DNA from: Tumebacillus algifaecis | GTDB taxonomy: Bacteria > Bacillota > Bacilli > Tumebacillales > Tumebacillaceae | Assembly (NCBI RefSeq): GCF_002243515.1 | Contig: NZ_CP022657.1 | Coordinates: 1,208,001-1,272,000 of the forward strand | Length of the DNA stretch: 64,000 nucleotides | Direction: 5' to 3' | Shown: piece after piece, positions 1 to 64,000 of the stretch | How the letters are laid out: each line of letters begins with the position of its first letter | Position numbering within the stretch: the first letter of the stretch is position 1 | The notes under the pieces: generated by a model | What the model was told of the DNA's origin: nothing | Seen by the model: the letters and a program-made list of their open reading frames with translations, nothing else | Database searches by the model: none | Made by a program: the position numbers and the translations under genes

Positions 1-180
1 TATGCGAGCCAGCAGCAGTTCAACCGATGGGTGGAGGAGCTGCCCTCTCGTTCGAAGGAGTTAAAAGTGAATCAAGGCGATCTGGAAAAAGTAAAAGCGT
101 TCTTGTTACATCCGAAGTTTCAGAGTTTTACTCAAAAGGAACAGCAATACGTGATCGCTTGGCTATTGCGATTGGGGTAG
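1..180 (+). CDS. C-terminal fragment of an unidentified protein (5' end outside window)
   Basis: An open frame runs from the first base to a TAG at 178-180 and gives 59 residues ending in WLLRLG. The fragment is rich in Lys, Gln and Glu and looks alpha-helical. I do not recognise the family. The stop lies 34 bases before the ATG of the CARF-HEPN gene and in the same orientation, so the two may be co-transcribed. If so, this could be the last subunit gene of a type III CRISPR locus lying to the left, but nothing in these 59 residues proves it. Codon use is AT-leaning, like the next gene and unlike the core genes further on. Confidence 0.6.
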   Translation, partial: YASQQQFNRWVEELPSRSKELKVNQGDLEKVKAFLLHPKFQSFTQKEQQYVIAWLLRLG

Positions 181-214
181 TTTGATCCGCAACGATTTGG
201 AACGGAGGGAGCTT

Positions 215-1681
215 ATGACGGAGAGAGTTTTAATCACGACAGTGGGTGGGTCGCGTGTTCCGATCATCAACGCACATCGTGACATGAAACCCAAGTACAC
301 CGTGTTTATCACATCAAAAAGCAGAGAAAATCAGCCAAGCAGTAGCGACAGTGTGAAAAATGACGGGTCAACAAGTGCGACTCGGAAACCTGCGAAAGAA
401 ACCTTTACTGCCGTCACAAAGTATTTGCTGGCCACGTCAAAAGAACAAAATGAAATGTACCTATCGGAATCCGATCTGGTAGCGGTCGGGAAGCACCTGC
501 TAAATGAGGCTGGGAAGTCGGAGCAATCCATTCTCAATCAACTCCAACTGCAAGAAGACGAGTACAACATTATCGAACTGGACAGCCCTGACGACATTTC
601 TGAAGCGTACTCGAAAATCACAGCACAGGTGCAACTCATGCGCCAAGAATATCCCCATGCTGAGATTGTGATTGATATTACAGGTGGCACCAAATCGATG
701 AGTGCAGCTGGAGCGTTGGTTGCCAATGATGAAAAGGTCTCACTTTCCGTGGTCGTAGGAAAACGGCCGAACTTGGATAAGGTTGACGATTTCAGCCGAG
801 CACGTTTTCAAAATTATGGGGTTGTAGAGTTGCGAAGAGAGGTCAGACGGATTCAGGAGCGTCTTTATGGTCGTGACTATCCATCTGCGGTTGAATTGTG
901 CCAAGAAGTTTTACAAGATGTTCAGAACAAACATTCCAAGGAAGTTGAACAAGAGCAATTGGTTGAGAAGTTAGAGCAACTCGAAAGCTACGCAAAAGCT
1001 TTTCGTCTCTGGGATGAATTTGAACATGATGCGGCGGTCAAGACGTTGGAATATCTGGGGGAGGCTGCGTTGCAGTTGCGGTTGTTTGGGCAAGAAGTTG
1101 CTAAGGCGAAACGCTTGATGATCGGCTACTATAATGATCTGACGAAGCCAAGAGTGGAACGGGTTGGCTTCGAATTGGCATACGACCTCTATTTCAATGC
1201 GGTTCGTCGAGGCGAGCAACAGAAGTTTGATGATGCGGTCGCGCGACTGTATAGAACCTTAGAAGTGTTAGGGCAATTGTTGTTGCTGAACCGTCATGGG
1301 ATTCGCACGAAGTGGGTGTTGGTAGCAGAGTTGGAAGGGAAGGTATCAGCTGAATACTACCAGGCGATGCAAAAGAAATGCAATGAACAGGGCGTGATGG
1401 AAACCGCGCTGATGGATTCGATCAAACTGTTGTTTGAGATCGATTCGAATCTGCGACCTTTCTTAAAGGGGAATTTGAAGAAATTGAGAGGTCTTCTCGG
1501 GAGCAGGAATCAATCCATTCTCGCGCATGGTTTTACAAGGGTCGATGAAAAGGTGTACCAAGAATTTCAGGAGTTTGTGCGAGAGTTTATAGTTGAGGTC
1601 GATGGTTTGGTAAAGAACAAGCCCTGTCTGGTCAATTACGAGGACAGACAGTTTCCTCGGGAGATCATTTTCCAAAGTTGA
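215..1681 (+). CDS. CARF-HEPN protein, Csm6-like (TIGR02710-type) CRISPR-associated ribonuclease
   Basis: The 488-residue product opens with a Rossmann-like strand and loop (VLITTVGGS, residues 5-13). It carries the CARF motif DITGGTKSM at 154-162, which in this family lines the cyclic-oligoadenylate pocket. Residues about 200-400 are mostly helical. Near the C terminus R431-N-x5-H438 fits the HEPN R-x4-6-H ribonuclease motif. Known members are switched on by cyclic oligoadenylate made by Cas10 and cut RNA non-specifically; that this one does so is inference. A low-complexity Ser/Asn/Lys insert lies at about 37-60. I chose ATG 215 because CGGAGGGA sits at 203-210; an in-frame TTG at 182 has no such site. 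No Cas10, other cas gene or repeat array lies in the window. Codon use is clearly AT-richer than in downstream genes, which suggests transfer. Confidence 0.82.
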   Translation: MTERVLITTVGGSRVPIINAHRDMKPKYTVFITSKSRENQPSSSDSVKNDGSTSATRKPAKETFTAVTKYLLATSKEQNEMYLSESDLVAVGKHLLNEAGKSEQSILNQLQLQEDEYNIIELDSPDDISEAYSKITAQVQLMRQEYPHAEIVIDITGGTKSMSAAGALVANDEKVSLSVVVGKRPNLDKVDDFSRARFQNYGVVELRREVRRIQERLYGRDYPSAVELCQEVLQDVQNKHSKEVEQEQLVEKLEQLESYAKAFRLWDEFEHDAAVKTLEYLGEAALQLRLFGQEVAKAKRLMIGYYNDLTKPRVERVGFELAYDLYFNAVRRGEQQKFDDAVARLYRTLEVLGQLLLLNRHGIRTKWVLVAELEGKVSAEYYQAMQKKCNEQGVMETALMDSIKLLFEIDSNLRPFLKGNLKKLRGLLGSRNQSILAHGFTRVDEKVYQEFQEFVREFIVEVDGLVKNKPCLVNYEDRQFPREIIFQS

Positions 1682-2154
1682 AGTGCCTGCTTGAAGGGAA
1701 AACAGATGAGCCTCGTCGATACATGGCGAGGTTCTTTCTTAGTGGAAGCGGTGCAAACAATGCCAGACCCGATTAGAAGGGGACTAAAAGTGATACGACA
1801 AAACAGCAAAACTGGCTGAAAGAATTGAGTAACAATCACAGACCCGACAGATAGTGTGCTTACTAGGAATCGCAGAAACGGCCGCAGTCAGCATTGGGAT
1901 CTATAAGTTGGTTTCTCAGTCGAATAGGTGAATGCTAAAGCTTTCCATAGAATGAAAGTGCAGTATGATTTTGGACTTTCCAAAATTTATGAGCTGGTGA
2001 TGTAAGGAGATGGACTTCTACCTCCGGACATCGATCTGCTTATGCAGGCTCGAACTTCTGCAATCCACATCTGGCACGATCTTGATAAAACGCGTAGAAT
2101 TGGACAAAGATGAAGGGATGAAGTTTTACCGTCTGGCAGGAAGGGAGCCGAAAG
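1682..2154. other. Gap without a convincing gene; weak terminator and possible gene remnant
   Basis: A 7-bp hairpin (1709-1715 with 1727-1733, 11-base loop) followed by a T-rich tract to 1740 may end the CARF transcript. From ATG 1951 an open frame of 17 codons stops and then continues in the same frame for about 34 more codons to 2122. This looks like a decayed gene but matches nothing I know. I see no direct repeats of CRISPR type. Confidence 0.4.
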
Positions 2155-2625
2155 ATGAATCCGTATCGAGAACTATTTGAAAAATATACGGCAGAGCTGG
2201 GACAGGCTGTGGTCGATGAGGAAGAGCGTCGCGAGCGAATTCGCGAGCGCAATCGGGCAGAGTTTGCCAGTGAAGAGGAACTGGAGAAATGGATGACCGA
2301 AGCATGGCAACCGGTCGCTTTTGCAGGACGTGTGATCGCTGTGTTTCGCAAATACTGGATCGCTTGTGACAAGTTGAACGCCCAATTCGAGGCGATGGAC
2401 CTTGAAGAGGAATTGGAAGAAGGCAGTGAGGATGCCGCTTTGGTGTTGGAAGAAGCACAGTTGACGGCAAAGGATGAGGACAAATTTTTCGATGGGATGA
2501 CACATGCCAACCCGAAAGATTTTACGATCGATTGGTTGGCGGAGGAGCATGCTCCACTCTACCGCATCGTTTCGAAACTGCCCTACTATCCGATCGGCAT
2601 CGACGAGCACGGGCAATACTGCTGA
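2155..2625 (+). CDS. Hypothetical acidic helical protein
   Basis: This 156-residue product has no signal peptide or membrane segment. It is strongly acidic, with Glu runs around residues 20-45 and 80-90, and is predicted helical with charged heptad-like stretches at 1-50. The C terminus (YPIGIDEHGQYC) is more ordered. AAGGGAG about 11 bases upstream supports the ATG. The gene ends 22 bases before the C39-like gene on the same strand, so the two probably form an operon. I recognise no family. A partner, substrate or inhibitor of the downstream papain-fold protein is possible, but this rests on position alone. Confidence 0.7.
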   Translation: MNPYRELFEKYTAELGQAVVDEEERRERIRERNRAEFASEEELEKWMTEAWQPVAFAGRVIAVFRKYWIACDKLNAQFEAMDLEEELEEGSEDAALVLEEAQLTAKDEDKFFDGMTHANPKDFTIDWLAEEHAPLYRIVSKLPYYPIGIDEHGQYC

Positions 2626-2647
2626 TTGGGAAAGGGAGGGAGAAGCG

Positions 2648-3238
2648 ATGGGGCATGAGATCCAAGGGATTCCGGTGATCAACCAATATCCCGTCCTGCC
2701 AACCGGGTGCGAAGCGACGGCGCTGACGATGCTGTTGAACTGGGCAGGAGTTGACGTGCTCTACACGGAGGTAGCCAAAGCCTTGCCCAAAGTCGCGCTG
2801 CCACATGAGGTGGACGGCAAATGGTATGGAGGCAACCCGAACAAAGGGTTTATCGGCGATCCGTTTCAGAAAGAAAGCTATGGCGTGTTCCACGGGCCGA
2901 TCGCTGAGCTGATCGAGCGATATTTGCCGGGCCTTGCAGTCGATCTCAGCGGTGGAAGTCTGGCCGAGGTGTTGGCAGTGCTCGACAGCGGGCGTCCGGT
3001 CGTCGTCTGGGCGACGCTCAAATTGCGCGAAGGGCGGGTGACGGACGTCTGGCAGGATGAAGACGGTACCGAAATTCGCTGGATTTCGCCACAGCACTGC
3101 ATGCTGATGACCGGCTATGACGATCAGCATGTGATCATCAACGACCCGGACACGGGAGCGGTCGAGCACTATCCGCGCGAGCTGTTTGAAGACCGCTGGG
3201 TATTGCTCGGCAGACAAGCGGTAACGGTGCGGGCATAG
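2648..3238 (+). CDS. Papain-like C39-family (peptidase_C39_2/YvpB-like) protein
   Basis: The 196-residue product shows the papain-fold pattern of the C39-like family: a catalytic-type Cys21 in PTGCEATALTMLLNW, a His at about 150 in PQHCMLMTGYD, and a following NDPDTG that carries the usual Asp/Asn. Such domains serve as cysteine peptidases or as peptidase-like modules in surface proteins; the substrate cannot be told here. No signal peptide or transmembrane segment is visible, so it appears to be cytosolic, which is unusual for YvpB-type proteins. The frame is open upstream to 2504, but ATG 2648 is preferred because GGAGGGAGAAGC lies just before it and the upstream part overlaps the acidic-protein gene. 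It ends about 170 bases before a strong terminator. Confidence 0.78.
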   Translation: MGHEIQGIPVINQYPVLPTGCEATALTMLLNWAGVDVLYTEVAKALPKVALPHEVDGKWYGGNPNKGFIGDPFQKESYGVFHGPIAELIERYLPGLAVDLSGGSLAEVLAVLDSGRPVVVWATLKLREGRVTDVWQDEDGTEIRWISPQHCMLMTGYDDQHVIINDPDTGAVEHYPRELFEDRWVLLGRQAVTVRA

Positions 3239-3411
3239 CGGGTGTGCAGCAATCGAACGCTGCTGTATGCTACAGTTTGCTGGATCGGCGGATGCAGGTT
3301 CAGGTCGGGGCTGAAAGATGGTCACGGAAGATCGCCGGAGCGGAATTGAAGGCAGGCTGTGCGGGTCGAGAGGGCAAATTGCGGAGGTGCGTTTGTCTCG
3401 ATCTGAGTCAA

Positions 3412-3440
3412 AAGCCCGCTTCCATCGTGGAAGCGGGCTT
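3412..3440. terminator. Bidirectional Rho-independent terminator
   Basis: A perfect 13-bp stem (AAGCCCGCTTCCA with its complement) closes a 3-base loop. It lies between the C39-like gene on the plus strand and the convergent 103-residue gene on the minus strand, 17 bases from the latter's stop. Confidence 0.85.
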
Positions 3441-3457
3441 GTCTTGTATACGACGAT

Positions 3458-3769
3458 CTATTCAAATTCGACGACTTCTGTGACGCTCGGTTCGAGCCAG
3501 TAGTCGAGCACTTTGCGGTTTAAGACTTTGTTGGCGATCATAGCTTGGTGAAGGGGTTTGAACAGATCTCGCCATTCCAGGCCCTCACGTTCCGCAATCT
3601 CTACGGCCATCAGCAAACGCGACCAAGCGGCATGTCGTTTGTACCAAAAGAAGTTTGGATCTTCTAACATGAACGGGTAAAGATCATCAAATTTGGTGTG
3701 TTTACAGTCAACAGTTCGGTCAAAATTCTCCTTCGCTTCTTGTACATAGCGCAAGATGTTCGAAGCCAT
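3458..3769 (-). CDS. Hypothetical protein, 103 aa
   Basis: This is a small soluble protein rich in aromatic and charged residues (DDLYPFMLEDPNFFWYKRH at about 28-46), mainly helical, with no membrane segment. I do not recognise the family. A good ribosome site, GGGAGGGAATG, precedes the ATG on the minus strand. A TATAGT -10 element lies at 3799-3794 and a long inverted repeat at 3804-3849 overlaps the expected -35 region, so it is probably transcribed alone and may be regulated. The downstream end is closed by the 3412-3440 terminator. It faces the C39-like gene and so shares no operon with it. Confidence 0.75.
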   Translation of the reverse strand: MASNILRYVQEAKENFDRTVDCKHTKFDDLYPFMLEDPNFFWYKRHAAWSRLLMAVEIAEREGLEWRDLFKPLHQAMIANKVLNRKVLDYWLEPSVTEVVEFE

Positions 3770-3803
3770 GAGGCATTCCCTCCCTTATCTATCACTATAC
3801 CTG

Positions 3804-3849
3804 AGAGTTCCCCATCACGAAAGCGTTATCTTGGCTTATGGAGAACTCT
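3804..3849. promoter_or_regulatory. Inverted repeat, possible operator
   Basis: AGAGTTCCCCAT (3804-3815) is repeated in inverse at 3838-3849 with one mismatch across a 22-base spacer. It sits immediately upstream of the TATAGT -10 element of the 103-residue minus-strand gene, where a repressor or activator could act. There is no T-run, so it is not a terminator. Confidence 0.4.
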
Positions 3850-4000
3850 TGTGAATGACAGTGTGCTCACTACAGATTATTGTATCAAATTTAATATCTT
3901 CTTTCAATATTTCTAAGATGTTGTAATTGATTGGTAAACCTTACGGGCTATCAACTTCATGATATTATGGATCGAGTCTCATGGGAGGAGCGAACGCCAG

Positions 4001-4798
4001 ATGGATGCGTTGATCGGATTTGCAGGGAGCGCCCTGATCGCTTTGCTTGCCTATCGCAAAAGGTCGTTGACCGTCTCGGGGGCTTGGGCTGCGGTCGTGG
4101 TTGGCACGATTTTGTACGGGGTCGGCAGTTTGCCGTGGTTTGGTACCTTGATTTTCTTTTTCATCTCCTCGACGCTTTTGACCAAGTGGAAGCAGCATGC
4201 CAAAGCGGAGTTGGAAGCGAACTATGAAAAGACGGGGCAACGCGATGCCGGACAGGTGTTCGCCAACGGTGGCCTTGCCGTCCTGCTTTGTTTAGGTGCG
4301 TGGGCGTGGCCTCATCCGTTCTGGTGGTATGCGTTTTTAGGCGTGATGGCGACGGTGACCAGTGATACGTGGGCGACCGAAGTCGGCGGTTTGAGCAAGC
4401 GGCCACCCCGCTTTTTGCTGACTGGTAAGCAAGTGGCGCCAGGCACCTCTGGCGGGGTCACCCGCATGGGCCTGAGCGCATCGCTTTTGGGCGGGGTTTT
4501 GATCGGCGCTGTTGCCTGGGGGTTAGCAGTTGTTTCTGAAGGCGAGATGAACTTGCTGCAACTGCTGATGATCGGCGGCGTTGCGGGCTTGGCAGGATCG
4601 CTGTTCGATTCATTGCTCGGAGCTACTTGGCAGGCGATGTTCAAATGTTCGGTCTGTGGCGCACTGACCGAGCGGCGTGAGCATTGCGGACAGCAGACAC
4701 TAAAAGTGCGCGGACTGCCCTTTTTGTCGAACGATCTGGTCAATTTGGCAGCCTCGCTGTTTGGCGGAGCGGTCGCTGTGCTCTTGAGCCTGTTGTAA
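4001..4798 (+). CDS. DUF92 family integral membrane protein (VTE6/TIGR00297-like)
   Basis: The 265-residue protein has about six hydrophobic segments and the DUF92 hallmarks: the motif ATVTSDTWATEVGGLS near residues 118-133 and GTSGGVTRMG shortly after. Plant members (VTE6) phosphorylate phytyl phosphate and other members act on polyprenyl or dolichol-type phosphates; the bacterial substrate is not established. A short Cys-rich loop (CSVCGAL, then REHCG) near 210-228 may bind a metal. I chose ATG 4001 because GGGAGGAG lies at 3983-3990; the frame is open to 3959. It stands alone between the left accessory block and fadH and is followed by a terminator at 4926. Confidence 0.82.
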   Translation: MDALIGFAGSALIALLAYRKRSLTVSGAWAAVVVGTILYGVGSLPWFGTLIFFFISSTLLTKWKQHAKAELEANYEKTGQRDAGQVFANGGLAVLLCLGAWAWPHPFWWYAFLGVMATVTSDTWATEVGGLSKRPPRFLLTGKQVAPGTSGGVTRMGLSASLLGGVLIGAVAWGLAVVSEGEMNLLQLLMIGGVAGLAGSLFDSLLGATWQAMFKCSVCGALTERREHCGQQTLKVRGLPFLSNDLVNLAASLFGGAVAVLLSLL

Positions 4799-4925
4799 GG
4801 CGAGCCGGTCTATGCGCAACACAGGCTGAGAGTGTGATTGAATAGGTCGGGGCAAATCGACATGCTCTTTCGAATAAAATGTTGGAAACGCGAATGGCTG
4901 TTTGCAGTAAAGGGATGGCTGGAAC

Positions 4926-4961
4926 AACCTCTCCGTTTTGTGAGAGGTTTTCTTTGTTTTT
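4926..4961 (+). terminator. Rho-independent terminator
   Basis: An 8-bp stem AACCTCTC/GAGAGGTT (4926-4933, 4942-4949) with an 8-base loop is followed by TTCTTTGTTTTT. It ends the DUF92 transcript about 130 bases after its stop. Confidence 0.8.
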
Positions 4962-5012
4962 AGTCGAACTAGTCAGTATAAAAAGTCATCTGGATGGCGA
5001 GGAGGAATTTTC

Positions 5013-5777
5013 GTGAAAGACAAAGTGGTGATCGTCACAGGCGGCAGTAATGGCATGGGCAAAGCGATGGCCAAAAAGTTCGCACAGGAAGGCATGAAAG
5101 TCGTCATCACGGGACGGACGGCAGAGAAACTGTTGGCAACGAAGCGTGAGATCGAGCAGTATGACGGTCAGGTGCTGACCGTCGAGATGGATGTGCGCGA
5201 TCCGGAATTGGTGCAGAAGATGGTTGATCAGACCAAGGCCGAATTTGGCAGGATCGATTTTCTCGTCAATAACGCAGCCGGGAACTTCATCTGCCCGGCG
5301 GAGAAACTGTCGCTCAACGGTTGGAACTCGGTGATCAACATCGTCCTCAACGGCACGTTCTACTGCTCGCAGGCGGTGGGCAAAGAGTGGATTGAAAACG
5401 GTCAGCGCGGCAGTATTTTGAACATTCTTGCAACCTATGCGTGGACGGCTGGAGCAGGTGTTGTTCATTCGGCCGCCGCCAAAGCGGGCGTACAATCGTT
5501 GACCCGCACGTTGGCTGTCGAGTGGGGCAGTCGCTATGGCATTCGCGTCAATGCGATCGCACCAGGTCCGATCGCGGAGACGGGCGGTGCGGAAAAACTG
5601 TTGCTTTCCGAAGAGATGCATCAAGCGACGCTCGAATCGATCCCGCTCAAGCGGCTCGGGCGTGTCGAGGAGGTCGCCGATCTCGCCTACTTCCTCTTCT
5701 CTCCGCAAGCAGAATATATCAACGGCGACTGTATCACCATCGATGGTGGTCAGTGGCTGAACCGCATGCCCTTTTGA
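5013..5777 (+). CDS. fadH: FadH-type 2,4-dienoyl-CoA reductase (SDR family)
   Basis: The 254-residue protein is a classical-size short-chain dehydrogenase with the NADPH-binding TGGSNGMG loop at 9-16 and NNAAGNF near 91. It lacks the usual Tyr-x3-Lys. Instead Ser153-x3-Lys157 is present, the arrangement known in dienoyl-CoA reductases, and the ends (NFICPAEKL, INGDCITIDGGQWLN) closely resemble Bacillus FadH. The enzyme reduces 2,4-dienoyl-CoA during beta-oxidation of unsaturated fatty acids. The start is GTG 5013 with GAGGAGG at 4999-5005. It is monocistronic, flanked by terminators at 4926 and 5782. Family assignment is strong; the exact substrate range is inferred. Confidence 0.88.
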   Translation: MKDKVVIVTGGSNGMGKAMAKKFAQEGMKVVITGRTAEKLLATKREIEQYDGQVLTVEMDVRDPELVQKMVDQTKAEFGRIDFLVNNAAGNFICPAEKLSLNGWNSVINIVLNGTFYCSQAVGKEWIENGQRGSILNILATYAWTAGAGVVHSAAAKAGVQSLTRTLAVEWGSRYGIRVNAIAPGPIAETGGAEKLLLSEEMHQATLESIPLKRLGRVEEVADLAYFLFSPQAEYINGDCITIDGGQWLNRMPF

Positions 5778-5781
5778 CCGT

Positions 5782-5805
5782 AGCCCCCTGAATGGGGGCT
5801 TTTTT
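5782..5805 (+). terminator. Rho-independent terminator of fadH
   Basis: AGCCCCC/GGGGGCT with a TGAAT loop and a run of five to six T, starting 5 bases after the fadH stop. Confidence 0.9.
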
Positions 5806-5930
5806 CGTGCCCGCTTGCTGGTGGCATGTTGGGCAGCAGTGCGAGTCGGTTAGAGGAGCGCTCAGTTTGCGCACCTGCTCGCCGATTTTTTCATAACATG
5901 GTACAAAAACGGACCTGAGAGGTGATCGAA

Positions 5931-7052
5931 ATGAAGGAGGAAAAGCGACCGATCTTCGGGATCATCACGACAGCCATCGCTCGTCGTCAGCACTGGAAAC
6001 GCCGTCGTTCCGGCTACATGCCAAGCGCGATTTGGCAGGCTTTGGAGCAACGTGCTTCCGAACTTGGCCTGACGACATGTCTGTTTCGCCCTGAAGATCT
6101 CGATGTCCGACGAGGTCGCGTGAACGGTGTGGTGTGTGTACGCAGTGGCGAAACAAAAGTCTGGCGGCGCATCACGTGCCCACTGCCCGATGTGGTCTAC
6201 GATAACGTTTTTGTCCATCTAAGCACTACACCTGCGCTCAAGCGAGCACGACGCTTTTTTGAAAACAGAGGCACACCTGTGTTCAATCCCCGGCTTGGCA
6301 ACAAAGCGGAACTGGCGGCGTGGCTTCGCAACTATCCGAACTTGTGGAACTACCATCCCGAGACGATGCTGTTCACCGACCCGGCCCAACTCGAAGCGCT
6401 GCTCAAGAGCCACCAATCCGTCTATTTGAAACCTGTGCTTGGCAGTGCCGGACAAGGCATCATCGAGATTCGCACGCAAGAGGACGGAAACTATCTGGTG
6501 CGGGCCGTGAAATATGGCAAAGACAAGCGTTCGTTCACCCGCGTGCTTGGCACAGCGGGGATGCTGGCATTTGTCCGGGCGGAACGGCATCGTCAGCGCT
6601 ACATTTTGCAGGCAGGCTGTGAACTGCTGTGGATCGACAAAGGGAAAATCGACTTGCGGACACACTTGCAACGCAATCAGCAAGGGGAGTGGGAGGTGGT
6701 CGCTCTGATCGTCAAGCGCGGGAGTCCCGGCTCGATCGTCTCCAATTATCATGCAGGTGGATCTGTCCATTCCTGGTACTGGTTGAAGCGGTGGGCCAAG
6801 GACAACGATTTCGAACTGCCCCGCCGTCGTGAGCTGTTCCAACTGTCTGTAGCGATCTGCAACGCGTATGCAGACAAGTCGCCCTACCTCTCCAGCTTAG
6901 GTCTTGATCTTGGCATCGACGAGGTGGGCAAGATCTGGCTGCTCGATGTCAACGCACGACCTGGACGCAACATTTTGGAGCAGGAGCAAAAGATTCGCTG
7001 TACACAGTTACATGCAGAATTTGCCTATTATTTGTGCTATCATAGGCAGTAA
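5931..7052 (+). CDS. YheC/YheD-family endospore coat-associated ATP-grasp protein
   Basis: This 373-residue protein has the ATP-grasp layout of Bacillus YheC and YheD: an N-terminal pre-ATP domain (PIFGIITTA), the nucleotide-binding strand and loop SVYLKPVLGSAGQGII near 160-175, and a C-terminal metal and ATP site ending in LLDVNARPGRN. Family members are associated with the spore coat and probably ligate an unknown carboxylate substrate. ATG 5931 follows GAGAGGTG; an in-frame GTG at 5922 is possible but overlaps that site. The next genes are homologues of yheB and yheA, matching the yheABCD neighbourhood of Bacillus subtilis, which supports the call. A terminator-like hairpin at 7275 separates it from yheB. 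Confidence 0.85.
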   Translation: MKEEKRPIFGIITTAIARRQHWKRRRSGYMPSAIWQALEQRASELGLTTCLFRPEDLDVRRGRVNGVVCVRSGETKVWRRITCPLPDVVYDNVFVHLSTTPALKRARRFFENRGTPVFNPRLGNKAELAAWLRNYPNLWNYHPETMLFTDPAQLEALLKSHQSVYLKPVLGSAGQGIIEIRTQEDGNYLVRAVKYGKDKRSFTRVLGTAGMLAFVRAERHRQRYILQAGCELLWIDKGKIDLRTHLQRNQQGEWEVVALIVKRGSPGSIVSNYHAGGSVHSWYWLKRWAKDNDFELPRRRELFQLSVAICNAYADKSPYLSSLGLDLGIDEVGKIWLLDVNARPGRNILEQEQKIRCTQLHAEFAYYLCYHRQ

Positions 7053-7274
7053 GAGACATGATAGGCTGGAGCGTCGCATCAGAAGTGCGCTCGGACCAGA
7101 GTGTCGATCTGGGAACAAGGGTTGCTCGATGCAATCTGCGGTGAGTAGTTGCGCCTGGCTGCTCCGTTCCGTTGTGCATGGTGCAGTGGAAAAGGATGCT
7201 TCTGGCCGTTCAACTTGAAGAAGCAAAGCATCCCGATGTGTAAAAACTGGGTATACTGGTTAGTAGGCTTAAGG

Positions 7275-7301
7275 GCCCGGCATGCAAGTGTCGGCCTTTT
7301 T
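7275..7301 (+). terminator. Probable Rho-independent terminator
   Basis: A stem of GGCC-GGCA with TGTCGGCC (one bulged C, one G-T pair) and a short loop is followed by TTTTT. It falls between the ATP-grasp gene and yheB, about 220 bases after the former. The 7053-7274 stretch before it shows no gene. Confidence 0.55.
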
Positions 7302-7322
7302 GATTGGAGGTCTAATCGTACA

Positions 7323-8669
7323 ATGAAGATACTGTTTATCACGGTAGGCGTCGGCGCATTGATCGGTCTGTTCACCAACTGGTTGGCGATCATCATGCTG
7401 TTTCGACCGTGGCACGAAAAGCGGTTGTTCGGCAAACGATTGCCGTTTACACCAGGTCTGATCCCGCGTCGGCAACAGGAGCTCGCTGAAAAATTGGGTG
7501 AGATCGTCGAAAAGGATTTGCTGACACCCGATGGGCTGGCCAAGTCGCTGTCCCGACCCGATTTGGAATATGCGGTGAAGCGGGCCGGCATTCAGGGATT
7601 GGCAGAGCGTTTGAACAAAGCTCCGACAGCTGGACTGCTCGCCCGTCAGCTGTTCGGGCCCGATGCGCTTGAGAAGTCGAGGAAGTGGATGGTTGAAAAA
7701 GCGGTGGTCTTTCTACAGAGTGAAGCGGGCCGCAGCAAACTGGAAGGGCTGGCCGACGGACTGTACGACCATCTGCGAGGAGCGCTGTCCAAAGCGGAAG
7801 TGCGCCGTGATCTGGCGCACGGATTTGCAGGCCCCTTCTACGCCAATCTAGCGACCGGGCAGACGACGTGGCAGGAAGCGCTTCCGGAAGGAACGCGCGC
7901 GATCGTGGAAGAACGCTTGCGGGCGAGTGTCCAGCCGATGCTCGAAGGAGCATCCGTTTGGATGGAGGAGCCGCAGGTGGTGCTTGCGATCTCGGAGATG
8001 TTGCAGGACAAGGTGAAAAACATTCCGTTGCTCGGCCCGATGGCGGTGTCCTTTTTGTCGCCGGAGCGGGTGGCGGGCGACATCGTGCCGCGGTTGCAAG
8101 CGGTCATCGTGTCCGCTTCGGTGCGTGAACTGGTCACCGAGCGCCTGCACGAGGCGGTCGGAAAGTTCTGGGGCCAACCGATCGGAAACCTCGTCAGCCA
8201 CATGTCGCCCTATGATTTTGCCGACCTGTTGGACAAGGTGCTCGGCGTGGTGTTGGAGCGAGCGCTTTCTGACGAGGCGTCATCGAGGCGGCTGTTCAAA
8301 GAGATGATCGTAAACGGTGTCGTGGCTGGTGCGAACCAGGCTGCGATCAGCGAGCTCGTTCACCGTCTGATGGACGCACTGGACGGATGGAATGTGCGCG
8401 AGGTCTACATACAACGTACTGAAGAGGTCGATCGCCTGTTCATGAAGGGGTGGCGCTGGCTGCGCGGCGAACTGATCGAGGCGATGCCTGCACTGCTCGA
8501 TGCGATGGCGATTCGTCAGGTCGTTCGTGAGCAAGTGGCCTCCTATCCGATCCCGACGCTGGAAAAATTGATCGTGTCGGTGGTGAACAAGGAATTGCGT
8601 TTGATCACTCTGCTAGGCGGCGTGCTTGGCGGTTTGATCGGACTGGTACAAGCTTTGCTTGTGATGTAG
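7323..8669 (+). CDS. yheB: DUF445 family membrane protein YheB
   Basis: The 448-residue protein starts with a hydrophobic helix (FITVGVGALIGLFTNWLAI), carries the conserved FTPGLIPRRQQELAEKLG segment near 40-60, has a long amphipathic helical middle, and ends with a second membrane helix (GGVLGGLIGLVQALL). This N-in/C-in layout is typical of DUF445/YheB. The molecular role is unknown; in Bacillus the gene sits with spore-associated yheA, yheC and yheD. I start it at ATG 7323, preceded by GGAGG at 7306-7310, instead of the long upstream extension, which reads through the terminator and looks non-coding. The next gene, yheA, follows after 122 bases. Confidence 0.85.
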   Translation: MKILFITVGVGALIGLFTNWLAIIMLFRPWHEKRLFGKRLPFTPGLIPRRQQELAEKLGEIVEKDLLTPDGLAKSLSRPDLEYAVKRAGIQGLAERLNKAPTAGLLARQLFGPDALEKSRKWMVEKAVVFLQSEAGRSKLEGLADGLYDHLRGALSKAEVRRDLAHGFAGPFYANLATGQTTWQEALPEGTRAIVEERLRASVQPMLEGASVWMEEPQVVLAISEMLQDKVKNIPLLGPMAVSFLSPERVAGDIVPRLQAVIVSASVRELVTERLHEAVGKFWGQPIGNLVSHMSPYDFADLLDKVLGVVLERALSDEASSRRLFKEMIVNGVVAGANQAAISELVHRLMDALDGWNVREVYIQRTEEVDRLFMKGWRWLRGELIEAMPALLDAMAIRQVVREQVASYPIPTLEKLIVSVVNKELRLITLLGGVLGGLIGLVQALLVM

Positions 8670-8791
8670 GCGGATGCCGCAAATTATATTAATACTCATA
8701 TACAGAATTTACAAAGCATATATTGATTTGTGAATGGTATCTTTGCTACCATTGAAAATGAATCCATTCTTTACAGGAGGTCTTCAGGTGC

Positions 8792-9142
8792 ATGAATCCA
8801 TACGACAAAGCACATGAGCTGGCCCGCGCCTTGCAGAACAGTCAAGAGTTTCAGCTCTTGGAGCTCTTGAAAAAAAGCGTAGACCAAGACTCGGCTGTCA
8901 AAAAGCTGTTGGATGATTATCGCCGTCGTCAATGGGAGTTGGAGACGCGCCGACTGATGGGGGAAGAGATCACCCAAGAGGATCTTGGGCAGATGGCTCG
9001 GCTACAGGAAGCGCTGACATCAAACGAGACCGCTCGCCAGTATCTTGCGGCGGAATATCAATTTGGCCTGATGTACTCCGATATTCATAAAATTCTCGGC
9101 GATGCGGTGCGTCTCGTGATCGCACAGCCGACAAATGTATAG
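8792..9142 (+). CDS. yheA: YlbF/YmcA-family protein YheA
   Basis: The 116-residue all-helical protein matches the YlbF/YmcA (DUF964) family: a helical hairpin with the pattern AxxLxxALxxSxEF at the N terminus and QxxFGxMYSDIHKILG near 92-107. YlbF and YmcA act with YaaT in RNA-processing and sporulation or competence control; YheA itself is a small paralogue of unclear role. It lies directly after yheB as in Bacillus subtilis. AGGAGG lies about 12 bases upstream of the ATG, a slightly long spacing. No terminator follows, and the UPF0173 hydrolase begins 21 bases later, so the two may be co-transcribed. Confidence 0.83.
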   Translation: MNPYDKAHELARALQNSQEFQLLELLKKSVDQDSAVKKLLDDYRRRQWELETRRLMGEEITQEDLGQMARLQEALTSNETARQYLAAEYQFGLMYSDIHKILGDAVRLVIAQPTNV

Positions 9143-9163
9143 AGAAAAGAGGTATGTGCAAAG

Positions 9164-9853
9164 ATGAAAGTGACTTTTTTAGGACATGCGTGCACATTGG
9201 TGGAAGCAGAAGGAAAACGAGTGATCATCGACCCGTTCTTGAATGGCAACCCGCAGGCGACAGTAAAGCCGTCTGACGTACAGGTTGATGCCGTATTGAT
9301 CACACACGCACATGGCGACCATGTGGGTGACGCGGTGGAGATCGCCAAGCGCAACGACTGTCAGATCATCGCCAACCACGAAATTGCTACCTATCTGGAG
9401 GGGCAGTATGGCGTGAAAGTACACGGGATGAGCACTGGCGGGGCGTTTCAATTCGAATTTGGCCGGGTCAAACTGACGCCAGCTTTTCATGGCTCTGGAT
9501 TTGAGTTGGAAGGCGGGAATTTGATGTATGGCGGGCAACCGGGTGGAATTTTGTTAACGATGGCAGGGAAGACGTTCTATCATGCTGGCGATACCGGGTT
9601 GTTCGGCGACATGAAGCTGATCGGCGAACTGAACAAGATCGACATCGCCGCGCTGCCGATCGGGGACAACTACACGATGGGTCCGGAAGATGCACGGATC
9701 GCCGCCTCTTGGATCAAAGCAGGCGTGACCTTCCCGATCCACTTCGATACGATCCCGTTGCTCGCGCAAGATGCACAAGCATGGGTCGCGAGTTTAGGAG
9801 AGTACGATCTGAAGGGTATTGTGGTCAAGCCGGGCGAAGCGGTCGAAGTGTAA
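9164..9853 (+). CDS. ytkL: UPF0173 metallo-beta-lactamase-fold hydrolase YtkL
   Basis: The 229-residue protein has the metallo-beta-lactamase core of the UPF0173 family: GHAC near 7-10, the zinc motif THAHGDHVGD near 46-55, a later metal ligand in HAGDTGLFGD, and PIHFDTIP near the end. The length is typical for the family. Substrate and role are not known; the fold suggests a di-zinc hydrolase in the cytosol. GAAAAGAGG precedes the ATG. It lies 21 bases after yheA and is closed by the terminator at 9871. In Bacillus ytkL lies in the same chromosomal neighbourhood as ytoI and dnaE, as here. Confidence 0.88.
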   Translation: MKVTFLGHACTLVEAEGKRVIIDPFLNGNPQATVKPSDVQVDAVLITHAHGDHVGDAVEIAKRNDCQIIANHEIATYLEGQYGVKVHGMSTGGAFQFEFGRVKLTPAFHGSGFELEGGNLMYGGQPGGILLTMAGKTFYHAGDTGLFGDMKLIGELNKIDIAALPIGDNYTMGPEDARIAASWIKAGVTFPIHFDTIPLLAQDAQAWVASLGEYDLKGIVVKPGEAVEV

Positions 9854-9870
9854 AAGAGAATCAACGTGAA

Positions 9871-9901
9871 AAAGAGGAGGTGCAGGTTGCACCTCCTCTT
9901 T
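9871..9901. terminator. Strong bidirectional terminator
   Basis: A perfect 14-bp stem AAAGAGGAGGTGCA with a 3-base loop (9871-9884, 9888-9901), A-rich before and T-rich after. It serves ytkL on the plus strand and the convergent ymfJ-like gene on the minus strand. Confidence 0.9.
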
Positions 9902-9912
9902 TCGTTAGCAAA

Positions 9913-10161
9913 TCAGTGATTGGCGACGAGGTTGACCATGACGCGAGCCAGTGCATGGCGATCTTCCTCGTTGCTGACATTCCACATTTCTTGCAGGAGG
10001 CGTTCCTGCTCATTTTTCGGGTCCACTTTGTCAGCGAGGTATTCGCCAACACGGAATGCGACATTGGAGACTTTCTCGTTGGACATCCCAGCTTCAACCG
10101 CTTGTTCCACACGGTCGCCCAGAAATTCTTTCCATTGATCGAAGTTGCTCAGAACGGACAT
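9913..10161 (-). CDS. ymfJ: DUF3243 family protein, YmfJ-like
   Basis: This 82-residue acidic helical protein closely follows Bacillus YmfJ (DUF3243), for example NFDQWKEFLGDRVEQA near the start and FRVGEYLADKVDPKNEQE in the middle. The family is restricted to Firmicutes and its function is unknown. GGAGGGATCGCT stands just before the ATG on the minus strand. In Bacillus subtilis ymfJ lies in the ymf cluster, so its place next to ytkL is a rearrangement. It is monocistronic, convergent with ytkL, and ends at the shared terminator at 9871-9901. Confidence 0.85.
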   Translation of the reverse strand: MSVLSNFDQWKEFLGDRVEQAVEAGMSNEKVSNVAFRVGEYLADKVDPKNEQERLLQEMWNVSNEEDRHALARVMVNLVANH

Positions 10162-10473
10162 AGCGATCCCTCCTCATCAGAATTCAGGATAACTGACTAC
10201 AAGCGTTACTATCCCACGGGTGCGCGATCGCTATACGGCCGACCATTGCATGAAAAAAACATTCTCTTGTAAGCTGTTTGTAATGATGTCGTAATATATC
10301 TGGCGTATGATAGAACTAAATCGACATTACCCCCTTTTCAGAAGTGACCCCGCGGTTTGTGGTCACCTATTTTTTTGTCTTTTTTCGGATTTCGATCCTT
10401 TGACATACCTCCCAAACTTCGCGCATATCGTGTAGCAAACAGGACTTGTACGAAGAGAAGGGGGCAGTTCGCT
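10162..10473 (+). other. Divergent intergenic leader with an internal terminator
   Basis: This stretch lies between the minus-strand ymfJ start and a small membrane-protein gene. A hairpin GTGACC/GGTCAC (10344-10349, 10361-10366) followed by CTATTTTTTTG looks like a Rho-independent terminator placed about 100 bases before the downstream start codon. It may end a short RNA or act as an attenuator. I saw no known riboswitch. Confidence 0.45.
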
Positions 10474-10788
10474 TTGCAGCGCAAACAGACGACGAGAAGT
10501 TTTGTCTATTTGACGATCGGTCTTGCCTTGCTGTTCTACGCACTTCCACGCGTACCGCATGTGACAGGGTCGCTCGAAGGTGCTTTTACTTGTGTCTGGC
10601 TTGGCTTCGCCATGTTGATCATCAGTTCCAACCTGTACTACCTTATCGGAGTGGACAAGGAGCGACAGGATTGGAAAATGAAGCGCCATGCTTGGCTTCA
10701 GCGGGGCATGCGAGACTTGCAACGCGGCTATTTTAACGAAGCCAAACGCGAGATCAGACAAAAGAAGCAGCGACGTTTCATGTCGTAG
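10474..10788 (+). CDS. Small membrane protein with two helices and a basic tail
   Basis: The 104-residue product has two hydrophobic helices (about 10-28 and 36-58, the second ending SSNLYYLIGV) and a strongly basic C-terminal tail ending KREIRQKKQRRFMS, which should face the cytosol. The chosen start is TTG 10474 because AAGGGGGC lies at 10459-10466; the open frame continues upstream to 10357, but that part overlaps a terminator. Its place just before ytoI is that of ytpI in Bacillus, yet the sequence resemblance to YtpI is weak, so I give no symbol. A terminator at 10792 separates it from ytoI. Confidence 0.65.
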   Translation: MQRKQTTRSFVYLTIGLALLFYALPRVPHVTGSLEGAFTCVWLGFAMLIISSNLYYLIGVDKERQDWKMKRHAWLQRGMRDLQRGYFNEAKREIRQKKQRRFMS

Positions 10789-10791
10789 CAG

Positions 10792-10818
10792 AACGCATCC
10801 GAAAAGGGTGCGTTTTTT
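10792..10818 (+). terminator. Rho-independent terminator
   Basis: AACGCATCC/GGGTGCGTT (one T-G pair) with a GAAAA loop, then a run of eight T, directly after the small membrane-protein gene. Confidence 0.9.
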
Positions 10819-10896
10819 TTCGGTAAGCTGTACTATAATAGGAGAGTATTCTCGGGAGAGACAGTTAGATCAGGAAGAAGTTCGGAGGCTGTATAG

Positions 10897-12210
10897 ATGA
10901 GCACGACCAAACACGAGCAGATATTGTTATATATCGAGGACCTTGTAGTAGGAAGCAAGATCTCCGTCCGCCAGATTGCCAAAGTGATGGAGGTCAGCGA
11001 AGGGACAGCGTATCGCGCGATCAAGGAAGCGGAGACGCGCGGGTTGGTCTCGACGATCGAGCGGGTCGGCACGGTGCGCATCGAGAAGAAGCAAAAGAAA
11101 AACATTGAGCGTCTGACGTTTGCCGAGGTGGTCAACATCGTGGAAGGGTCGGTGCTCGGTGGCAAAGAAGGACTGCACAAGACGCTGAGCAAATTTGTGA
11201 TCGGTGCGATGGAAGTCGATGCGATGCTCCGCTACATCGACCGCGACTCGTTGATGATCGTCGGCAACCGCGAGCAGGTACATAAAATTTCGCTGGAGCA
11301 TGGTGCGGCGGTGCTGATCACGGGCGGATTTGACACGACCGATGAAGTGAAGATCCTGGCTGATCAACTCCAACTGCCGATCATCTCGTCAGCGTATGAC
11401 TCCTTTACGATCGCGACGCTGATCAACCGCGCGATCTATGACCGTTTGATCAAGAAGGAGATCTTGTTGGTCGAAGATATTTTGCCGACCCATGTGATTC
11501 CCGATGTGCTACATATTGGGGACACGGTGCAAGCGTGGTATCGGAAGGTCGAAGGGACGGGGCATACCCGCTTTCCAGTGCTGGACAGCGGCGAGCGGCT
11601 GGTCGGAATTGTGACCTCCAAGGACGTGACGGGCCACAAATTGGACGAGCCGATCGAGCGGGTGATGACACGCAACCCGATCAACGCCTCCGGGCGGACG
11701 ACGGTGGCCTATGCGGCACACATGATGGTCTGGGAAGGATTTGAACTGCTCCCCGTCGTCGATCACAAGCGGCTGGTCGGGGTCATCTCACGGCAGGACG
11801 TGATCCGTGCGATGCAGCAAATCCAAAACCAGCCTCAAGTGGCGCAGACGATCCAAGACATCATCCTGAGCCACTTTAAAGAAGAAGATGGCGATGGGCG
11901 GAGCGTGGTACTGTCCGGCGTGGTCACACCGCAGATGACGAACCAGATGGGCACGATGGGGCCCGGCGTGCTGATGACTGTGCTCAATGAAGCAGGTTCG
12001 CTTGCCATTCGCAGGCTGAAAAATTCGGATATGGTCGTGGAGAACGTCTCCGTGTATTTTTTGAAACCGATCCAGATCGACGCCCCTGTGAGCGTCCGCG
12101 CCACCGTCGTCGATTCGGGCCGCAAATTTGGCAAAGTGGACATCGAAATTTCCAGCCGTGGCGATCTGATGGGGAAAGCGCTCTATACGGCACAGGTGCT
12201 GGAAAGGTAG
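10897..12210 (+). CDS. ytoI: YtoI: HTH-DRTGG-CBS-hotdog regulatory protein
   Basis: The 437-residue protein has four modules: an N-terminal winged-helix-like part (residues 1-70, ISVRQIAKVMEVSEGTAYRAIK), a DRTGG domain at about 75-190, two CBS repeats at about 195-310 (FPVLDSGERLVGIVTSKDV, LLPVVDHKRLVGVISRQDV), and a hotdog thioesterase-like domain at about 320-435. This exact order is that of Bacillus YtoI. CBS and DRTGG parts usually sense adenine nucleotides; the effector and target here are unknown. The ATG follows TCGGAGG. It is probably transcribed from the 10819-10896 gap and may extend into the next gene, since no terminator follows. Confidence 0.9.
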   Translation: MSTTKHEQILLYIEDLVVGSKISVRQIAKVMEVSEGTAYRAIKEAETRGLVSTIERVGTVRIEKKQKKNIERLTFAEVVNIVEGSVLGGKEGLHKTLSKFVIGAMEVDAMLRYIDRDSLMIVGNREQVHKISLEHGAAVLITGGFDTTDEVKILADQLQLPIISSAYDSFTIATLINRAIYDRLIKKEILLVEDILPTHVIPDVLHIGDTVQAWYRKVEGTGHTRFPVLDSGERLVGIVTSKDVTGHKLDEPIERVMTRNPINASGRTTVAYAAHMMVWEGFELLPVVDHKRLVGVISRQDVIRAMQQIQNQPQVAQTIQDIILSHFKEEDGDGRSVVLSGVVTPQMTNQMGTMGPGVLMTVLNEAGSLAIRRLKNSDMVVENVSVYFLKPIQIDAPVSVRATVVDSGRKFGKVDIEISSRGDLMGKALYTAQVLER

Positions 12211-12276
12211 ACGGATGGACAGGGGTTTCTTATAATGAATTTGGCTTTCTGATAGATTTTAGGAGATGATTGTACG

Positions 12277-13890
12277 ATGCGGGATTCGTTTCGCTTAGAG
12301 AAATCACCGTATCAGGCGGGTCTGTTCCTTGTGGTGTTACTCTTATTGGGGCTGGCTTATCTGAATCGGTTTGTGCAAGATGACGCTTTTATCACCTTTC
12401 GTTATGCGGATCATTTCGCATCCGGCCTCGGCCTCGTCTGGAACGAGGGAGAGCGGATTGAAGGGTATACCAACTTTTTATGGACCTTGCTGATGGCCGT
12501 ACCGATCAAGCTGGGCATCGATGTGATCGCTTTTTCCTACGCAGCGGGGCTGCTGCTCTTTTTGGTGACGCTCCATTTTACCTACCATGCGGCAGTCCAA
12601 GTGTTCGAATCAAAAGCGGTCGGATTGCTCACCGTCATTTTGCTCGGGACGAATTACACCTTTAGCATGTATGCCACCGGCGGGTTGGAAACGCAGTTGC
12701 AAACGAGTTTGTTCGCGATGATCCTCTACATCCTTTTGACGGGCATCAAACGCCGCCGCTTTGGCATCTTGGCATTCCTTGCGATTTCCCTGCTGGCGAG
12801 CCTGGCTGCGATGGCGAGGCTCGATTCGGCCCTGTTTCTGATCATCATCGGTCCGTTGACCCTCTTTTTCCTGCTCCGCGCCAACGTGTCTGGCTCACAA
12901 AAAGCGCTGCATTTTGCCGCTTTGGCCTTGCCATTTTTGCTGTTGGTCGGCGGGTGGTTCCTGTGGAAACTGTCTTATTACGGCAATATTTTACCGAACA
13001 CTTTTTATGCGAAAGTGGGCGAAGTCGCCCTAGAGAAAAATGGCATCCGCTTTCTCGGCATGTTCTTTTTGTCCTATTGGTTGCTCCCGTTCCCGCTGTT
13101 GGCGCTGGTGTTTGCCAAGCGGATCTTCACCAACGTGTACACGGCGATCTTAGCGGTGCTGACTTTTCTTTGGCTCGGCTATATCGTCAAGGTCGGCGGA
13201 GATTTTATGGAGTTCCGCTTTCTCGTGCCGATTCTGCCCGCCGCCTACATTCTGATCGCTTGGCTGATCGTTAAATGCGTCAAATGGCGCTGGCTGCAAG
13301 CGTTGCTCGTGCTGGTCGTGCTTGCAGGCTCGATCAGCCACGCCTATCAGTTTGACACGGCGAGCTACCGCAAAAACATTGAAACGCGCACGACGCTCGA
13401 TGCCCATCTCACCAGTGCCAGCGAAAACTGGGATGAGATTGGCCGTGTGCTCGGCAAAGCGTTCGACTACAATGGCCGTGACGTGACGATCGCCGTCACC
13501 GCAGCAGGCGCTACCCCGTATTACTCAAAACTGCGCACCATCGACATGCTCGGCTTGAACGACGCTTGGATCGCCCGCAACGGAGACCACCACAGCAACA
13601 AGCCAGGGCATTACCGGATCACCACGCTCTCCTACTTGAAAGAGCAGGGTGTCAACCTTGTCATCGGACACCCGTGGATGGAAATGGGCGATGTCACTCG
13701 CAGCGCGTTTACGGTGGGTGACCTCTATCGCTATCGAGTGTGGAACAAAGAAATGCTCCCGACAGAAGCGAAAATGGTGAAAATTCCGATCGACAGCGAC
13801 TGGCACTTGTACGCGCTCTACCTGACGAAAAGTCCTGAAGTCGAAACTGCGATTCGCGAACATGGTTGGGATGTCTATCCGATTCAATGA
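12277..13890 (+). CDS. GT-C fold membrane glycosyltransferase
   Basis: The 537-residue protein has about ten membrane helices up to residue 360, then a roughly 170-residue extracytoplasmic domain. After the first helix comes NRFVQDDAFITFRYA and then ERIEGYTNFLW, a pattern seen in GT-C enzymes of the PMT/ArnT/AftB type, where the Asp pair after helix 1 is catalytic. Such enzymes move a sugar from a polyprenyl-phosphate carrier onto a wall polymer, lipid or protein outside the membrane; donor and acceptor are unknown here. TAGGAGATG precedes the ATG. The gene is not part of the usual ytoI-dnaE neighbourhood and looks like an insertion. A terminator follows at 13904. Confidence 0.8.
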   Translation: MRDSFRLEKSPYQAGLFLVVLLLLGLAYLNRFVQDDAFITFRYADHFASGLGLVWNEGERIEGYTNFLWTLLMAVPIKLGIDVIAFSYAAGLLLFLVTLHFTYHAAVQVFESKAVGLLTVILLGTNYTFSMYATGGLETQLQTSLFAMILYILLTGIKRRRFGILAFLAISLLASLAAMARLDSALFLIIIGPLTLFFLLRANVSGSQKALHFAALALPFLLLVGGWFLWKLSYYGNILPNTFYAKVGEVALEKNGIRFLGMFFLSYWLLPFPLLALVFAKRIFTNVYTAILAVLTFLWLGYIVKVGGDFMEFRFLVPILPAAYILIAWLIVKCVKWRWLQALLVLVVLAGSISHAYQFDTASYRKNIETRTTLDAHLTSASENWDEIGRVLGKAFDYNGRDVTIAVTAAGATPYYSKLRTIDMLGLNDAWIARNGDHHSNKPGHYRITTLSYLKEQGVNLVIGHPWMEMGDVTRSAFTVGDLYRYRVWNKEMLPTEAKMVKIPIDSDWHLYALYLTKSPEVETAIREHGWDVYPIQ

Positions 13891-13903
13891 GTGTGAAGCA
13901 GCA

Positions 13904-13937
13904 AAGCCTCCTGTGCAACTTGTGCAGGAGGCTTTTT
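13904..13937 (+). terminator. Rho-independent terminator
   Basis: A 10-bp stem AAGCCTCCTG/CAGGAGGCTT (13904-13913, 13925-13934) followed by TTTC, just after the GT-C gene. Confidence 0.85.
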
Positions 13938-14021
13938 CATTTCCGATTCTGAGGCATAATAACCCCATCCAAACGGCACACTTTCATTACGTTTTGCGAT
14001 TGAACGGGGAGGATTGACAGC

Positions 14022-15563
14022 ATGTCTGACATTGACCTTTCAAAATTTGAGAAAAAGATGATCTTGCGCAACATCGCGCGTGAGGACTTTGAAGAGTTGA
14101 TCGCTTTGCAAACGATCTGTTTTCCCAATATGGACCTTTGGAAACTTGACCAGTTGGCGAGTCACCTGCGCTATTTTTCAGAAGGCCAGTTCTGTGTTGA
14201 GTTTGAAGGCAAGATCATCGGTTCTTGTTCCAGTTTGATCGTCGATTTTAATGAATACAACGCCCAGCACACGTGGAACGAGATCACCGACTATGGTTAT
14301 ATCCGCAACCATGATCGCGAAGGCTTCAATCTCTACGGCATGGAGGTCATGGTGCATCCAGACTATCGCCGTATGAAAATTGGGCGCCGTCTCTACGAAG
14401 CGCGGAAAAAATTGGCTCAAGAGCTCAACTTGAAGAGCATCATCATCGGCGGACGCATCCCGAACTACCATCTGTACGCCGACAACATGTCACCTCGCCA
14501 ATATGTCGAAGAAGTGATGGCGCACAATATTTACGATCCCGTCTTGACGTTTCAGTTGATGAACGGGTTCACCGTAAAGCGGATCAACACCCACTATCTT
14601 GACGATGACAAACAGTCCTTGCAGTACGCGACGTTGATGGAGTGGAACAACGTCGATTACTGGCCACAGACGCGCAAACAGTTCAAAACCTCCTTTCCGG
14701 TGCGGGTGTGCGTGATCCAATACATGATGAAAAAGATCGACCGCTTTGATGACTTTGCCCAGCAGTGCGAATATTATGTGGACGTAGCGTCCAACTACGG
14801 GTCGGACTTTGCGGTGTTTCCGGAGATTTTCACGATGCAGCTCCTTTCCTTTTTGGATGAAAAAACGCCAAGTGTTGCGGTGCGCAAACTGACCGAATAC
14901 ACCGAGGATTATCTGCATCTCTTCACGAACCTTGCCGTCAAATATAATGTCAACATCGTTGGCGGCTCGCATTTTGTGGAAGAGGACCACCACATCTACA
15001 ACATCGCCTACCTGTTCCGGCGCGATGGTACGATCGAGCGGCAATACAAAATCCACATCACGCCTAATGAAACGAAATGGTGGGGCGTGCAACCAGGCGA
15101 TGACATTCGCGTGTTCGAAACCGATTGTGGGAAGATCGCGATCTTGGTCTGCTATGACATCGAATTCCCTGAGTTGTCCCGCATCGTGACGCAAAAAGGC
15201 GCGAACATCATCTTTACGCCTTTCAACACGGAAGACCGTCAGGGTTACCTGAGGGTGCGCACCTGCTCGCAGGCCCGAGCCATTGAAAACCAAGTTTACA
15301 CGGTGATCTCAGGAACTGTTGGCAACCTGTCCGATGTCGAGAACATGGACATTCAGTACGCCCAGTCGGGGATATTTACTCCGTCCGACTATTCTTTTCC
15401 GCGAGACGGGATTGTCGGCATGTGCAGTGAGAACATCGAGACGATCGTCGTGGGCGATATCGATTTAGAACTGCTGCGCAGGACGCGAAAGTCGGGCAGT
15501 GTGACCCAGCTCCGAGATCGGCGCTTGGATCTGTATGAGGTGAAATTGAAGCCGCAGACATAA
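14022..15563 (+). CDS. Bifunctional GNAT acetyltransferase / nitrilase-superfamily amidohydrolase
   Basis: The 513-residue product fuses two enzymes. Residues about 10-210 form a GNAT domain with the acetyl-CoA loop near 115-130 (MVHPDYRRMKIGRRLYEA). Residues about 225-510 form a carbon-nitrogen hydrolase with the complete triad Glu268 (FPEIF), Lys343 (QYKIHITP) and Cys377 (LVCYDIEFPE). Such fusions occur in many bacteria as two-domain proteins of unknown substrate; a coupled acylation and amide hydrolysis is a guess. The ATG follows GGGGAGG. It is flanked by terminators at 13904 and 15593, so it is monocistronic. It lies between ytoI and dnaE, where Bacillus has other genes. Confidence 0.9.
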   Translation: MSDIDLSKFEKKMILRNIAREDFEELIALQTICFPNMDLWKLDQLASHLRYFSEGQFCVEFEGKIIGSCSSLIVDFNEYNAQHTWNEITDYGYIRNHDREGFNLYGMEVMVHPDYRRMKIGRRLYEARKKLAQELNLKSIIIGGRIPNYHLYADNMSPRQYVEEVMAHNIYDPVLTFQLMNGFTVKRINTHYLDDDKQSLQYATLMEWNNVDYWPQTRKQFKTSFPVRVCVIQYMMKKIDRFDDFAQQCEYYVDVASNYGSDFAVFPEIFTMQLLSFLDEKTPSVAVRKLTEYTEDYLHLFTNLAVKYNVNIVGGSHFVEEDHHIYNIAYLFRRDGTIERQYKIHITPNETKWWGVQPGDDIRVFETDCGKIAILVCYDIEFPELSRIVTQKGANIIFTPFNTEDRQGYLRVRTCSQARAIENQVYTVISGTVGNLSDVENMDIQYAQSGIFTPSDYSFPRDGIVGMCSENIETIVVGDIDLELLRRTRKSGSVTQLRDRRLDLYEVKLKPQT

Positions 15564-15592
15564 TGTGCGGGGCAGAAAATCAATTTGCAACG

Positions 15593-15633
15593 AAAATCCT
15601 TCTCCAAAGTCATATGATGGAGAAGGATTTTTT
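15593..15633 (+). terminator. Rho-independent terminator, with the dnaE promoter region just after
   Basis: A 14-bp stem AAAATCCTTCTCCA (15593-15606) with its complement (15618-15631), then T. TATAAT at 15635-15640 immediately downstream is a likely -10 element for dnaE. Confidence 0.85.
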
Positions 15634-15698
15634 GTATAATAAGGGGAGAATGTTTGTTCGCTTGATCCCTGTTTGATCGATAGAAAGGGGGCTGGACG

Positions 15699-18600
15699 AT
15701 GAACGGGTTCGTCCACCTGAATGTACATACAGAATATAGTTTGCTGCGTGGGCTGTGCCGGATCGAGGAACTGGTCGAGCGGGCTGTGGCTTTGGGTATG
15801 GATGCGGTGGCGATGACAGACCTCGGTGTGATGTACGGGGCGATCGAGTTTTATAAAACGGCCAAGGCGGCTGGCATCAAGCCGATTCTTGGCTGTGAGA
15901 TGCTGGTGGCGCGCGGGAACTTGCGCGACCGCCCGATGCGCGGGGAAGAACCGCATCGGTTGGTGCTGTTAGCGGAGAATGTGGACGGGTACCGCAATTT
16001 GCTCAAGCTCGTGTCGGAAGCGCAACTGGACAGCGGCGGGACGCTGCCATGCACCGATAAGCATGCGCTCAAGCGGTATCGCGAGGGCTTGATCGCACTG
16101 TCTTCAGGATTGGAGGGCGAGGTTGCGCACAAGATCTTGCAGGGCGACCTGTTGGCGGCTGAACATGCGGCAAACGAGTATGCGGCGATTTTTGGCAAAG
16201 GCAATTTTTATTTGGAATTGCAAGATCACGGGATTCTCGAAGAGAAGCAGGTGTTGCAGAATCTGGTGCAGTTGTCCTATAAGCTCGATCTGCCACTTGT
16301 GGTCACCAATGCGGTGCACTATCTACAACAGGAAGCCGCTCCGGTGCAGGATGTGCTGGCCTGCATCCGCGAAGGGCGGACGATGGGGGAGGACAATCGG
16401 CCCCGTCTGTTGAGCGATCAGTATTACTTAAAATCGGATGCGGAGATGTCGGCGTTGTTTGCCCATTTTCCAGAGGCGTTGCACAATGCGCGAGCCATTG
16501 CCGACCGCTGTCAGGTCGAGCTGAACCTGAGCGAGACGCATCTGCCAGCGTTCGATTTGCCGCAAGGGTTTACGGAGCAGAGCTATCTGGCTCATCTCTG
16601 TGAGCAAGGGGCACAGATGCGCTATGGTCAACCGGGGCCGGAAGTTTGGGACCGCCTGCGCTATGAGCTAGATGTGATCGGGAAGATGGGCTTCTCCGGC
16701 TATTTTTTGATCGTCTGGGATTTTATGAAATTCGCCCATGAAAACGGCATCTCGACCGGTCCGGGTCGCGGTTCGGCGGCGGGGAGTTTGGTGTCCTATG
16801 TACTTAGCATCACAGATGTTGATCCGATCAAATTCAATCTGCTGTTCCAGCGCTTTTTGAATCCGGAGCGCATTTCCTGGCCCGATATTGATATCGACTT
16901 TGAGTTTGAGCGGCGCGGAGAAGTGATCGAGTATGTCACGCGCAAATATGGCAACGACCGCGTGGCGCAGATCGTCACGTTCGGAACGATGGCTGCGCGG
17001 GCGGCGATCCGCGATGTCGGGCGCGTCCTCGATCTGTCGCAGGCTGTGGTGGATAAGACGGCGAAGCTGGTGCCGCATGCGCTTGGCATCACGATCGAGA
17101 AAGCGCTTGCCGATGAGGAGTTCCAGTCCGCTTACCGCTCGGACGCACAAGTGCGCAAATTGGTCGATCTGGCGCGTCAGGTGGAAGGACTGCCCCGCCA
17201 CACCTCGCTTCATGCGGCAGGCGTCGTGATTTCGAAAGCGCCGCTCACCGAGTACGTCCCGTTGCAACGCGGGGCGGAAGGCGGTGTGGTGACACAGTAT
17301 TCGATGGAAGTCTTGGAGGATGTCGGACTGCTCAAGATGGATTTTCTCGGCCTGCGCTATCTGAGCTTGATCGATCAGACGGTGGAGATCGTGGAAAAGA
17401 CAGAGGGGCGGACGATCTCCTTTGCCCAGATGGAAATGGACGATCCCAAGACGTTCGAACTGTTGTGCCGGGGTGATACGGATGGCTGTTTTCAGTTGGA
17501 ATCGAGCGGTGTCAAACATGTGCTGCGCGAACTTCGTCCTTCTTCGTTTGAAGATATCATTGCGGTGATCTCGCTGTACCGACCGGGTCCGATGGAGAAT
17601 ATCCCTACCTTTATCAAAGCAAAGCACGGCGAGATCGCGGTGCGCTATCCGCATCCCGATCTGCAGGGGATCTTGGCGGATACGTACGGCGTGATCGTCT
17701 ATCAGGAACAGATTATGCAGATCGCTTCGACGATGGCTGGCTTTTCGCTTGGGCAGGCCGATCTGCTGCGCCGAGCGGTCGGCAAGAAGAAGCGGGATGT
17801 GCTCGATGAACAGCGAGCGATTTTTGTGGACGGCTGTTTGCAAAAAGGCTATGCGGAGCAATTGGCCCATGAGGTGTACGATTTGATCGTGCGCTTTGCC
17901 GACTATGGATTTAACCGCGCGCACGCGGCTGCCTATGCGGTGCTGGCCTATCAAACCTGTTATTTGAAAGCGAATCATCCGGCCGCCTACATGGCGGCAC
18001 TGCTGACCAGCGTGATGATGTCGTCACGCAAGGTCGCGCAGTATGTGGATGATTCGAAACGGATGAACATCGAGGTGCTCCCTCCCGATGTCAACAAGAG
18101 CACATACCGTTTCACGGTGGAGGATGGCAAAATACGTTTCGGCCTGCTGGCGATCAAAAATGTCGGTGTGGCGGCGATTCAATCTTTGGTGCAGACGCGA
18201 CGCAAAAAGCCGTTTCTGAATCTGGTCGATTTTTGTGAGCGGGTCGATGCCAGGTCGTGCAACAAAAAAGCGATCGAATCGCTGATTCGCGCCGGATGTT
18301 TTGACGAACTGCATGGCAATCGGCGGGCGATGTTGTTGGCGCTGGAAGAAGCGGTGGAGCAAGGGCGCGTGAAACAAAAGGAGCATGATGACAGTCAGAT
18401 CAGTCTGTTCGGGCTGATCGAAGGGCAGACGGAGCAAAAGCGAGAGTTTGTTCTGCCAGCGACGAGTGACTATTCGGCACGTGAGCGGCTGGAGATGGAG
18501 AAGGAATTGCTCGGCCTGTATGTGAGCGGATCACCGCTGACCCCCTATCGCCGCCAGATGGAGCAGCTCGCCGATAAGCGGGTGATCGAGCTTGTCGAAA

Positions 18601-19178
18601 CGCCGGACGGTGCGATCGTCACCGTCTGCGGCATGCTTCGCACGGTGAAGAAGATCCAGACCAAAAAAGGTGCCCGCATGGCGTTTTTAGAGGTCGAGGA
18701 CAGCACAGGCATTGTCGAAGTCGTCCTTTTTCCGGAGGTGTTTAAGCGAGCTGAGTCGATGCTTGAAGCTGAAGTGATCGCCATTCGCGGTCGGCTTCAA
18801 CTGCGGGGAGAAGAAGGGAAGATCATCGCAGATCGATTGAAAGTGCTCGAACCGGAAGAGCCGTCGCTCACACAACCTGCAAGTCCGACATTTGCGGGCC
18901 ACCCGCCACAAGACGGGACGCGCTCGCCAGTTGCCGCGCAAGAGCGGGTGGTCGTCTACGTTCGCATCCGCCCGGAGGATGAAGCGAGGCTGGCCGCTCT
19001 GCAGCAGGTGATCACCAAGCATTCAGGAACGTTGCCCGTCCTTTTGTTCTACACCGCGTCGCGCAAGGCGCGAGCACTGTCGGAGCGCTATGCGGTGGCG
19101 ATGACGCCGGAGTTTGTGGCGGCGGTGGAACAGATTTTGGGGCGTGGGGCGGTCGTCGAAAAAATGCGCAAAAAGTAA
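15699..19178 (+). CDS. dnaE: DNA polymerase III alpha subunit (DnaE1)
   Basis: At 1159 residues this is full length for the DnaE1 group. In order it shows an N-terminal PHP domain (HLNVHTEYSLLRG, residues 6-18), the C-family polymerase core with catalytic PDIDIDF at 395-401 (three Asp), RVAQIVTFGTMAARAAIRDVG after it, a helix-hairpin-helix region, and an OB-fold nucleic-acid domain from about 970 to 1050. It replicates DNA with the beta clamp; in Firmicutes DnaE extends RNA primers before PolC takes over. Pol III beta-clamp binding sites were not checked. GAAAGGGGGC precedes the ATG. It has no close partner upstream, and the PgpA-like gene starts 68 bases downstream. Confidence 0.96.
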   Translation: MNGFVHLNVHTEYSLLRGLCRIEELVERAVALGMDAVAMTDLGVMYGAIEFYKTAKAAGIKPILGCEMLVARGNLRDRPMRGEEPHRLVLLAENVDGYRNLLKLVSEAQLDSGGTLPCTDKHALKRYREGLIALSSGLEGEVAHKILQGDLLAAEHAANEYAAIFGKGNFYLELQDHGILEEKQVLQNLVQLSYKLDLPLVVTNAVHYLQQEAAPVQDVLACIREGRTMGEDNRPRLLSDQYYLKSDAEMSALFAHFPEALHNARAIADRCQVELNLSETHLPAFDLPQGFTEQSYLAHLCEQGAQMRYGQPGPEVWDRLRYELDVIGKMGFSGYFLIVWDFMKFAHENGISTGPGRGSAAGSLVSYVLSITDVDPIKFNLLFQRFLNPERISWPDIDIDFEFERRGEVIEYVTRKYGNDRVAQIVTFGTMAARAAIRDVGRVLDLSQAVVDKTAKLVPHALGITIEKALADEEFQSAYRSDAQVRKLVDLARQVEGLPRHTSLHAAGVVISKAPLTEYVPLQRGAEGGVVTQYSMEVLEDVGLLKMDFLGLRYLSLIDQTVEIVEKTEGRTISFAQMEMDDPKTFELLCRGDTDGCFQLESSGVKHVLRELRPSSFEDIIAVISLYRPGPMENIPTFIKAKHGEIAVRYPHPDLQGILADTYGVIVYQEQIMQIASTMAGFSLGQADLLRRAVGKKKRDVLDEQRAIFVDGCLQKGYAEQLAHEVYDLIVRFADYGFNRAHAAAYAVLAYQTCYLKANHPAAYMAALLTSVMMSSRKVAQYVDDSKRMNIEVLPPDVNKSTYRFTVEDGKIRFGLLAIKNVGVAAIQSLVQTRRKKPFLNLVDFCERVDARSCNKKAIESLIRAGCFDELHGNRRAMLLALEEAVEQGRVKQKEHDDSQISLFGLIEGQTEQKREFVLPATSDYSARERLEMEKELLGLYVSGSPLTPYRRQMEQLADKRVIELVETPDGAIVTVCGMLRTVKKIQTKKGARMAFLEVEDSTGIVEVVLFPEVFKRAESMLEAEVIAIRGRLQLRGEEGKIIADRLKVLEPEEPSLTQPASPTFAGHPPQDGTRSPVAAQERVVVYVRIRPEDEARLAALQQVITKHSGTLPVLLFYTASRKARALSERYAVAMTPEFVAAVEQILGRGAVVEKMRKK

Positions 19179-19246
19179 GCAACCTCGTGGGCACCTGCAC
19201 ATACGATGTAATTATCTTCTCTTATCTGCAGGGAGGTTGTACCCAG

Positions 19247-19714
19247 ATGGCGCGTGAGATGATTGAACTGTTAAAACGTCGCGGAGTCACCATCGACGAT
19301 ATTGCCGATATCGTGTATACTCTTCAAAAACCTTATCATCCCGATCTGAAGCGAGAGCCTTGTGTCACCAGCGTTCTGCACGTGCTCGAAAAGCGCGAAG
19401 TGCAGTACGCCCTGTACACCGGGATCGCCTTAGACGAACTGGCCGAGCAGGATGCGTTGCCCGAACCTTTACAGCGCATTCTCAATACGGATGAGCCGCT
19501 GTATGGCGTCGATGAAATACTCGCCCTCTCGATCACCAACGTATACGGTTCGATCGGGCTTACTTCCTTCGGGTATTTAGACAAGGAAAAAATAGGTATC
19601 ATCTCGAAACTTAATAACAAGAGTAATGGTGTCCATGTGTTCCTCGATGATTTGGTTGCAGGCGTTGCAGCGGCTGCCTCTGCCCGCATCGCTCACCGAT
19701 CTGCCAAATCTTAA
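19247..19714 (+). CDS. Phosphatidylglycerophosphatase A-family protein (YutG-like)
   Basis: The 155-residue product matches the Firmicute YutG/PgpA group: RRGVTIDDIADIVYTLQKPYH near the start, NTDEPLYGVDEILALSITNVYGSIG in the middle and HVFLDDLVAGVAAAASAR at the end. PgpA proteins remove phosphate from phosphatidylglycerophosphate in phospholipid synthesis, but these soluble YutG types lack clear membrane helices and their activity is not settled. Start ATG 19247 is backed by GGGAGG at 19231-19236; the frame is open to 19187. It follows dnaE by 68 bases with no terminator between, so some co-transcription is possible. Confidence 0.85.
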   Translation: MAREMIELLKRRGVTIDDIADIVYTLQKPYHPDLKREPCVTSVLHVLEKREVQYALYTGIALDELAEQDALPEPLQRILNTDEPLYGVDEILALSITNVYGSIGLTSFGYLDKEKIGIISKLNNKSNGVHVFLDDLVAGVAAAASARIAHRSAKS

Positions 19715-19767
19715 TCCGGCTTACTTCGTAAGTGACTGTTTGGTAGAAAGAGAACTCAGCGACATGA

Positions 19768-19834
19768 TATAATAAATTTGATGCTTGACCCTGCCCAATT
19801 TTTCCTTTGTTGGCGGGGCACGGAAAAGGAGTGG
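19768..19834 (+). promoter_or_regulatory. -10 element and ribosome site of ytsJ
   Basis: TATAAT lies at 19768-19773; no good -35 match is seen 17 bases before it. AAAAGGAGTGG at 19824-19834 sets GTG 19841 as the ytsJ start over an upstream in-frame ATG at 19778. Confidence 0.5.
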
Positions 19835-19840
19835 AATCCC

Positions 19841-21070
19841 GTGTCGTTGCGTGAAGATGCACTTGAACTACACCGAGTTCACCAGGGCAAGCTTGCCGTC
19901 ACCGCGAAGGTGCCTGTAAGCAACGCCCGTGACCTCAGTTTGGCTTATAGCCCGGGGGTCGCTGAGCCCTGTAAAGAGATTCACAAGACGCCTGAGCGCG
20001 TTTACGATTATACAGCCAAAGGAAACTTTGTTGCCGTCGTCAGCGACGGAACTGCTGTGCTCGGCCTTGGCAATATCGGGCCGCATGCGGCATTGCCTGT
20101 TATGGAAGGGAAAGCGGTTCTGTTCAAAGCGTTCGCTGGCGTAGATGCGGTGCCGATCTGTCTGAACACGACCGATGTGGAAGACATCATCCGCACCGTC
20201 AAACTGCTCGAACCGACGTTTGGCGGTATCAATCTCGAAGATATTGCCGCTCCGGCCTGTTTTGTGATTGAACAACGGCTCAAAGAAGAGCTGAACATCC
20301 CCGTCTTTCACGATGATCAGCACGGCACGGCGATCGTCACGCTCGCTGGCCTGATCAATGCGCTGAAAGTGGTCGATAAGCGGATGCAGGATATCAAAGT
20401 CGTAGCCAACGGCGCGGGTGCGGCTGGTATTGCGATCATCAAGCTCTTGCTCTCGATGGGTGTCAAGCATGTGGTCATGTGTGACACGAAAGGCGCGATC
20501 TATGAGGGCCGCGTCGAGGGTATGAACCCGGTCAAAGAGATGATTGCAAAAAATACCAACCGCGAGCGCGTCACCGGCACGCTCGAAGAGGTATTGGTCG
20601 GAGCTGACGTTTTCATCGGCGTTTCGGTCGCTGATGCGGTCACTCCGGACATGGTGCGCTCGATGAACCGCGACCCGATCATCTTCGCCATGGCGAACCC
20701 CGACCCGGAGATTCGCCCTGATGAAGCGATGGAAGCGGGTGCGAAAGTCGTTGGGACAGGCCGTTCAGACTACCCGAATCAAGTCAATAACGTATTGGCC
20801 TTCCCCGGTATTTTCCGCGGCGCGCTCGATGTGCGGGCCACGATGATCAACGAAGAGATGAAAATTGCTGCCGCCTATGCGATCGCTGATCTGATTCAGC
20901 CGCATGAGCTGTCCTCCGACTACGTGATTCCCAGACCGTTCGATTCGCGGGTGGCGCCAAGCGTGGCCAAAGCGGTCGCCAAAGCGGCGATGGATACCGG
21001 AGTCGCTCAACTGTTTGTCTCGCCTGACGAAGTGATGGAACGCACCGCACGACTGACAAAAAGTGAGTAA
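19841..21070 (+). CDS. ytsJ: NADP-dependent malic enzyme YtsJ
   Basis: The 409-residue protein aligns along its full length with Bacillus YtsJ. It begins [17 protein letters not shown], carries the conserved [14 protein letters not shown] and [20 protein letters not shown] blocks, the metal-binding [10 protein letters not shown] segment near 150, and the dinucleotide loop [10 protein letters not shown]. It oxidatively decarboxylates malate to pyruvate, in Bacillus mainly with NADP, to supply NADPH during growth on malate. Start GTG 19841 follows AAAAGGAGTGG. It leads the block ytsJ, small protein, accD, accA. A malic enzyme next to acetyl-CoA carboxylase fits NADPH supply for fatty acid synthesis (inference). 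Confidence 0.93.
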
Positions 21071-21158
21071 AACAGTCAATATCGCTCAGTTGCTGTGCTC
21101 CCTGCCCGTATGCTATGATTAATCCAAAATTGCGGACGTAGCAGGGAGGATCTCTCGT

Positions 21159-21362
21159 ATGTGGACTGTCATCTATATTGCGCCTAACTCGAAGACGGCC
21201 GAGCGGATCAAGGACAAGCTTACGGAAGAAAGCTTCCTGGTCAAACTCCGCCAGACTAACGCAGCTAAGCAGCAATTTGAGATTTTGGTTCCCGAGACAG
21301 AATTGGAAGAAGTGCAAGAAGTCTTAAAAGACATTCTCCATTCCTCACATCGCGAATCATAG
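21159..21362 (+). CDS. Small conserved protein upstream of accD (DUF2007-like)
   Basis: The 67-residue protein (MWTVIYIAPNSKTAERIKDKL at the start) belongs to a short family found just before accD in many Bacillales, often mislabelled as glutamate decarboxylase in databases. The pattern of alternating beta-strand and helix with the end EVQEVLKDIL resembles DUF2007 or ACT-like ferredoxin folds. Function is unknown. It has no catalytic residues of a decarboxylase and is far too short for one. GCAGGGAGGATC lies before the ATG. It ends 14 bases before the accD start, so it is in the accDA operon. Confidence 0.8.
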   Translation: MWTVIYIAPNSKTAERIKDKLTEESFLVKLRQTNAAKQQFEILVPETELEEVQEVLKDILHSSHRES

Positions 21363-21376
21363 AATGAGGTGAAAAT

Positions 21377-22273
21377 GTGGCGTTGAAGGACATTTTTCAT
21401 ATAAAGAAGCAACGATATGCAACCTTGACCTCTGCCGACGTGGCAGAGCGGCTGGGGCGGACCAAGCAACCTGATATTTCTGTCCCAGAAGGTCTCATGT
21501 CAAAGTGTAAGCGCTGTGGTGAGATGACCTTCACAAAGGAATTGGAGAAGAACCTCAAGACCTGCCCGAAGTGTGACTATCACTATACGATGAACGCGGA
21601 AGAACGGATCAAGGCCACGCTTGACGATGGCCGTTTCTTTGAGTACGACGCCGGGATGACAGCTGTTGACCCGCTCAAGTTCCCGGACTATCCGGCAAAA
21701 GTAGAGCGTGAGCAGAATAAGACGGGCATGAAGGAAGCGGTTGTGACGGGTGAAGGCACGATCGGCGGCTATCCGGTGATCATCGGCATCATGGATTCGA
21801 CCTATTTCATGGGCTCGATGGGCTCTGTCGTCGGGGAGAAACTGACCCGGGCGATCGAAGCGGCGCTTTCCAAACGTTATCCGCTCATCATCTTCACCGC
21901 GTCTGGCGGTGCACGCATGCAAGAGGGGATTTACTCGCTGATGCAGATGGCCAAAACATCTGCTGCACTGCGCAAACTTCACGAAGCGGGTGGGTTGTAC
22001 ATTGCCGTCAACACCTATCCGACAACGGGCGGTGTCACCGCTTCGTTTGCGATGCTTGGCGACATCAACTTGGCCGAACCGGGCGCATTGATCGGTTTTG
22101 CCGGACGTCGTATCATCGAACAGACGATTCGCCAGAAACTGCCCGACGATTTCCAAACGGCAGAGTTTTTGCTCAAACACGGCATGCTCGATATGGTCGT
22201 GCCGCGCAAAGACATGCGTCAAACTCTTTCGACCCTGTTAGAACTGCATGGAGGTGTACCGAGTGGCGAATGA
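21377..22273 (+). CDS. accD: Acetyl-CoA carboxylase carboxyltransferase subunit beta
   Basis: The 298-residue subunit carries the N-terminal zinc ribbon C44-x2-C47-x15-C63-x2-C66 and the crotonase-fold carboxyltransferase core with [10 protein letters not shown] near 176-185. With AccA it moves carboxyl from carboxybiotin to acetyl-CoA to form malonyl-CoA, the first committed step of fatty acid synthesis, in the cytosol. The start is GTG 21377 after GAATGAGGTG. The 3' end overlaps the accA start by 11 bases, which suggests translational coupling so that the two chains are made in equal amounts. No FapR-type operator was evident in the short 5' gap. Confidence 0.96.
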
Positions 22274-23216
22274 GCTCATGTTTGAAAAGCCGCTCTTAGA
22301 ACTGCATAAGAAAATCAAAGAATTGCGCACCTTCTCGGAGCAGAGCGGCTTGGACTTTTCGGAAGAGATTGCCAAGTTAGAAGCAAAAGCTTCCCAACTG
22401 GCAGGCAATATCTATACCGAACTCTCACCGTGGCAGCGGACGCAGATCGCCCGTCATGCGGAGCGTCCCACCACGCTCGATTACATTCGGGGCATGTGCA
22501 CCAACTTTTTAGAACTGCACGGGGACCGCACGTTTGGCGATGATCCGGCGATCGTCGGCGGCGTCGCGAAGTTTGACAACATTCCGGTCACGGTGATCGG
22601 CCATCAGAAGGGCAAGGATACGAAAGAGAATATCCTGCGCCGCTGGGGCATGCCGTTTCCGGAAGGCTATCGCAAAGCGTTGCGGCTGATGAAACAGGCG
22701 GAGAAATTCGGACGTCCGATCATCAACTTCATCGACACGTCTGGAGCGTATCCGGGCATCGAGTCGGAAGAGCGCGGCATCTCGGAAGCGGTGGCGCGCA
22801 ACCTGATCGAGATGGCAGGTCTGCGCACTCCCATCATCTGTGTCGTCACGGGTGAAGGCGGTTCGGGTGGCGCGCTGGCGCTTGGCGTTGGCGACCGTGT
22901 CTACATGCTGGAGAATGCGATCTACTCGGTCATCTCGCCAGAAGCGGGCGCAGCACTGCTCTGGAAGGACTCGGGACAAGCGCAACGCGCTGCGGAAACG
23001 TTTAAGATCACCGCAGGCTACATCCATGAATTTGGCATCATCGACGGTGTGATCCCAGAACCGCAAGGCGGCGCGCACAAGAATCATGCTGCGACGATTG
23101 CAGCAGTTCGGGAGCAGATCGCTGCCGCTTTGCATGAACTGATCAAGCTGCCGGGCGATGTGCTGGTCGAACAGCGTTACCAGAAGTTCAAGAAGATGGG
23201 TCACTTTGCAGAATAA
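22263..23216 (+). CDS. accA: Acetyl-CoA carboxylase carboxyltransferase subunit alpha
   Basis: The 317-residue subunit shows the AccA core: [16 protein letters not shown] near 85-100, the oxyanion-hole glycines in [17 protein letters not shown] near 198-214, and [16 protein letters not shown]. It pairs with AccD in the carboxyltransferase tetramer. The start is GTG 22263, placed by GGAGG at 22250-22254; the frame opens at ATG 22248, but that would overlap this ribosome site. The start lies inside the end of accD. A hairpin at 23282 probably ends the operon before pfkA. Confidence 0.95.
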
Positions 23217-23281
23217 CTGCATAGTGACAGAAATAGGAGTGAACACTGTACCAGAGAAGGAACGTGTTCACTAGCCACAGG

Positions 23282-23310
23282 TGTGCTCGTTCCAGAACGG
23301 GCACATCCTT
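23282..23310 (+). terminator. Probable terminator of the accDA operon
   Basis: TGTGCTCGTTC/GAACGGGCACA (one T-G pair) with a very short loop, followed by TCCTTTT. The T-run is short, so termination may be partial and allow read-through into pfkA. Confidence 0.5.
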
Positions 23311-23350
23311 TTACGCAAATATGGGACTCATTTTGTCCCGTGGGACATAA

Positions 23351-24352
<1,002 letters not shown>

Positions 24353-24426
24353 TTTAGGCTTAATCCAATCTGCGGTAAAGTGTGGTAAAGTGTAGTCATT
24401 ACGGAGACAATCAAGGGGGATCACCC

Positions 24427-26181
24427 ATGCGAAGAACGAAGATCGTTTGTACGATTGGACCAGCCAGCGAATCGGTGGAAATGCTGAAGACACTGATTCA
24501 AAACGGATTGGATGTCGCGCGGCTCAATTTCTCGCACGGAACGTACGATGAACATGCAGCCCGTATCCAAAACATCCGCCAAGCGGCGAAAGAAACGGGC
24601 AAAGCTGTCGCGATCATGCTAGACATCAAAGGACCGAAGATCCGCACTGGACTGGTGAAGAACGGAGCGGTCGAATTACATAATGAGGCTGCGATCATCC
24701 TGACGACCGAGCAGATCGAAGAAGGCGATGAACATCGCATCTCCATCTCGTATGACGGCCTGCCAGAAGATGTGCAACCAGGCTCCATCTTGCGCATTGA
24801 CGACGGTTTGATCGGGTTGGTGGTCGAAAAGGTGGAGAACACCGAAATCCATTGTCGCGTCACCAACGGCGGTATGCTCAAAAACCGCAAAGGGATCAAC
24901 GCACCGGGGGTCAAACTGCGGATTCCGAGCGTCACTGAAAAAGATATAGCAGATATCCGCTTTGGCATCGAACAGGGAGTGGATATCATCGCTGCTTCCT
25001 TCGTGCGCAAAGCGTCCGATGTGCTCGATGTGCGCCGTATCTTAGAGGAAGCGAACGTACATAAAGATATCATTTCGAAGATCGAAGCAGAGGAAGCGCT
25101 CGATATGATCGATGAGATCTTGGCGGTGACTGATGGCGTGATGGTAGCACGCGGCGACCTTGGCGTCGAGATTCCGACCGAAGAAGTACCGCTTGTGCAA
25201 AAGATGTTGATTCAAAAATGCAATAGCCTCGGCAAGCCGGTAATCACAGCCACGCAAATGCTCGATTCGATGGAACGAAATCCTCGTCCGACCCGCGCCG
25301 AAGCGAGCGACGTAGCAAACGCGATCTTTGATGGTACCGATGCGATCATGCTGTCCGGCGAGACGGCTGCAGGCAAATACCCGTCCGAAGCGGTCGCGAC
25401 GATGGCACAGATCGCCAAGCGTGCGGAGGAAGCTCTGTTCAACAACCTCGTGCCGTCGCGTCGCAATATCATGCCAGCGGAAGCGAACGTGACCGACGCG
25501 ATGTCGTTGGCCGTTTCCACGATTGCTGACGATCTCAAGGCAACTGCGATCGTCACGGCGACTTCAAGTGGCCACACCGGGCGCAAAGTGTCGAAGCATC
25601 GCCCGACGACGCCGATCATCGCGGTCACCGACAGCGAAGAGGTAGCACGCCGTCTGATGCTGTCCTGGGGTGTATACCCGGTCGTGTCGCGCACCGCGAA
25701 GACGACTGACGAAATTCTCGCTATCTCGATTCAAGGGGCTCTCGATTCGGGTTATGTCAAACACGGTGACCTGATCGTGATCACCGCAGGTGTTCCGGTC
25801 GGCCAACCGGGCACGACCAACCTGCTGAAAGTGCATACGATCGGTGAGATTCTCGCCAAAGGCCAAGGTATTGGTCAAAAGGCGATCAGCGGACGCGTCC
25901 TTTCCTCGAACAAATCGGAGGAGCTGATGAAAATCGAAGAAGGTGACATTCTCGTCACGCACTCCACCGACCGCGATGTGGTTCCGGCGATGGAACGTGC
26001 TGCAGCGGTGATCACCGTTGAAGGCGGCCTGACTTCACATGCGGCAGTTGTCGCTCTGCATTTGGGCAAACCGGTAATCGTCGGCGTTGAGAACGGTACG
26101 GAGCTGCTCAAGACCGGGATGATCGTCACCGTCGATTCGAAATCAGGTTTGATTTACGAGGGCGTTGCCCACGTTATCTAA
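24427..26181 (+). CDS. pyk: Pyruvate kinase with C-terminal PEP-utilising-type extension
   Basis: The 584-residue protein has the catalytic barrel (RTKIVCTIGPAS at 3-14, MLDIKGPKIRTG near 70, SKIEAEEALDMIDEI and MVARGDLGVEIP in the middle) and the extra C-terminal domain of about 105 residues seen in Bacillus-type pyruvate kinases, with the His motif EGGLTSHAAVVAL. It turns PEP and ADP into pyruvate and ATP. AAGGGGGAT at 24412-24420 sets ATG 24427. Two copies of GGTAAAGTGT stand in the short gap before it. A terminator follows at 26209, so pfkA-pyk ends here. Confidence 0.96.
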   Translation: MRRTKIVCTIGPASESVEMLKTLIQNGLDVARLNFSHGTYDEHAARIQNIRQAAKETGKAVAIMLDIKGPKIRTGLVKNGAVELHNEAAIILTTEQIEEGDEHRISISYDGLPEDVQPGSILRIDDGLIGLVVEKVENTEIHCRVTNGGMLKNRKGINAPGVKLRIPSVTEKDIADIRFGIEQGVDIIAASFVRKASDVLDVRRILEEANVHKDIISKIEAEEALDMIDEILAVTDGVMVARGDLGVEIPTEEVPLVQKMLIQKCNSLGKPVITATQMLDSMERNPRPTRAEASDVANAIFDGTDAIMLSGETAAGKYPSEAVATMAQIAKRAEEALFNNLVPSRRNIMPAEANVTDAMSLAVSTIADDLKATAIVTATSSGHTGRKVSKHRPTTPIIAVTDSEEVARRLMLSWGVYPVVSRTAKTTDEILAISIQGALDSGYVKHGDLIVITAGVPVGQPGTTNLLKVHTIGEILAKGQGIGQKAISGRVLSSNKSEELMKIEEGDILVTHSTDRDVVPAMERAAAVITVEGGLTSHAAVVALHLGKPVIVGVENGTELLKTGMIVTVDSKSGLIYEGVAHVI

Positions 26182-26208
26182 AAACTAGTAAATATTACTT
26201 ATAAAAAG

Positions 26209-26240
26209 GCTCCTTTGCAAACTGGCAAAGGAGCTTTTTT
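26209..26240 (+). terminator. Terminator of the pfkA-pyk operon
   Basis: GCTCCTTTGC/GCAAAGGAGC with a 6-base loop and six T. A TATAAT-like element lies immediately after, probably the -10 of the thioesterase operon. Confidence 0.92.
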
Positions 26241-26277
26241 GCTATAATAAGTACATCGTGCAGAGGAGGGAAAACGC

Positions 26278-26706
26278 ATGGCTGAATTTTATGAAGTGGA
26301 ACTGCGCGTGCGCTATCAAGAGACCGATCAGATGGGCGTCGTGTACCATGCTAACTATCTGAATTGGTTTGAAGTCGGCCGCACCGAGTGGCTTCGTGAG
26401 TATGGACTTTCCTACCGCAGTCTCGAAGAACAAGGCTGGTTGCTTCCGGTGACAGAAGTGTGGTGCAAATATCATGCCTCAGCCAAATATGATGATCTGG
26501 TGCGGGTCAAAGTCTGGATCGACGCGCTGAACAAAATCCGCATGATCTTTGGCTATGAGGTGACCCGTGCATCTGATGGTGAAAAGCTGGTCAGCGGCAA
26601 AACGGAGCATGTCTTCATCAACGGCGAAGGCCAAGTGCAGCGAATCAACCGCATTTTGCCAGACCTGTACGAATTGATGACTCAAAAAGCGAGGACTGCC
26701 ACATGA
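26278..26706 (+). CDS. YbgC/FcbC-family acyl-CoA thioesterase
   Basis: The 142-residue protein is a single hotdog domain of the 4-hydroxybenzoyl-CoA thioesterase type. The active-site Asp/Tyr/His cluster is seen in RYQETDQMGVVYHANYLNWFE near 11-31, the same pattern as in YbgC. Such enzymes hydrolyse short or aromatic acyl-CoAs; the true substrate is unknown. AGAGGAGGG precedes the ATG. Its stop overlaps the FxsA start by four bases (ATGA), so the two are translationally coupled. It starts a small operon with fxsA and possibly the EamA transporter. Confidence 0.86.
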   Translation: MAEFYEVELRVRYQETDQMGVVYHANYLNWFEVGRTEWLREYGLSYRSLEEQGWLLPVTEVWCKYHASAKYDDLVRVKVWIDALNKIRMIFGYEVTRASDGEKLVSGKTEHVFINGEGQVQRINRILPDLYELMTQKARTAT

Positions 26707-27098
26707 TGCGCATCTTTCTGATCTTGATCATCGTTGTTCCGGCGCTAGAAATTTTCACAATGATTCAAGTAGGTCAAGTCATCGGCGGCTGGCAGACCTT
26801 TCTTCTGATCATCGGGACGTCGGTGCTCGGTGCCTATCTGTTAAAAGTGCAGGGCAGAAGCACTTGGCGGCAAATCAACCGCGACATGGAGATGAGGGTG
26901 CTTCCCGGCGACTCACTGCTTGACGGCGCCTGTGTGGTGGTCGGCGGCACGCTGTTGCTTGTGCCAGGATTTCTCAGCGACATCGTCGGGCTATTGATGC
27001 TGTTGCCCGGCTTGAGGGAAATTCCGAAGCACCTGATTAAGTTATACCTGATGCGAATGATGCAAAAGGGGAACTTTTCGATCTATCGCAAATTCTAG
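26703..27098 (+). CDS. fxsA: FxsA-family inner membrane protein
   Basis: The 131-residue protein has three to four hydrophobic segments and the FxsA core: a first helix with ALEIFTMIQVGQVIGGWQTF, then LLKVQGRSTWRQIN, and LLVPGFLSDIVGLLMLLPG in the second half. E. coli FxsA suppresses F-plasmid exclusion of phage T7; the normal cellular role is not known. In Bacillus an FxsA homologue lies in the same place, just after pyk, which supports the call. The start overlaps the upstream thioesterase stop. The EamA gene follows after 20 bases. Confidence 0.87.
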   Translation: MMRIFLILIIVVPALEIFTMIQVGQVIGGWQTFLLIIGTSVLGAYLLKVQGRSTWRQINRDMEMRVLPGDSLLDGACVVVGGTLLLVPGFLSDIVGLLMLLPGLREIPKHLIKLYLMRMMQKGNFSIYRKF

Positions 27099-27118
27099 AA
27101 AGAAGGGCACTCACATTT

Positions 27119-28042
27119 ATGGAACAGGACAAAAAACTGCCCGTTTCGCCACTCGTTTTCCTGATCATCGGCGTGCTCGCCGTCTCCTTTTCGGCGATCA
27201 TCATCAAATGGTCAACGGCGCCTGCCGCCATCCTTGGACTTTATCGACTCCTGTTCACGTTTCTTTTGCTCGGGCCCTTTTTGCTGACCAAAGCTGCGCG
27301 GCAGGAAGTGAAAACGCTGAGTCTGCGCACATGGGCGCTGATTGCGCTGTCCGGCGTATTTTTAGCGTTTCACTTCATTCTTTGGATCGGATCGCTGAAG
27401 TACACGACGGTGGCAAGCTCCACAATCCTGATTACGCTACAGCCGATCTTCGTCATGGTGATGGCCTATCTCACCTTAAAAGAACGCACGTCATGGCAGG
27501 CGTGGGCCGGAGCGGGAATCGCCATGATTGGAAGCACGTTTATCGGCTGGGGTGATCTGCAGATCAGCGGCACTGCGCTGTGGGGAGATCTGCTGTCCCT
27601 GTTGGGCACGCTTGTCATCAGCGGCTACTTGGTGATCGGGCAGTATCTGCGCGGCGCGATGTCGTCGATGGTCTACTCACTGCTCGTCTATGTCTTTGCG
27701 ATTTTCGTCATGTTTTTCTACTGCATTGGGGAAGGCTATTCTTTGGTGGATTACAGCGGTCGGGAATGGTTTTTGTTTGCATTGCTCGCTGTGATTCCAA
27801 CCGTCTTTGGGCACACGCTGTTCAACTGGCTGTTGAAGTATGTCAGTGCTACGACGATCTCGATGGCGATTCTCGGCGAGCCGATCTGCGCCACCATCTT
27901 GGCCTACCTGCTGCTCGGGGAAGCGGTCACATGGGCGCAGTGGATTGGTGGGGGGATCATCATGAGTGGTATCTGGCTCTTTTTGTCCACACAAAAGCGT
28001 CAAGGAGCAAAGCCGACGACCCCTAAAGGTTTCACAGGGTGA
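27119..28042 (+). CDS. EamA-family (DMT superfamily) transporter
   Basis: The 307-residue protein has about ten transmembrane helices arranged as two EamA repeats. Each contains the typical pattern near the end of a repeat, for example ASSTILITLQPIFVMVMAYLTLKER in the first and ATTISMAILGEPICATILAYLLLGE in the second. DMT exporters move metabolites or amino acids across the membrane; no substrate can be read from sequence. The ribosome site is weak (GAAGGG, long spacing). It lies 20 bases after fxsA and probably ends that operon. The stop codon falls within a small hairpin GTTTCAC/GTGAAAC without a T-run. Confidence 0.85.
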   Translation: MEQDKKLPVSPLVFLIIGVLAVSFSAIIIKWSTAPAAILGLYRLLFTFLLLGPFLLTKAARQEVKTLSLRTWALIALSGVFLAFHFILWIGSLKYTTVASSTILITLQPIFVMVMAYLTLKERTSWQAWAGAGIAMIGSTFIGWGDLQISGTALWGDLLSLLGTLVISGYLVIGQYLRGAMSSMVYSLLVYVFAIFVMFFYCIGEGYSLVDYSGREWFLFALLAVIPTVFGHTLFNWLLKYVSATTISMAILGEPICATILAYLLLGEAVTWAQWIGGGIIMSGIWLFLSTQKRQGAKPTTPKGFTG

Positions 28043-28070
28043 AACGATGGTTCGGATGGCGAAAAACTCC

Positions 28071-28100
28071 TTGTTCCCTTCCCGAAACATATGGTATGAT
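28071..28100 (+). promoter_or_regulatory. Likely promoter of icd
   Basis: TTGTTC (28071-28076) and TATGAT (28095-28100) are spaced by 18 bases in the gap before icd. The strong AGGAGG just before the icd ATG lies about 100 bases further on. Confidence 0.5.
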
Positions 28101-28203
28101 TTACATGGCTGGATTTTTAACTCACACGTTCAACAGCGGGTAAGGAGACAAAAGTGTCGCCTTACCCAATCATATATCTATACATAGCCAGGAGGTCGAA
28201 ATC

Positions 28204-29493
28204 ATGTTTGAAAAGTACACCGCTCCAACTGCTGGTGAGAAGATCACCATCGAAAATGGCAAGTTGAATGTTCCGAACAACCCGATCATCCCGTTTATCG
28301 AAGGTGACGGTACCGGTCCTGACATCTGGAATGCTTCCGTCCGCGTTTTTGAAGCGGCTGTTGAGAAAGCGTACAAAGGCGATAAGAAGATCGAATGGTT
28401 TGAAGTGCTCGCAGGTGAAAAGGCTTTCAACCAAACGGGCGAATGGTTGCCGAATGACACCTTGACCGCATTCCGCGAATTCCTCGTCGGGATCAAAGGC
28501 CCGTTGACCACTCCGGTTGGCGGCGGTATCCGCTCCCTGAACGTCGCATTGCGTCAAGAGCTTGACCTGTTTGCATGCGTGCGTCCGGTTCGCTACTTCA
28601 ACGGTGTTCCGTCCCCGGTTAAGCATCCGGAACTGGTTGACATGGTCATCTTCCGCGAAAACTCCGAGGACATCTATGCTGGTATCGAGTATGCAGAAGG
28701 CACCGACGAAGTGAAAAAGCTGATCTCCTTCCTGCGCGAAGAGATGGGCGCTAAGAAAATCCGCTTCCCGGAAACGTCCGGTATTGGCATCAAGCCGGTT
28801 TCCAAAGAAGGTACCGAGCGTCTGGTTCGCGCGGCGCTCGACTATACGATCCAACAAAACCGCAAGTCCCTGACCCTCGTACACAAAGGCAACATCATGA
28901 AGTTCACCGAAGGCGCTTTCAAAAACTGGGGCTACGAAGTGGCTGAGCGCGAATATGCGGATAAAGTGTTCACATGGGCACAATATGACCGCATCAAGGA
29001 CGCAGAAGGCACTGCTGCGGCGAACCAAGCGCAAGCGGATGCAGAAGCTGCTGGCAAGATCATCGTAAAAGACGTGATCGCCGACGCATTCCTGCAACAG
29101 ATCCTCACCCGTCCGGCTGAGTACGATGTCATCGCAACTCTCAACCTGAACGGCGACTACATCTCCGACGCGCTGGCTGCACAAGTTGGCGGTATCGGTA
29201 TCGCTCCGGGTGCAAATATTAACTACGTAACCGGTCATGCAGTCTTCGAAGCAACGCACGGTACCGCTCCGAAGTATGCAGGTCTCGATAAAGTAAACCC
29301 AGGTTCTGTGATTCTCTCCGGCGTCATGATGTTCGAATTCTTGGGCTGGCAAGAAGCGGCTGACTTGATTGTCAACGCGCTTGAGAAAGCGATTGATCAA
29401 AAAACGGTAACGTACGACTTCGCTCGCCTGATGGAAGGCGCAACCGAAGTGAAGTGCTCCGAATTTGCAGACGCGCTGATCAAGAACCTGTAG
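28204..29493 (+). CDS. icd: NADP-dependent isocitrate dehydrogenase
   Basis: The 429-residue protein is full length for the Bacillus/E. coli Icd group. It has [14 protein letters not shown] near 30-43, the substrate loop [24 protein letters not shown] with the phosphorylation-type Ser, [12 protein letters not shown], and the nucleotide site HGTAPKYAG. It decarboxylates isocitrate to 2-oxoglutarate in the TCA cycle. AGGAGGTCG precedes the ATG. In Bacillus subtilis the operon order is citZ-icd-mdh; here icd and mdh are together, but citrate synthase lies 15 kb away. mdh follows after 50 bases. Its codon use suggests high expression. Confidence 0.96.
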
Positions 29494-29543
29494 TGTAGCG
29501 AGCGAAGCCAGATAAACAATCGTTTTGAGTGGAGGAGATCGCC

Positions 29544-30488
29544 ATGACCATGAAGCGTAACAAAATCACTATCGTCGGCGCAGGCTTTACCGGTGCAACC
29601 ACCGCACTTTTCCTGGCACAAAAAGAATTGGGCGACATCGTCCTGCTCGACATCCCGCAATTGGAGAACCCGACAAAAGGCAAGGCGCTCGATATGTTTG
29701 AAGCTACCCCGGTACTTGGGGTCGATTCGAACATCATCGGCACCTCGAACTACGAAGACACAGCTGACTCCAATGTTGTCATCATCACCGCAGGTATTGC
29801 ACGCAAGCCGGGCATGAGCCGCGATGATCTTGTGGCAACCAACGCGGGCATCGTGAAGTCCGTTACTGAGCAAGTGGTGAAGTACTCTCCGAATTCGATC
29901 TTGATCATCCTGTCCAACCCAGTAGACGCGATGACCTATGTCGCTTACAAAACTTCCGGTTTCCCGAAAAACCGTGTTATCGGTCAATCGGGTGTGCTCG
30001 ACACAGCTCGTTTCCGCTCGTTCATCGCGATGGAGCTGGGCGTTTCCGTTGAAGACATCCAAGGCTTCGTGCTTGGAGGACATGGTGACGACATGGTTCC
30101 GCTCGTGCGTTACTCCTACGCTGGCGGCATCCCGCTTGAGAAGCTGATCCCGGCTGAGCGTCTCGAAGAGATCGTACAACGCGCACGCGTTGGCGGCGGT
30201 GAGATTGTGCAACTGCTCGGCAACGGCTCTGCTTACTACGCACCGGCTGCATCGCTCGCTCAGATGACCGAAGCGATCCTCAAAGACAAAAAGCGCATTC
30301 TGCCTTCCATCGCACTGCTCGAAGGCGAATACGGCTACAACGACCTGTTCATGGGCGTACCGACACTGCTTGGCAAAGGCGGTATCGAAAAAGTGTTCGA
30401 ACTCGAACTGACTGCGGACGAAAAAACGGCGTTGGACAAATCTGCTGACTCCGTTCGCAAAGTGATCGAAGTCGTAGAAGGCCGCTAG
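29544..30488 (+). CDS. mdh: Malate dehydrogenase (LDH-like)
   Basis: The 314-residue protein is of the LDH-like MDH type of Bacillus, with the NAD loop [10 protein letters not shown] near 11-20, [34 protein letters not shown], and the catalytic region [10 protein letters not shown] and [11 protein letters not shown], where His and Asp act. It oxidises malate to oxaloacetate. Start ATG 29544 follows GGAGGAGAT; a second ATG six bases later is possible. It is the last gene of the icd-mdh pair and is closed by a strong terminator at 30531. The phoPR genes that follow mdh in Bacillus subtilis are absent here. Confidence 0.96.
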
Positions 30489-30530
30489 TTTCATTGCAAA
30501 AGTATTACAGGTAGATTACATTTTACAAAA

Positions 30531-30567
30531 AATTCCCCGGAATTAGAAAATTCTGGGGAATTTTTTT
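30531..30567 (+). terminator. Terminator of icd-mdh
   Basis: A 14-bp stem from AATTCCCCGGAATT (30531-30544) with one G-T pair, an AGAA loop, and seven T. It is the strongest barrier before the opp leader. Confidence 0.93.
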
Positions 30568-30934
30568 CGTCTCTGTAGTACAATAAAAAAACAAAATCGC
30601 TTAGCAATTCGAATATTTGCACCTTAATAACGTTGGATATTGTAGAAAAATGTCGAATCTATCTAGAAATGTTCTAGAATCCTGACGAATTTTAGCCATA
30701 AATGACTCGCATGTATAACATCTTTATGATATTGTATAACTTGTGGCTGTTCGGTAGTCTTACAGCAAAGATTCAGAATCTAGAAGTTATTCCAAAATGA
30801 CCTCCGAATCTCTTGCATAATCGGCTCGATGCACTCGTAATTTTACTAGTGGACGAGTGAGGCAGATTAGACTATAATTTTTTATGAATAATCTGTCTTT
30901 TAAAGTAGTTTGAATAATTCCTTTTGGGTATTAG
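30568..30934 (+). other. AT-rich intergenic stretch before the opp leader
   Basis: No gene is visible. The stretch is AT-rich and holds a perfect inverted repeat TCTAGAA-ATG-TTCTAGA at 30662-30678, a possible regulator site, and the opp promoter at 30850-30878. Confidence 0.5.
30850..30878 (+). promoter_or_regulatory. Likely promoter of the opp leader and operon
   Basis: TGGACG (30850-30855), 17 bases, TATAAT (30873-30878). This would start a transcript near 30885, leaving a leader of about 370 bases before the oppB start codon. Confidence 0.55.
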
Positions 30935-31172
30935 GCTGGTGCCTTACCATAAATATTACTGCCACTTACATGAAATGACGCAAAGGGGGAACCGGGGAAG
31001 TAGGAGTGAGTGAGGCCCTGACCGAACGGATGTTGAGCGCAACATGTACGAAACCGCTTCCATGAAGGCTGGCTCCGCGGGACTGGGAAAATGTAACAAG
31101 GTTCTCTGAAAGGCTGAGAGCTCAGGCGCTGGGGGTGCCGAGTCTCGCAATTGCCAGCAAAACGCCACTAGC
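30935..31172 (+). ncRNA. Unassigned structured leader RNA upstream of oppBCDF
   Basis: This block is clearly more GC-rich than the AT-rich DNA around it, yet no coding frame fits. GCTGGTG (30935-30941) can pair with CACTAGC (31166-31172, one G-U), which would close the whole element. Inside are ATGTTG-AGCG-CAACAT (31030-31045), GGCGC/GTGCC (31125-31139), CTGA/TCAG around 31113-31124, and purine-rich joining segments such as AAAGGGGGAACCGGGGAAG. Just after it GAGATGCA/TGTATCTC (31182-31211) forms another hairpin, without a T-run. It lies between a good promoter and oppB, so it is probably a riboswitch-like or protein-responsive leader. I could not match it to the c-di-AMP, c-di-GMP, cobalamin, lysine, T-box, TPP or M-box patterns I know. 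Confidence 0.45.
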
Positions 31173-31258
31173 AAAAAGACAGAGATGCAAGTAGACTAAT
31201 AGCTGTATCTCAACCAAAACCACAAATATCAAAAAAAATTTCTTTGGGAGGTGTGGTT

Positions 31259-32188
31259 GTGCTTCGTTTTATCCTCCGTCGTGTTGTTTACGGTTTGATC
31301 ACCCTTTGGGTAATCGTTTCTCTGACCTTTATCTTGATGCATAACCTTCCGGGCGATCCGTTCGCTGCTTCTGAACGTTTGAATGACGCCACTAAAGCGA
31401 TCCTGTTGAAACACTATGGTCTGGATGACCCGATTTGGGTTCAATATGGACGCTACCTGCAAAACATCGTGAGTGGTGACTTAGGTGTATCCTTCTTCTA
31501 TCCAACACGTACAGTTAATGAAATCATTGGACAGACGTTCCCGACGTCAGCTCAACTCGGGCTTTACTCGATCGTTGTCGCGATCACCATCGGTTTGACC
31601 CTTGGTATCGTCGCAGCGCTGAACCACAACAAAGGCTTAGACTACTTTGCAATGTTTACAGCGATCGTCGGTGTCTCCGTTCCGGCCTTCGTAATCGGTC
31701 CGTTGCTCTCGTACTACATCGGGGTGCAGCTCGGATGGTTGCCGCCGGCACTGTGGAAAGGTCCATCATATGTCATCTTGCCGACTATTACGCTCGCCTT
31801 TGGTACATTGGCTACCATGGCACGTATGATGCGTACTTCCATGCTTGATGTCGTCAACCAAGACTACATCAAGACCGCACGTTCGAAAGGTCTTTCCCGC
31901 ATTACGATCGTTGTCAAGCACACCGTTCGTAACGCAATTCTGCCGATCATCACGATCTTGGGCCCGCTCACCGTCAACATCATGACCGGTACCCTCGTCG
32001 TTGAACAGATCTTCGCAGTTCCAGGCATGGGTAAACACTTTGTAAACTCTATCACGACGAATGACTACACGATGATCATGGGTATGACGATCTTCTACTC
32101 GGGTCTGCTCATTCTCGCTATCATCGTGACAGATATCCTTTACGGGGTTGTCGATCCGCGTATCCGTCTGGCGAAAGGTGGGAAGTAA
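31259..32188 (+). CDS. oppB: Oligopeptide ABC transporter permease OppB
   Basis: The 309-residue protein has about six membrane helices and starts RFILRRVVYGLITLWVIVSLTF, as DppB/OppB proteins do. NLPGDPF follows, and the EAA-type coupling loop (YIKTARSKGLSRITIVVKHTVRNA) is near 205-228. With OppC it forms the membrane channel for peptide uptake; a nickel or other substrate cannot be excluded. Start GTG 31259 follows GGGAGGTG at 31246-31253. It is first of four tightly spaced genes (3-14 bases apart or overlapping). No binding-protein gene (oppA) is next to the operon, so that part must be encoded elsewhere. Confidence 0.9.
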   Translation: MLRFILRRVVYGLITLWVIVSLTFILMHNLPGDPFAASERLNDATKAILLKHYGLDDPIWVQYGRYLQNIVSGDLGVSFFYPTRTVNEIIGQTFPTSAQLGLYSIVVAITIGLTLGIVAALNHNKGLDYFAMFTAIVGVSVPAFVIGPLLSYYIGVQLGWLPPALWKGPSYVILPTITLAFGTLATMARMMRTSMLDVVNQDYIKTARSKGLSRITIVVKHTVRNAILPIITILGPLTVNIMTGTLVVEQIFAVPGMGKHFVNSITTNDYTMIMGMTIFYSGLLILAIIVTDILYGVVDPRIRLAKGGK

Positions 32189-32191
32189 ACG

Positions 32192-33106
32192 ATGCAACCT
32201 GTTACTCAAGACAAGTTTAAACTGGCCAATAAGCAATCGGATGCAGAGCGTGTCGTTCGTCCTTCCGTTTCCTACTGGGCAGATGCATGGCGCCGCCTGA
32301 AGAAAAACAAAGTGGCGATGATCGGCTTGGTTCTTTTGACCCTGCTTGCTATATTGGCAATCGCTGGTCCGGAAATCCAACCGTACCATTATCAAGAGCA
32401 AGACCTCTCTGTTCGTAACCAATCCCCGACGCTGGATCATTGGTTCGGCACTGACGATTTTGGTCGTGACCAATGGGTTCGCGTATGGTGGGGCGTTCGT
32501 ATTTCGTTGTTTATCGGTATCGTCGCAGCATCTCTCGACTTTGTAATCGGTATTTTGTATGGCGGTATTTCCGCTTACTTTGGCGGTCGTATCGACGATG
32601 TGATGCAGCGTTTTGTTGAGATCGTATACGGTATTCCTTACCTCATCTTGATCATCTTGTTGATCATGGTCATGGGGCCAGGTATATTCACCATCATTTT
32701 GGCAATGGCTTCTGTCGGTTGGGTCGGTATGGCCCGTCTTGTACGCGGCCAGATTCTGTCCCTGAAAGAGCAAGAGTACGTGCTTGCCGCTCGTACGCTT
32801 GGTGCTAGCCCGTGGCGCATCATCCTGCGTCACTTGATCCCGAACGCACTGGGGATCATCATCGTTCAAATCACGTTTACCGTTCCAGGTGCGATCTTCG
32901 CGGAAGCATTCCTGTCCTTCATCGGTCTGGGGATTAAAGTTCCGCTCGCATCTCTCGGTTCTCTGGTAAACGACGGCGTGCAATCGATGCGTAACTTCCC
33001 GTTCCGTCTGATCTGCCCGTCCCTCGTCTTCGCGTGCATCATGCTGTCCTTCAACCTGTTGGGTGACGGATTGCGCGACGCTCTCGACCCGAGACTTCGT
33101 AAATAA
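32192..33106 (+). CDS. oppC: Oligopeptide ABC transporter permease OppC
   Basis: The 304-residue protein is the second permease. A cytosolic N-terminal stretch ([20 protein letters not shown]) leads into the first helix. [19 protein letters not shown] is the OppC/DppC hallmark near 87-105, and the coupling loop [24 protein letters not shown] is near 195-218. About six membrane helices are present. It partners OppB and docks on the OppD/OppF ATPases. The ATG follows AAAGGTGGGAAG in the end of oppB and lies only 3 bases after the oppB stop, so expression is coupled. Confidence 0.92.
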
Positions 33107-33120
33107 GGAGGGTAATGCCC

Positions 33121-34152
33121 ATGAACAACATCTTGGAAGTCAAAGACTTAAAGGTATCGTTCCACACCTATGCTGGTGAAGTTCAAGCCGTACGTGGCGT
33201 TACCTTCAACTTGAAAAAAGGTGAATGCCTTGCGATCGTGGGTGAGTCCGGTTGCGGTAAATCTGTAACCTCGCAAGCGATCATGCGCCTGATTCAAACC
33301 CCGCCAGGTGAGATCAAAGCAGATTCGCAGATCTTGTTTGACGGTAAAACTGACATCGTTAAGTTGACCGATAGAGAAATGGAGAACGTTCGTGGTTCGG
33401 AGATGGGCATGATCTTCCAAGACCCGATGACTTCTCTGAACCCGACCATGAAAGTTGGCTCTCAGATTGCGGAAGGTCTGATCAAACACCAAGGTCTGTC
33501 CCGTCAAGCAGCTCGTGAGCGTGCGATTGAAATGTTGCGCCTCGTTGGGATTCCGAACCCGGAATCTCGCGTGGAGCAATATCCGCATCAATTTTCCGGC
33601 GGTATGCGTCAGCGTGTCATGATCGCAATCGCGCTGGCGTGCAACCCGAAGCTTTTGATCGCCGACGAGCCGACCACCGCGCTCGACGTTACGATTCAGG
33701 CTCAGATCCTCGACCTGATGCGCGATCTGCAAGAGAAAACCGGTGCTTCGATCATCATCATCACCCATGACTTGGGCGTTGTTGCTGACGTAGCGCAAAA
33801 AGTTGTCGTTATGTACGCTGGTAAAGTTGTAGAGAACGGCCTGATCGACGATGTCTTCTACAACCCGCAACATCCGTACACTTGGGGTCTGTTGCGTTCC
33901 GTTCCGCGTCTGGACAGCTCGAAAGATGAAGATCTCATCCCGATCGAAGGCACACCGCCCGATTTGATCGCACCGCCGAAAGGATGCGCATTCGCACCGC
34001 GCTGCCCGTACGCGATGGAGATCTGCATGGAACAGGATCCGGAAATGACGAAGCTCGACCAAAACCATTCAGCTGCTTGCTGGCTTCTCCACCCGAACGC
34101 TCCTAAAGTTGAACGTCCAGTAGAAGTAGGGGGAGGTCACCACAATGGCTAA
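33121..34152 (+). CDS. oppD: Oligopeptide ABC transporter ATP-binding protein OppD
   Basis: The 343-residue ATPase has Walker A GESGCGKS at 41-48, the ABC signature FSGGMRQR near 159-166, Walker [13 protein letters not shown], and the C-terminal peptide-transporter extension with the Cys cluster C[15 protein letters not shown] that holds an iron-sulphur cluster in some Opp/Dpp ATPases. It powers peptide import with OppF. The start is ATG 33121, 8 bases from AAGGAGGG; ATG 33115 would be too close. The gene overlaps oppF by 8 bases. The extra Cys residues are visible; the cluster itself is inferred. Confidence 0.93.
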
Positions 34153-35143
34153 TGCTACAACCACCGCTGCAAACTCGACCCAAACGGGTACGGATACCAT
34201 TCTTGAGGTCAAAAACCTCTCGAAACATTTTGACTTGGGCCGCGGTACGATTCTGAAGGCTGTTGATAACGTGTCCTTCTCGATCAAGCGTGGTGAAACT
34301 TTCGGTCTGGTAGGCGAATCAGGTTGCGGTAAGTCCACCACCGGACGTACGATCATCCGTCTGTATGATGCAACTCAAGGTACCGTTAAGTTCAACGGCA
34401 AAGATGTGCACAAAGTGCAAGGTCGCGACTTGAAGCAATTCAACCGCGACATGCAGATGATCTTCCAAGACCCGTATGCATCGCTCAACCCGCGGATGAC
34501 TGTCGGCGACATCATCGGTGAAGGTATCGACATTCACAAGTTGCTCTCCGGCCGTCAACGCCTGGATCGCATCTACGAACTGTTGCGTACCGTTGGTTTG
34601 AACGAAGAACACGCATCTCGTTTCCCGCATGAATTCTCCGGCGGTCAACGTCAGCGTATCGGTATCGCACGCTCTTTGGCGATCGAACCGCAGTTCATCA
34701 TTGCGGACGAACCGATCTCCGCACTGGACGTGTCGATCCAAGCACAGGTTGTTAACCTGATGAAGAAATTGCAAGAAGAGCGCGGTTTGACCTACCTCTT
34801 CATCGCGCATGACTTGGCGATGGTTAAGCACATTTCTGACCGGATCGGCGTTATGTACCTCGGCTCACTCGTCGAAGTGACTGAGGCAACCGAACTGTAT
34901 CGCAAGCCGATGCATCCGTACACGGAAGCACTGCTTTCTGCAATCCCGATTCCGGACCCGGAAATCGAGCGCACCCGTGAACGCATCATCCTGGAAGGCG
35001 ACGTTCCGTCTCCGGTTAACCCGCCGTCCGGTTGCCGTTTCCGTACGCGTTGCCCGAAAGCAATGCCGGAATGCGCACAGATCACTCCGGAACTGAAAGA
35101 AGTTGAGCCGGGCCACCATGTGGCTTGCCTGCTCTACAGCTAA
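34145..35143 (+). CDS. oppF: Oligopeptide ABC transporter ATP-binding protein OppF
   Basis: The 332-residue ATPase has Walker A GESGCGKS at 57-64, signature FSGGQRQR near 163-170, Walker [13 protein letters not shown], and the same C-terminal Cys cluster as OppD ([14 protein letters not shown]). An unusual Thr/Asn/Ala-rich N-terminal lead of about 18 residues precedes the ATPase core. It completes the OppBCDF importer. GGGGGAGGTC stands before the ATG inside the end of oppD. A compact terminator follows 15 bases after the stop, closing the operon. Confidence 0.93.
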
Positions 35144-35157
35144 GTTCCGTTCTCAAG

Positions 35158-35183
35158 AAGCACACCTTCGGGTGTGCTTTTTT
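35158..35183 (+). terminator. Terminator of oppBCDF
   Basis: AAGCACACC-TTCG-GGTGTGCTT, a 9-bp stem on a stable tetraloop, followed by TTTT. Confidence 0.92.
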
Positions 35184-35237
35184 ACTTTTCATTATGCTAC
35201 AATAAACGGAGTACAAACCTTCTGACGAGGTGGAGAC

Positions 35238-37901
35238 ATGACCGATAAAAAGAAATTAGTTCTCATCGATGGGAACTCCATTACATACCGAGCTTTTTTT
35301 GCCCTGCCGCCGTTGTCGAACAGCAAAGGGCAGTATACGAATGCTGCTTATGGTTTTACGACGATGCTTCTGAAGTTGCTACAGGACGAGCAGCCGACGC
35401 ATCTGATGGTCGCTTTCGATAAAGGGAAGGCGACCGTCCGTCAACAGATCTACGCGGAATATAAAGGAACGCGCGAGAAGACACCAGGCGAGCTTCGCGA
35501 GCAATTCCCGATTGTGCGCGAGATTCTGGACAGTTTTGGTATTCCTTATGTAGAAGTTGAAGGACACGAAGCTGATGATATTATCGGTACGATCACCCAA
35601 GAAGCGGAGCAGATCGGGTACGATTCGCTGGTCGTAACAGGAGATAAGGATTTGTTGCAGCTTGTCTCCGATCGGGTAACGACGATGTTGACTCGCAAAG
35701 GAATTTCCGAGACCGAGAAGTATACAGAAAAAGAAATTCAGGAGCGTTACGGTCTGACCCCTCTGCAGATCATCGATCTGAAAGGATTGATGGGCGATAC
35801 GTCCGACAACATTCCAGGCATTCCAGGTGTGGGGGAGAAGACCGCACTGAAACTGCTAGCGCAATATCCGACTGTAGAAGAAGTGCTGGCTCATGTCGAT
35901 GAGGCACCGGGCAAGAAATTGCAAGAAAAACTGCGGGAGCACGCCGACTCGGCACGACTTTCCAAACAATTAGCGACAATTAACCGTGCTGTCCCTCTCG
36001 ACATCGACTTTGAGTCCTACCGCTTCGAATCCTATGATGCGGGCAAAGTGCGCGAGATCTTTAAGGCGCTTGAATTCAAGTCTTTGCTCGACCGACTGCC
36101 CGAGGGCGGTAGTGAATCGGAACTGGTGGAACAAGAGCCGGCTGTAAAACAAGAAGCGGTGACGACGCAGATCATCGCTGCAGATGAGCTCGCAGGCATC
36201 ATCGAGAAGCTTCCAGCAACGGTTGGCTTCTATCTCGACTTGGAAGGCAACTACCAGTTCGGTGATCTGCACGGGCTGGCCATTGCGACCCAAGAGGCAG
36301 CATGGTATCTTCCGTTTGACAAAACGCTACCAGCCGAGCTTGGCGCACTTTTTCAAGACCAGACCAAAACAAAGGTCTTTTATGACGTGAAGGCAGTTTG
36401 CACCGCACTAAAAAAACACGACATCGACTTGGATCACAACGTGTTCTGTACCTTGCTCGGTTCCTATTTGCTTTCGCCGTCTGAAGGTACACCCGATCTG
36501 TTTGAGGTGATCGAACACCATAGTGGCTGGAGGCTCTCCCCGCTACCGAAAGGCACCGCGAAAAAGCCGGTGGAGATCAGTCTCGAAGAGCGTGCGAATT
36601 TGGCGGGCGCTGTGGCTGCTGCGAATGTGCACATCGCGGAGAAAGTGGGAGAAGCGCTGGAAGCAGGAGACTTAATGGCGCTGTATCGTGACCTTGAACT
36701 GCCTTTGTCCTTCGTGTTGGCCGACATGGAGGGGCTGGGTGTCCGAATCGACACCTCAGAATTGAGGGAGATCGGGGAGAATTTAAAAGAGCGCATCGAA
36801 GCGTTGCAAAAAGAAATCTATGAGTTGGCTGGTAGCGAGTTCAATCTCAACTCTCCCAAGCAACTTGGTGAAGTGCTATTTGATAAATTGGGGCTACCAG
36901 CATCGAAGAAGACCAAAACAGGTTATTCGACCTCGGCAGACGTGTTGGAAAAATTGGCCGAGCATTCCCCAGTTGTGCAGAAAATTCTCGAGTACCGCCA
37001 TCTGGGCAAGCTCCAGTCTACCTACGTGGAAGGCTTGCTGAATGCTGCTCGTCAAAACGGAGACATCTTCCGTGTCCATACACAATTTAACCAAGCGCTG
37101 ACGGCGACTGGACGTCTGTCCTCGACCGAACCGAATTTGCAAAACATCCCGATCCGCACAGAAGAAGGACGCCGCCTGCGCCATGTTTTCGTGCCGACCG
37201 ATCCGGAATGGAAAATCCTTGCGGCCGACTACTCGCAGATCGAGTTGCGCATCTTGGCCCATATTTCGGGTGACGAAAACATGATCGATGCGTTCGTCCA
37301 CGACGAAGATATCCATACTCGCACGGCGACACAGGTGTTTGAAGTCACGCCTGAAGAGGTTGATTCGAACATGCGGCGAGCAGCGAAAGCGGTCAACTTT
37401 GGGATCGTGTACGGGATTTCTGACTTTGGGTTGTCGCAAAACTTGAACATCCCGCGCAAGCAAGCGGGGCAGTTCATTGCCAGCTATTTTGAAAAATTTC
37501 CTGGCGTGAAGCGCTATATGGAAGATGTGGTCGATCAGGCGCGCCGGGATGAGTATGTTACCACCTTGCTCGGTCGCAAGCGTCATCTGCCCGACATTAA
37601 CGCATCCAATTTCAACATGCGAAGCTTTGCTGAGCGCACGGCGATGAATACGCCGATTCAAGGAACGGCTGCCGATGTGATCAAAAAAGCGATGGTCAAT
37701 ATCCACAAAGAAATGCAAGAGCGGAGCCTGCGCGCCAACATGCTGCTGCAGGTGCACGATGAACTGATCTTCGAATGCCCGCCCGAAGAGATCGAGGAAC
37801 TGAAAGAACTGGTGCGTCGTGAAATGGAGCAGGTGACGGCGCTTTCCGTGCCGCTGAAGGCGGATCTCAACGTCGGTGATACTTGGTATGAAGCGAAATA
37901 A
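35238..37901 (+). CDS. polA: DNA polymerase I
   Basis: The 887-residue enzyme has an N-terminal 5'-3' exonuclease domain (about 1-290, VEGHEADDIIG and TGDKDLLQLV with metal-binding Asp residues), a 3'-5' exonuclease-like middle (about 310-480) and the family A polymerase (about 490-887). Motif A LAADYSQIELR carries Asp664, motif B is RRAAKAVNFGIVYGIS, and motif C QVHDELIFE carries Asp841. The middle domain keeps a DLE but not the full E. coli proofreading set, so proofreading is probably lost, as in Bacillus PolA. It fills gaps and removes RNA primers. GACGAGGTGGAG precedes the ATG. mutM follows after 79 bases. Confidence 0.95.
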   Translation: MTDKKKLVLIDGNSITYRAFFALPPLSNSKGQYTNAAYGFTTMLLKLLQDEQPTHLMVAFDKGKATVRQQIYAEYKGTREKTPGELREQFPIVREILDSFGIPYVEVEGHEADDIIGTITQEAEQIGYDSLVVTGDKDLLQLVSDRVTTMLTRKGISETEKYTEKEIQERYGLTPLQIIDLKGLMGDTSDNIPGIPGVGEKTALKLLAQYPTVEEVLAHVDEAPGKKLQEKLREHADSARLSKQLATINRAVPLDIDFESYRFESYDAGKVREIFKALEFKSLLDRLPEGGSESELVEQEPAVKQEAVTTQIIAADELAGIIEKLPATVGFYLDLEGNYQFGDLHGLAIATQEAAWYLPFDKTLPAELGALFQDQTKTKVFYDVKAVCTALKKHDIDLDHNVFCTLLGSYLLSPSEGTPDLFEVIEHHSGWRLSPLPKGTAKKPVEISLEERANLAGAVAAANVHIAEKVGEALEAGDLMALYRDLELPLSFVLADMEGLGVRIDTSELREIGENLKERIEALQKEIYELAGSEFNLNSPKQLGEVLFDKLGLPASKKTKTGYSTSADVLEKLAEHSPVVQKILEYRHLGKLQSTYVEGLLNAARQNGDIFRVHTQFNQALTATGRLSSTEPNLQNIPIRTEEGRRLRHVFVPTDPEWKILAADYSQIELRILAHISGDENMIDAFVHDEDIHTRTATQVFEVTPEEVDSNMRRAAKAVNFGIVYGISDFGLSQNLNIPRKQAGQFIASYFEKFPGVKRYMEDVVDQARRDEYVTTLLGRKRHLPDINASNFNMRSFAERTAMNTPIQGTAADVIKKAMVNIHKEMQERSLRANMLLQVHDELIFECPPEEIEELKELVRREMEQVTALSVPLKADLNVGDTWYEAK

Positions 37902-37980
37902 TGCTGCTCGCGTTCAAGGTCGTGCCCCACGATGGGTCCGATCTGAAACGACAGGGCAGATTGAGAAAGGATGAAACAGT

Positions 37981-38817
37981 TTGCCGGAATTGCCAGAGGT
38001 TGAGACGGTGCGCCGTGGGCTGCAGTCGCTGGTCTTAGGCAAGACGATCGACCATGTGACGGTCAGTCTACCGCGCATCATACGGATGCCCGACGATGTG
38101 CAGCAATTTGCCTTGATGATACAAGGGCATACCATCGATGCGGTGGAGCGTCGTGGCAAGTACCTATTGCTCGACATCGGGCCGTACACGTTAGTCTCGC
38201 ACTTGCGGATGGAAGGCCGCTACGGCGTCTACCGCTCTGAGGAGCCCATAGAAAAGCATACGCACGTCATCTTCCACTTTACCGATGGCATGGAACTGCG
38301 CTACAAAGATGTGCGTCAGTTTGGCACGATGGATTTGTTGCCGCGCGGGGAGTACGCCTTGTTGCCAGGGCTTGCTGCGCTCGGACCCGAGCCGCTCGAC
38401 GCAACGTTTACGGTGGACGTGCTCAGACAGGCTTTGCATAAGCGCCGTAGCGGAAAAATAAAAGTATTGTTGCTCGACCAGACATTTGTTGCGGGGCTTG
38501 GCAATATCTATGTAGATGAGGTGCTGTTTCGATCGGGCATCCATCCCGAAGCGAACGGCCCGAGCCTGCAAGAGGAGCAAATTGTCCGCCTGCACGATGC
38601 GATCGTAGCGGTGCTCACCCAGTCTGTTGAACTGGGCGGCTCCTCCGTCAAATCGTATGTGAACGGCTATGGACAAGAAGGTGGCATGCAGCATCAACAC
38701 AAAGTCTACGGTCTCGAAGAAACGCCGTGCCCGAACTGCGGCACCGAGATCGCGAAGTCCCGTGTTGGTGGACGAGGCACGCACTTTTGCCCGTCGTGCC
38801 AACCTCTGAACAACTAA
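37981..38817 (+). CDS. mutM: Formamidopyrimidine-DNA glycosylase (MutM/Fpg)
   Basis: The 278-residue glycosylase removes 8-oxoguanine and ring-opened purines and cuts the strand by beta,delta-elimination. It begins PELPEVETVRRGL, where Pro2 is the nucleophile and Glu3 the acid. Lys near 60 sits in RRGKYLLLDI, and the C-terminal zinc finger is C250-x2-C253-x16-C270-x2-C273. The initiation codon is TTG 37981, fixed by the need for Pro at position 2 and by AAAGGATG upstream. It follows polA as in Bacillus and precedes ytaF, and together these repair genes may be read from one transcript. Confidence 0.96.
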   Translation: MPELPEVETVRRGLQSLVLGKTIDHVTVSLPRIIRMPDDVQQFALMIQGHTIDAVERRGKYLLLDIGPYTLVSHLRMEGRYGVYRSEEPIEKHTHVIFHFTDGMELRYKDVRQFGTMDLLPRGEYALLPGLAALGPEPLDATFTVDVLRQALHKRRSGKIKVLLLDQTFVAGLGNIYVDEVLFRSGIHPEANGPSLQEEQIVRLHDAIVAVLTQSVELGGSSVKSYVNGYGQEGGMQHQHKVYGLEETPCPNCGTEIAKSRVGGRGTHFCPSCQPLNN

Positions 38818-38892
38818 CAGGACAACTAGCTGAACACCCTTTCCCTCACCTGCGCATATCATGTGGGCAAATTGAGGGAAGGAGGAGTCAGC

Positions 38893-39573
38893 ATGCTTCA
38901 CTTTTTTTCGCTGCTGGTGCTTGCGTTTGCTGTCTCACTCGACGGCTTTGGCGTAGGCTTGACTTATGGACTTCGCAAAATCCGCTTTCCTTTGTGGTCG
39001 TTGCTTGTCGTAACGCTTTGTTCGGCGACGATGATTTTGATTGCAATGCAGTTGGGGGATGTGATCTCCCACTATCTGACCGATTCTTTCGCCAAAAATT
39101 TTGGCGCAGTGATTTTGATCGGTGTCGGCAGTTTTGCGATCTATAACATTTTGACCCAAAAGGAAAAGGAGCCTGTGGCGGAGGAGCAGACACCAGACGA
39201 GTCGGCCGCACCAGTTGAGGAGAAACAACACAAGACTGTTTTGCATGTGGAACTGAAGAAGGTCGGTCTGGTCATTCAAATTCTGCGTACCCCGTCGTCC
39301 GCCGATGTGGATCGTTCCGGCGATATTTCGGTCAAAGAAGCGCTAATTCTCGGTTTGGCCTTGTCGATGGACGGATTCGGGGCTGGCGTGGGAGCATCTT
39401 TGATCGGGTTTCACTCGATTTCGACCGCATTGACAATCGCGGGGATGAACCTGATGTTCATCTACTCAGGACTTCGCGTCGGGATGCGCTATGCAGATGC
39501 GAGATTGATGCGCAAGATGATGTACATTCCAGGCGCGATGCTGATTTTGATCGGTCTTTCTAAATTCTTTTGA
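38893..39573 (+). CDS. ytaF: Sporulation membrane protein YtaF
   Basis: The 226-residue protein has about six membrane helices in two inverted repeats with related motifs AVSLDGFGVGLTYG (near 10-23) and ALSMDGFGAGVGA (near 155-167), the pattern of the MntP/YtaF superfamily. The two repeats are joined by a charged, Glu-rich linker (about 92-125). Related MntP exports manganese; YtaF is linked to sporulation in Bacillus and its substrate is unproven. GAAGGAGGAG sets ATG 38893. It stands between mutM and coaE as in Bacillus subtilis. Confidence 0.88.
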   Translation: MLHFFSLLVLAFAVSLDGFGVGLTYGLRKIRFPLWSLLVVTLCSATMILIAMQLGDVISHYLTDSFAKNFGAVILIGVGSFAIYNILTQKEKEPVAEEQTPDESAAPVEEKQHKTVLHVELKKVGLVIQILRTPSSADVDRSGDISVKEALILGLALSMDGFGAGVGASLIGFHSISTALTIAGMNLMFIYSGLRVGMRYADARLMRKMMYIPGAMLILIGLSKFF

Positions 39574-39615
39574 TTTCGCAAGGTACGGGGTAAGATTGGG
39601 AACAGGAGGCTCATT

Positions 39616-40221
39616 ATGATCGTAGGTCTGACCGGCTCGATAGCAACAGGAAAAAGCACCGTTTCGCAGATGTTCGCCGATTTAGGGGCCGTCATCATCG
39701 ATGCAGATAAGATCGTGCGCGAGGTACAGCAGCCTGGCAAACCGGCGTTTCAGGAGATCGTCGAGTATTTTGGTGCAGCTGTACTTTTACCAAATGGTGA
39801 ACTGGATCGCGCCGCACTCGGATCGCTCGTCTTTGGCAATGAAGAGAACAGGCAAAAGCTGAACGCGATCGTGCATCCACGCGTTCGCGAGGAGCGAGAC
39901 CAACAGACTGAGCGTGCCGTCGCGCTCGACCCGAATCAAGTCATCATCTGGGATATCCCACTTTTGATCGAGACGGGTATCTATCAAGAAGTGGATCGGA
40001 CGATCGTTGTCTATGTAGATCGGGAGACGCAATATGAGCGTCTTCTGAAACGGGACGAGCTGTCGGCAGAAGCGGCGGAAAAACGCATCGCGGCCCAGAT
40101 GCCAATCGAGGAGAAGAAGCGCTACGCTGACTTCCTGATCGACAATCGAGGCACGGTCGAGGACACGGCGCGGCAGGTGCGGGCCATCTGGGAGCAATTG
40201 AACAAGAGGTTCGATCTGTGA
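39616..40221 (+). CDS. coaE: Dephospho-CoA kinase
   Basis: The 201-residue kinase performs the last step of coenzyme A synthesis, phosphorylating the 3'-hydroxyl of dephospho-CoA. It has the P-loop GLTGSIATGKST at 4-15, then IIDADKIVREVQQPG for the substrate, and WDIPLLIETG in the middle with the lid region RDELSAEAAEKRIAAQMP. The length is normal. AACAGGAGGC precedes the ATG. Its stop overlaps the start of the transglycosylase gene (GTGA), which implies coupled translation. Confidence 0.96.
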   Translation: MIVGLTGSIATGKSTVSQMFADLGAVIIDADKIVREVQQPGKPAFQEIVEYFGAAVLLPNGELDRAALGSLVFGNEENRQKLNAIVHPRVREERDQQTERAVALDPNQVIIWDIPLLIETGIYQEVDRTIVVYVDRETQYERLLKRDELSAEAAEKRIAAQMPIEEKKRYADFLIDNRGTVEDTARQVRAIWEQLNKRFDL

Positions 40222-40808
40222 TCTGGCCGCGTATCTCTTGGGTGCTCACGCCCAAAGCAAAACGCAAAGTTGCGATCATCCTCGGCTTGATCTTTCTGAT
40301 CGTGATGGTAGTCGGCAGTGACGGATTTTGGCGCTTGCTCTATCCGATCCACCATGCAGAGACGATCCGACAGGCGGCGGAGAAAAATAACCTCGATCCG
40401 CTCCTGATCGCCTCGATCATCCGGGTGGAAAGCAAATTCCGCGCCGAAAATGTATCGAAGGTCGGTGCGGTCGGTCTGATGCAACTGATGCCGGAAACGG
40501 CAGACTGGATCGCCAAGGAGAGCGACATCCCGTATCGTGGCACGGTAGATCTTTCCGACCCCGAGACCAACATTCACATGGGTTCGTGGTACATCACCAG
40601 TCTGATCAAGCAATTTAAAGGCAATCGAGCTGCGGCGATTGCCGCTTACAACGCCGGACCGGGTCGGGTATCGCGCTGGATCAACGAAGGCGTGTGGGAC
40701 GGAACGTTTGAAACTTCGGAGAAAATACCGGTCGGAGAAACGCGCCATTATATTCAACGCGTCTTTTTTTCCTACGAAAAGTACCAACAGCTCTATCCAA
40801 ATTTTTAA
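40218..40808 (+). CDS. Membrane-anchored lytic transglycosylase (SLT family)
   Basis: The 196-residue protein has an N-terminal membrane anchor (VAIILGLIFLIVMVVGS, about 18-34) and one SLT domain outside the membrane. The catalytic Glu is in IIRVESKFRAENVSKVGAVG near 69-90, and GLMQLMPETADWIA and AAYNAGPGRVSRW complete the family pattern. Such enzymes cut peptidoglycan without water, forming anhydromuramic ends. The start is GTG 40218, overlapping the coaE stop. Genes of this type often follow coaE in Bacillales. Its role in wall turnover or sporulation is inferred from context. Confidence 0.9.
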   Translation: MIWPRISWVLTPKAKRKVAIILGLIFLIVMVVGSDGFWRLLYPIHHAETIRQAAEKNNLDPLLIASIIRVESKFRAENVSKVGAVGLMQLMPETADWIAKESDIPYRGTVDLSDPETNIHMGSWYITSLIKQFKGNRAAAIAAYNAGPGRVSRWINEGVWDGTFETSEKIPVGETRHYIQRVFFSYEKYQQLYPNF

Positions 40809-40862
40809 CGGCATGACTCGCTTCGCCGCGACGGACACTAGTGGCGAAAGGGGGCTGTGACG

Positions 40863-41072
40863 ATGACCGAGCGCGAGACCTATCGGGATCGATTAGGCAA
40901 TCTGCACAAGCCGTTGACGCTTGAAAACATGAACAACGATCTGCTGTCGGGGGATGCGATTGATGGTACTACTCGCGAGGAACAAGCGGAGTTTGAACGA
41001 AACCGCACGCCCGCGGCACATGAGTATCGAGATCTAGTCGAGCCCCTGCCGACGAGAAAACACAAGATTTAG
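40863..41072 (+). CDS. Small hydrophilic hypothetical protein
   Basis: The 69-residue product is highly charged, low in hydrophobic residues and likely largely disordered (YRDRLGNLHKPLTLENMNND, then EEQAEFERNR). I know no family for it, although short proteins of this kind are common in spore-formers. AAAGGGGG at 40847-40854 suits ATG 40863; an in-frame GTG at 40857 is close. It lies 54 bases after the transglycosylase and before a very strong terminator, so it is probably the last gene of the coaE transcript. Confidence 0.65.
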   Translation: MTERETYRDRLGNLHKPLTLENMNNDLLSGDAIDGTTREEQAEFERNRTPAAHEYRDLVEPLPTRKHKI

Positions 41073-41095
41073 TCGGTCTTGGCATTCGACACAGT

Positions 41096-41133
41096 GAAGA
41101 AGCCCGATCCCCTGAGGGGGATCGGGCTTCTTC
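41096..41133. terminator. Strong bidirectional terminator
   Basis: A perfect 17-bp stem (41096-41112 with 41117-41133) around a TGAG loop, with no long T-run but high stability. It separates the coaE-side genes from the convergent hpt gene. Confidence 0.85.
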
Positions 41134-41143
41134 AGCTACCTGA

Positions 41144-41677
41144 CTATTCTTCTACCGTTTCACGGACGAAGATGTACGGAAGGTTGCGGGCATAATCGCC
41201 CAAGTTGAGGCCGTAGCCTGCCACAAAGAGGTCTTCGATCGTATGGCCGGTATAATCGAGCACCACGTCTGCTTGGCGGCGGGATGGTTTGTCGAGGAAG
41301 GTGCAGGTCTTCAAGCTCTTCGGATTTTTCGCGGCGAGATGGTCGAGCACACCGCGCATGGTGATGCCGGTGTCCAAGATATCATCGCAGACCAGGACGT
41401 CCTTGCCTGCGATGTCTGTGCGGATGTCGTGCACGATCTCGACGCGCCCGGCGCTCTGTTCACCGTGGCCGTAACTGGATGTAGTCAAGAAGTCTACATT
41501 CACAGGCACCGTCAGCTCCCGCACCAGGTCGGCAGTGAAGACAAAGCTACCGCGCAGCAGCGAAATTACGACGACTTCGCCGTCCTTATAATCTTGAGAT
41601 AATTGTACACCAAGTTCAGCGACGCGAGATTGGATCGCTTCACGGCTAAAGAGAATTCGGTCACGAGTCATTGCCAT
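41144..41677 (-). CDS. hpt: Hypoxanthine phosphoribosyltransferase
   Basis: The 177-residue enzyme shows the type I PRTase fold: VVISLLRGSFVFTADLVREL near 37-56, the PRPP loop VLVCDDILDTGITMRGVLDHL near 95-115, and a C-terminal part ending AGYGLNLGDYARNLPYIFVR typical of HPRT. It salvages hypoxanthine (and often guanine) with PRPP to IMP or GMP. AATAGGAGGCC precedes the ATG on the minus strand. In Bacillus hpt is between tilS and ftsH; here it stands alone, so this may be a relocated or second copy. Confidence 0.93.
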   Translation of the reverse strand: MAMTRDRILFSREAIQSRVAELGVQLSQDYKDGEVVVISLLRGSFVFTADLVRELTVPVNVDFLTTSSYGHGEQSAGRVEIVHDIRTDIAGKDVLVCDDILDTGITMRGVLDHLAAKNPKSLKTCTFLDKPSRRQADVVLDYTGHTIEDLFVAGYGLNLGDYARNLPYIFVRETVEE

Positions 41678-41773
41678 CAGGTTTGGCCTCCTATTTACGA
41701 AGGGTTACTTGTATTTTGGCTAATTGTACCGTAGTGAAATCTTTGTGGCAACACTTCTTCAGCATTCCACAAA

Positions 41774-41810
41774 AAAAGCTCGGACACACAAGGAAGTGTG
41801 CAGAGCTTTT
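41774..41810 (-). terminator. Terminator of the 227-residue minus-strand gene
   Basis: AAAAGCTC/GAGCTTTT with an inner CACAC/GTGTG stem and a small internal loop. In the minus direction it is followed by TTTTTTT. Confidence 0.85.
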
Positions 41811-42493
41811 CATTGAATCAAGGAGATGACGAACAACACTAAGATCAGGCCAAATCCACCGAGCACCCACGGTAGCATCCGGTTGGAAGTGGGCTCGATC
41901 GCTCGCTCTTCAGAAGCGCTCAAGGCTCCATCCTGCGCTTCAAACGTATTGACAGGCGCCTGTACCAATACAGGATCATCCTCCAAGGCGAGTTCTTCGA
42001 GACCGGGCTCATCGACCAAGAAGCCAAAGTCGGCTACATCAAGGACTGTGATGTCGATCCGCGCTTCTACGATCCGTTGCTGAAGCTGCAGTTGATCGGT
42101 GATCAAGGGGACCTTCTCACGGCGGGCCACTAAGATGAGCTCCGTTTCCACCGGATCGAACCCTTCCCCAAACTCTGCGTTTTCAAACGCATTGACAACG
42201 GTGAAGGTCACATTTTCGTTAAAGAGGATCGGGCGACTTTTCTGCCAAGGCATTCGCAAGGCTTTATCAAGTTTTTTGGCAACGAAGGGCTGTTCAAAAA
42301 AGAGAATCACCTTCTCCAAATTGGCCTTGACACGCTCATTTTCCCGCGGGTCGGATATGACCTCATCGCTCTCCCGCAATTCGTACAGTTCCATCACCGT
42401 TGAGTAGGGGATGATATATTCGATTGGCTCCGTCGGAAACAACAGTTCGCCAAACATTGCAAACAAGATCGGTTCAACTACAAAACGTTGCAT
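41810..42493 (-). CDS. Tail-anchored protein of unknown function
   Basis: The 227-residue protein has a soluble part (1-170), an acidic linker (about 170-205, ELALEDDPVLVQAP) and one C-terminal membrane helix (MLPWVLGGFGLILVLFVISLIQ), so the bulk should lie in the cytosol. The soluble part holds strand-helix units such as YIIPYSTVMELYEL near 26-39 and ELILVARREKVPLITDQLQL near 117-136, which recall PIN-domain layout. The set of acidic PIN residues is not clearly complete, so nuclease activity is only a thought. It is monocistronic, ending in the terminator at 41774. No family was recognised with confidence. Confidence 0.7.
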   Translation of the reverse strand: MQRFVVEPILFAMFGELLFPTEPIEYIIPYSTVMELYELRESDEVISDPRENERVKANLEKVILFFEQPFVAKKLDKALRMPWQKSRPILFNENVTFTVVNAFENAEFGEGFDPVETELILVARREKVPLITDQLQLQQRIVEARIDITVLDVADFGFLVDEPGLEELALEDDPVLVQAPVNTFEAQDGALSASEERAIEPTSNRMLPWVLGGFGLILVLFVISLIQ

Positions 42494-42628
42494 CTAACCC
42501 CAACTCCTTTATTAAAAAAAGCATAGCGGACGATACGGTGGAGCGCAACCATTTTTCTAAGGAAAAAGTCACATGTTGTTTGCTATACTGAGAAGAATAC
42601 CTAGTAGACTTATCTCGTGGAGGACCTT

Positions 42629-43660
42629 ATGAACGTATCGCGTTTTATCGGCTCATCCAACTTTGGATTTGCCCAGTATGCTCAAGAAGAGATCAGAAGG
42701 CTGTTTCCTGGCACCAAATTCCGGTATCTCGAGCCCGGTGAAGTGTTCCTGATCGATGTCCCGGCTCGGGCCGATGAAGTGACCGCAGCCTTGCTCGAAC
42801 AGGAACCGATCTTCCTACGGCACATTCAGCCGGTGCAACATGAAATTCCACTCGACAAGACAGCTGATGACTTGATGCGTCTGATCGAGTTTGTACAGGA
42901 ACTGCGCCCGTTTGTTGCAGGGGAAAAAGTGGCGGTGCAGGCCCGCAAAGTGAAAGCGGGCAAGTTTGCCTACACGCCATTTGGGGTAAAAGACGCGCTC
43001 GACCCGATCTTGCAACAAGAACAAAGCGTGGAGCCAGTGGTGCGCGGCGCCGACAAGATCATCTCCGTGTACTTGTCGGATGGCACGTGCTATCTGGGCA
43101 TCTCCACGCCTCATGAGAATCTATCCGATTGGAATGGGGGAATGGTGCGGTATCGCAAGGAAGAGGAGCAGGTGTCACGCGCCAAGTTCAAACTGTTGGA
43201 GGCGGAAGAAAGGTTCAATCTCGACCTTTCCCAATTTCATAATGCGCTCGACATCGGGGCGGCACCTGGTGGATGGACATCGCTGCTTTTGGAGCGGAAT
43301 CTAAGCGTCACCGCGGTCGATCCAGGGCACATGCACGCCTCCCTCCTCGGTCATCCGAATCTCACGTTTCTGCAAAAGAACGCAGGGGACGTGAAGTTCG
43401 AAGAGCGGGCGTTCGATCTGCTGGTCTGCGATATGAGTTGGAGCCCGAAGCAGATGAGCAAATTGGTGGCCGAACTGTTACCTGCTGTCGAGACGGGCGG
43501 GGTTGCTGTGATCACCGTCAAACTGATGCATAAGAAGCCGTTCCAAACGGTCAAAGAAACGTTGCAAAACCTCGAACCGCAAGTGGTGCTTTTACAGGCC
43601 AAACAACTGTTTCATAACCGTGAAGAGCTGACATTATATTTAATGAAAGAAGAGCTGTAG
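42629..43660 (+). CDS. RlmM-like / FtsJ-type rRNA ribose methyltransferase
   Basis: The 343-residue protein has an N-terminal THUMP-like RNA-binding part (about 1-170) and a C-terminal Rossmann methyltransferase. The SAM loop is ALDIGAAPGGWTSLLLERN near 206-224, followed by TAVDPGHMH and LVCDMSWSPKQMS, then VITVKLMHKKP, where Lys belongs to the FtsJ Lys-Asp-Lys-Glu catalytic set. E. coli RlmM with this layout methylates C2498 of 23S rRNA; the exact target here is inferred. Start ATG 42629 follows TGGAGGA at 42618-42623. It is followed by the non-coding stretch that holds sda on the opposite strand. Confidence 0.82.
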   Translation: MNVSRFIGSSNFGFAQYAQEEIRRLFPGTKFRYLEPGEVFLIDVPARADEVTAALLEQEPIFLRHIQPVQHEIPLDKTADDLMRLIEFVQELRPFVAGEKVAVQARKVKAGKFAYTPFGVKDALDPILQQEQSVEPVVRGADKIISVYLSDGTCYLGISTPHENLSDWNGGMVRYRKEEEQVSRAKFKLLEAEERFNLDLSQFHNALDIGAAPGGWTSLLLERNLSVTAVDPGHMHASLLGHPNLTFLQKNAGDVKFEERAFDLLVCDMSWSPKQMSKLVAELLPAVETGGVAVITVKLMHKKPFQTVKETLQNLEPQVVLLQAKQLFHNREELTLYLMKEEL

Positions 43661-43754
43661 CGAGAGCGACTTGATCATGAGAAAGGCCCATTCCCCGGTA
43701 GAACAGGCCTGCTCACCATATACGATACGTCGTTTTACTTTCGGGAACGGTAGG

Positions 43755-43895
43755 TTACGAAGCGATGCCGACAGAGACTGTAAGACCCCGTGCTTGGACT
43801 TCCCTGTACAAAAGGTCGATAAACTGTCGGTCCAACTTCTGTTTCACTGCATTCGTGTAAGCTTCAACAAGGTACTCATCACTCAGCAAATGCAT
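43755..43895 (-). CDS. sda: Sporulation inhibitor Sda
   Basis: This 46-residue frame, too short for routine gene finding, reads MHLLSDEYLVEAYTNAVKQK at the start and then LDRQFIDLLYREVQAR. It follows the Sda pattern of LSDE, a Leu/Tyr-rich first helix, a short turn, a second helix FI-x-LL-x3-E-x-R, and a short tail. In Bacillus Sda is a helical hairpin that binds the KinA dimerisation domain and blocks the phosphorelay, so that cells do not sporulate when replication is disturbed. GAGGTGA lies about 7 bases before the ATG. Downstream, DnaA boxes upstream of its promoter match the known DnaA control of sda. The assignment rests on sequence pattern, size and context. Confidence 0.88.
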   Translation of the reverse strand: MHLLSDEYLVEAYTNAVKQKLDRQFIDLLYREVQARGLTVSVGIAS

Positions 43896-43962
43896 GGTGG
43901 TTCACCTCACAGTTCTGGACTCGTACTCTACCAAACCCCGCGCGCGAGTTGGTTGTGGTTTG

Positions 43963-43991
43963 ACTATAACATGGAAAATTGGAGCGAACAA
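43963..43991 (-). promoter_or_regulatory. Likely promoter of sda
   Basis: On the minus strand TTGTTC (43991-43986) and TATAGT (43968-43963) are spaced by 17 bases. The first DnaA box starts 10 bases upstream of the -35. Confidence 0.6.
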
Positions 43992-44000
43992 GCGTTCCGC

Positions 44001-44111
44001 TTATCCACAGAACCCTGTGTACAATATGTGGGCAAGCTGTGGATTGACTGTGGAAAAGGGTGGATTTCCCATTGCATGGAAGCAGGAAAACTGTGCACAA
44101 ACTTATCCACA
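44001..44111. promoter_or_regulatory. Cluster of DnaA boxes upstream of sda
   Basis: Two perfect TTATCCACA boxes at 44001-44009 and 44103-44111, plus an inverted TTTTCCACA at 44057-44049 (read on the minus strand) and a weaker inverted match at 44046-44038. In Bacillus DnaA acts on such boxes to switch on sda when initiation is high. Three good boxes in 111 bases far from an origin are very unlikely by chance. Confidence 0.8.
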
Positions 44112-44197
44112 AAATCCAATGATCACCAATTGTGCGCCAAAAATTTTTTTGGACAAATATCTCGCTTTGGAACGGGAACTCTAAGGGTGGAAAAACC

Positions 44198-44231
44198 AAG
44201 CAAGTAAACGCTTTCGCAAGTTTACCTGCTT
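44198..44231. promoter_or_regulatory. Palindrome with a cre-like core upstream of citZ
   Basis: AAGCAAGTAAAC (44198-44209) is inverted at 44220-44231 with one mismatch. The part GTAAACGCTTTCGC (44204-44217) is close to the catabolite-responsive element consensus with two mismatches. It could bind CcpA to repress citZ. On the minus strand the hairpin is followed by GGTTTTT, so a terminator reading is also possible. Confidence 0.5.
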
Positions 44232-44275
44232 CCTGAGTCGGAGAAATGAATGAAAGCCCATTCACAAAGTTAGAC

Positions 44276-44299
44276 CAACCAGACTAATTCCTGTATAAT
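44276..44299 (+). promoter_or_regulatory. -10 region of the citZ promoter
   Basis: TATAAT at 44294-44299, about 75 bases before the citZ start. The -35 match is weak, as is common for promoters that need an activator or are held under repression. Confidence 0.5.
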
Positions 44300-44373
44300 A
44301 ATTAGCATCGGATTGTTCTGGATATGTTTTGAACATATGGATTTAGCGTTATTTTTCAGGAGGTGTTTCGTCA

Positions 44374-45525
44374 ATGTCTGAAGCAAAAGCGAAAGCTGGT
44401 CTACAAGACGTTGTTGCAGGTGATTCTTCCATCTGCCTCGTTGACGGGAAAGAAGGCCGTCTCGTCTATCAAGGATATGATATTAACGATCTTGCAGGGA
44501 AAGCTTCTTTTGAAGAAGTGGTATACCTGCTGTGGTACGGCAAGCTACCGAACGTGAGTGAGCTCTCAGCGCTCGATGCCGCGCTGAAGCAAAACCGTGA
44601 GATCCCATCCGATGTGTTGGAGCTGGTGAAGTCGCTGAGCAACTCGGCTGCCAACCCGTCCGGCATGGAGATCCTGCGCACCGCTGCTTCGTACCTGGGC
44701 GCGGTGGATCCGAACAAGGCGATGGATCGTGAAACCCACATTCAACAGGCGACCAAGCTCGTTTCGATGCTCGCTTCGATCACAGCAGCTGTCGGTCGTT
44801 TCAAACAGGGCAAAGAGTATGTTGCACCGCGCAACGACCTCGGTCATGCGGCGAACTTCCTCTACATGCTGACCGGTCAAGAAGCGGACGAACTGTCTGT
44901 TGAAGCGTTCGACGTGGCGCTCATCTTGCATGCTGACCACGAGTTTAACGCTTCGACCTTTACCGCTCGTTGTACCGTCGCTACATTGTCCGATATGTAC
45001 TCCGGTGTCACTTCGGCGATTGGCGCATTGAAAGGACCGCTGCACGGAGGCGCCAACGAAGATGTGCTCCGCATGCTGATGGAGATCGATTCGGTGGAAA
45101 ACGCAGCAACAGAAGTTGCGAATAAACTGGAAAACGGCGTGAAAGTGCCGGGCTTCGGTCATCGCGTCTACCGTTCCTACGACCCGCGCGGTCTGGTGCT
45201 CAAGCGTTACGCGAAGCAACTGACCGAGAAAGTGAACAACACCAAGTGGTTTGAAATGACCGAAATCACAGAAGGTGTTGTGCTGGAACACTTCGCGAAG
45301 AAGGGCAAAGACCTGAAGTACAACGTCGATCTGTACTCCGGTTCGCTCTACAACGCGATGGGCATTCCGGTAGAACTGTTCACACCGCTGTTCGTCATCT
45401 CCCGCGTGTCGGGGTGGACAGCTCATATCCTTGAGCAATATGCGAACAACCGCATCATCCGTCCGGTGGCCGATTATGTCGGTCCGGTCGATCAAAAATT
45501 CGTGCCGATTGCAGAGCGTAACTAG
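44374..45525 (+). CDS. citZ: Citrate synthase
   Basis: The 383-residue protein is a type II-like small citrate synthase of the CitZ/2-methylcitrate synthase group. It shows GRLVYQGYDINDLA near 29-42, the catalytic His in LHADHEFNASTF near 190-201, GPLHGGANEDVL near 225-236, VPGFGHRVYRSYDPRG with the second His, and the late Asp region. It joins oxaloacetate and acetyl-CoA at the entry of the TCA cycle. TCAGGAGGTG precedes the ATG. In Bacillus citZ heads the icd-mdh operon; here it stands alone with its own promoter region and terminator. A methylcitrate role cannot be excluded by sequence alone. Confidence 0.93.
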   Translation: MSEAKAKAGLQDVVAGDSSICLVDGKEGRLVYQGYDINDLAGKASFEEVVYLLWYGKLPNVSELSALDAALKQNREIPSDVLELVKSLSNSAANPSGMEILRTAASYLGAVDPNKAMDRETHIQQATKLVSMLASITAAVGRFKQGKEYVAPRNDLGHAANFLYMLTGQEADELSVEAFDVALILHADHEFNASTFTARCTVATLSDMYSGVTSAIGALKGPLHGGANEDVLRMLMEIDSVENAATEVANKLENGVKVPGFGHRVYRSYDPRGLVLKRYAKQLTEKVNNTKWFEMTEITEGVVLEHFAKKGKDLKYNVDLYSGSLYNAMGIPVELFTPLFVISRVSGWTAHILEQYANNRIIRPVADYVGPVDQKFVPIAERN

Positions 45526-45540
45526 CCCTGTTGACCCAAG

Positions 45541-45575
45541 AGGCTCTCGTTGAATCGGGAGCCTTTTTATTTTTC
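45541..45575 (+). terminator. Terminator of citZ
   Basis: AGGCTCTCG/CGGGAGCCT with one T-G pair and a 6-base loop, then TTTTATTTTT. Confidence 0.92.
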
Positions 45576-45605
45576 TATTTCCTGATGAGAGGTATGAACC
45601 TACGA

Positions 45606-46019
45606 ATGAAAAACGTATTTGATATGCTGCAAAACGATTCCAGCTTTGCCTTGCTCTTTTTCATCTACTACGCGCTTCTCCCGCTGTTCGTACAGCTCTT
45701 GATCGTATTTTTGGCGAAGCAAAAAATCTCTGTGTTGCGCTTTCTGTACGGCATCCCTGTCTTTTTGATCGGTCATCTCTATCTGGCCAATCTGTTGATC
45801 GGATTGATGACAGCAGATCCTGATGTCGTGCGCGAAGGGATGGAGTCGCTCCAGCTGCTTCTGTTTGCCGTCTCGTTTACGGCGATGATTCTGACCAGCG
45901 TCATTTTGCGGATCTTTTACAAATTGGAAGGCAAAGCTTATCTGCGCGGACTGCTCCAGTATCTCGTGGGGCTGATCGTGTTGGCGCTCGGTTTCTGGTT
46001 GATCGTTCTTCAGTTTTAA
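45606..46019 (+). CDS. Four-helix membrane protein of unknown function
   Basis: The roughly 137-residue product has four hydrophobic helices (about 12-33, 43-65, 76-100 and 112-135), short loops, and almost no soluble part. I do not recognise a family. The start is uncertain: the frame opens at 45531 inside the citZ terminator, and ATG 45594 is too close to the only purine run (GAGAGGT at 45587-45593), so I prefer ATG 45606. It lies between citZ and the CBS-ACT gene with no terminator of its own before 46099, so co-transcription with the next gene is likely. Confidence 0.65.
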   Translation: MKNVFDMLQNDSSFALLFFIYYALLPLFVQLLIVFLAKQKISVLRFLYGIPVFLIGHLYLANLLIGLMTADPDVVREGMESLQLLLFAVSFTAMILTSVILRIFYKLEGKAYLRGLLQYLVGLIVLALGFWLIVLQF

Positions 46020-46098
46020 TTTATTTCCATAGTTGAGAGGAAAGTTTGCAGGGCCGCCGAATAGGATAGGAGAAGAGAGAAGAAAGGGGATGTCATAG

Positions 46099-46728
46099 GT
46101 GTTTGTACAACAACTGAAAGTAGAAGCACATAAAGTTGTGACCATCGAACCGCAGGCGAGTCTGAAAGAGTTGCTGGCAACGCTTGATTCCTGCGGCTTC
46201 CAACATATTCCGGTTGTAGCTGACGGTGTGTTTCACGGGATGGTCGGCTACGCAGAAGTACACAAATCCTTTTTTGAAAGCGGTTACGATAAGGAGCAAT
46301 TCCTGAGCGAAACGAAAGTGGAAACGATTACGGTTAACAAAAACGCGACGATCCACGAAGAGGGCAGCATCGAAGACCTGCTGAGCGCGATCGACCGTGT
46401 TCCGTTTATCGCCGTGCTCAACGATGACAACAGCTTCGCAGGCATCGTGACGCACAGCGCTAACTTTGAAATGCTGCGCGACGCGCTCGGCATGCACAAA
46501 CCGGGGATTCGTTTGACCGTCTCCATGCCGGAAATGCAAGGCTCACTGCTCAAGTTTGCAGATGTCGTTCGCAAATACTCCAACATTTTCGGTCTGCTCG
46601 TCCTCGATGATGATGCGGACTTCGGATACCGCCGCGTGTCGTTCAAGGTCGCACCTGACGCTGATGTCGATGCGATCACGGAAGATCTGCGTGGCATCGG
46701 TGTGCGCGTGTTCCACGTAACTAAATAA
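46099..46728 (+). CDS. CBS-CBS-ACT domain protein (CbpA-like)
   Basis: The 209-residue protein has a Bateman module of two CBS motifs (about 8-60 and 80-130) followed by an ACT-like domain (about 140-209, ending IGVRVFHVTK). This combination is that of Listeria CbpA, a cyclic-di-AMP binder, though ligands of such proteins vary and binding here is inferred. It has no enzyme part, so it is likely a regulatory adaptor. Start GTG 46099 follows GAAAGGGGATG. A terminator at 46746 closes it. Two other CBS proteins are encoded about 2 kb downstream. Confidence 0.82.
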   Translation: MFVQQLKVEAHKVVTIEPQASLKELLATLDSCGFQHIPVVADGVFHGMVGYAEVHKSFFESGYDKEQFLSETKVETITVNKNATIHEEGSIEDLLSAIDRVPFIAVLNDDNSFAGIVTHSANFEMLRDALGMHKPGIRLTVSMPEMQGSLLKFADVVRKYSNIFGLLVLDDDADFGYRRVSFKVAPDADVDAITEDLRGIGVRVFHVTK

Positions 46729-46745
46729 CGATGAGTAACTATCAG

Positions 46746-46776
46746 GCGCCCGCATTCTTCTTTGCGGGCGCTTTTT
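46746..46776 (+). terminator. Rho-independent terminator
   Basis: GCGCCCGCA/TGCGGGCGC with an 8-base loop and five T, after the CBS-ACT gene. Confidence 0.92.
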
Positions 46777-46838
46777 CACACCAGCAGCGCCGTTCACATA
46801 TGCTAGCACGAAAATGTCCTGAAAAGGGAGTGAGGGCA

Positions 46839-47624
46839 GTGCCGTTAGTCGTGATTGATCCAGGGCATGGAGGCAGTGATCCAGGGGCTGTAGCAAATGG
46901 GTTTCAAGAGAAGGACCTCGTCTTGCCGGTTGCGATTTTGCTTTGCGAGGCGTTGCAACGATGCAGCATTCGCGTGATCATGACGCGAACAACAGACACC
47001 TTGCCCAATCCTAATGGGACGATCGGGCAGGATTTGGCGTATCGCGCCCGCGTGGCCAATGAGGCGAAAGCTGACTTGTTTGTGTCTTGGCACACCGACG
47101 CAGCCACCTCGGCCAGCGTGAATGGTGTCGCAGTATGGATTCATCCGGCCACACGCGGAACGACGACCCAGCAGTGGGCCGAGCGGATCGTCAACTCGAT
47201 CGCACCGGCCACCGGGCAGAACAACCGGGGGGTGTATTACGGCGATTTTCAAGTGCTGCGCGATACGTCGATGAATGCGGTGCTCGTAGAATCGGGCTTC
47301 ATTACCAATGCGGACGAAGCGCGCCGTATGGCGACCCGCGACCATCAGGTGGCAGCAGCAGAAAGCGCGGCGCGGGCCATTTGCGGTATCTTCAATCTAC
47401 CCTATAACGCCCCCGGCAAGCCGACGCCACAGCCGCCAACTCCCGCGCCCAATCTGCCGGAAGAGTGGCCCGCGTGGGCGGATCAAGCGATTCGGCAAGT
47501 GATCGACTGGGGCGTGATGACAGGCTACGAGGATGGAACTTGGCGTCCGAATCAGCCGGTGACGCGAGCAGAGCTGGCGACGGTGCTGGTACGCTTTTAC
47601 AACTTAATGCGAAGCGGGAGGTAG
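46839..47624 (+). CDS. N-acetylmuramoyl-L-alanine amidase (Amidase_3) with one SLH motif
   Basis: The 261-residue protein is a zinc amidase with His10, Glu24 and His85 as metal ligands (IDPGHGGSDPGA, QEKDLVL, SWHTDAA) and catalytic Glu151 in VESGFITN. A Pro-rich linker (about 199-215) joins it to one SLH motif (about 218-258, IDWGVMTGYEDGTWRPNQPVTR). It has no signal peptide, which fits a phage-type endolysin released through the holin encoded 8 bases downstream. I chose GTG 46839 for its AGGGAGTG site; the frame is open to 46731 through the upstream terminator. A domesticated lysis module is inferred. Confidence 0.87.
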   Translation: MPLVVIDPGHGGSDPGAVANGFQEKDLVLPVAILLCEALQRCSIRVIMTRTTDTLPNPNGTIGQDLAYRARVANEAKADLFVSWHTDAATSASVNGVAVWIHPATRGTTTQQWAERIVNSIAPATGQNNRGVYYGDFQVLRDTSMNAVLVESGFITNADEARRMATRDHQVAAAESAARAICGIFNLPYNAPGKPTPQPPTPAPNLPEEWPAWADQAIRQVIDWGVMTGYEDGTWRPNQPVTRAELATVLVRFYNLMRSGR

Positions 47625-47632
47625 TAGAAGCA

Positions 47633-48022
47633 ATGACAGAACAGATCTTAGGGATGTTGCAAGACGGCGCGTCGATCGTGCTACAAATTGCTGTCCTCGT
47701 CGGTCTGTTCCTGCTTCGAGGCTTGAAACAACGCATGGACCAATTCTATGAGGCAAAGACTTTGTTGCAGAACCGACAATTGCTTGCACAACTCGGACAG
47801 GAAGCATTCTCCTACGCGGAGACGGTGCACCAAACGGAAGATGGGCCGGCCAAGATGAATGAGGCGGTCAAATACTTGCTGAACAAATGTGATGCCCATG
47901 GAATGCAAGACGTTCCGATGAAAGACATGCTCGCTGTGATCGAAACGGCGTGGCTGGCTGACCGACGCGTCACGCGGGCAACCGTGCCTTCTGTCCGCTT
48001 GATGACCGATGAAGAACGCTGA
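47633..48022 (+). CDS. Phage-type holin of the LLH family
   Basis: The 129-residue protein begins with one membrane helix (SIVLQIAVLVGLFLLRGL, about 14-31) and continues as a soluble, helical, charged domain ending in a basic and acidic tail (SVRLMTDEER). This is the layout of the LLH (Phage_holin_6_1) family of Gram-positive phages. Holins form the hole that lets endolysin reach the wall. The gene follows the amidase by 8 bases with GGGAGGT at 47616-47622. No phage structural gene is near, so the pair is either a remnant or a host lysis cassette. A strong terminator follows. Confidence 0.78.
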   Translation: MTEQILGMLQDGASIVLQIAVLVGLFLLRGLKQRMDQFYEAKTLLQNRQLLAQLGQEAFSYAETVHQTEDGPAKMNEAVKYLLNKCDAHGMQDVPMKDMLAVIETAWLADRRVTRATVPSVRLMTDEER

Positions 48023-48035
48023 TACGAGAAACGGA

Positions 48036-48067
48036 AAAACTCTCTCAAACTATCTTGAGAGAGTTTT
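48036..48067. terminator. Bidirectional terminator between the holin and vanZ genes
   Basis: A 13-bp stem AAAACTCTCTCAA (48036-48048) with its complement (48055-48067), six-base loop, T-run on both strands. It overlaps the stop of the minus-strand VanZ gene. Confidence 0.9.
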
Positions 48068-48541
48068 TTGTTTGGTCAGAATGACCCAGAGCACGAGCAA
48101 CAACGCACCGATCGAGTCCACATACACATCGATGGCGTGCCCGGTGCGCTCTGGCACAAAGGACTGATGCAACTCGTCGGACGCAGCATAGCCTACCGCC
48201 AACAGCGCAGTCCAAAGCAAGGCGCTCCATCGCCGCATCGTCGTGGCGGCAAGCGTGCGCCAATAGAAGAGAGCAAGGATCAAGAACTCGGTCACATGCG
48301 CAGCTTTACGAATGATAAACTCGAGCATCGAGTAGGGATCTTTGTAGGAGACAAGCGCACCGTCATAATAAAATTCGAGGTTGGGCAGCAGAAAGAGCAA
48401 CGTATCCTCGCTGATCAATTTTCGCAACAGCGGACGTAGATCCTGTTCGCCGTAAGCTTGTCCTGATTTGTAAAAAATGAGTGCCATCCACGCGAGGCTG
48501 AGGAAAAGCCAGAATGTGAACTTTTTGCGGTCCATCGTCAT
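48050..48541 (-). CDS. VanZ-family membrane protein
   Basis: The 163-residue protein has four membrane helices and the VanZ core: IRKAAHVTEFLILALFYW near 79-96, then GYAASDELHQSFVPERTGHAIDVYVDSIGAL near 119-149. VanZ domains give low-level teicoplanin resistance in enterococci, but most chromosomal homologues have unknown roles at the cell surface. GGAGGGAATGGCGT precedes the ATG on the minus strand. It faces the holin gene and ends inside the shared terminator. It is not part of a van cluster. Confidence 0.87.
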   Translation of the reverse strand: MTMDRKKFTFWLFLSLAWMALIFYKSGQAYGEQDLRPLLRKLISEDTLLFLLPNLEFYYDGALVSYKDPYSMLEFIIRKAAHVTEFLILALFYWRTLAATTMRRWSALLWTALLAVGYAASDELHQSFVPERTGHAIDVYVDSIGALLLVLWVILTKQKTLSR

Positions 48542-48582
48542 ACGCCATTCCCTCCTTTAGGTAAGTGTACCTATGGATATGC

Positions 48583-48620
48583 AAATGGACAAGACCCAAC
48601 GCTTGGGCCTTGTCCATTTT
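48583..48620. terminator. Terminator of the CBS protein gene at 48643
   Basis: A stem AAATGGACAAG-ACCCAA with TTGGG-C-CTTGTCCATTT (one mismatch) and a CGC loop. The T-run on the minus strand is short. Confidence 0.65.
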
Positions 48621-48642
48621 GACAGACGAGTGGAGGCTTTGA

Positions 48643-49077
48643 TCAGTGTATTCCAGAGTGCGTCGATTCGGAGATTTCGCTCAGTGCAAAGCCCGCTGCT
48701 TCGTCCGATGCTCCTTGCACCGCAAGATCCCCGATCGCAACGATGCCGATCAGACGACCCTCTTCGACGACAGGCAGACGGCGCACCTGATGATCGGCCA
48801 TCAGTTGTGCAGCCTCTTGTGCAGTTTGCTCGGGTGAGCAGGAGATCACCCCTGACGTCATGCACTCCTCGACGTGGGTCGAGTTGATATCCATGCCTTT
48901 TGCGACCGCCCGGATGACGATGTCACGGTCGGTGATGCAACCTTGGAGGTACCCGCCGTCGCGAACGATCGGCACGATCCCAACGTCGATGTCTGCCATC
49001 ACTTGTGCGGCTTGTTGCAACGAATCCTCCGGCGAACAGGATTCAACGTCAGAGGTCATGAGTTCACGGATCTTCAT
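48643..49077 (-). CDS. CBS-pair protein (first of two paralogues)
   Basis: The 144-residue protein is a single Bateman module of two CBS motifs, with GIVPIVRDGGYLQGCITDRDIVIRAVAKG near 34-62 and MADHQVRRLPVVEEGRLIGIVAIGDLAV near 94-121, plus a short C-terminal tail with FALSEIS. Such stand-alone pairs bind adenine nucleotides, NAD or S-adenosyl compounds; the ligand is unknown. It is closely similar in length and motif order to the next gene upstream, so the two arose by duplication. GGAGGGCG sets ATG 49077 (minus strand); an upstream frame to 49125 is not needed. Each copy has its own terminator. Confidence 0.85.
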   Translation of the reverse strand: MKIRELMTSDVESCSPEDSLQQAAQVMADIDVGIVPIVRDGGYLQGCITDRDIVIRAVAKGMDINSTHVEECMTSGVISCSPEQTAQEAAQLMADHQVRRLPVVEEGRLIGIVAIGDLAVQGASDEAAGFALSEISESTHSGIH

Positions 49078-49107
49078 GGAATCGCCCTCCTCATGAGTTG
49101 GAATGAA

Positions 49108-49135
49108 AAAGACTGCGGGAGGCATCTCCCAACAG
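49108..49135 (-). terminator. Terminator between the two CBS genes
   Basis: On the minus strand CTGTTGGGAG/CTCCCGCAG with one bulge and a GCAT-type loop, followed by TTTTT. A separate 9-bp hairpin (49132-49140, 49151-49159) overlaps it and could compete. Confidence 0.65.
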
Positions 49136-49170
49136 CGTTTAGTATGCCGAAAACGCTGTGGGTTATGCCT

Positions 49171-49602
49171 TTACAGCTGTGGCTGGGACGGTGTGGAAAT
49201 CTCGGACAGCGCAAAGCCCGCTTCATTTTCATGGATGCCAACCACCGACAAGTCGCCGATGGAGACAATGCCGACCATGTGTCCTTCCTTCACGACCGGC
49301 AGACGGCGGATTTGGTGTTCCGCCATCAGTTTAGCCGCTTCCTGTGCCGTTTCGGACGGGTTGATCGACACCAGTTTGGGGCTCATGTAGTCATTGATCT
49401 TGGCGCTTTTGATATCGACGCCTTTGGCGACCGCACGCACAACGATGTCGCGGTCGGTGATGAGGCCGCGCAGTTTGTCCCCTTCTTCCGCAATCGGGAT
49501 CACACCAACGTTGAGGTCACACATCAACTTCGCTGCCTCCTGCAAGGTGTGAATTGGCTTCAAGGTGATCACTTCTTTGGTCATGAGATCACAGATCTTC
49601 AT
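49171..49602 (-). CDS. CBS-pair protein (second paralogue)
   Basis: The 143-residue protein has the same layout as its neighbour: MKICDLMTKEVITLKP at the start, GVIPIAEEGDKLRGLITDRDIVVRAVAKG near 34-62, MAEHQIRRLPVVKEGHMVGIVSIGDLSV near 94-121 and the tail FALSEIS. The middle DRDI-x-VRAVAKG and tail FALSEIS repeat almost exactly in both copies, while the N-terminal and linker parts differ. This points to duplication with later divergence, perhaps to bind different ligands. AGGAGGCGGCTGCTCG precedes the ATG at 49602 on the minus strand. Confidence 0.85.
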   Translation of the reverse strand: MKICDLMTKEVITLKPIHTLQEAAKLMCDLNVGVIPIAEEGDKLRGLITDRDIVVRAVAKGVDIKSAKINDYMSPKLVSINPSETAQEAAKLMAEHQIRRLPVVKEGHMVGIVSIGDLSVVGIHENEAGFALSEISTPSQPQL

Positions 49603-49643
49603 CGAGCAGCCGCCTCCTTTTTGAGTGGGATGCAAGCAAATAC

Positions 49644-49674
49644 AAAAAGACTGCCCTAGGAGTACCGGACAGCC
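49644..49674 (-). terminator. Terminator of the DUF4383 gene
   Basis: On the minus strand GGCTGTCC/GGGCAGTC (two wobble pairs) with a 10-base loop, followed by TTTTT. Confidence 0.7.
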
Positions 49675-49699
49675 TTTAGTATGCGTTGCCAGCCAGCCG

Positions 49700-50047
49700 C
49701 TATTCGCTGGCTTTTTCTGTTGCTCCCAGCACGGCGTAAAGTCCCCATGCTCCCAAGATGACGTGAACCAAGTTTTCGGTCACCTCTAAATGATGGTAAC
49801 CGAGCAGGTCGGGCAGGAAGAAGCCCAGGATCCCGAGCAACACATAGATCGTACCGAACACTTGCGCGTACAGCCGCGACCAGGTCACACTTTGACCGGC
49901 AGCGATCCCGAGCACCCCGAGGACCAAGTGAACAATGTTGTGTGTCGTATCAAATTGGATAAGTCCGAAGAGGTCATTCATGAAGAACCCGAGAAGCCCG
50001 ATGAGCAGGAAAATCCAACCGGCTACACGAGCATACACCTTCGTCAT
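49700..50047 (-). CDS. DUF4383 family membrane protein
   Basis: The 115-residue protein has four membrane helices in two pseudo-repeats. Each has a glycine-rich helix with GFF (LLIGLLGFFMNDLFGLIQF and LLGILGFFLPDLLGYHH) followed by a HNIVHLVLG or ENLVHVILG segment with a conserved His. This is the pattern of DUF4383, a family seen in many bacteria and of unknown function. AGGAGGAC precedes the ATG at 50047 on the minus strand; the frame is open to 50083. It lies upstream of the two CBS genes on the same strand, with a terminator in between. Confidence 0.83.
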   Translation of the reverse strand: MTKVYARVAGWIFLLIGLLGFFMNDLFGLIQFDTTHNIVHLVLGVLGIAAGQSVTWSRLYAQVFGTIYVLLGILGFFLPDLLGYHHLEVTENLVHVILGAWGLYAVLGATEKASE

Positions 50048-50211
50048 TCTCGATCGTCCTCCTTGTGATAAGGTTTTGCGCAATTTCCCTCTGCGCTTAC
50101 TTCACATTATGGAGGCACGCTTGACAATATACCGTTCTTTTTCAAAAGGGCCGTTCATAAAAAAATAGAGATTCATTGTCCAATCGCAGGAAGCAAAAGG
50201 AGTGGATCTCG

Positions 50212-50625
50212 TTGTTGCAGCAGGATCGTGATCACCTGCAAGAGCGATACCGCGATGATCGGTTGATCGCGCTTGCCCTCGACAAAAATCGTATTTGGGT
50301 GCATTGGGCGGAAGGACCAGCGGTGGAGACGATCGCTTTGCGCCAGTTTCCGAGCGACTGGAAAGCGGCTCCGCGACGGTTGCGGATCTGTGACGGCTCG
50401 AAAGTGGCGCGCATGACCACGTGCAGTGCGGACTACGGCACTGCTTTTCTGGAGGTGCTCATGCCTGGCGCGCAGGTTCGAGTGGAGTATGGAATCGAAC
50501 TGAGCGGCGCGTTTCTACCACTTTATGAGACCCAGCTGCGCATGCCGGGGGCAACAGGTAGAGCCGCGTCGCGCGCGGAGCGTCCAGACTGCATCAGCTC
50601 CTATTCGATCTACCGTGTGACGTAA
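50212..50625 (+). CDS. DUF4912-domain protein of the alpha-glucan operon
   Basis: The 137-residue product holds one DUF4912 domain: YRDDRLIALALDKNRIWVHWA near 11-31 and a beta-rich remainder ending SSYSIYRVT. Proteins with this domain often precede GH57 alpha-glucan genes, as here, and the fold may bind carbohydrate; the role is not proven. The start is a TTG at 50212, placed by AAAAGGAGT at 50195-50203; TTG 50215 is equally possible, and the frame opens upstream to 50176. The GH57-GT4 gene begins 12 bases after its stop. Confidence 0.78.
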   Translation: MLQQDRDHLQERYRDDRLIALALDKNRIWVHWAEGPAVETIALRQFPSDWKAAPRRLRICDGSKVARMTTCSADYGTAFLEVLMPGAQVRVEYGIELSGAFLPLYETQLRMPGATGRAASRAERPDCISSYSIYRVT

Positions 50626-50636
50626 GGAGGTTGGGA

Positions 50637-53425
50637 ATGAAAAAAGGATATTTGACGATGATTCTGCATGCCCATCTGCCTTATGTGCGTCATGAGGAGC
50701 GAGCGAATGCGCTGGAGGAACGATGGTTGTTTGAAGCGTTGTCAGAAACGTATTTGCCACTGCTCGCCATGTTCGAACGGTTGCGGGAGAGCGATGTGCC
50801 GTTTGCCTTTGCGCTGACTATGTCGCCGACGCTCCTTACGCTGCTCACCGATGTGGAGATGGCCGAACGGTATGTAAAACACATGAAAAAGACGATTGAG
50901 CTGACCGAAAAAGAGTTGGTGCGCACGGTGCATCAGCCGGAGATGCAAAATCTGGCTCGGATGTACTACGCCAGATACCGTGGGCTGCTCGATCAATTTG
51001 AAAGCTGTGGACGCAATGTGGTACAGCGCTTGGCCGATTTAGAAGCCAGTGGTCAGCTTGAACTGTTGACTTGCGGAGCGACACATGGGTTTCTGCCGGT
51101 CATCGGGCGTGGCGAGTTGCGCCGCGCGCAAATTGCGATCGCCTGTGCGACGCATGAGGCGATCATCGGCCGCAGACCGCGTGGGATCTGGTTGCCGGAG
51201 TGCGGGTATCTGCCCGGCATTGAACAGATGCTGGCGGAGCAGGGGCTGACCTATTTTTGCGTGGATGCGCACGCATTTGGTGAGCACTCGCTCGATCGAC
51301 CATTGTTGCTAAAGGAGGCTCAAGTCTATGCGCTGGGGCGCGACCCGGAAGCGACGCAGCAGGTATGGAGCTCCATCACAGGCTATCCGGGCGACCCCGA
51401 CTATCGAGAATACTACCGTGATATTGGATTTGACCTTTCCTTTGACTATGTTCGCGATTACATTCATCCCGAAGGCATCCGCGTCAACACCGGGATCAAA
51501 TACCACCGGGTCACAGGCGCGGGCGAACAAAAAGAATTTTACAAACCAGAATGGGCGGCGCAAAAATGCAAGGAGCATGCGCTACATTTTATCTCCTCCA
51601 GGCTACAGCGCGTGCGCTCCAGCATAGCGAGCGCAGGAGACGAGAGACCGCCGCTGATCACAGCTCCCTATGATGCGGAGCTGTTCGGCCACTGGTGGTT
51701 TGAAGGGCCGCAGTGGCTGGAGCGAGTGGCGATCGAAATGATCGATATGGAGCTTGGGCTGATCACGCCAAGCGCCTATTTGGAACAGTTTCCAGAGGCG
51801 CTTCGGGCAACGCTTGAGATGTCCTCTTGGGGGCGGGGCGGTTATGCTGATGTGTGGCTGAATGAGACGAACGACTGGATTTATCCGCATTTACACCGCT
51901 TGGAAGAGCGATTTGCGGCGATGTTGCGCAAGGCGAAACGGATGGAAGGCGCTCCGGAGGAGTCAGGCTTTCGTCGTGCGCTCTGGCAACTGGCGCGCGA
52001 AATCTTGTTAGCCGAAGCGAGCGACTGGGCGTTCATGATGACGATGGGCACGACGACCGAATACGGGGTGCGCCGTACGACCGAGCATTTGGCACGAGCA
52101 GAACGGTTAGCCGATCTGATCGGGGCAGGTACAGTGCCAGAGCGAGTGCTTGCCGAGTGGGAAGCGGCGACCCCAATTTTCCCGGAGCTGAAACTGGGCC
52201 ACTTTTTACCGGAAGAAAGCGGAGCCGTTCAGCCCAAACGGCGCGTGTTGATGCTGTCTTGGGAGTTTCCACCGCGCACCGTTGGCGGGTTGGCGCGACA
52301 TGTCTATGATCTATCGCGAGCGATGGCGGCCGAAAACATCGAGGTGCATGTCGTGACGTGCCACGGGGAGGGGACGCCAGAGTATGCAGAAGTGGGAGGG
52401 GTGCATGTGCATCGCGTGCAAGCGCCCGATTATGAGCCTGACCAGTTTGTGCGATGGGCCGCCTTGCTCAACATTCGGATGGGGGCGCTGGGCGGCCGGG
52501 TCTTGGCGGAGTACGGCCCGTTCGATCTGATTCATGCCCATGATTGGTTGGCCGCCGAGTGTGCACATTTTCTGTCAGAACGGTCCGAATTGCCGCTGGT
52601 GGCCACGATTCACGCGACAGAATATGGGCGCAACGAGGGAATCCATGATCCGCTCCAAGGCCAGATTTTTGAGATTGAACGCCGTCTGGTGCAGGAGTCG
52701 GCTGTGGTGATCGTCTGCTCCGTTTACATGTTGACCGAACTTAGCGAAATCTATGGCGTGGGAGCTGACAAATTGCATGTGTTGCCAAACGGCGTTGACT
52801 TAGTCGAACTGTCGCGCGGAGTTGAGCTGTTGGCGCAAGTGAAAAACAGCACAGCGAAAACGGTGTTCTTCGTCGGGCGGCTGGTGCCGGAAAAAGGTGT
52901 ACAGGTGCTGTTGGCGAGCGCGCCAGAAGTGCTCAAGCGACATCAAGAGACGAGATTTGTGATCGCAGGCAAAGGGCCGATGCTTCAGGCGCTTCGAGAG
53001 CAGGCCGAGTTTTTAGGGATCGCGGGACATGTGGACTTTCTGGGATTCGTGACAGATGAGGAGCGCAACCGACTGATTCGCGCGGCCGATGTGGCCGTTT
53101 TTCCCAGCCTCTATGAGCCGTTTGGCATCGTGGCACTGGAGGCGATGGGGTGGGAACACCGACCGTTGTTTCGCGCACGGGAGGCTTGGCGGAAATCGTG
53201 GAGCCCGGTCGCGACGGCTGGCTGGTCGAGCCAGGTGACCCAGAAAGTTTGTGCGACACGCTGTTGCAGATCTTCGCAGCTCCCAAACACTCAGCAGAGG
53301 TAGCGGCGCGGGGAAGGCAGAAGGTGATCGATTCGTACAGTTGGCCTGCCATCGCGCGGGGGACGCTTCTTGTCTATGAACAGGCCCTGCAACAGCAGGT
53401 GCAGGAAGTGAGGGAGATCGGATGA
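50637..53425 (+). CDS. GH57 alpha-glucan branching enzyme fused to GT4 glycogen synthase-like domain, with a frameshift
   Basis: Residues 1-530 form a GH57 branching-type domain with DUF1957 features (MKKGYLTMILHAHLPYVRH). The nucleophile is Glu188 in WLPECGYLPG and the acid Asp346 in APYDAELFGHWWFEG. From about 532 a GT4 domain follows (RRVLMLSWEFPPRTVGGLARH, VGRLVPEKGVQ, and the E-x7-E motif YEPFGIVALEAMG near 826-838). At 53147-53150 the frame breaks. After ATGGGG the expected GTPTVVSRTGGLAEIVEPG continues only in another frame (from GTG 53150 to the TGA at 53423-53425). One missing G in a G run explains it, so the intact gene would encode 929 residues. As read, the protein ends at 53303 with about 50 wrong residues. 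This may be a sequence error or a real mutation. The start ATG 50637 follows AAGGAGG. The 3' end overlaps the next gene by 4 bases. Confidence 0.9.
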
Positions 53426-55851
53426 AAGCTGTCATTCTCGCGGGTGGGAAAGGAAGTAGGTTGAGGCCGTTGACCTGCAACAAACCAAAGCCGATGGTGC
53501 CTTTGCTCGGATTGCCTTGTATGGCCTATACGATCGACCTTTTGCGGCGAAGCGGCGTCGCGGAGATCGCGGTGACACTGCAATATATGCCCGATCAAAT
53601 CCGCGACTATTTTGGCGATGGATCGGAGCACGGTGTGCGCATGGTCTATTTTGAAGAGACATCGCCGCTTGGCACAGCCGGGTCGGTCAAAAATGCGCAG
53701 GAATTTCTCGACGAGACGTTTCTCGTCATCTCTGGCGACGCGCTGACCGATTTTCATCTGCTCGATGCGTTGCGCGTCCATCGTGAAAAAGAGGCTTTGG
53801 CGACGATCATTTTGACCCGAGTCGAGTCCCCGCTGGAATTTGGCGTGGCGATCACCGCGGAAGACGGGCGAATTGTTCGCTTTCTTGAAAAACCGTCATG
53901 GGGGGAAGTGTTCTCCGATACGGTGAACACCGGGATCTACCTGTTTGAAAAAGAGGTGCTGGACATGATTCCGGAGGGACAGGAGTTCGATTTTTCCAAA
54001 GACCTGTTCCACAAACTTCTGCAAGAGGGGCATGACCTGTACGGCTATGTGGCCGATGGGTACTGGTCGGACATCGGCAATCTGGCGCAGTATCGCCAGA
54101 CGCAGTTTGATATGCTCGACGGAAAGGTGAACTGTACGATTCCAGGTGCACAGGTTGCACCACAAGTGTGGGTCGGACAGGATGCACAACTGGCAGAAGG
54201 TGTTACGCTGGAAGGACCCTGCTATATCGGTGACGATACGACGATCGAATCGGGCGCGCACATCGGCCCCTATACGGTGCTCGGTGTTGGCAACGTGGTG
54301 AAGACAGGTGCGTCGCTGAAGCGCTCGGTGTTGTGGGATAGGGATTACATTGGCGAGGGAGTCGAACTGCGCGGGGCCACGTTGTGCTCACGAGCCAAGC
54401 TACAAAGCCATGTTGCCTGTTTCGAAGGATCGGTGATCGGGGACGCCTGCTCGCTTGGCGCCAAATCGGTCGTCAAGCCACAGGTCAAGCTGTGGCCGGG
54501 CAAAAGCGTACAGGAAGGCACGACGGCGCACACCTCGCTGATCTGGGGCGAAAAGTTGGAGAAAAGCCTGTTTGGCTTACATGGCGTGCAAGGGATTGGC
54601 AATGTGGAGATGACGCCCGATTTTGCGGGACGATTGGCGGCCGCGCTTGGTGCGACCTTGCCGTTTGGCGCACTGATCGCGATCTCGTGTGACCACGACC
54701 CGTTTTCCAGTCTGATCAAAGGCGCCCTGACGGCAGGTCTGCATTCGGCTGGGGTGAACACGGTGGGCTGTGGGATGGCGACGACGCCGATGATGCGCTA
54801 TGCGGTGCGGTCGCTCAAAGCGCATGGAGGGATCCATGTCAGACGCTATGGGCCATCGACCGATGATCGCGTGTTGATCGAGATGTTCGACCAAAACGGA
54901 TTGAACATCGACAAAGGCCTGGAGCGCAAAATTGAGAACGCCTATTGGCAGGAAGATTTTCGCCGGGCCAACCTGACGCAGATCGGGCGCGGTGAGATGT
55001 GGGCAGGACTGCAAGATGCTTATCTTGCCGAACTGATCAAGCAGGTCGATGCTGATCGGATAGGGCGAGAGCGGTTTCGCGTGGCGATACAGGCTGACTT
55101 GCATCCTTGGGCTAAGCTCGTGCCCGCTCTGTTGGAGCGGTTGAGTTGCCAAGTTGAGTGGATCGACACTTTCGAAGCGTCGCAGGGAGAACTGCAAAAC
55201 GTCGTATCCACAGGCGGCTTCCACCTAGGCGTGCGCCTGGACGACAACGGCGAAGCGATCGCGTTGATCACCGACCGCATTCAAGTGATCGAAGCGGATC
55301 GATTGCTTGCTCTGCAAACGTTGCTACAACTGATCGCCGGCAGTAAGAAGGTGGCGGTGCCAATCACGGCCCCGACCATCGTCGAGACGCTCGCCGCAAA
55401 ATTTGGCGCTCAGGCTGTGCGGACGAAAGCGAATCGGCGCGCTTTGCTGGAGCCACAGCAAGATCAACCGTTCCCGCTCCAGTTCGATGCGCTCTACACG
55501 CTGCTCAAAGTGCTTGAGACGCTCGCTTTGAGCAAATTGACGCTGTCCGAACTGGTCGCGTCGATTCCGCATTTTCATATGCTCCGTCGCGATGTGCCTT
55601 GCCCGTGGGAGGACAAAGGCCGAGTGATGCGCCTGCTGATCGAGGAGATGAAAGCGGAGACGGTGGAACTGGTCGATGGGATCAAAGTGTACAAAGAAGG
55701 GGGCTGGACCTTGATTTTGCCCGATTCGGATGAGCCGTTGTTTCGAGTGTTCGCGCAAGGCGTGACCGAACAGCGCGCTGAAGAGTTGGCCTTTTTTTAT
55801 GCGAAAAAGATTCATGACTTTCAAAAGGTAAGCGTAAGGGGGCGGGAGTAA
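53422..55851 (+). CDS. Sugar-1-phosphate nucleotidyltransferase fused to a phosphoglucomutase-like domain
   Basis: The 809-residue protein has an NTP-transferase domain (1-235; AGGKGSRLRPLT at 7-18, then KPKPMVPL), a left-handed beta-helix linker (about 240-375, with hexapeptide repeats such as CYIGDDTTIESGAHIGPY) and a phosphohexomutase-like part (about 390-800). In true mutases a serine in TASHNP carries the phosphate. Here the equivalent region reads GGIHVRRYGPSTDD, so the mutase part is probably inactive or works differently. The transferase would make an NDP-sugar donor for the operon. It overlaps the previous gene (ATGA) and abuts the GH15 gene (TAATG). Which sugar nucleotide is formed cannot be told. 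Confidence 0.87.
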   Translation: MKAVILAGGKGSRLRPLTCNKPKPMVPLLGLPCMAYTIDLLRRSGVAEIAVTLQYMPDQIRDYFGDGSEHGVRMVYFEETSPLGTAGSVKNAQEFLDETFLVISGDALTDFHLLDALRVHREKEALATIILTRVESPLEFGVAITAEDGRIVRFLEKPSWGEVFSDTVNTGIYLFEKEVLDMIPEGQEFDFSKDLFHKLLQEGHDLYGYVADGYWSDIGNLAQYRQTQFDMLDGKVNCTIPGAQVAPQVWVGQDAQLAEGVTLEGPCYIGDDTTIESGAHIGPYTVLGVGNVVKTGASLKRSVLWDRDYIGEGVELRGATLCSRAKLQSHVACFEGSVIGDACSLGAKSVVKPQVKLWPGKSVQEGTTAHTSLIWGEKLEKSLFGLHGVQGIGNVEMTPDFAGRLAAALGATLPFGALIAISCDHDPFSSLIKGALTAGLHSAGVNTVGCGMATTPMMRYAVRSLKAHGGIHVRRYGPSTDDRVLIEMFDQNGLNIDKGLERKIENAYWQEDFRRANLTQIGRGEMWAGLQDAYLAELIKQVDADRIGRERFRVAIQADLHPWAKLVPALLERLSCQVEWIDTFEASQGELQNVVSTGGFHLGVRLDDNGEAIALITDRIQVIEADRLLALQTLLQLIAGSKKVAVPITAPTIVETLAAKFGAQAVRTKANRRALLEPQQDQPFPLQFDALYTLLKVLETLALSKLTLSELVASIPHFHMLRRDVPCPWEDKGRVMRLLIEEMKAETVELVDGIKVYKEGGWTLILPDSDEPLFRVFAQGVTEQRAEELAFFYAKKIHDFQKVSVRGRE

Positions 55852-57839
55852 TGCCACGCTCGCTGGTGATCGGCAATGGGCACATGTTTATCGGATTTGA
55901 TGCTAGAACGAACATGCGCGACCTGTACTATCCGTATGTCGGACAGCTCAACCACATCGGAGGCAACCGCAATTCGCTCGGCGTCTATGTGGACGGACAA
56001 TTCACTTGGTGTGACGAACCAGACTGGGTGATCACGAACTCGTATCGCTCCGGCACTTTGGTGACAGACGTGCTTGCGCATAATGAGCGACTGGGCGTGG
56101 AGCTATACATCGAGGATGCTGTACATTTTCAGAAAAACGCCTATTTAAAAAAAGTTCGGGTGCGCAACACACAGGATCGCGAGCGCGAAATACGCGTTTT
56201 TTTCACGCATGACTATAGCATCGATGAGACGGAGATCGGAGATACGGCCGTCTATGATCCGGTGCAAAACGCGGTCTATCACTACAAGCGCAATCGCTAT
56301 CTGTTGATCAACGGTTTTACCCATCTGGGCGGGCTGTTCGAATATTCGACCGGGATCAAGCGTTTTCAATCGTTGCAGGGGACATGGAAGGATGCGGAGG
56401 ACGGGACGCTGGAAGGAAACCCGATCGCACAAGGCTCGGTGGACAGTACGGTCTCGTTTAAGATGTTTGTGCCAGGCGGTGGGCAAGAGACGCTGTATTA
56501 CTGGATCTGTGTGGGGCGCACATTTCCCGAGGTCAAGGAATTAAACGGATGGGTGCTACAGCGCTCGCCTGCGCAACTTTTTTCGGAGATCGATGCGTAT
56601 TGGCGGGAGTGGTTGCGGCAAGCGGAGCAGGAGTTTGGCGATCTCGACCAAGATGTGATCGACCAGTACCAGTTGTCACTGATGCTGGTGCAGACGCTGT
56701 CAGATGCGAACGGCGCGATCATCGCCGCCAATGATACGGACATTTTGCAGTACAACCGCGACCATTATTCCTACATGTGGCCGCGCGATGGAGCGCTGAT
56801 CGCTCATGCGATGAGCGAGGCAGGGTATGAGCGGATCGCCAATCGCTTTTTCCGTTTCTGTGAAGACTCGCTGACGGCAGGTGGCTTTCTGCTGCACAAA
56901 TACAATCCGGACGGTTCGGTCGGTTCATCGTGGCATCCCTACTTGCAAGGAAACGAGCCACAACTGCCGATTCAGGAGGATGAGACGGGACTTGTGATCT
57001 GGGCGCTGTGGGAGCATTACCAGCGCTATGGCGATGTGGAGTTCGCTCAGTCGCTGTACACGACGCTCATTGAGCCTGCGGGCGATTTTCTGGCGGAGTA
57101 TCAGTATGAGCATCTGGGACTGCCGCTCGAAAGCTATGATTTGTGGGAAGAGCGGCGCGGCATCTTTACGTTTACAGTATCGACGGTGATCGCCGGGCTA
57201 CGCGCGGTGCGCAATTTTGCTCAGGTATTTGGCGATCCCAAGCGAGCGCTGAAGATGCAACAGACTGCCGAACGATTGCTCGAAGGCTTGGATCGCTATT
57301 TGTACGATCCGACGATCGGACGTTTTTTGCGCGGGGTCTATCTAGGGGAAAACGGAGAGATCATCAAAGACAAGACACTGGAATCGAGCTTGTGCGGGCT
57401 GTTTCAATTTGACATTCTCTCGCCGGACGACCCGCGCTTGCAAGCGACGATGGAGCGGGTCTGGGCAGGTCTGCGCGTCAAAACGGAGATTGGTGGGGTG
57501 GCTCGCTACACGGACGATCAGTATTTTAAGAAGTCGGATGAGATCGAAAAAGTACCGGGCAATCCGTGGGTGATTTGTACACTGTGGCAGGCGGCATGGG
57601 AGATCGAACGAGCGGAGACGGTAGAAGATTTGCACAAGGCGAAAGCGTGGTTCGATTGGGCGCTCCGTCACCGGATCGACAGCGGAGTGCTTCCCGAGCA
57701 GTTGCATCCTTTCGACGGCACACCGCTTTCGGTAGCGCCACTGACTTGGTCGCACGCGACCTTCGTGCAGGAGGTCGTGCGATATGGGCGGCGCTATAAG
57801 CAACTGACTAACAAAGCGCTCCATCACATGCAGGAGTAG
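55851..57839 (+). CDS. GH15 glucoamylase-like glycoside hydrolase
   Basis: The 662-residue protein starts with a beta-sandwich domain (about 1-270, SLVIGNGHMFIGFDARTNMRD) and continues as an (alpha/alpha)6 barrel with MWPRDGALIAHAM near 304-316. A likely acid is Glu433 or Glu434 in DLWEERRG, and a likely base is Glu616 in LPEQLHPFDG. This layout is that of bacterial GH15 glucoamylases and related trehalases. It has no signal peptide, so it acts inside the cell, probably on the alpha-glucan made by the rest of the operon or on alpha-glucosides. The start is coupled to the previous stop (TAATG). A terminator follows at 57849. Confidence 0.88.
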   Translation: MPRSLVIGNGHMFIGFDARTNMRDLYYPYVGQLNHIGGNRNSLGVYVDGQFTWCDEPDWVITNSYRSGTLVTDVLAHNERLGVELYIEDAVHFQKNAYLKKVRVRNTQDREREIRVFFTHDYSIDETEIGDTAVYDPVQNAVYHYKRNRYLLINGFTHLGGLFEYSTGIKRFQSLQGTWKDAEDGTLEGNPIAQGSVDSTVSFKMFVPGGGQETLYYWICVGRTFPEVKELNGWVLQRSPAQLFSEIDAYWREWLRQAEQEFGDLDQDVIDQYQLSLMLVQTLSDANGAIIAANDTDILQYNRDHYSYMWPRDGALIAHAMSEAGYERIANRFFRFCEDSLTAGGFLLHKYNPDGSVGSSWHPYLQGNEPQLPIQEDETGLVIWALWEHYQRYGDVEFAQSLYTTLIEPAGDFLAEYQYEHLGLPLESYDLWEERRGIFTFTVSTVIAGLRAVRNFAQVFGDPKRALKMQQTAERLLEGLDRYLYDPTIGRFLRGVYLGENGEIIKDKTLESSLCGLFQFDILSPDDPRLQATMERVWAGLRVKTEIGGVARYTDDQYFKKSDEIEKVPGNPWVICTLWQAAWEIERAETVEDLHKAKAWFDWALRHRIDSGVLPEQLHPFDGTPLSVAPLTWSHATFVQEVVRYGRRYKQLTNKALHHMQE

Positions 57840-57848
57840 AGGAATGAG

Positions 57849-57884
57849 AAACGTGCCGCCCCGCGATGGGACGGCACGTTTTTA
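57849..57884. terminator. Bidirectional terminator at the end of the alpha-glucan operon
   Basis: AAACGTGCCG/CGGCACGTTT (57849-57858, 57872-57881) with inner CCC/GGG pairs, followed by TTTATT. It also serves the convergent SLH-protein gene on the minus strand. Confidence 0.85.
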
Positions 57885-59993
57885 TTCATGGTCCAACTTG
57901 TAGAGAACGCTCACCGCTTCAGCGAGGGTGAGGTGATCTTGTGGACGGAAGCGATTGTCGTAGCCTCGCATCCAGCCCTGTTTGTCACTGAGCGCGACCG
58001 CTCCGTAAGACCAGGAAGCGATGCGGTTACGATCAGCATAGGGCAGAACGTCCTGTTGATGCGCTTTGGCATCGAGACCGGCCGCTTTGCTGATCAGGAC
58101 GGCCAACTCTTCGCGCGTGATGAGATCGTCGGGGCGGAAATTCTTGTCCTTGGCAATCCAGCCGAGATGTGCGGCTGCGTTGATCGCAAAGAAGTTGGGA
58201 TGATCGGTGGTCACATCCGCATACCACTCGGTCTGATCGGTGAAGGCGTTTGGTTGCAGATGACCGATCAGCAGTTCGATCAGGGTGCTGCGCTGAATGG
58301 GTGCATCGGGATGGACGTACAGCTGATCGCTTGGAAGCAGTCCTTGTTCTGCAAACCGAGTCAACGCCGCTTCCGCCCAATGGCCTGGAATATCGGCAGC
58401 GAGGCGGGCGCCATTTTTGCTCATCAGCCCGACCAGAGCACCATTTTGCGCATTGACATAGACGTACTCAGGCGTATTCTGTGCAAAGCGATAGCGCAGG
58501 CTGGGCTTGCCAATTCGCTCTCCAGCTTCGTTTTCTTCGTATCCATAATAGAGCAGAAGCGGCAGTTTCGAATAGTGAAGTTTAGCTTCTGTGGCTGTCA
58601 GAACTGGCTGTGCCGAAGAATAGGACTGCGCTTCGGAGAAGTATTGCATCACTTCGAGCACGCGCCCGGTTTCAGGGTGCAAAGTCAGTTGTAAAGAGGT
58701 GTCAGAAGCGGGCAATCCATTGACGAGATAGAGGAACTCGAACATCGTAGAATCGCGATTCGTTTGCAAGGCCAGCGCACCTGTGCGGTGCGGAAAAAGC
58801 GTTTTGGCATAGCTGACAGCCAGTTCGAGCAGGCGTTCTGACTCGATCAGGTTGAGGTCGGGCTGCTCCGTGTCGCTTGCTTCTTCCTCTTCCGATTCAG
58901 CACCAGATTCAGCGCTGGAGGCATACTGGTAATATTCGACCAATTCTGCGGTGGAGGCGTTCAAACGGATCATGTGGGTGACGATCGATTGCTCTTGCTC
59001 GCCATCTTTTGATTCGTATTTGAGGAACCACTCGCCATCCTCGTACTCCGCATATTCTGCTGGGATGTAGGTAGCGCTGGCCGGAAGCAAGTCGAGTTCG
59101 TCTACGATCGACAGCGCCTGTTCGTGGCTCAGTTCTGTTGTGAGCTGCGGTGGTGCTGTCGGGCCGCTCTTGACCAGCGGTTCGATGTTCGGAGGCACGT
59201 TGGCTGGCCAAAAGAACAGCGGTTCATTCACTAGGTCACCACTGTTGGCGTCGATGGCAAAACGATCGGTAAAGTATGGGCGGTACATCAGTTCCGGGCG
59301 GCCTTCATAATGGCTGCTGTATTCCAAGTGCATTTGGAGATTGTCGAGAAAGATCTGACGCGCTTTGTCTTCGGAGATCACACCGTCTGCACGCGGAAAT
59401 TGCATGCTGGGTTCCCAACTTTTTAGATAGGAAACGACCGAACCATCCCAAGCGACCGAAACGGACAGGCCCTGATCATGAACGGGAAGGCCGTTCACCG
59501 TCCGGACAAACGTAAATTCGTATTCATAGCCCCAAGCGTAGTCTCCGTTTGCTTCAACCGTCTGCTCGAATTCGTGCGGTGCTGTAGCTTGCAAAAATTG
59601 AACGGCAGCTTGACGCGCAGCCTTGGGCGAATGGAAAGATACCTCCTCCGCAGGCTCAGGTGCCGATGCATGATAAACGATCAATTCCTCGGTCTTCGCA
59701 TCGAGCGCGACGTAGATCGACTTTTCCTCCTGCATGAAGGTGAGCAACCAGACTTTCCGTGCAGGCAGATCGGAGAAGACGTCAAACTCATGCAACTCGG
59801 CCAACTCCAATTGGACATCCCGCTCGGACAGTTTCAACAGGGAGCGCGCTTTCAGGACGGCATCCGCTTCGCTCAGTTCAGCCGCTTGCTCAGCCGTTTG
59901 CGCGCTGACTGGCTGAGGTTGGAGCGGAGACGTACCGGCTAAGAGCAGGCAGGCGGCGGTGAAAACAGACAGACTCTTCAGGGGAAGGGACAT
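57882..59993 (-). CDS. Secreted YcdB/YcdC (PepSY-like) repeat protein with three SLH domains
   Basis: The 703-residue protein has a cleavable signal peptide (SLPLKSLSVFTAACLLLAGTS, then PVSA/QTA), a repeated PepSY-like beta-alpha region of the YcdB/YcdC type (about 40-490, with VNGLPVHDQGLSVSV and VNGLPASDTSLQLTL as matching repeats), an acidic insert (ESEEEEASDTEQ near 362-373), and three C-terminal SLH motifs (about 525-700). SLH domains attach proteins to pyruvylated wall polymer; PepSY-type modules are thought to inhibit peptidases. Together they suggest a surface protein that controls wall or secreted proteases (inference). TAAAGGAGTTCACCTCG precedes the ATG on the minus strand. Confidence 0.83.
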   Translation of the reverse strand: MSLPLKSLSVFTAACLLLAGTSPLQPQPVSAQTAEQAAELSEADAVLKARSLLKLSERDVQLELAELHEFDVFSDLPARKVWLLTFMQEEKSIYVALDAKTEELIVYHASAPEPAEEVSFHSPKAARQAAVQFLQATAPHEFEQTVEANGDYAWGYEYEFTFVRTVNGLPVHDQGLSVSVAWDGSVVSYLKSWEPSMQFPRADGVISEDKARQIFLDNLQMHLEYSSHYEGRPELMYRPYFTDRFAIDANSGDLVNEPLFFWPANVPPNIEPLVKSGPTAPPQLTTELSHEQALSIVDELDLLPASATYIPAEYAEYEDGEWFLKYESKDGEQEQSIVTHMIRLNASTAELVEYYQYASSAESGAESEEEEASDTEQPDLNLIESERLLELAVSYAKTLFPHRTGALALQTNRDSTMFEFLYLVNGLPASDTSLQLTLHPETGRVLEVMQYFSEAQSYSSAQPVLTATEAKLHYSKLPLLLYYGYEENEAGERIGKPSLRYRFAQNTPEYVYVNAQNGALVGLMSKNGARLAADIPGHWAEAALTRFAEQGLLPSDQLYVHPDAPIQRSTLIELLIGHLQPNAFTDQTEWYADVTTDHPNFFAINAAAHLGWIAKDKNFRPDDLITREELAVLISKAAGLDAKAHQQDVLPYADRNRIASWSYGAVALSDKQGWMRGYDNRFRPQDHLTLAEAVSVLYKLDHE

Positions 59994-60106
59994 CGAGGTG
60001 AACTCCTTTAAATAAAAAAATTTGGGCTGTTCTGGTTTGCAGAATCAAGCCCAATTTATCACAAAATTTTGTCGGGTGGCAATTGTTAGATTAAAAAATA
60101 ATCAAG

Positions 60107-61393
60107 TTACAAAATGATGCCCCGCTCTTTCAAGTTTTCATTCAGCGCGTTTTTCATGTTCAACAGGCACTCATTCGCTTTGACGAAATTGTCAGCCTTC
60201 TGGTAGAGATCGGCGAGCAGGGAGTAGGTTTCTGCCAGTTCGCTGAGCAATTGGTTGTTCGAGAAGATCGCGATGGCGCGCTCCGTCGCTTGGATCGCTC
60301 GCTCTCGGTGGCCGAGCAGATCTTCGGCAACGGCGAGCGTGCGCAGGATCGGGGCTGCTTCTATCGTGGTCGCAGGCATCGTTGCCAGCGCTTTTTGACA
60401 AGTCAGTTTACATTCGTCAAGACGTTGCTCTTTCAAATATAAGCGGGCAATCTCGCCAAGTACGGAAGCCGCATCGAGCATGTAATTATGTTTTTCATAC
60501 TCTTCGATGCATGCCAAAAACAGCTCGCGGGCTGTTTCGATCTGTCCTTCTTCACTTTTGAGAATGCCGTAGTTTTTCTTCACATCGATCGAAAGCTTGA
60601 TATTTTTCAGCGATTCAAAGATCGCGATCGCATATTGTGAATACTCGGATGCTTTTTCATATTCTTTCATTCGTTTGTACGAAAGCCCGAGGCCGATGTA
60701 GGTAAAGCCGATCTGTTCAAAGTGGCTGCTCTTTGCCAGAAACTGATAGGCGGTTTCATAGTAGCTGAGCGCTTCTTGGAATTCCCCCAATTGATAATGA
60801 ATTGTCCCCAGATTGGTCAGCACCTGCGACTGCAAGAACGGCTCCGGCTGCAACAGCAGATCGAACTGCTCAAAAGCTGTGCGCCAGTGGTAGATCGCCA
60901 GATGGTACTTCTGGCGACGCTGTTCGATCACTCCCAGTTTATTTAAAGCTTGTAGCGCCGCTGTCGGGTTCTCCTTGCTTTTGGCGATCTCCAGCACTTT
61001 GTCGAACTGTGCGACCGCCTCATCGTATCGCTCTAAATTCAAGTAGCATTCGCCAAGGTCGGACATGACTTCGACGATGTTCAAGTTGGAGGAAGGTTTT
61101 TGCAACAAGGACTCTAACAGACCGACGGCTCGTTCGAAGTTGTGGGAGGAAAGTAGCGCTTTGGCTACTTTATGGGCGCTGGTCTGCTCAAGTTGTGTTT
61201 GGATGTCGGTTAGAAAAAATTCGAGTGGCGTCTCCAATTTCTCTGCTATTGCTTCGAGCACTTTGTAAGACGGATTGGCTTTATCTGACTCGATTTGGGA
61301 GATCATGCTGGGGGTGACCAGCCCCGAACCGAGATCACTTTGCGTCAGTCCTTTCACTATGCGAAGTTCGCGAATTTTCTGCCCTAAAGACAT
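60107..61393 (-). CDS. XRE-family HTH regulator with TPR repeats
   Basis: The 428-residue protein has an N-terminal XRE helix-turn-helix (about 1-60, LGQKIRELRIVKGLTQSDLG and PSMISQIESDKANPS) and about eight to nine TPR repeats after residue 75 (for example VMSDLGECYLNLERYDEAVAQFDK). This is the RRNPP-like layout of peptide-sensing regulators (PlcR, Rgg, NprR), though many such proteins have no known peptide. I saw no short secreted peptide gene next to it. ATG 61393 is chosen for its GGGGGT site; the frame opens at 61408. It ends 113 bases before the SLH-protein start, on the same strand. Confidence 0.84.
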   Translation of the reverse strand: MSLGQKIRELRIVKGLTQSDLGSGLVTPSMISQIESDKANPSYKVLEAIAEKLETPLEFFLTDIQTQLEQTSAHKVAKALLSSHNFERAVGLLESLLQKPSSNLNIVEVMSDLGECYLNLERYDEAVAQFDKVLEIAKSKENPTAALQALNKLGVIEQRRQKYHLAIYHWRTAFEQFDLLLQPEPFLQSQVLTNLGTIHYQLGEFQEALSYYETAYQFLAKSSHFEQIGFTYIGLGLSYKRMKEYEKASEYSQYAIAIFESLKNIKLSIDVKKNYGILKSEEGQIETARELFLACIEEYEKHNYMLDAASVLGEIARLYLKEQRLDECKLTCQKALATMPATTIEAAPILRTLAVAEDLLGHRERAIQATERAIAIFSNNQLLSELAETYSLLADLYQKADNFVKANECLLNMKNALNENLKERGIIL

Positions 61394-61600
61394 GAAAAAT
61401 ACCCCCATCTGTGCTGTTTTCTAGACACATTTTACTACTTTAGGGGAGGCGAATAAAGGGCAAAGTAAACTTTATATCAATTTTTCTTATTATATAAGCA
61501 AAAAGTTTCTGAGAATAAGTAATGGTTGTGTAGGTTAGTTGTGAATGGTAATTGATGTAAAACAAATACCCAAGTTGATCATGTTTTTGACGAGAAACGC

Positions 61601-62947
61601 TTATAAATAAAGGCGTTGCCAAGCGGTGCGATCTACCGACTTCCCGAGGTTTACTTCCGTTTCTGTCAGCAGGCTATGATTCTTTTGGAAGGGGTAGATT
61701 GGGATTTGGAGCAGAAGTTGGTTGTGATGACTGTGCCAAGTGATACTCTGATCAATCTGACCCTTTAACTCGGGATAATTGCTAAGGCTTAATTTCTGAT
61801 GTTCGAATTTAACTTCGATTTGAGACGGATCTTCCGCTTCGGCATCGGGCAGGCGCAAGCGAACGGTGAAGCGGTGTTGAGCCGTTATCGCCCGAGTTAG
61901 ATCGATGCGGATTCGCAATTGCTCGGCGGTGCGAGCGAACGTCACTTTACGAATGTCAACCGCATCCTCCCCCGATTGGTCGCCCATCGGATCGACAAGT
62001 TCAACCTGTTTGCCCACATCGAGCAGCTCCGGAATTGTCGAGTCTCCGATCAAATCGTTTTTGCGGATGAAAGAGCTGAGCAGGTTTTTCATCACATCGA
62101 CCTGCGAGCGGTGGGCGAAGATGGCGGAGCGCTTCTGCTCGATTTCCTCATTCTGGAGCGGTAGATGATGCCAGCGGATGCCGACATCTTGCAATCGGTC
62201 CGGTGGGCGCAACGAGCGGTACGGACGGTAGCGCCGCGGCTTGGGAAACTGGGGGTAGTGGATCAGGTAGGTCCACTCGTTTGGCTGGATGGGCAGTCCG
62301 GCCAGCGCATATTGGGTGAAGGCGGATGTCGCCCAGTGGTCGCCGTGCACGTCGTGCGGGTCAGGGTAGAGCAGGTCGGTCGGATGGAACTCGGTCAAGA
62401 TGCGCCGCAAGTCATCTGTCACCGCTTGGCCGCTGTAGGGACTTCCTTTACTGTAGGAGCGTGGATACGGCACCTGTCTGTACCCGTTTAGCCCAGCATA
62501 AGGCGTCTGCCTGCTCCAATGTGTGCTCCACAGGTGTCGCAACCCGGCATCAGGATAGCCGAGAAACAAAACCTGCTGCTCCTGTAACCCGATCCGCTTG
62601 ATCGCATCCAATTCCTCCGCTTGACGAACCAGCCCCAGTCGATACAGATCGGACGCTTGGGGGTGGGAGACGCGAAAGCGTTTCGCAGCAGCGCGGCGAA
62701 ATCCATCGCCATTGGTCATGACGGCGATTTGCACGATACCGCCTTCTCGTAGCGTTTTTTGGATCAGAGCAACGCCCGCCAGCGACTCGTCATCAGGATG
62801 GGGGGCGATCACAAGCAGACGCTTTTGTGGGTGCGCTGGGAGCGGGGTCTGCGGTGGTGCGGCAAGTCCGGGCAGATCGAGCAGATAAAGGGAGCCCGTC
62901 AAGACGAGCAGTGGTGCCAAGCAGCGCATGATTGGCATGTTGCGCAT
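61601..62947 (-). CDS. Secreted or membrane-anchored PIG-L (LmbE-like) deacetylase
   Basis: The 448-residue protein opens with a signal-anchor (PIMRCLAPLLVLTGSLYLLDL, about 5-25). The PIG-L zinc motif APHPDDESL follows near 46-54, and YPDPHDVHGDHWATS with the second metal ligands is near 200-214. Enzymes of this fold remove N-acetyl groups from N-acetylglucosamine-linked substrates. Residues about 330-448 form an extra domain of unknown type, perhaps beta-rich. AAAGGGGGA sets ATG 62947 (minus strand); the frame is open 123 codons further, but that part is not protein-like. It probably acts on wall glycans outside the membrane (inference). Confidence 0.85.
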   Translation of the reverse strand: MRNMPIMRCLAPLLVLTGSLYLLDLPGLAAPPQTPLPAHPQKRLLVIAPHPDDESLAGVALIQKTLREGGIVQIAVMTNGDGFRRAAAKRFRVSHPQASDLYRLGLVRQAEELDAIKRIGLQEQQVLFLGYPDAGLRHLWSTHWSRQTPYAGLNGYRQVPYPRSYSKGSPYSGQAVTDDLRRILTEFHPTDLLYPDPHDVHGDHWATSAFTQYALAGLPIQPNEWTYLIHYPQFPKPRRYRPYRSLRPPDRLQDVGIRWHHLPLQNEEIEQKRSAIFAHRSQVDVMKNLLSSFIRKNDLIGDSTIPELLDVGKQVELVDPMGDQSGEDAVDIRKVTFARTAEQLRIRIDLTRAITAQHRFTVRLRLPDAEAEDPSQIEVKFEHQKLSLSNYPELKGQIDQSITWHSHHNQLLLQIPIYPFQKNHSLLTETEVNLGKSVDRTAWQRLYL

Positions 62948-63064
62948 GGGAAATCCCCCTTTCATCGCACCGAATCGAGTATTGTCAGTGTTTGAGCCTG
63001 ACTGGCTTCTTATTCGGAGTAGGGAGCTTCCCTTTGGAGACACTAAGCACGGAGGTGATCCTGC

Positions 63065-63349
63065 ATGGAGAAGGATAAGGCAATCTTGCGACGCGCCCAG
63101 GCGACCAATCGCCGCACGATCGATAATGATGCAACCAAAGCACCGTGGCGAAATACTGCGCTCGACAATTGGAGCCGTGATGTCGATCCTGCGATCATGT
63201 CCGGGGATCAATATGTCGATAACGATCATGACCTTGGCACAACGCGCCGTGAGAATCTCGAACTGCAAAATGGGACGTGGAGCCCTGTGGCGGCGCCCTT
63301 TATGCATCCGACGCACGATGCGTCGATGCGCAACGGGGAAGATGAGTAG
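63065..63349 (+). CDS. Small DUF3905-like protein
   Basis: The 94-residue hydrophilic protein has a basic first third (DKAILRRAQATNRRTIDND) and a conserved-looking second half with SGDQYVDNDHDLGTTRRENLE and a late PFMHPTHDASMRNGEDE. This resembles DUF3905, a short family found in spore-forming Bacillales, but I rank the match as moderate. Function is unknown. CACGGAGGTGATCCTGC precedes the ATG. It diverges from the PIG-L gene, and a terminator follows at 63375. Confidence 0.65.
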   Translation: MEKDKAILRRAQATNRRTIDNDATKAPWRNTALDNWSRDVDPAIMSGDQYVDNDHDLGTTRRENLELQNGTWSPVAAPFMHPTHDASMRNGEDE

Positions 63350-63374
63350 ACGATCGACCGATTAAGGTGGGGCA

Positions 63375-63408
63375 GCCTCTCTCTGCACGTATGGGGAGAG
63401 GCTTTTTT
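63375..63408 (+). terminator. Terminator of the DUF3905-like gene
   Basis: GCCTCTCTC/GGGAGAGGC (one T-G pair) with a 10-base loop and six T. Confidence 0.9.
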
Positions 63409-63427
63409 GCGCCCTTTTGAGCCCACA

Positions 63428-63459
63428 AAAAACAGCCACCAGATCGAAGGTGGCTGTTT
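63428..63459 (-). terminator. Terminator of the M23 peptidase gene
   Basis: AACAGCCACC/GGTGGCTGTT with an 8-base loop; on the minus strand it is followed by a run of T. It starts 5 bases after the peptidase stop. Confidence 0.88.
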
Positions 63460-63463
63460 CACA

Positions 63464-64000
63464 TCACCGTTTCTTCTTGCGCATTTCGCGCTCCCATTTG
63501 CGCAGGTGCGGCGTCGGGTCGAACGCCCACTCGCGGGCCCCGGTATCACGGTACATCCCGTAATGCAGATGCGGAGGGAATTTGCCCGACGTGCCAGGAC
63601 GACCGTATCCGCTGGCGCCGACATAGCCGATCACTTGGCCCGGCTTCACGATCGAACCGCGTTTGATCCCTTTGTCAAAACCGGCGAGGTGTGCATAGTA
63701 ATGATAGATGTTGTTCAGATCGCGGATGCCGATGCGCCAGCCGCCGAAACGGTTCCAGCCGATCACCTCCACAACACCTGTGGCGGTGGACAGCACCGGG
63801 GTGCCTTGGTTGGCAAAGATGTCACAGCCTTCATGAATCCGCCGTCCACCCCAACCGCGCGGATCGCCCCATGTTGAGCGGTAGGAGTAGTTGTAGCGCT
63901 TAGGAATCGGAAACGAATTGCCATGAATATCGGTGGTGCCAGCTTCACGGAAGATGCGAGCATAGCCTGTGATTCGGTCCACGACGATGCCGTCTTGGTA
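63464..64000 (-). CDS. M23-family (LytM) peptidase, 5' end beyond the window
   Basis: The frame enters from the right edge (minus strand) and gives 178 residues, so the N terminus and any signal peptide are missing. The LytM domain is complete: HEGCDIFANQGTPVLS (HxxxD-type zinc ligands), then WRIGIRDLNNIYHYYAHL, and PHLHYGMYR with the last His ligand. These enzymes cut cross-links in peptidoglycan; many in spore-formers act in division or sporulation. The very basic end (WEREMRKKKR) is unusual. The apparent start at 63982 (GTG) is only an internal codon. Confidence 0.88.
   Translation of the reverse strand, partial: YQDGIVVDRITGYARIFREAGTTDIHGNSFPIPKRYNYSYRSTWGDPRGWGGRRIHEGCDIFANQGTPVLSTATGVVEVIGWNRFGGWRIGIRDLNNIYHYYAHLAGFDKGIKRGSIVKPGQVIGYVGASGYGRPGTSGKFPPHLHYGMYRDTGAREWAFDPTPHLRKWEREMRKKKR

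Follow-up and report, generated by a model that had tools for sequence, protein, structure and literature searches.

A general kind of control region in Bacillota is the long regulatory 5' leader that precedes a transporter operon. Ligand-binding aptamers look like conserved islands split by variable segments, and a GC-rich stretch amid AT-rich intergenic sequence is a common clue to a structured RNA. With regard to oligopeptide permease genes, RNA thermometers exist upstream of oppA and oppF elsewhere, according to a part of PMC11342760, and Spo0A-controlled promoters carry, in the relevant part of PMC3485338, a 0A box (TGTCGAA) whose core has G2, C4, and G5. The region that we describe here, which lies between an mdh-type gene and oppB, resembles the long leaders of Bacillota in that it is non-coding, precedes an ABC importer operon, is syntenic, and includes the ribosome-binding site. 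It differs from them in that its islands are conserved in sequence but lack covariation support and in that it was seen in one family only.

The window, i.e., the whole 64-kb stretch of DNA that was analyzed, corresponds to G000:C1:1208001-1272000 in the 4.52-Mb genome of Tumebacillus algifaecis. The mdh-type gene is the same upstream neighbor in all seven genomes of the family that were compared, and its intrinsic terminator (30532-30567) is predicted to set the opp transcript apart from mdh. The operon downstream had been described beforehand as oppBCDF, and the Pfam domains are those of an oligopeptide importer; for its two permeases, the best NCBIfam models are Opp3B and Opp3C, each scoring under its curated cut-off. 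The first start codon of oppB is probably GTG 31259, because all seven homologues have a 309-codon open frame from this position, preceded by a ribosome-binding site that is identical among them. This places the start 86 bases after CACTAGC, in good agreement with the spacing of about 85 bases initially estimated.

As also proposed, the operon has no oppA: no binding-protein gene adjoins it, and the genome contains six PF00496 genes elsewhere, with OppA-type genes distant from the operon and outside the window at G000:C1 3175830, 3204356, 3206552, and 3685295. Several scattered binding proteins possibly share one permease. In other families of the order, five oppB upstream regions were compared; a PF00496 protein is encoded directly 5' of oppB in three of these (G009, G010, and G012), mdh lies 5' of oppB in G007, and neither is found in G013. 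The preliminary description tied the leader to the missing oppA. The absence of oppA stands, but the analysis gave no tie between it and the leader: the six stretches fetched upstream of OppA-type genes (five with an apparent gene start and one, L095, without a clear one) gave only chance matches of 10 to 12 bases, and a leader common to oppB and these six was rejected.

Table 1. Positions in the window of the features of the mdh-oppB region and of the genes that flank it
Feature	Position	Strand	Basis or remark
mdh-type gene (lactate/malate dehydrogenase)	29529..30488	+	Pfam Ldh_1_N and Ldh_1_C; upstream neighbor
mdh intrinsic terminator, ATTCCCC...GGGGAAT then T run	30532..30567	+	Sequence; conserved hairpin
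Conserved upstream DNA block	30640..30689	+	Operator-like and 0A-box-like motifs; seven-genome alignment, up to 19/24 columns
Promoter-like signal CTCGCA-18-TATTGT, TGn before second hexamer	30706..30735	+	7/7 family genomes
Putative 5' leader of oppBCDF	30741..31258	+	Conserved promoter-like signal
Inverted repeat CACTCGT...ACGAGTG	30832..30859	.	RNA hairpin or DNA operator; overlaps first hexamer of TGGACG-17-TATAAT
TGGACG-17-TATAAT, possible second promoter	30850..30878	+	10 of 12 matches
AT-rich terminator-like hairpin AGGCAGATTA...TAATCTGTCT then TTT	30860..30901	+	T. algifaecis and its two closest relatives
Island II, hairpin H1: GGTA(TT)AGGC loop GCCTTACC then ATA	30926..30951	+	
GC-rich variable middle	30952..31149	+	Hardly conserved except for island III; no excess folding
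Island III, CGCTTCCAT	31055..31063	+	7/7
Island IV, ATTGCCAGCAAAACGCCACTAGC...GTAGACTAA...ATCTCAA	31150..31213	+	64-base 3' block
Ribosome-binding site TTTGGGAGGTGTGGTT	31243..31258	+	Identical in 7/7
oppBCDF	31259..35143	+	31259-32188, 32192-33106, 33115-34152, 34145-35143; Pfam

By BLAST, the mdh-oppB element was matched in 7 of the 14 genomes of the order, comprising all 7 genomes of the family and 0 of the 7 outside it, and in every family genome it sits between mdh and oppB. A covariance model built from the seven family sequences scored these members at 188 to 261 bits; because members fit such a model by construction, only the score gap to non-members is informative. Among 391 other Bacilli genomes, searched with stricter filters, none exceeded 21.5 bits (45 had a match at E ≤0.1, and the top match extended across 50 bases), and the top match outside the family in a search of the order with laxer filters had 16.9 bits. 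Judging from score and length, we take these weak matches as chance. A GTDB pattern search with the best conserved hairpin, from which the genome of the window and those close to it may be missing, returned four species and no others: Tumebacillus lacus, T. avium, T. flagellatus, and T. permanentifrigoris. Using block I of one family genome (G001) as a BLAST query, we found matches in five of the six other family genomes and none in other families; the window's own genome was missed at that cut-off, although the block is present there by alignment, and one additional match within G001 (E = 0.059) was taken as chance.

The nearest candidate outside the family was the gap between mdh and oppB in G007, which has the same synteny in another family. 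A profile search for a leader homologue there was not significant (E = 0.88), and only the promoter spacing and a ribosome-binding site recur, with the other parts of the leader unrecognizable. A mobile or repeated element was also considered and rejected, as the element is single copy in its own genome at the cut-offs used, and a mobile origin was set aside because the matches in the plasmid collection (1 record) and the phage collection (2 records) were all short and at chance level. Among the papers searched, none mentions both Tumebacillus and a riboswitch. Overall, the stretch lies in the same place in 7/7 genomes, is constrained at the nucleotide level, does not code for protein, and is a real, evolutionarily conserved control region.

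To describe what is conserved, we aligned the whole mdh-oppB intergenic region of the seven genomes (609 to 770 bases) and took fourfold oppB sites as the yardstick of constraint, of which 27 of 111 (24%, or about 6 of 24) are identical in all seven. Per 24 columns, the highest number identical in 7/7 genomes was 19 for each of the upstream block, the promoter signal, and hairpin H1; for the ribosome-binding site it was 17, and for islands III and IV it was 12. Windows of the GC-rich middle clear of the islands had 0 to 3 identical columns of 24, and conservation was as poor in 30585-30629 and 30750-30821. The eight pairs of H1 are identical in all seven genomes, its loop of 3 or 4 bases varies in sequence and has one base fewer in three genomes, and its two-base bulge is asymmetric. 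From CACTRGC to GTAGACTAA, the distance is 25 bases in 7/7 genomes, and from CGCTTCCAT to CACTRGC it is 111, 111, 111, 110, 82, 82, and 82 bases across the seven. The spacer between CGCTTCCAT and the 3' block has the same length, 57 bases, in L008, L006, and L007, with 35 to 54% identity.

The preliminary description had singled out a GC-rich, non-coding block in AT-rich DNA, and both properties hold. G+C content is 57% in two windows over 30960-31139, compared with 30 to 38% across 30540-30959 (six 120-base windows). Neither strand is coding, as shown by indels among homologues that are not all multiples of three and by CGCTTCCAT falling in differing frames. What is conserved, as far as the alignment can tell, is a distant promoter-like signal together with a few short islands, rather than a folded RNA switch. 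The locus also shows that GC-rich sequence amid AT-rich intergenic DNA can be a poorly conserved part of an otherwise conserved control region.

The promoter initially proposed, TGGACG-17-TATAAT, is a good sequence match (10 of 12) but is kept in only four of the seven genomes, and a promoter scan counted 5 such sites in 1 kb versus 2.0 ± 1.5 in shuffles. About 140 bases upstream, inside a conserved block of about 110 bases, CTCGCA-18-TATTGT is present in all seven genomes, and CTCGCA-18-TATAGT, with equal spacing, is found in the mdh-oppB gap of G007. Although CTCGCA is a poor match to the sigma-A -35 hexamer and the proposed promoter is closer to consensus, transcription most likely starts near 30741, given that the upstream signal recurs in 7/7 genomes and in G007 versus 4/7 for the other. 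TGGACG-17-TATAAT may work in the four genomes that keep it. The putative leader would thus measure 518 bases here and 401 to 518 bases across the seven genomes.

Several elements surround these two signals. The inverted repeat at 30832-30859 is, by eye, partly compensated in relatives, without a common register. The AT-rich hairpin at 30860-30901, AGGCAGATTA...TAATCTGTCTTTT, which T. algifaecis has in common with its two closest relatives, carries a U tail and surrounds the TATAAT hexamer, and its 3' arm, TCTGTCTTTT, has a 10-base complementarity to 31174-31183. A scan of 30500-31500 scored no intrinsic terminator, although it was limited to loops of ≤8 bases, failed to detect the terminator of mdh as well, and did not cover the longer loop of the terminator-like hairpin at 30860-30901.

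Upstream of the conserved promoter signal, the conserved block contains TTGTAGAA (30640), TGTCGAA (30651), AGAAATGTTCTAG (30665), and TGACGAA (30683). An imperfect palindrome occupies 30665-30677, reading GAAATATTCTAG in six of the seven genomes and GAAATGTTCTAG here. The arrangement of TGTCGAA and TGACGAA 5' of a promoter signal is like that of Spo0A promoters as presented in part of PMC3485338; TGACGAA is found in all seven genomes, and the TGTCGAA box keeps G2, C4, and G5 in five, the C being lost in two. The candidate sites here differ from those of Spo0A promoters in that the motif is common by chance. Because TGNCGAA occurs 58 times on both strands of the 64-kb window, we treat these 0A-box-like motifs only as a lead.

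The explanation that we favor, with about as much confidence as doubt, is a promoter and long 5' leader of oppBCDF, lineage-specific in the Tumebacillus family, whose islands bind a trans-acting factor. The analysis shows that the region is conserved, syntenic, and non-coding and that its core has no excess structure; the transcription start, the regulator, and the binding of a factor are putative. Transcription would most likely start near 30741 from the CTCGCA-18-TATTGT signal, and a DNA-binding regulator may act through the conserved block at 30640-30689. The leader of about 518 bases would carry H1, CGCTTCCAT, the 3' block, and the ribosome-binding site as islands spaced by variable filler. 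These islands would most likely bind a protein or a small RNA, and the bound factor may tune the translation or stability of the opp mRNA. For H1, an RNA hairpin seems an easier reading than a DNA operator, since a stem that never varies is combined with a loop that can be one base shorter and with a bulge on one side only. Alternatively, islands II to IV could be sites in DNA. We read the control region as ordinary in kind, that is, a lineage-specific promoter plus leader. If the islands act as RNA, the locus would offer a compact system for asking how a shared peptide permease matches several scattered binding proteins.

One candidate for the trans-acting partner was set aside: an RsaE/RoxS small RNA scored over the 79-bit gathering score in none of the seven genomes (best, 29.7), in a search whose controls included B. 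subtilis among those detected.

The layout of islands and variable segments resembles that of aptamers, and the leader might accordingly be a new riboswitch-like ligand-binding RNA, with islands II, III, and IV as its core and a variable middle made of interchangeable helices free of sequence constraint. H1 forms a hairpin in all seven genomes, and the small hairpin that follows it shows one double change by eye, being AAAGU/ACUUU in a single genome but AAGGU/ACCUU in two others. In the alignment of all seven genomes, the windows from 30906 and 31180 had z scores of -2.0 and -2.7, with other leader windows at -1.6 to +1.7. However, folding of the core, from H1 to CACTAGC, was no better than that of shuffles in any genome (single-sequence z of +0.28 to +1.32; mean, +0.82). 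For this genome, the stretch 30880-31260, thought at first to be structured, folded at -105.2 kcal/mol versus -102.4 ± 5.8 for shuffles (z = -0.48). The consensus structure of the seven homologues contained no covarying pair: RNAalifold kept only H1, with 0 covarying pairs of 8, and the pairs of H1 never vary. In sub-alignments of three to four sequences, double changes were scattered, some of them near 30832-30859, without a common helix. The spacers of 57 bases, equal in length yet poorly alike, have no common fold, and the element is found before one operon in one family only.

A helix GCTGGTG/CACTAGC had been thought to close the block. It is complete in one of the seven genomes, its sixth pair (T-A) being broken to A-A in four and its fourth pair missing in three for want of a base; it shows no compensatory change and also overlaps a local hairpin that is invariant in 7/7. 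With a core that lacks excess folding, a closing helix that is not conserved, and a GC-rich part that is among the least conserved, the structured regulatory RNA originally envisaged is not supported. Of the broader suggestion of a new regulatory RNA before oppB, a conserved non-coding element without an Rfam counterpart is what survives; its structured character is unsupported.

Outside the core, some excess structure is predicted, chiefly for T. algifaecis and the two genomes closest to it. For the mdh terminator, which served as the positive control, z scores from alignment shuffling were -4.0, -5.6, and -5.2 in three alignments. In the alignment of these three genomes, windows in 30787-30966 reached -3.4 and -4.8, the latter at 30847-30966, which spans the 30860-30901 hairpin; 30667-30786 had -2.9, two windows from 31083 on had -3.0 and -2.8, and those between 30907 and about 31145 had -1.2, -0.3, and -1.6. 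Leader windows of the other subgroup of three genomes ranged from -0.6 to +0.5. Single sequences from the putative start to H1 had a mean z of -2.1 (range, -5.3 to -0.2), and the last 110 bases had -2.4 to -3.5 in T. algifaecis and the two genomes closest to it, compared with +0.5 to +1.9 in the remaining four. Therefore, some RNA structure may matter. Taken together, we regard a riboswitch-like RNA as unlikely. Its more specific form, an undescribed Tumebacillus-only sensor RNA that would adjust the peptide permease to several separately encoded binding proteins, with islands II, III, and IV as the core and GC-rich arms free in sequence but, within a lineage, not in length, keeps a low probability, slightly under that of the general case, because the power of seven sequences that form only two or three clusters is low.

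The same conserved letters might instead work at the DNA level only, as sites for regulators or roadblocks downstream of the promoter, with no role for the leader RNA. The longest strongly conserved block is indeed DNA that includes the upstream promoter signal and the sequence above it, and inverted repeats flank TGGACG-17-TATAAT. Against this, the two-base bulge of H1 is asymmetric and its loop is one base shorter in three of the seven genomes, so that half-site spacing would change, and the ribosome-binding region is conserved along with island IV. We regard control through DNA sites only as unlikely.

Translation control through hiding of the SD, by a switch or a thermometer, would require a partner such as AUCUCAA or CGCUUCC to pair with UUUGGGAGG. 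By eye, UCUCAAA-UUUGGGA pairing over 6 or 7 bases is possible in five of the seven genomes, and thermometers upstream of opp genes exist elsewhere, as given in part of PMC11342760. This leader is like those in being leader RNA before opp genes, and unlike them, as far as that part of PMC11342760 goes, in having no Rfam match and an SD that is not hidden in the folds predicted for T. algifaecis and its two closest relatives. In full-leader folds of these three genomes, the SD is unpaired at 0.62 to 0.69 versus 0.21 to 0.27 in shuffles; in the other four it is near shuffles and clearly hidden only in L007 (0.02 versus 0.18, with 1 of 20 shuffles as low in openness). SD hiding is thus quite improbable.

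Control of the operon by a leader peptide or by an upstream open reading frame is more improbable still. By eye, CGCTTCCAT forms the end of a short frame at 31006-31065 in T. algifaecis and its two closest relatives, but in other genomes the conserved bases lie in different frames, starts and stops are not kept, and indels are not all multiples of three. A known RNA class in diverged form is hardly credible and is refuted at the sensitivity used, since the leader's likeness to the glycine riboswitch GGAnGA variant (RF03166), at 31166-31186 within a match over 31075-31186, scores 11.4 bits versus a gathering score of 110 and its 3' letters are not kept in L006. The earlier statement that no known riboswitch class fits is in accord with Rfam, which gave 0 matches at gathering score across the 64-kb window, no known class over 30700-31300 even at E ≤10 (two chance-level matches, one of them this glycine-GGAnGA match), and nothing relevant in the six homologous loci at E ≤5.

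Within the T. algifaecis genome, the covariance model gave one further match, at G000:C1:1395811 (21.1 bits), which was rejected as part of a protein gene with an 11-residue repeat; no second copy of the element was found at the cut-offs used. The gene in question (L087 284-922, G000:C1 ~1395783-1396421) encodes a 212-residue protein with many copies of DERLSKQIQEV, which appear in the DNA as a 33-base tandem repeat.
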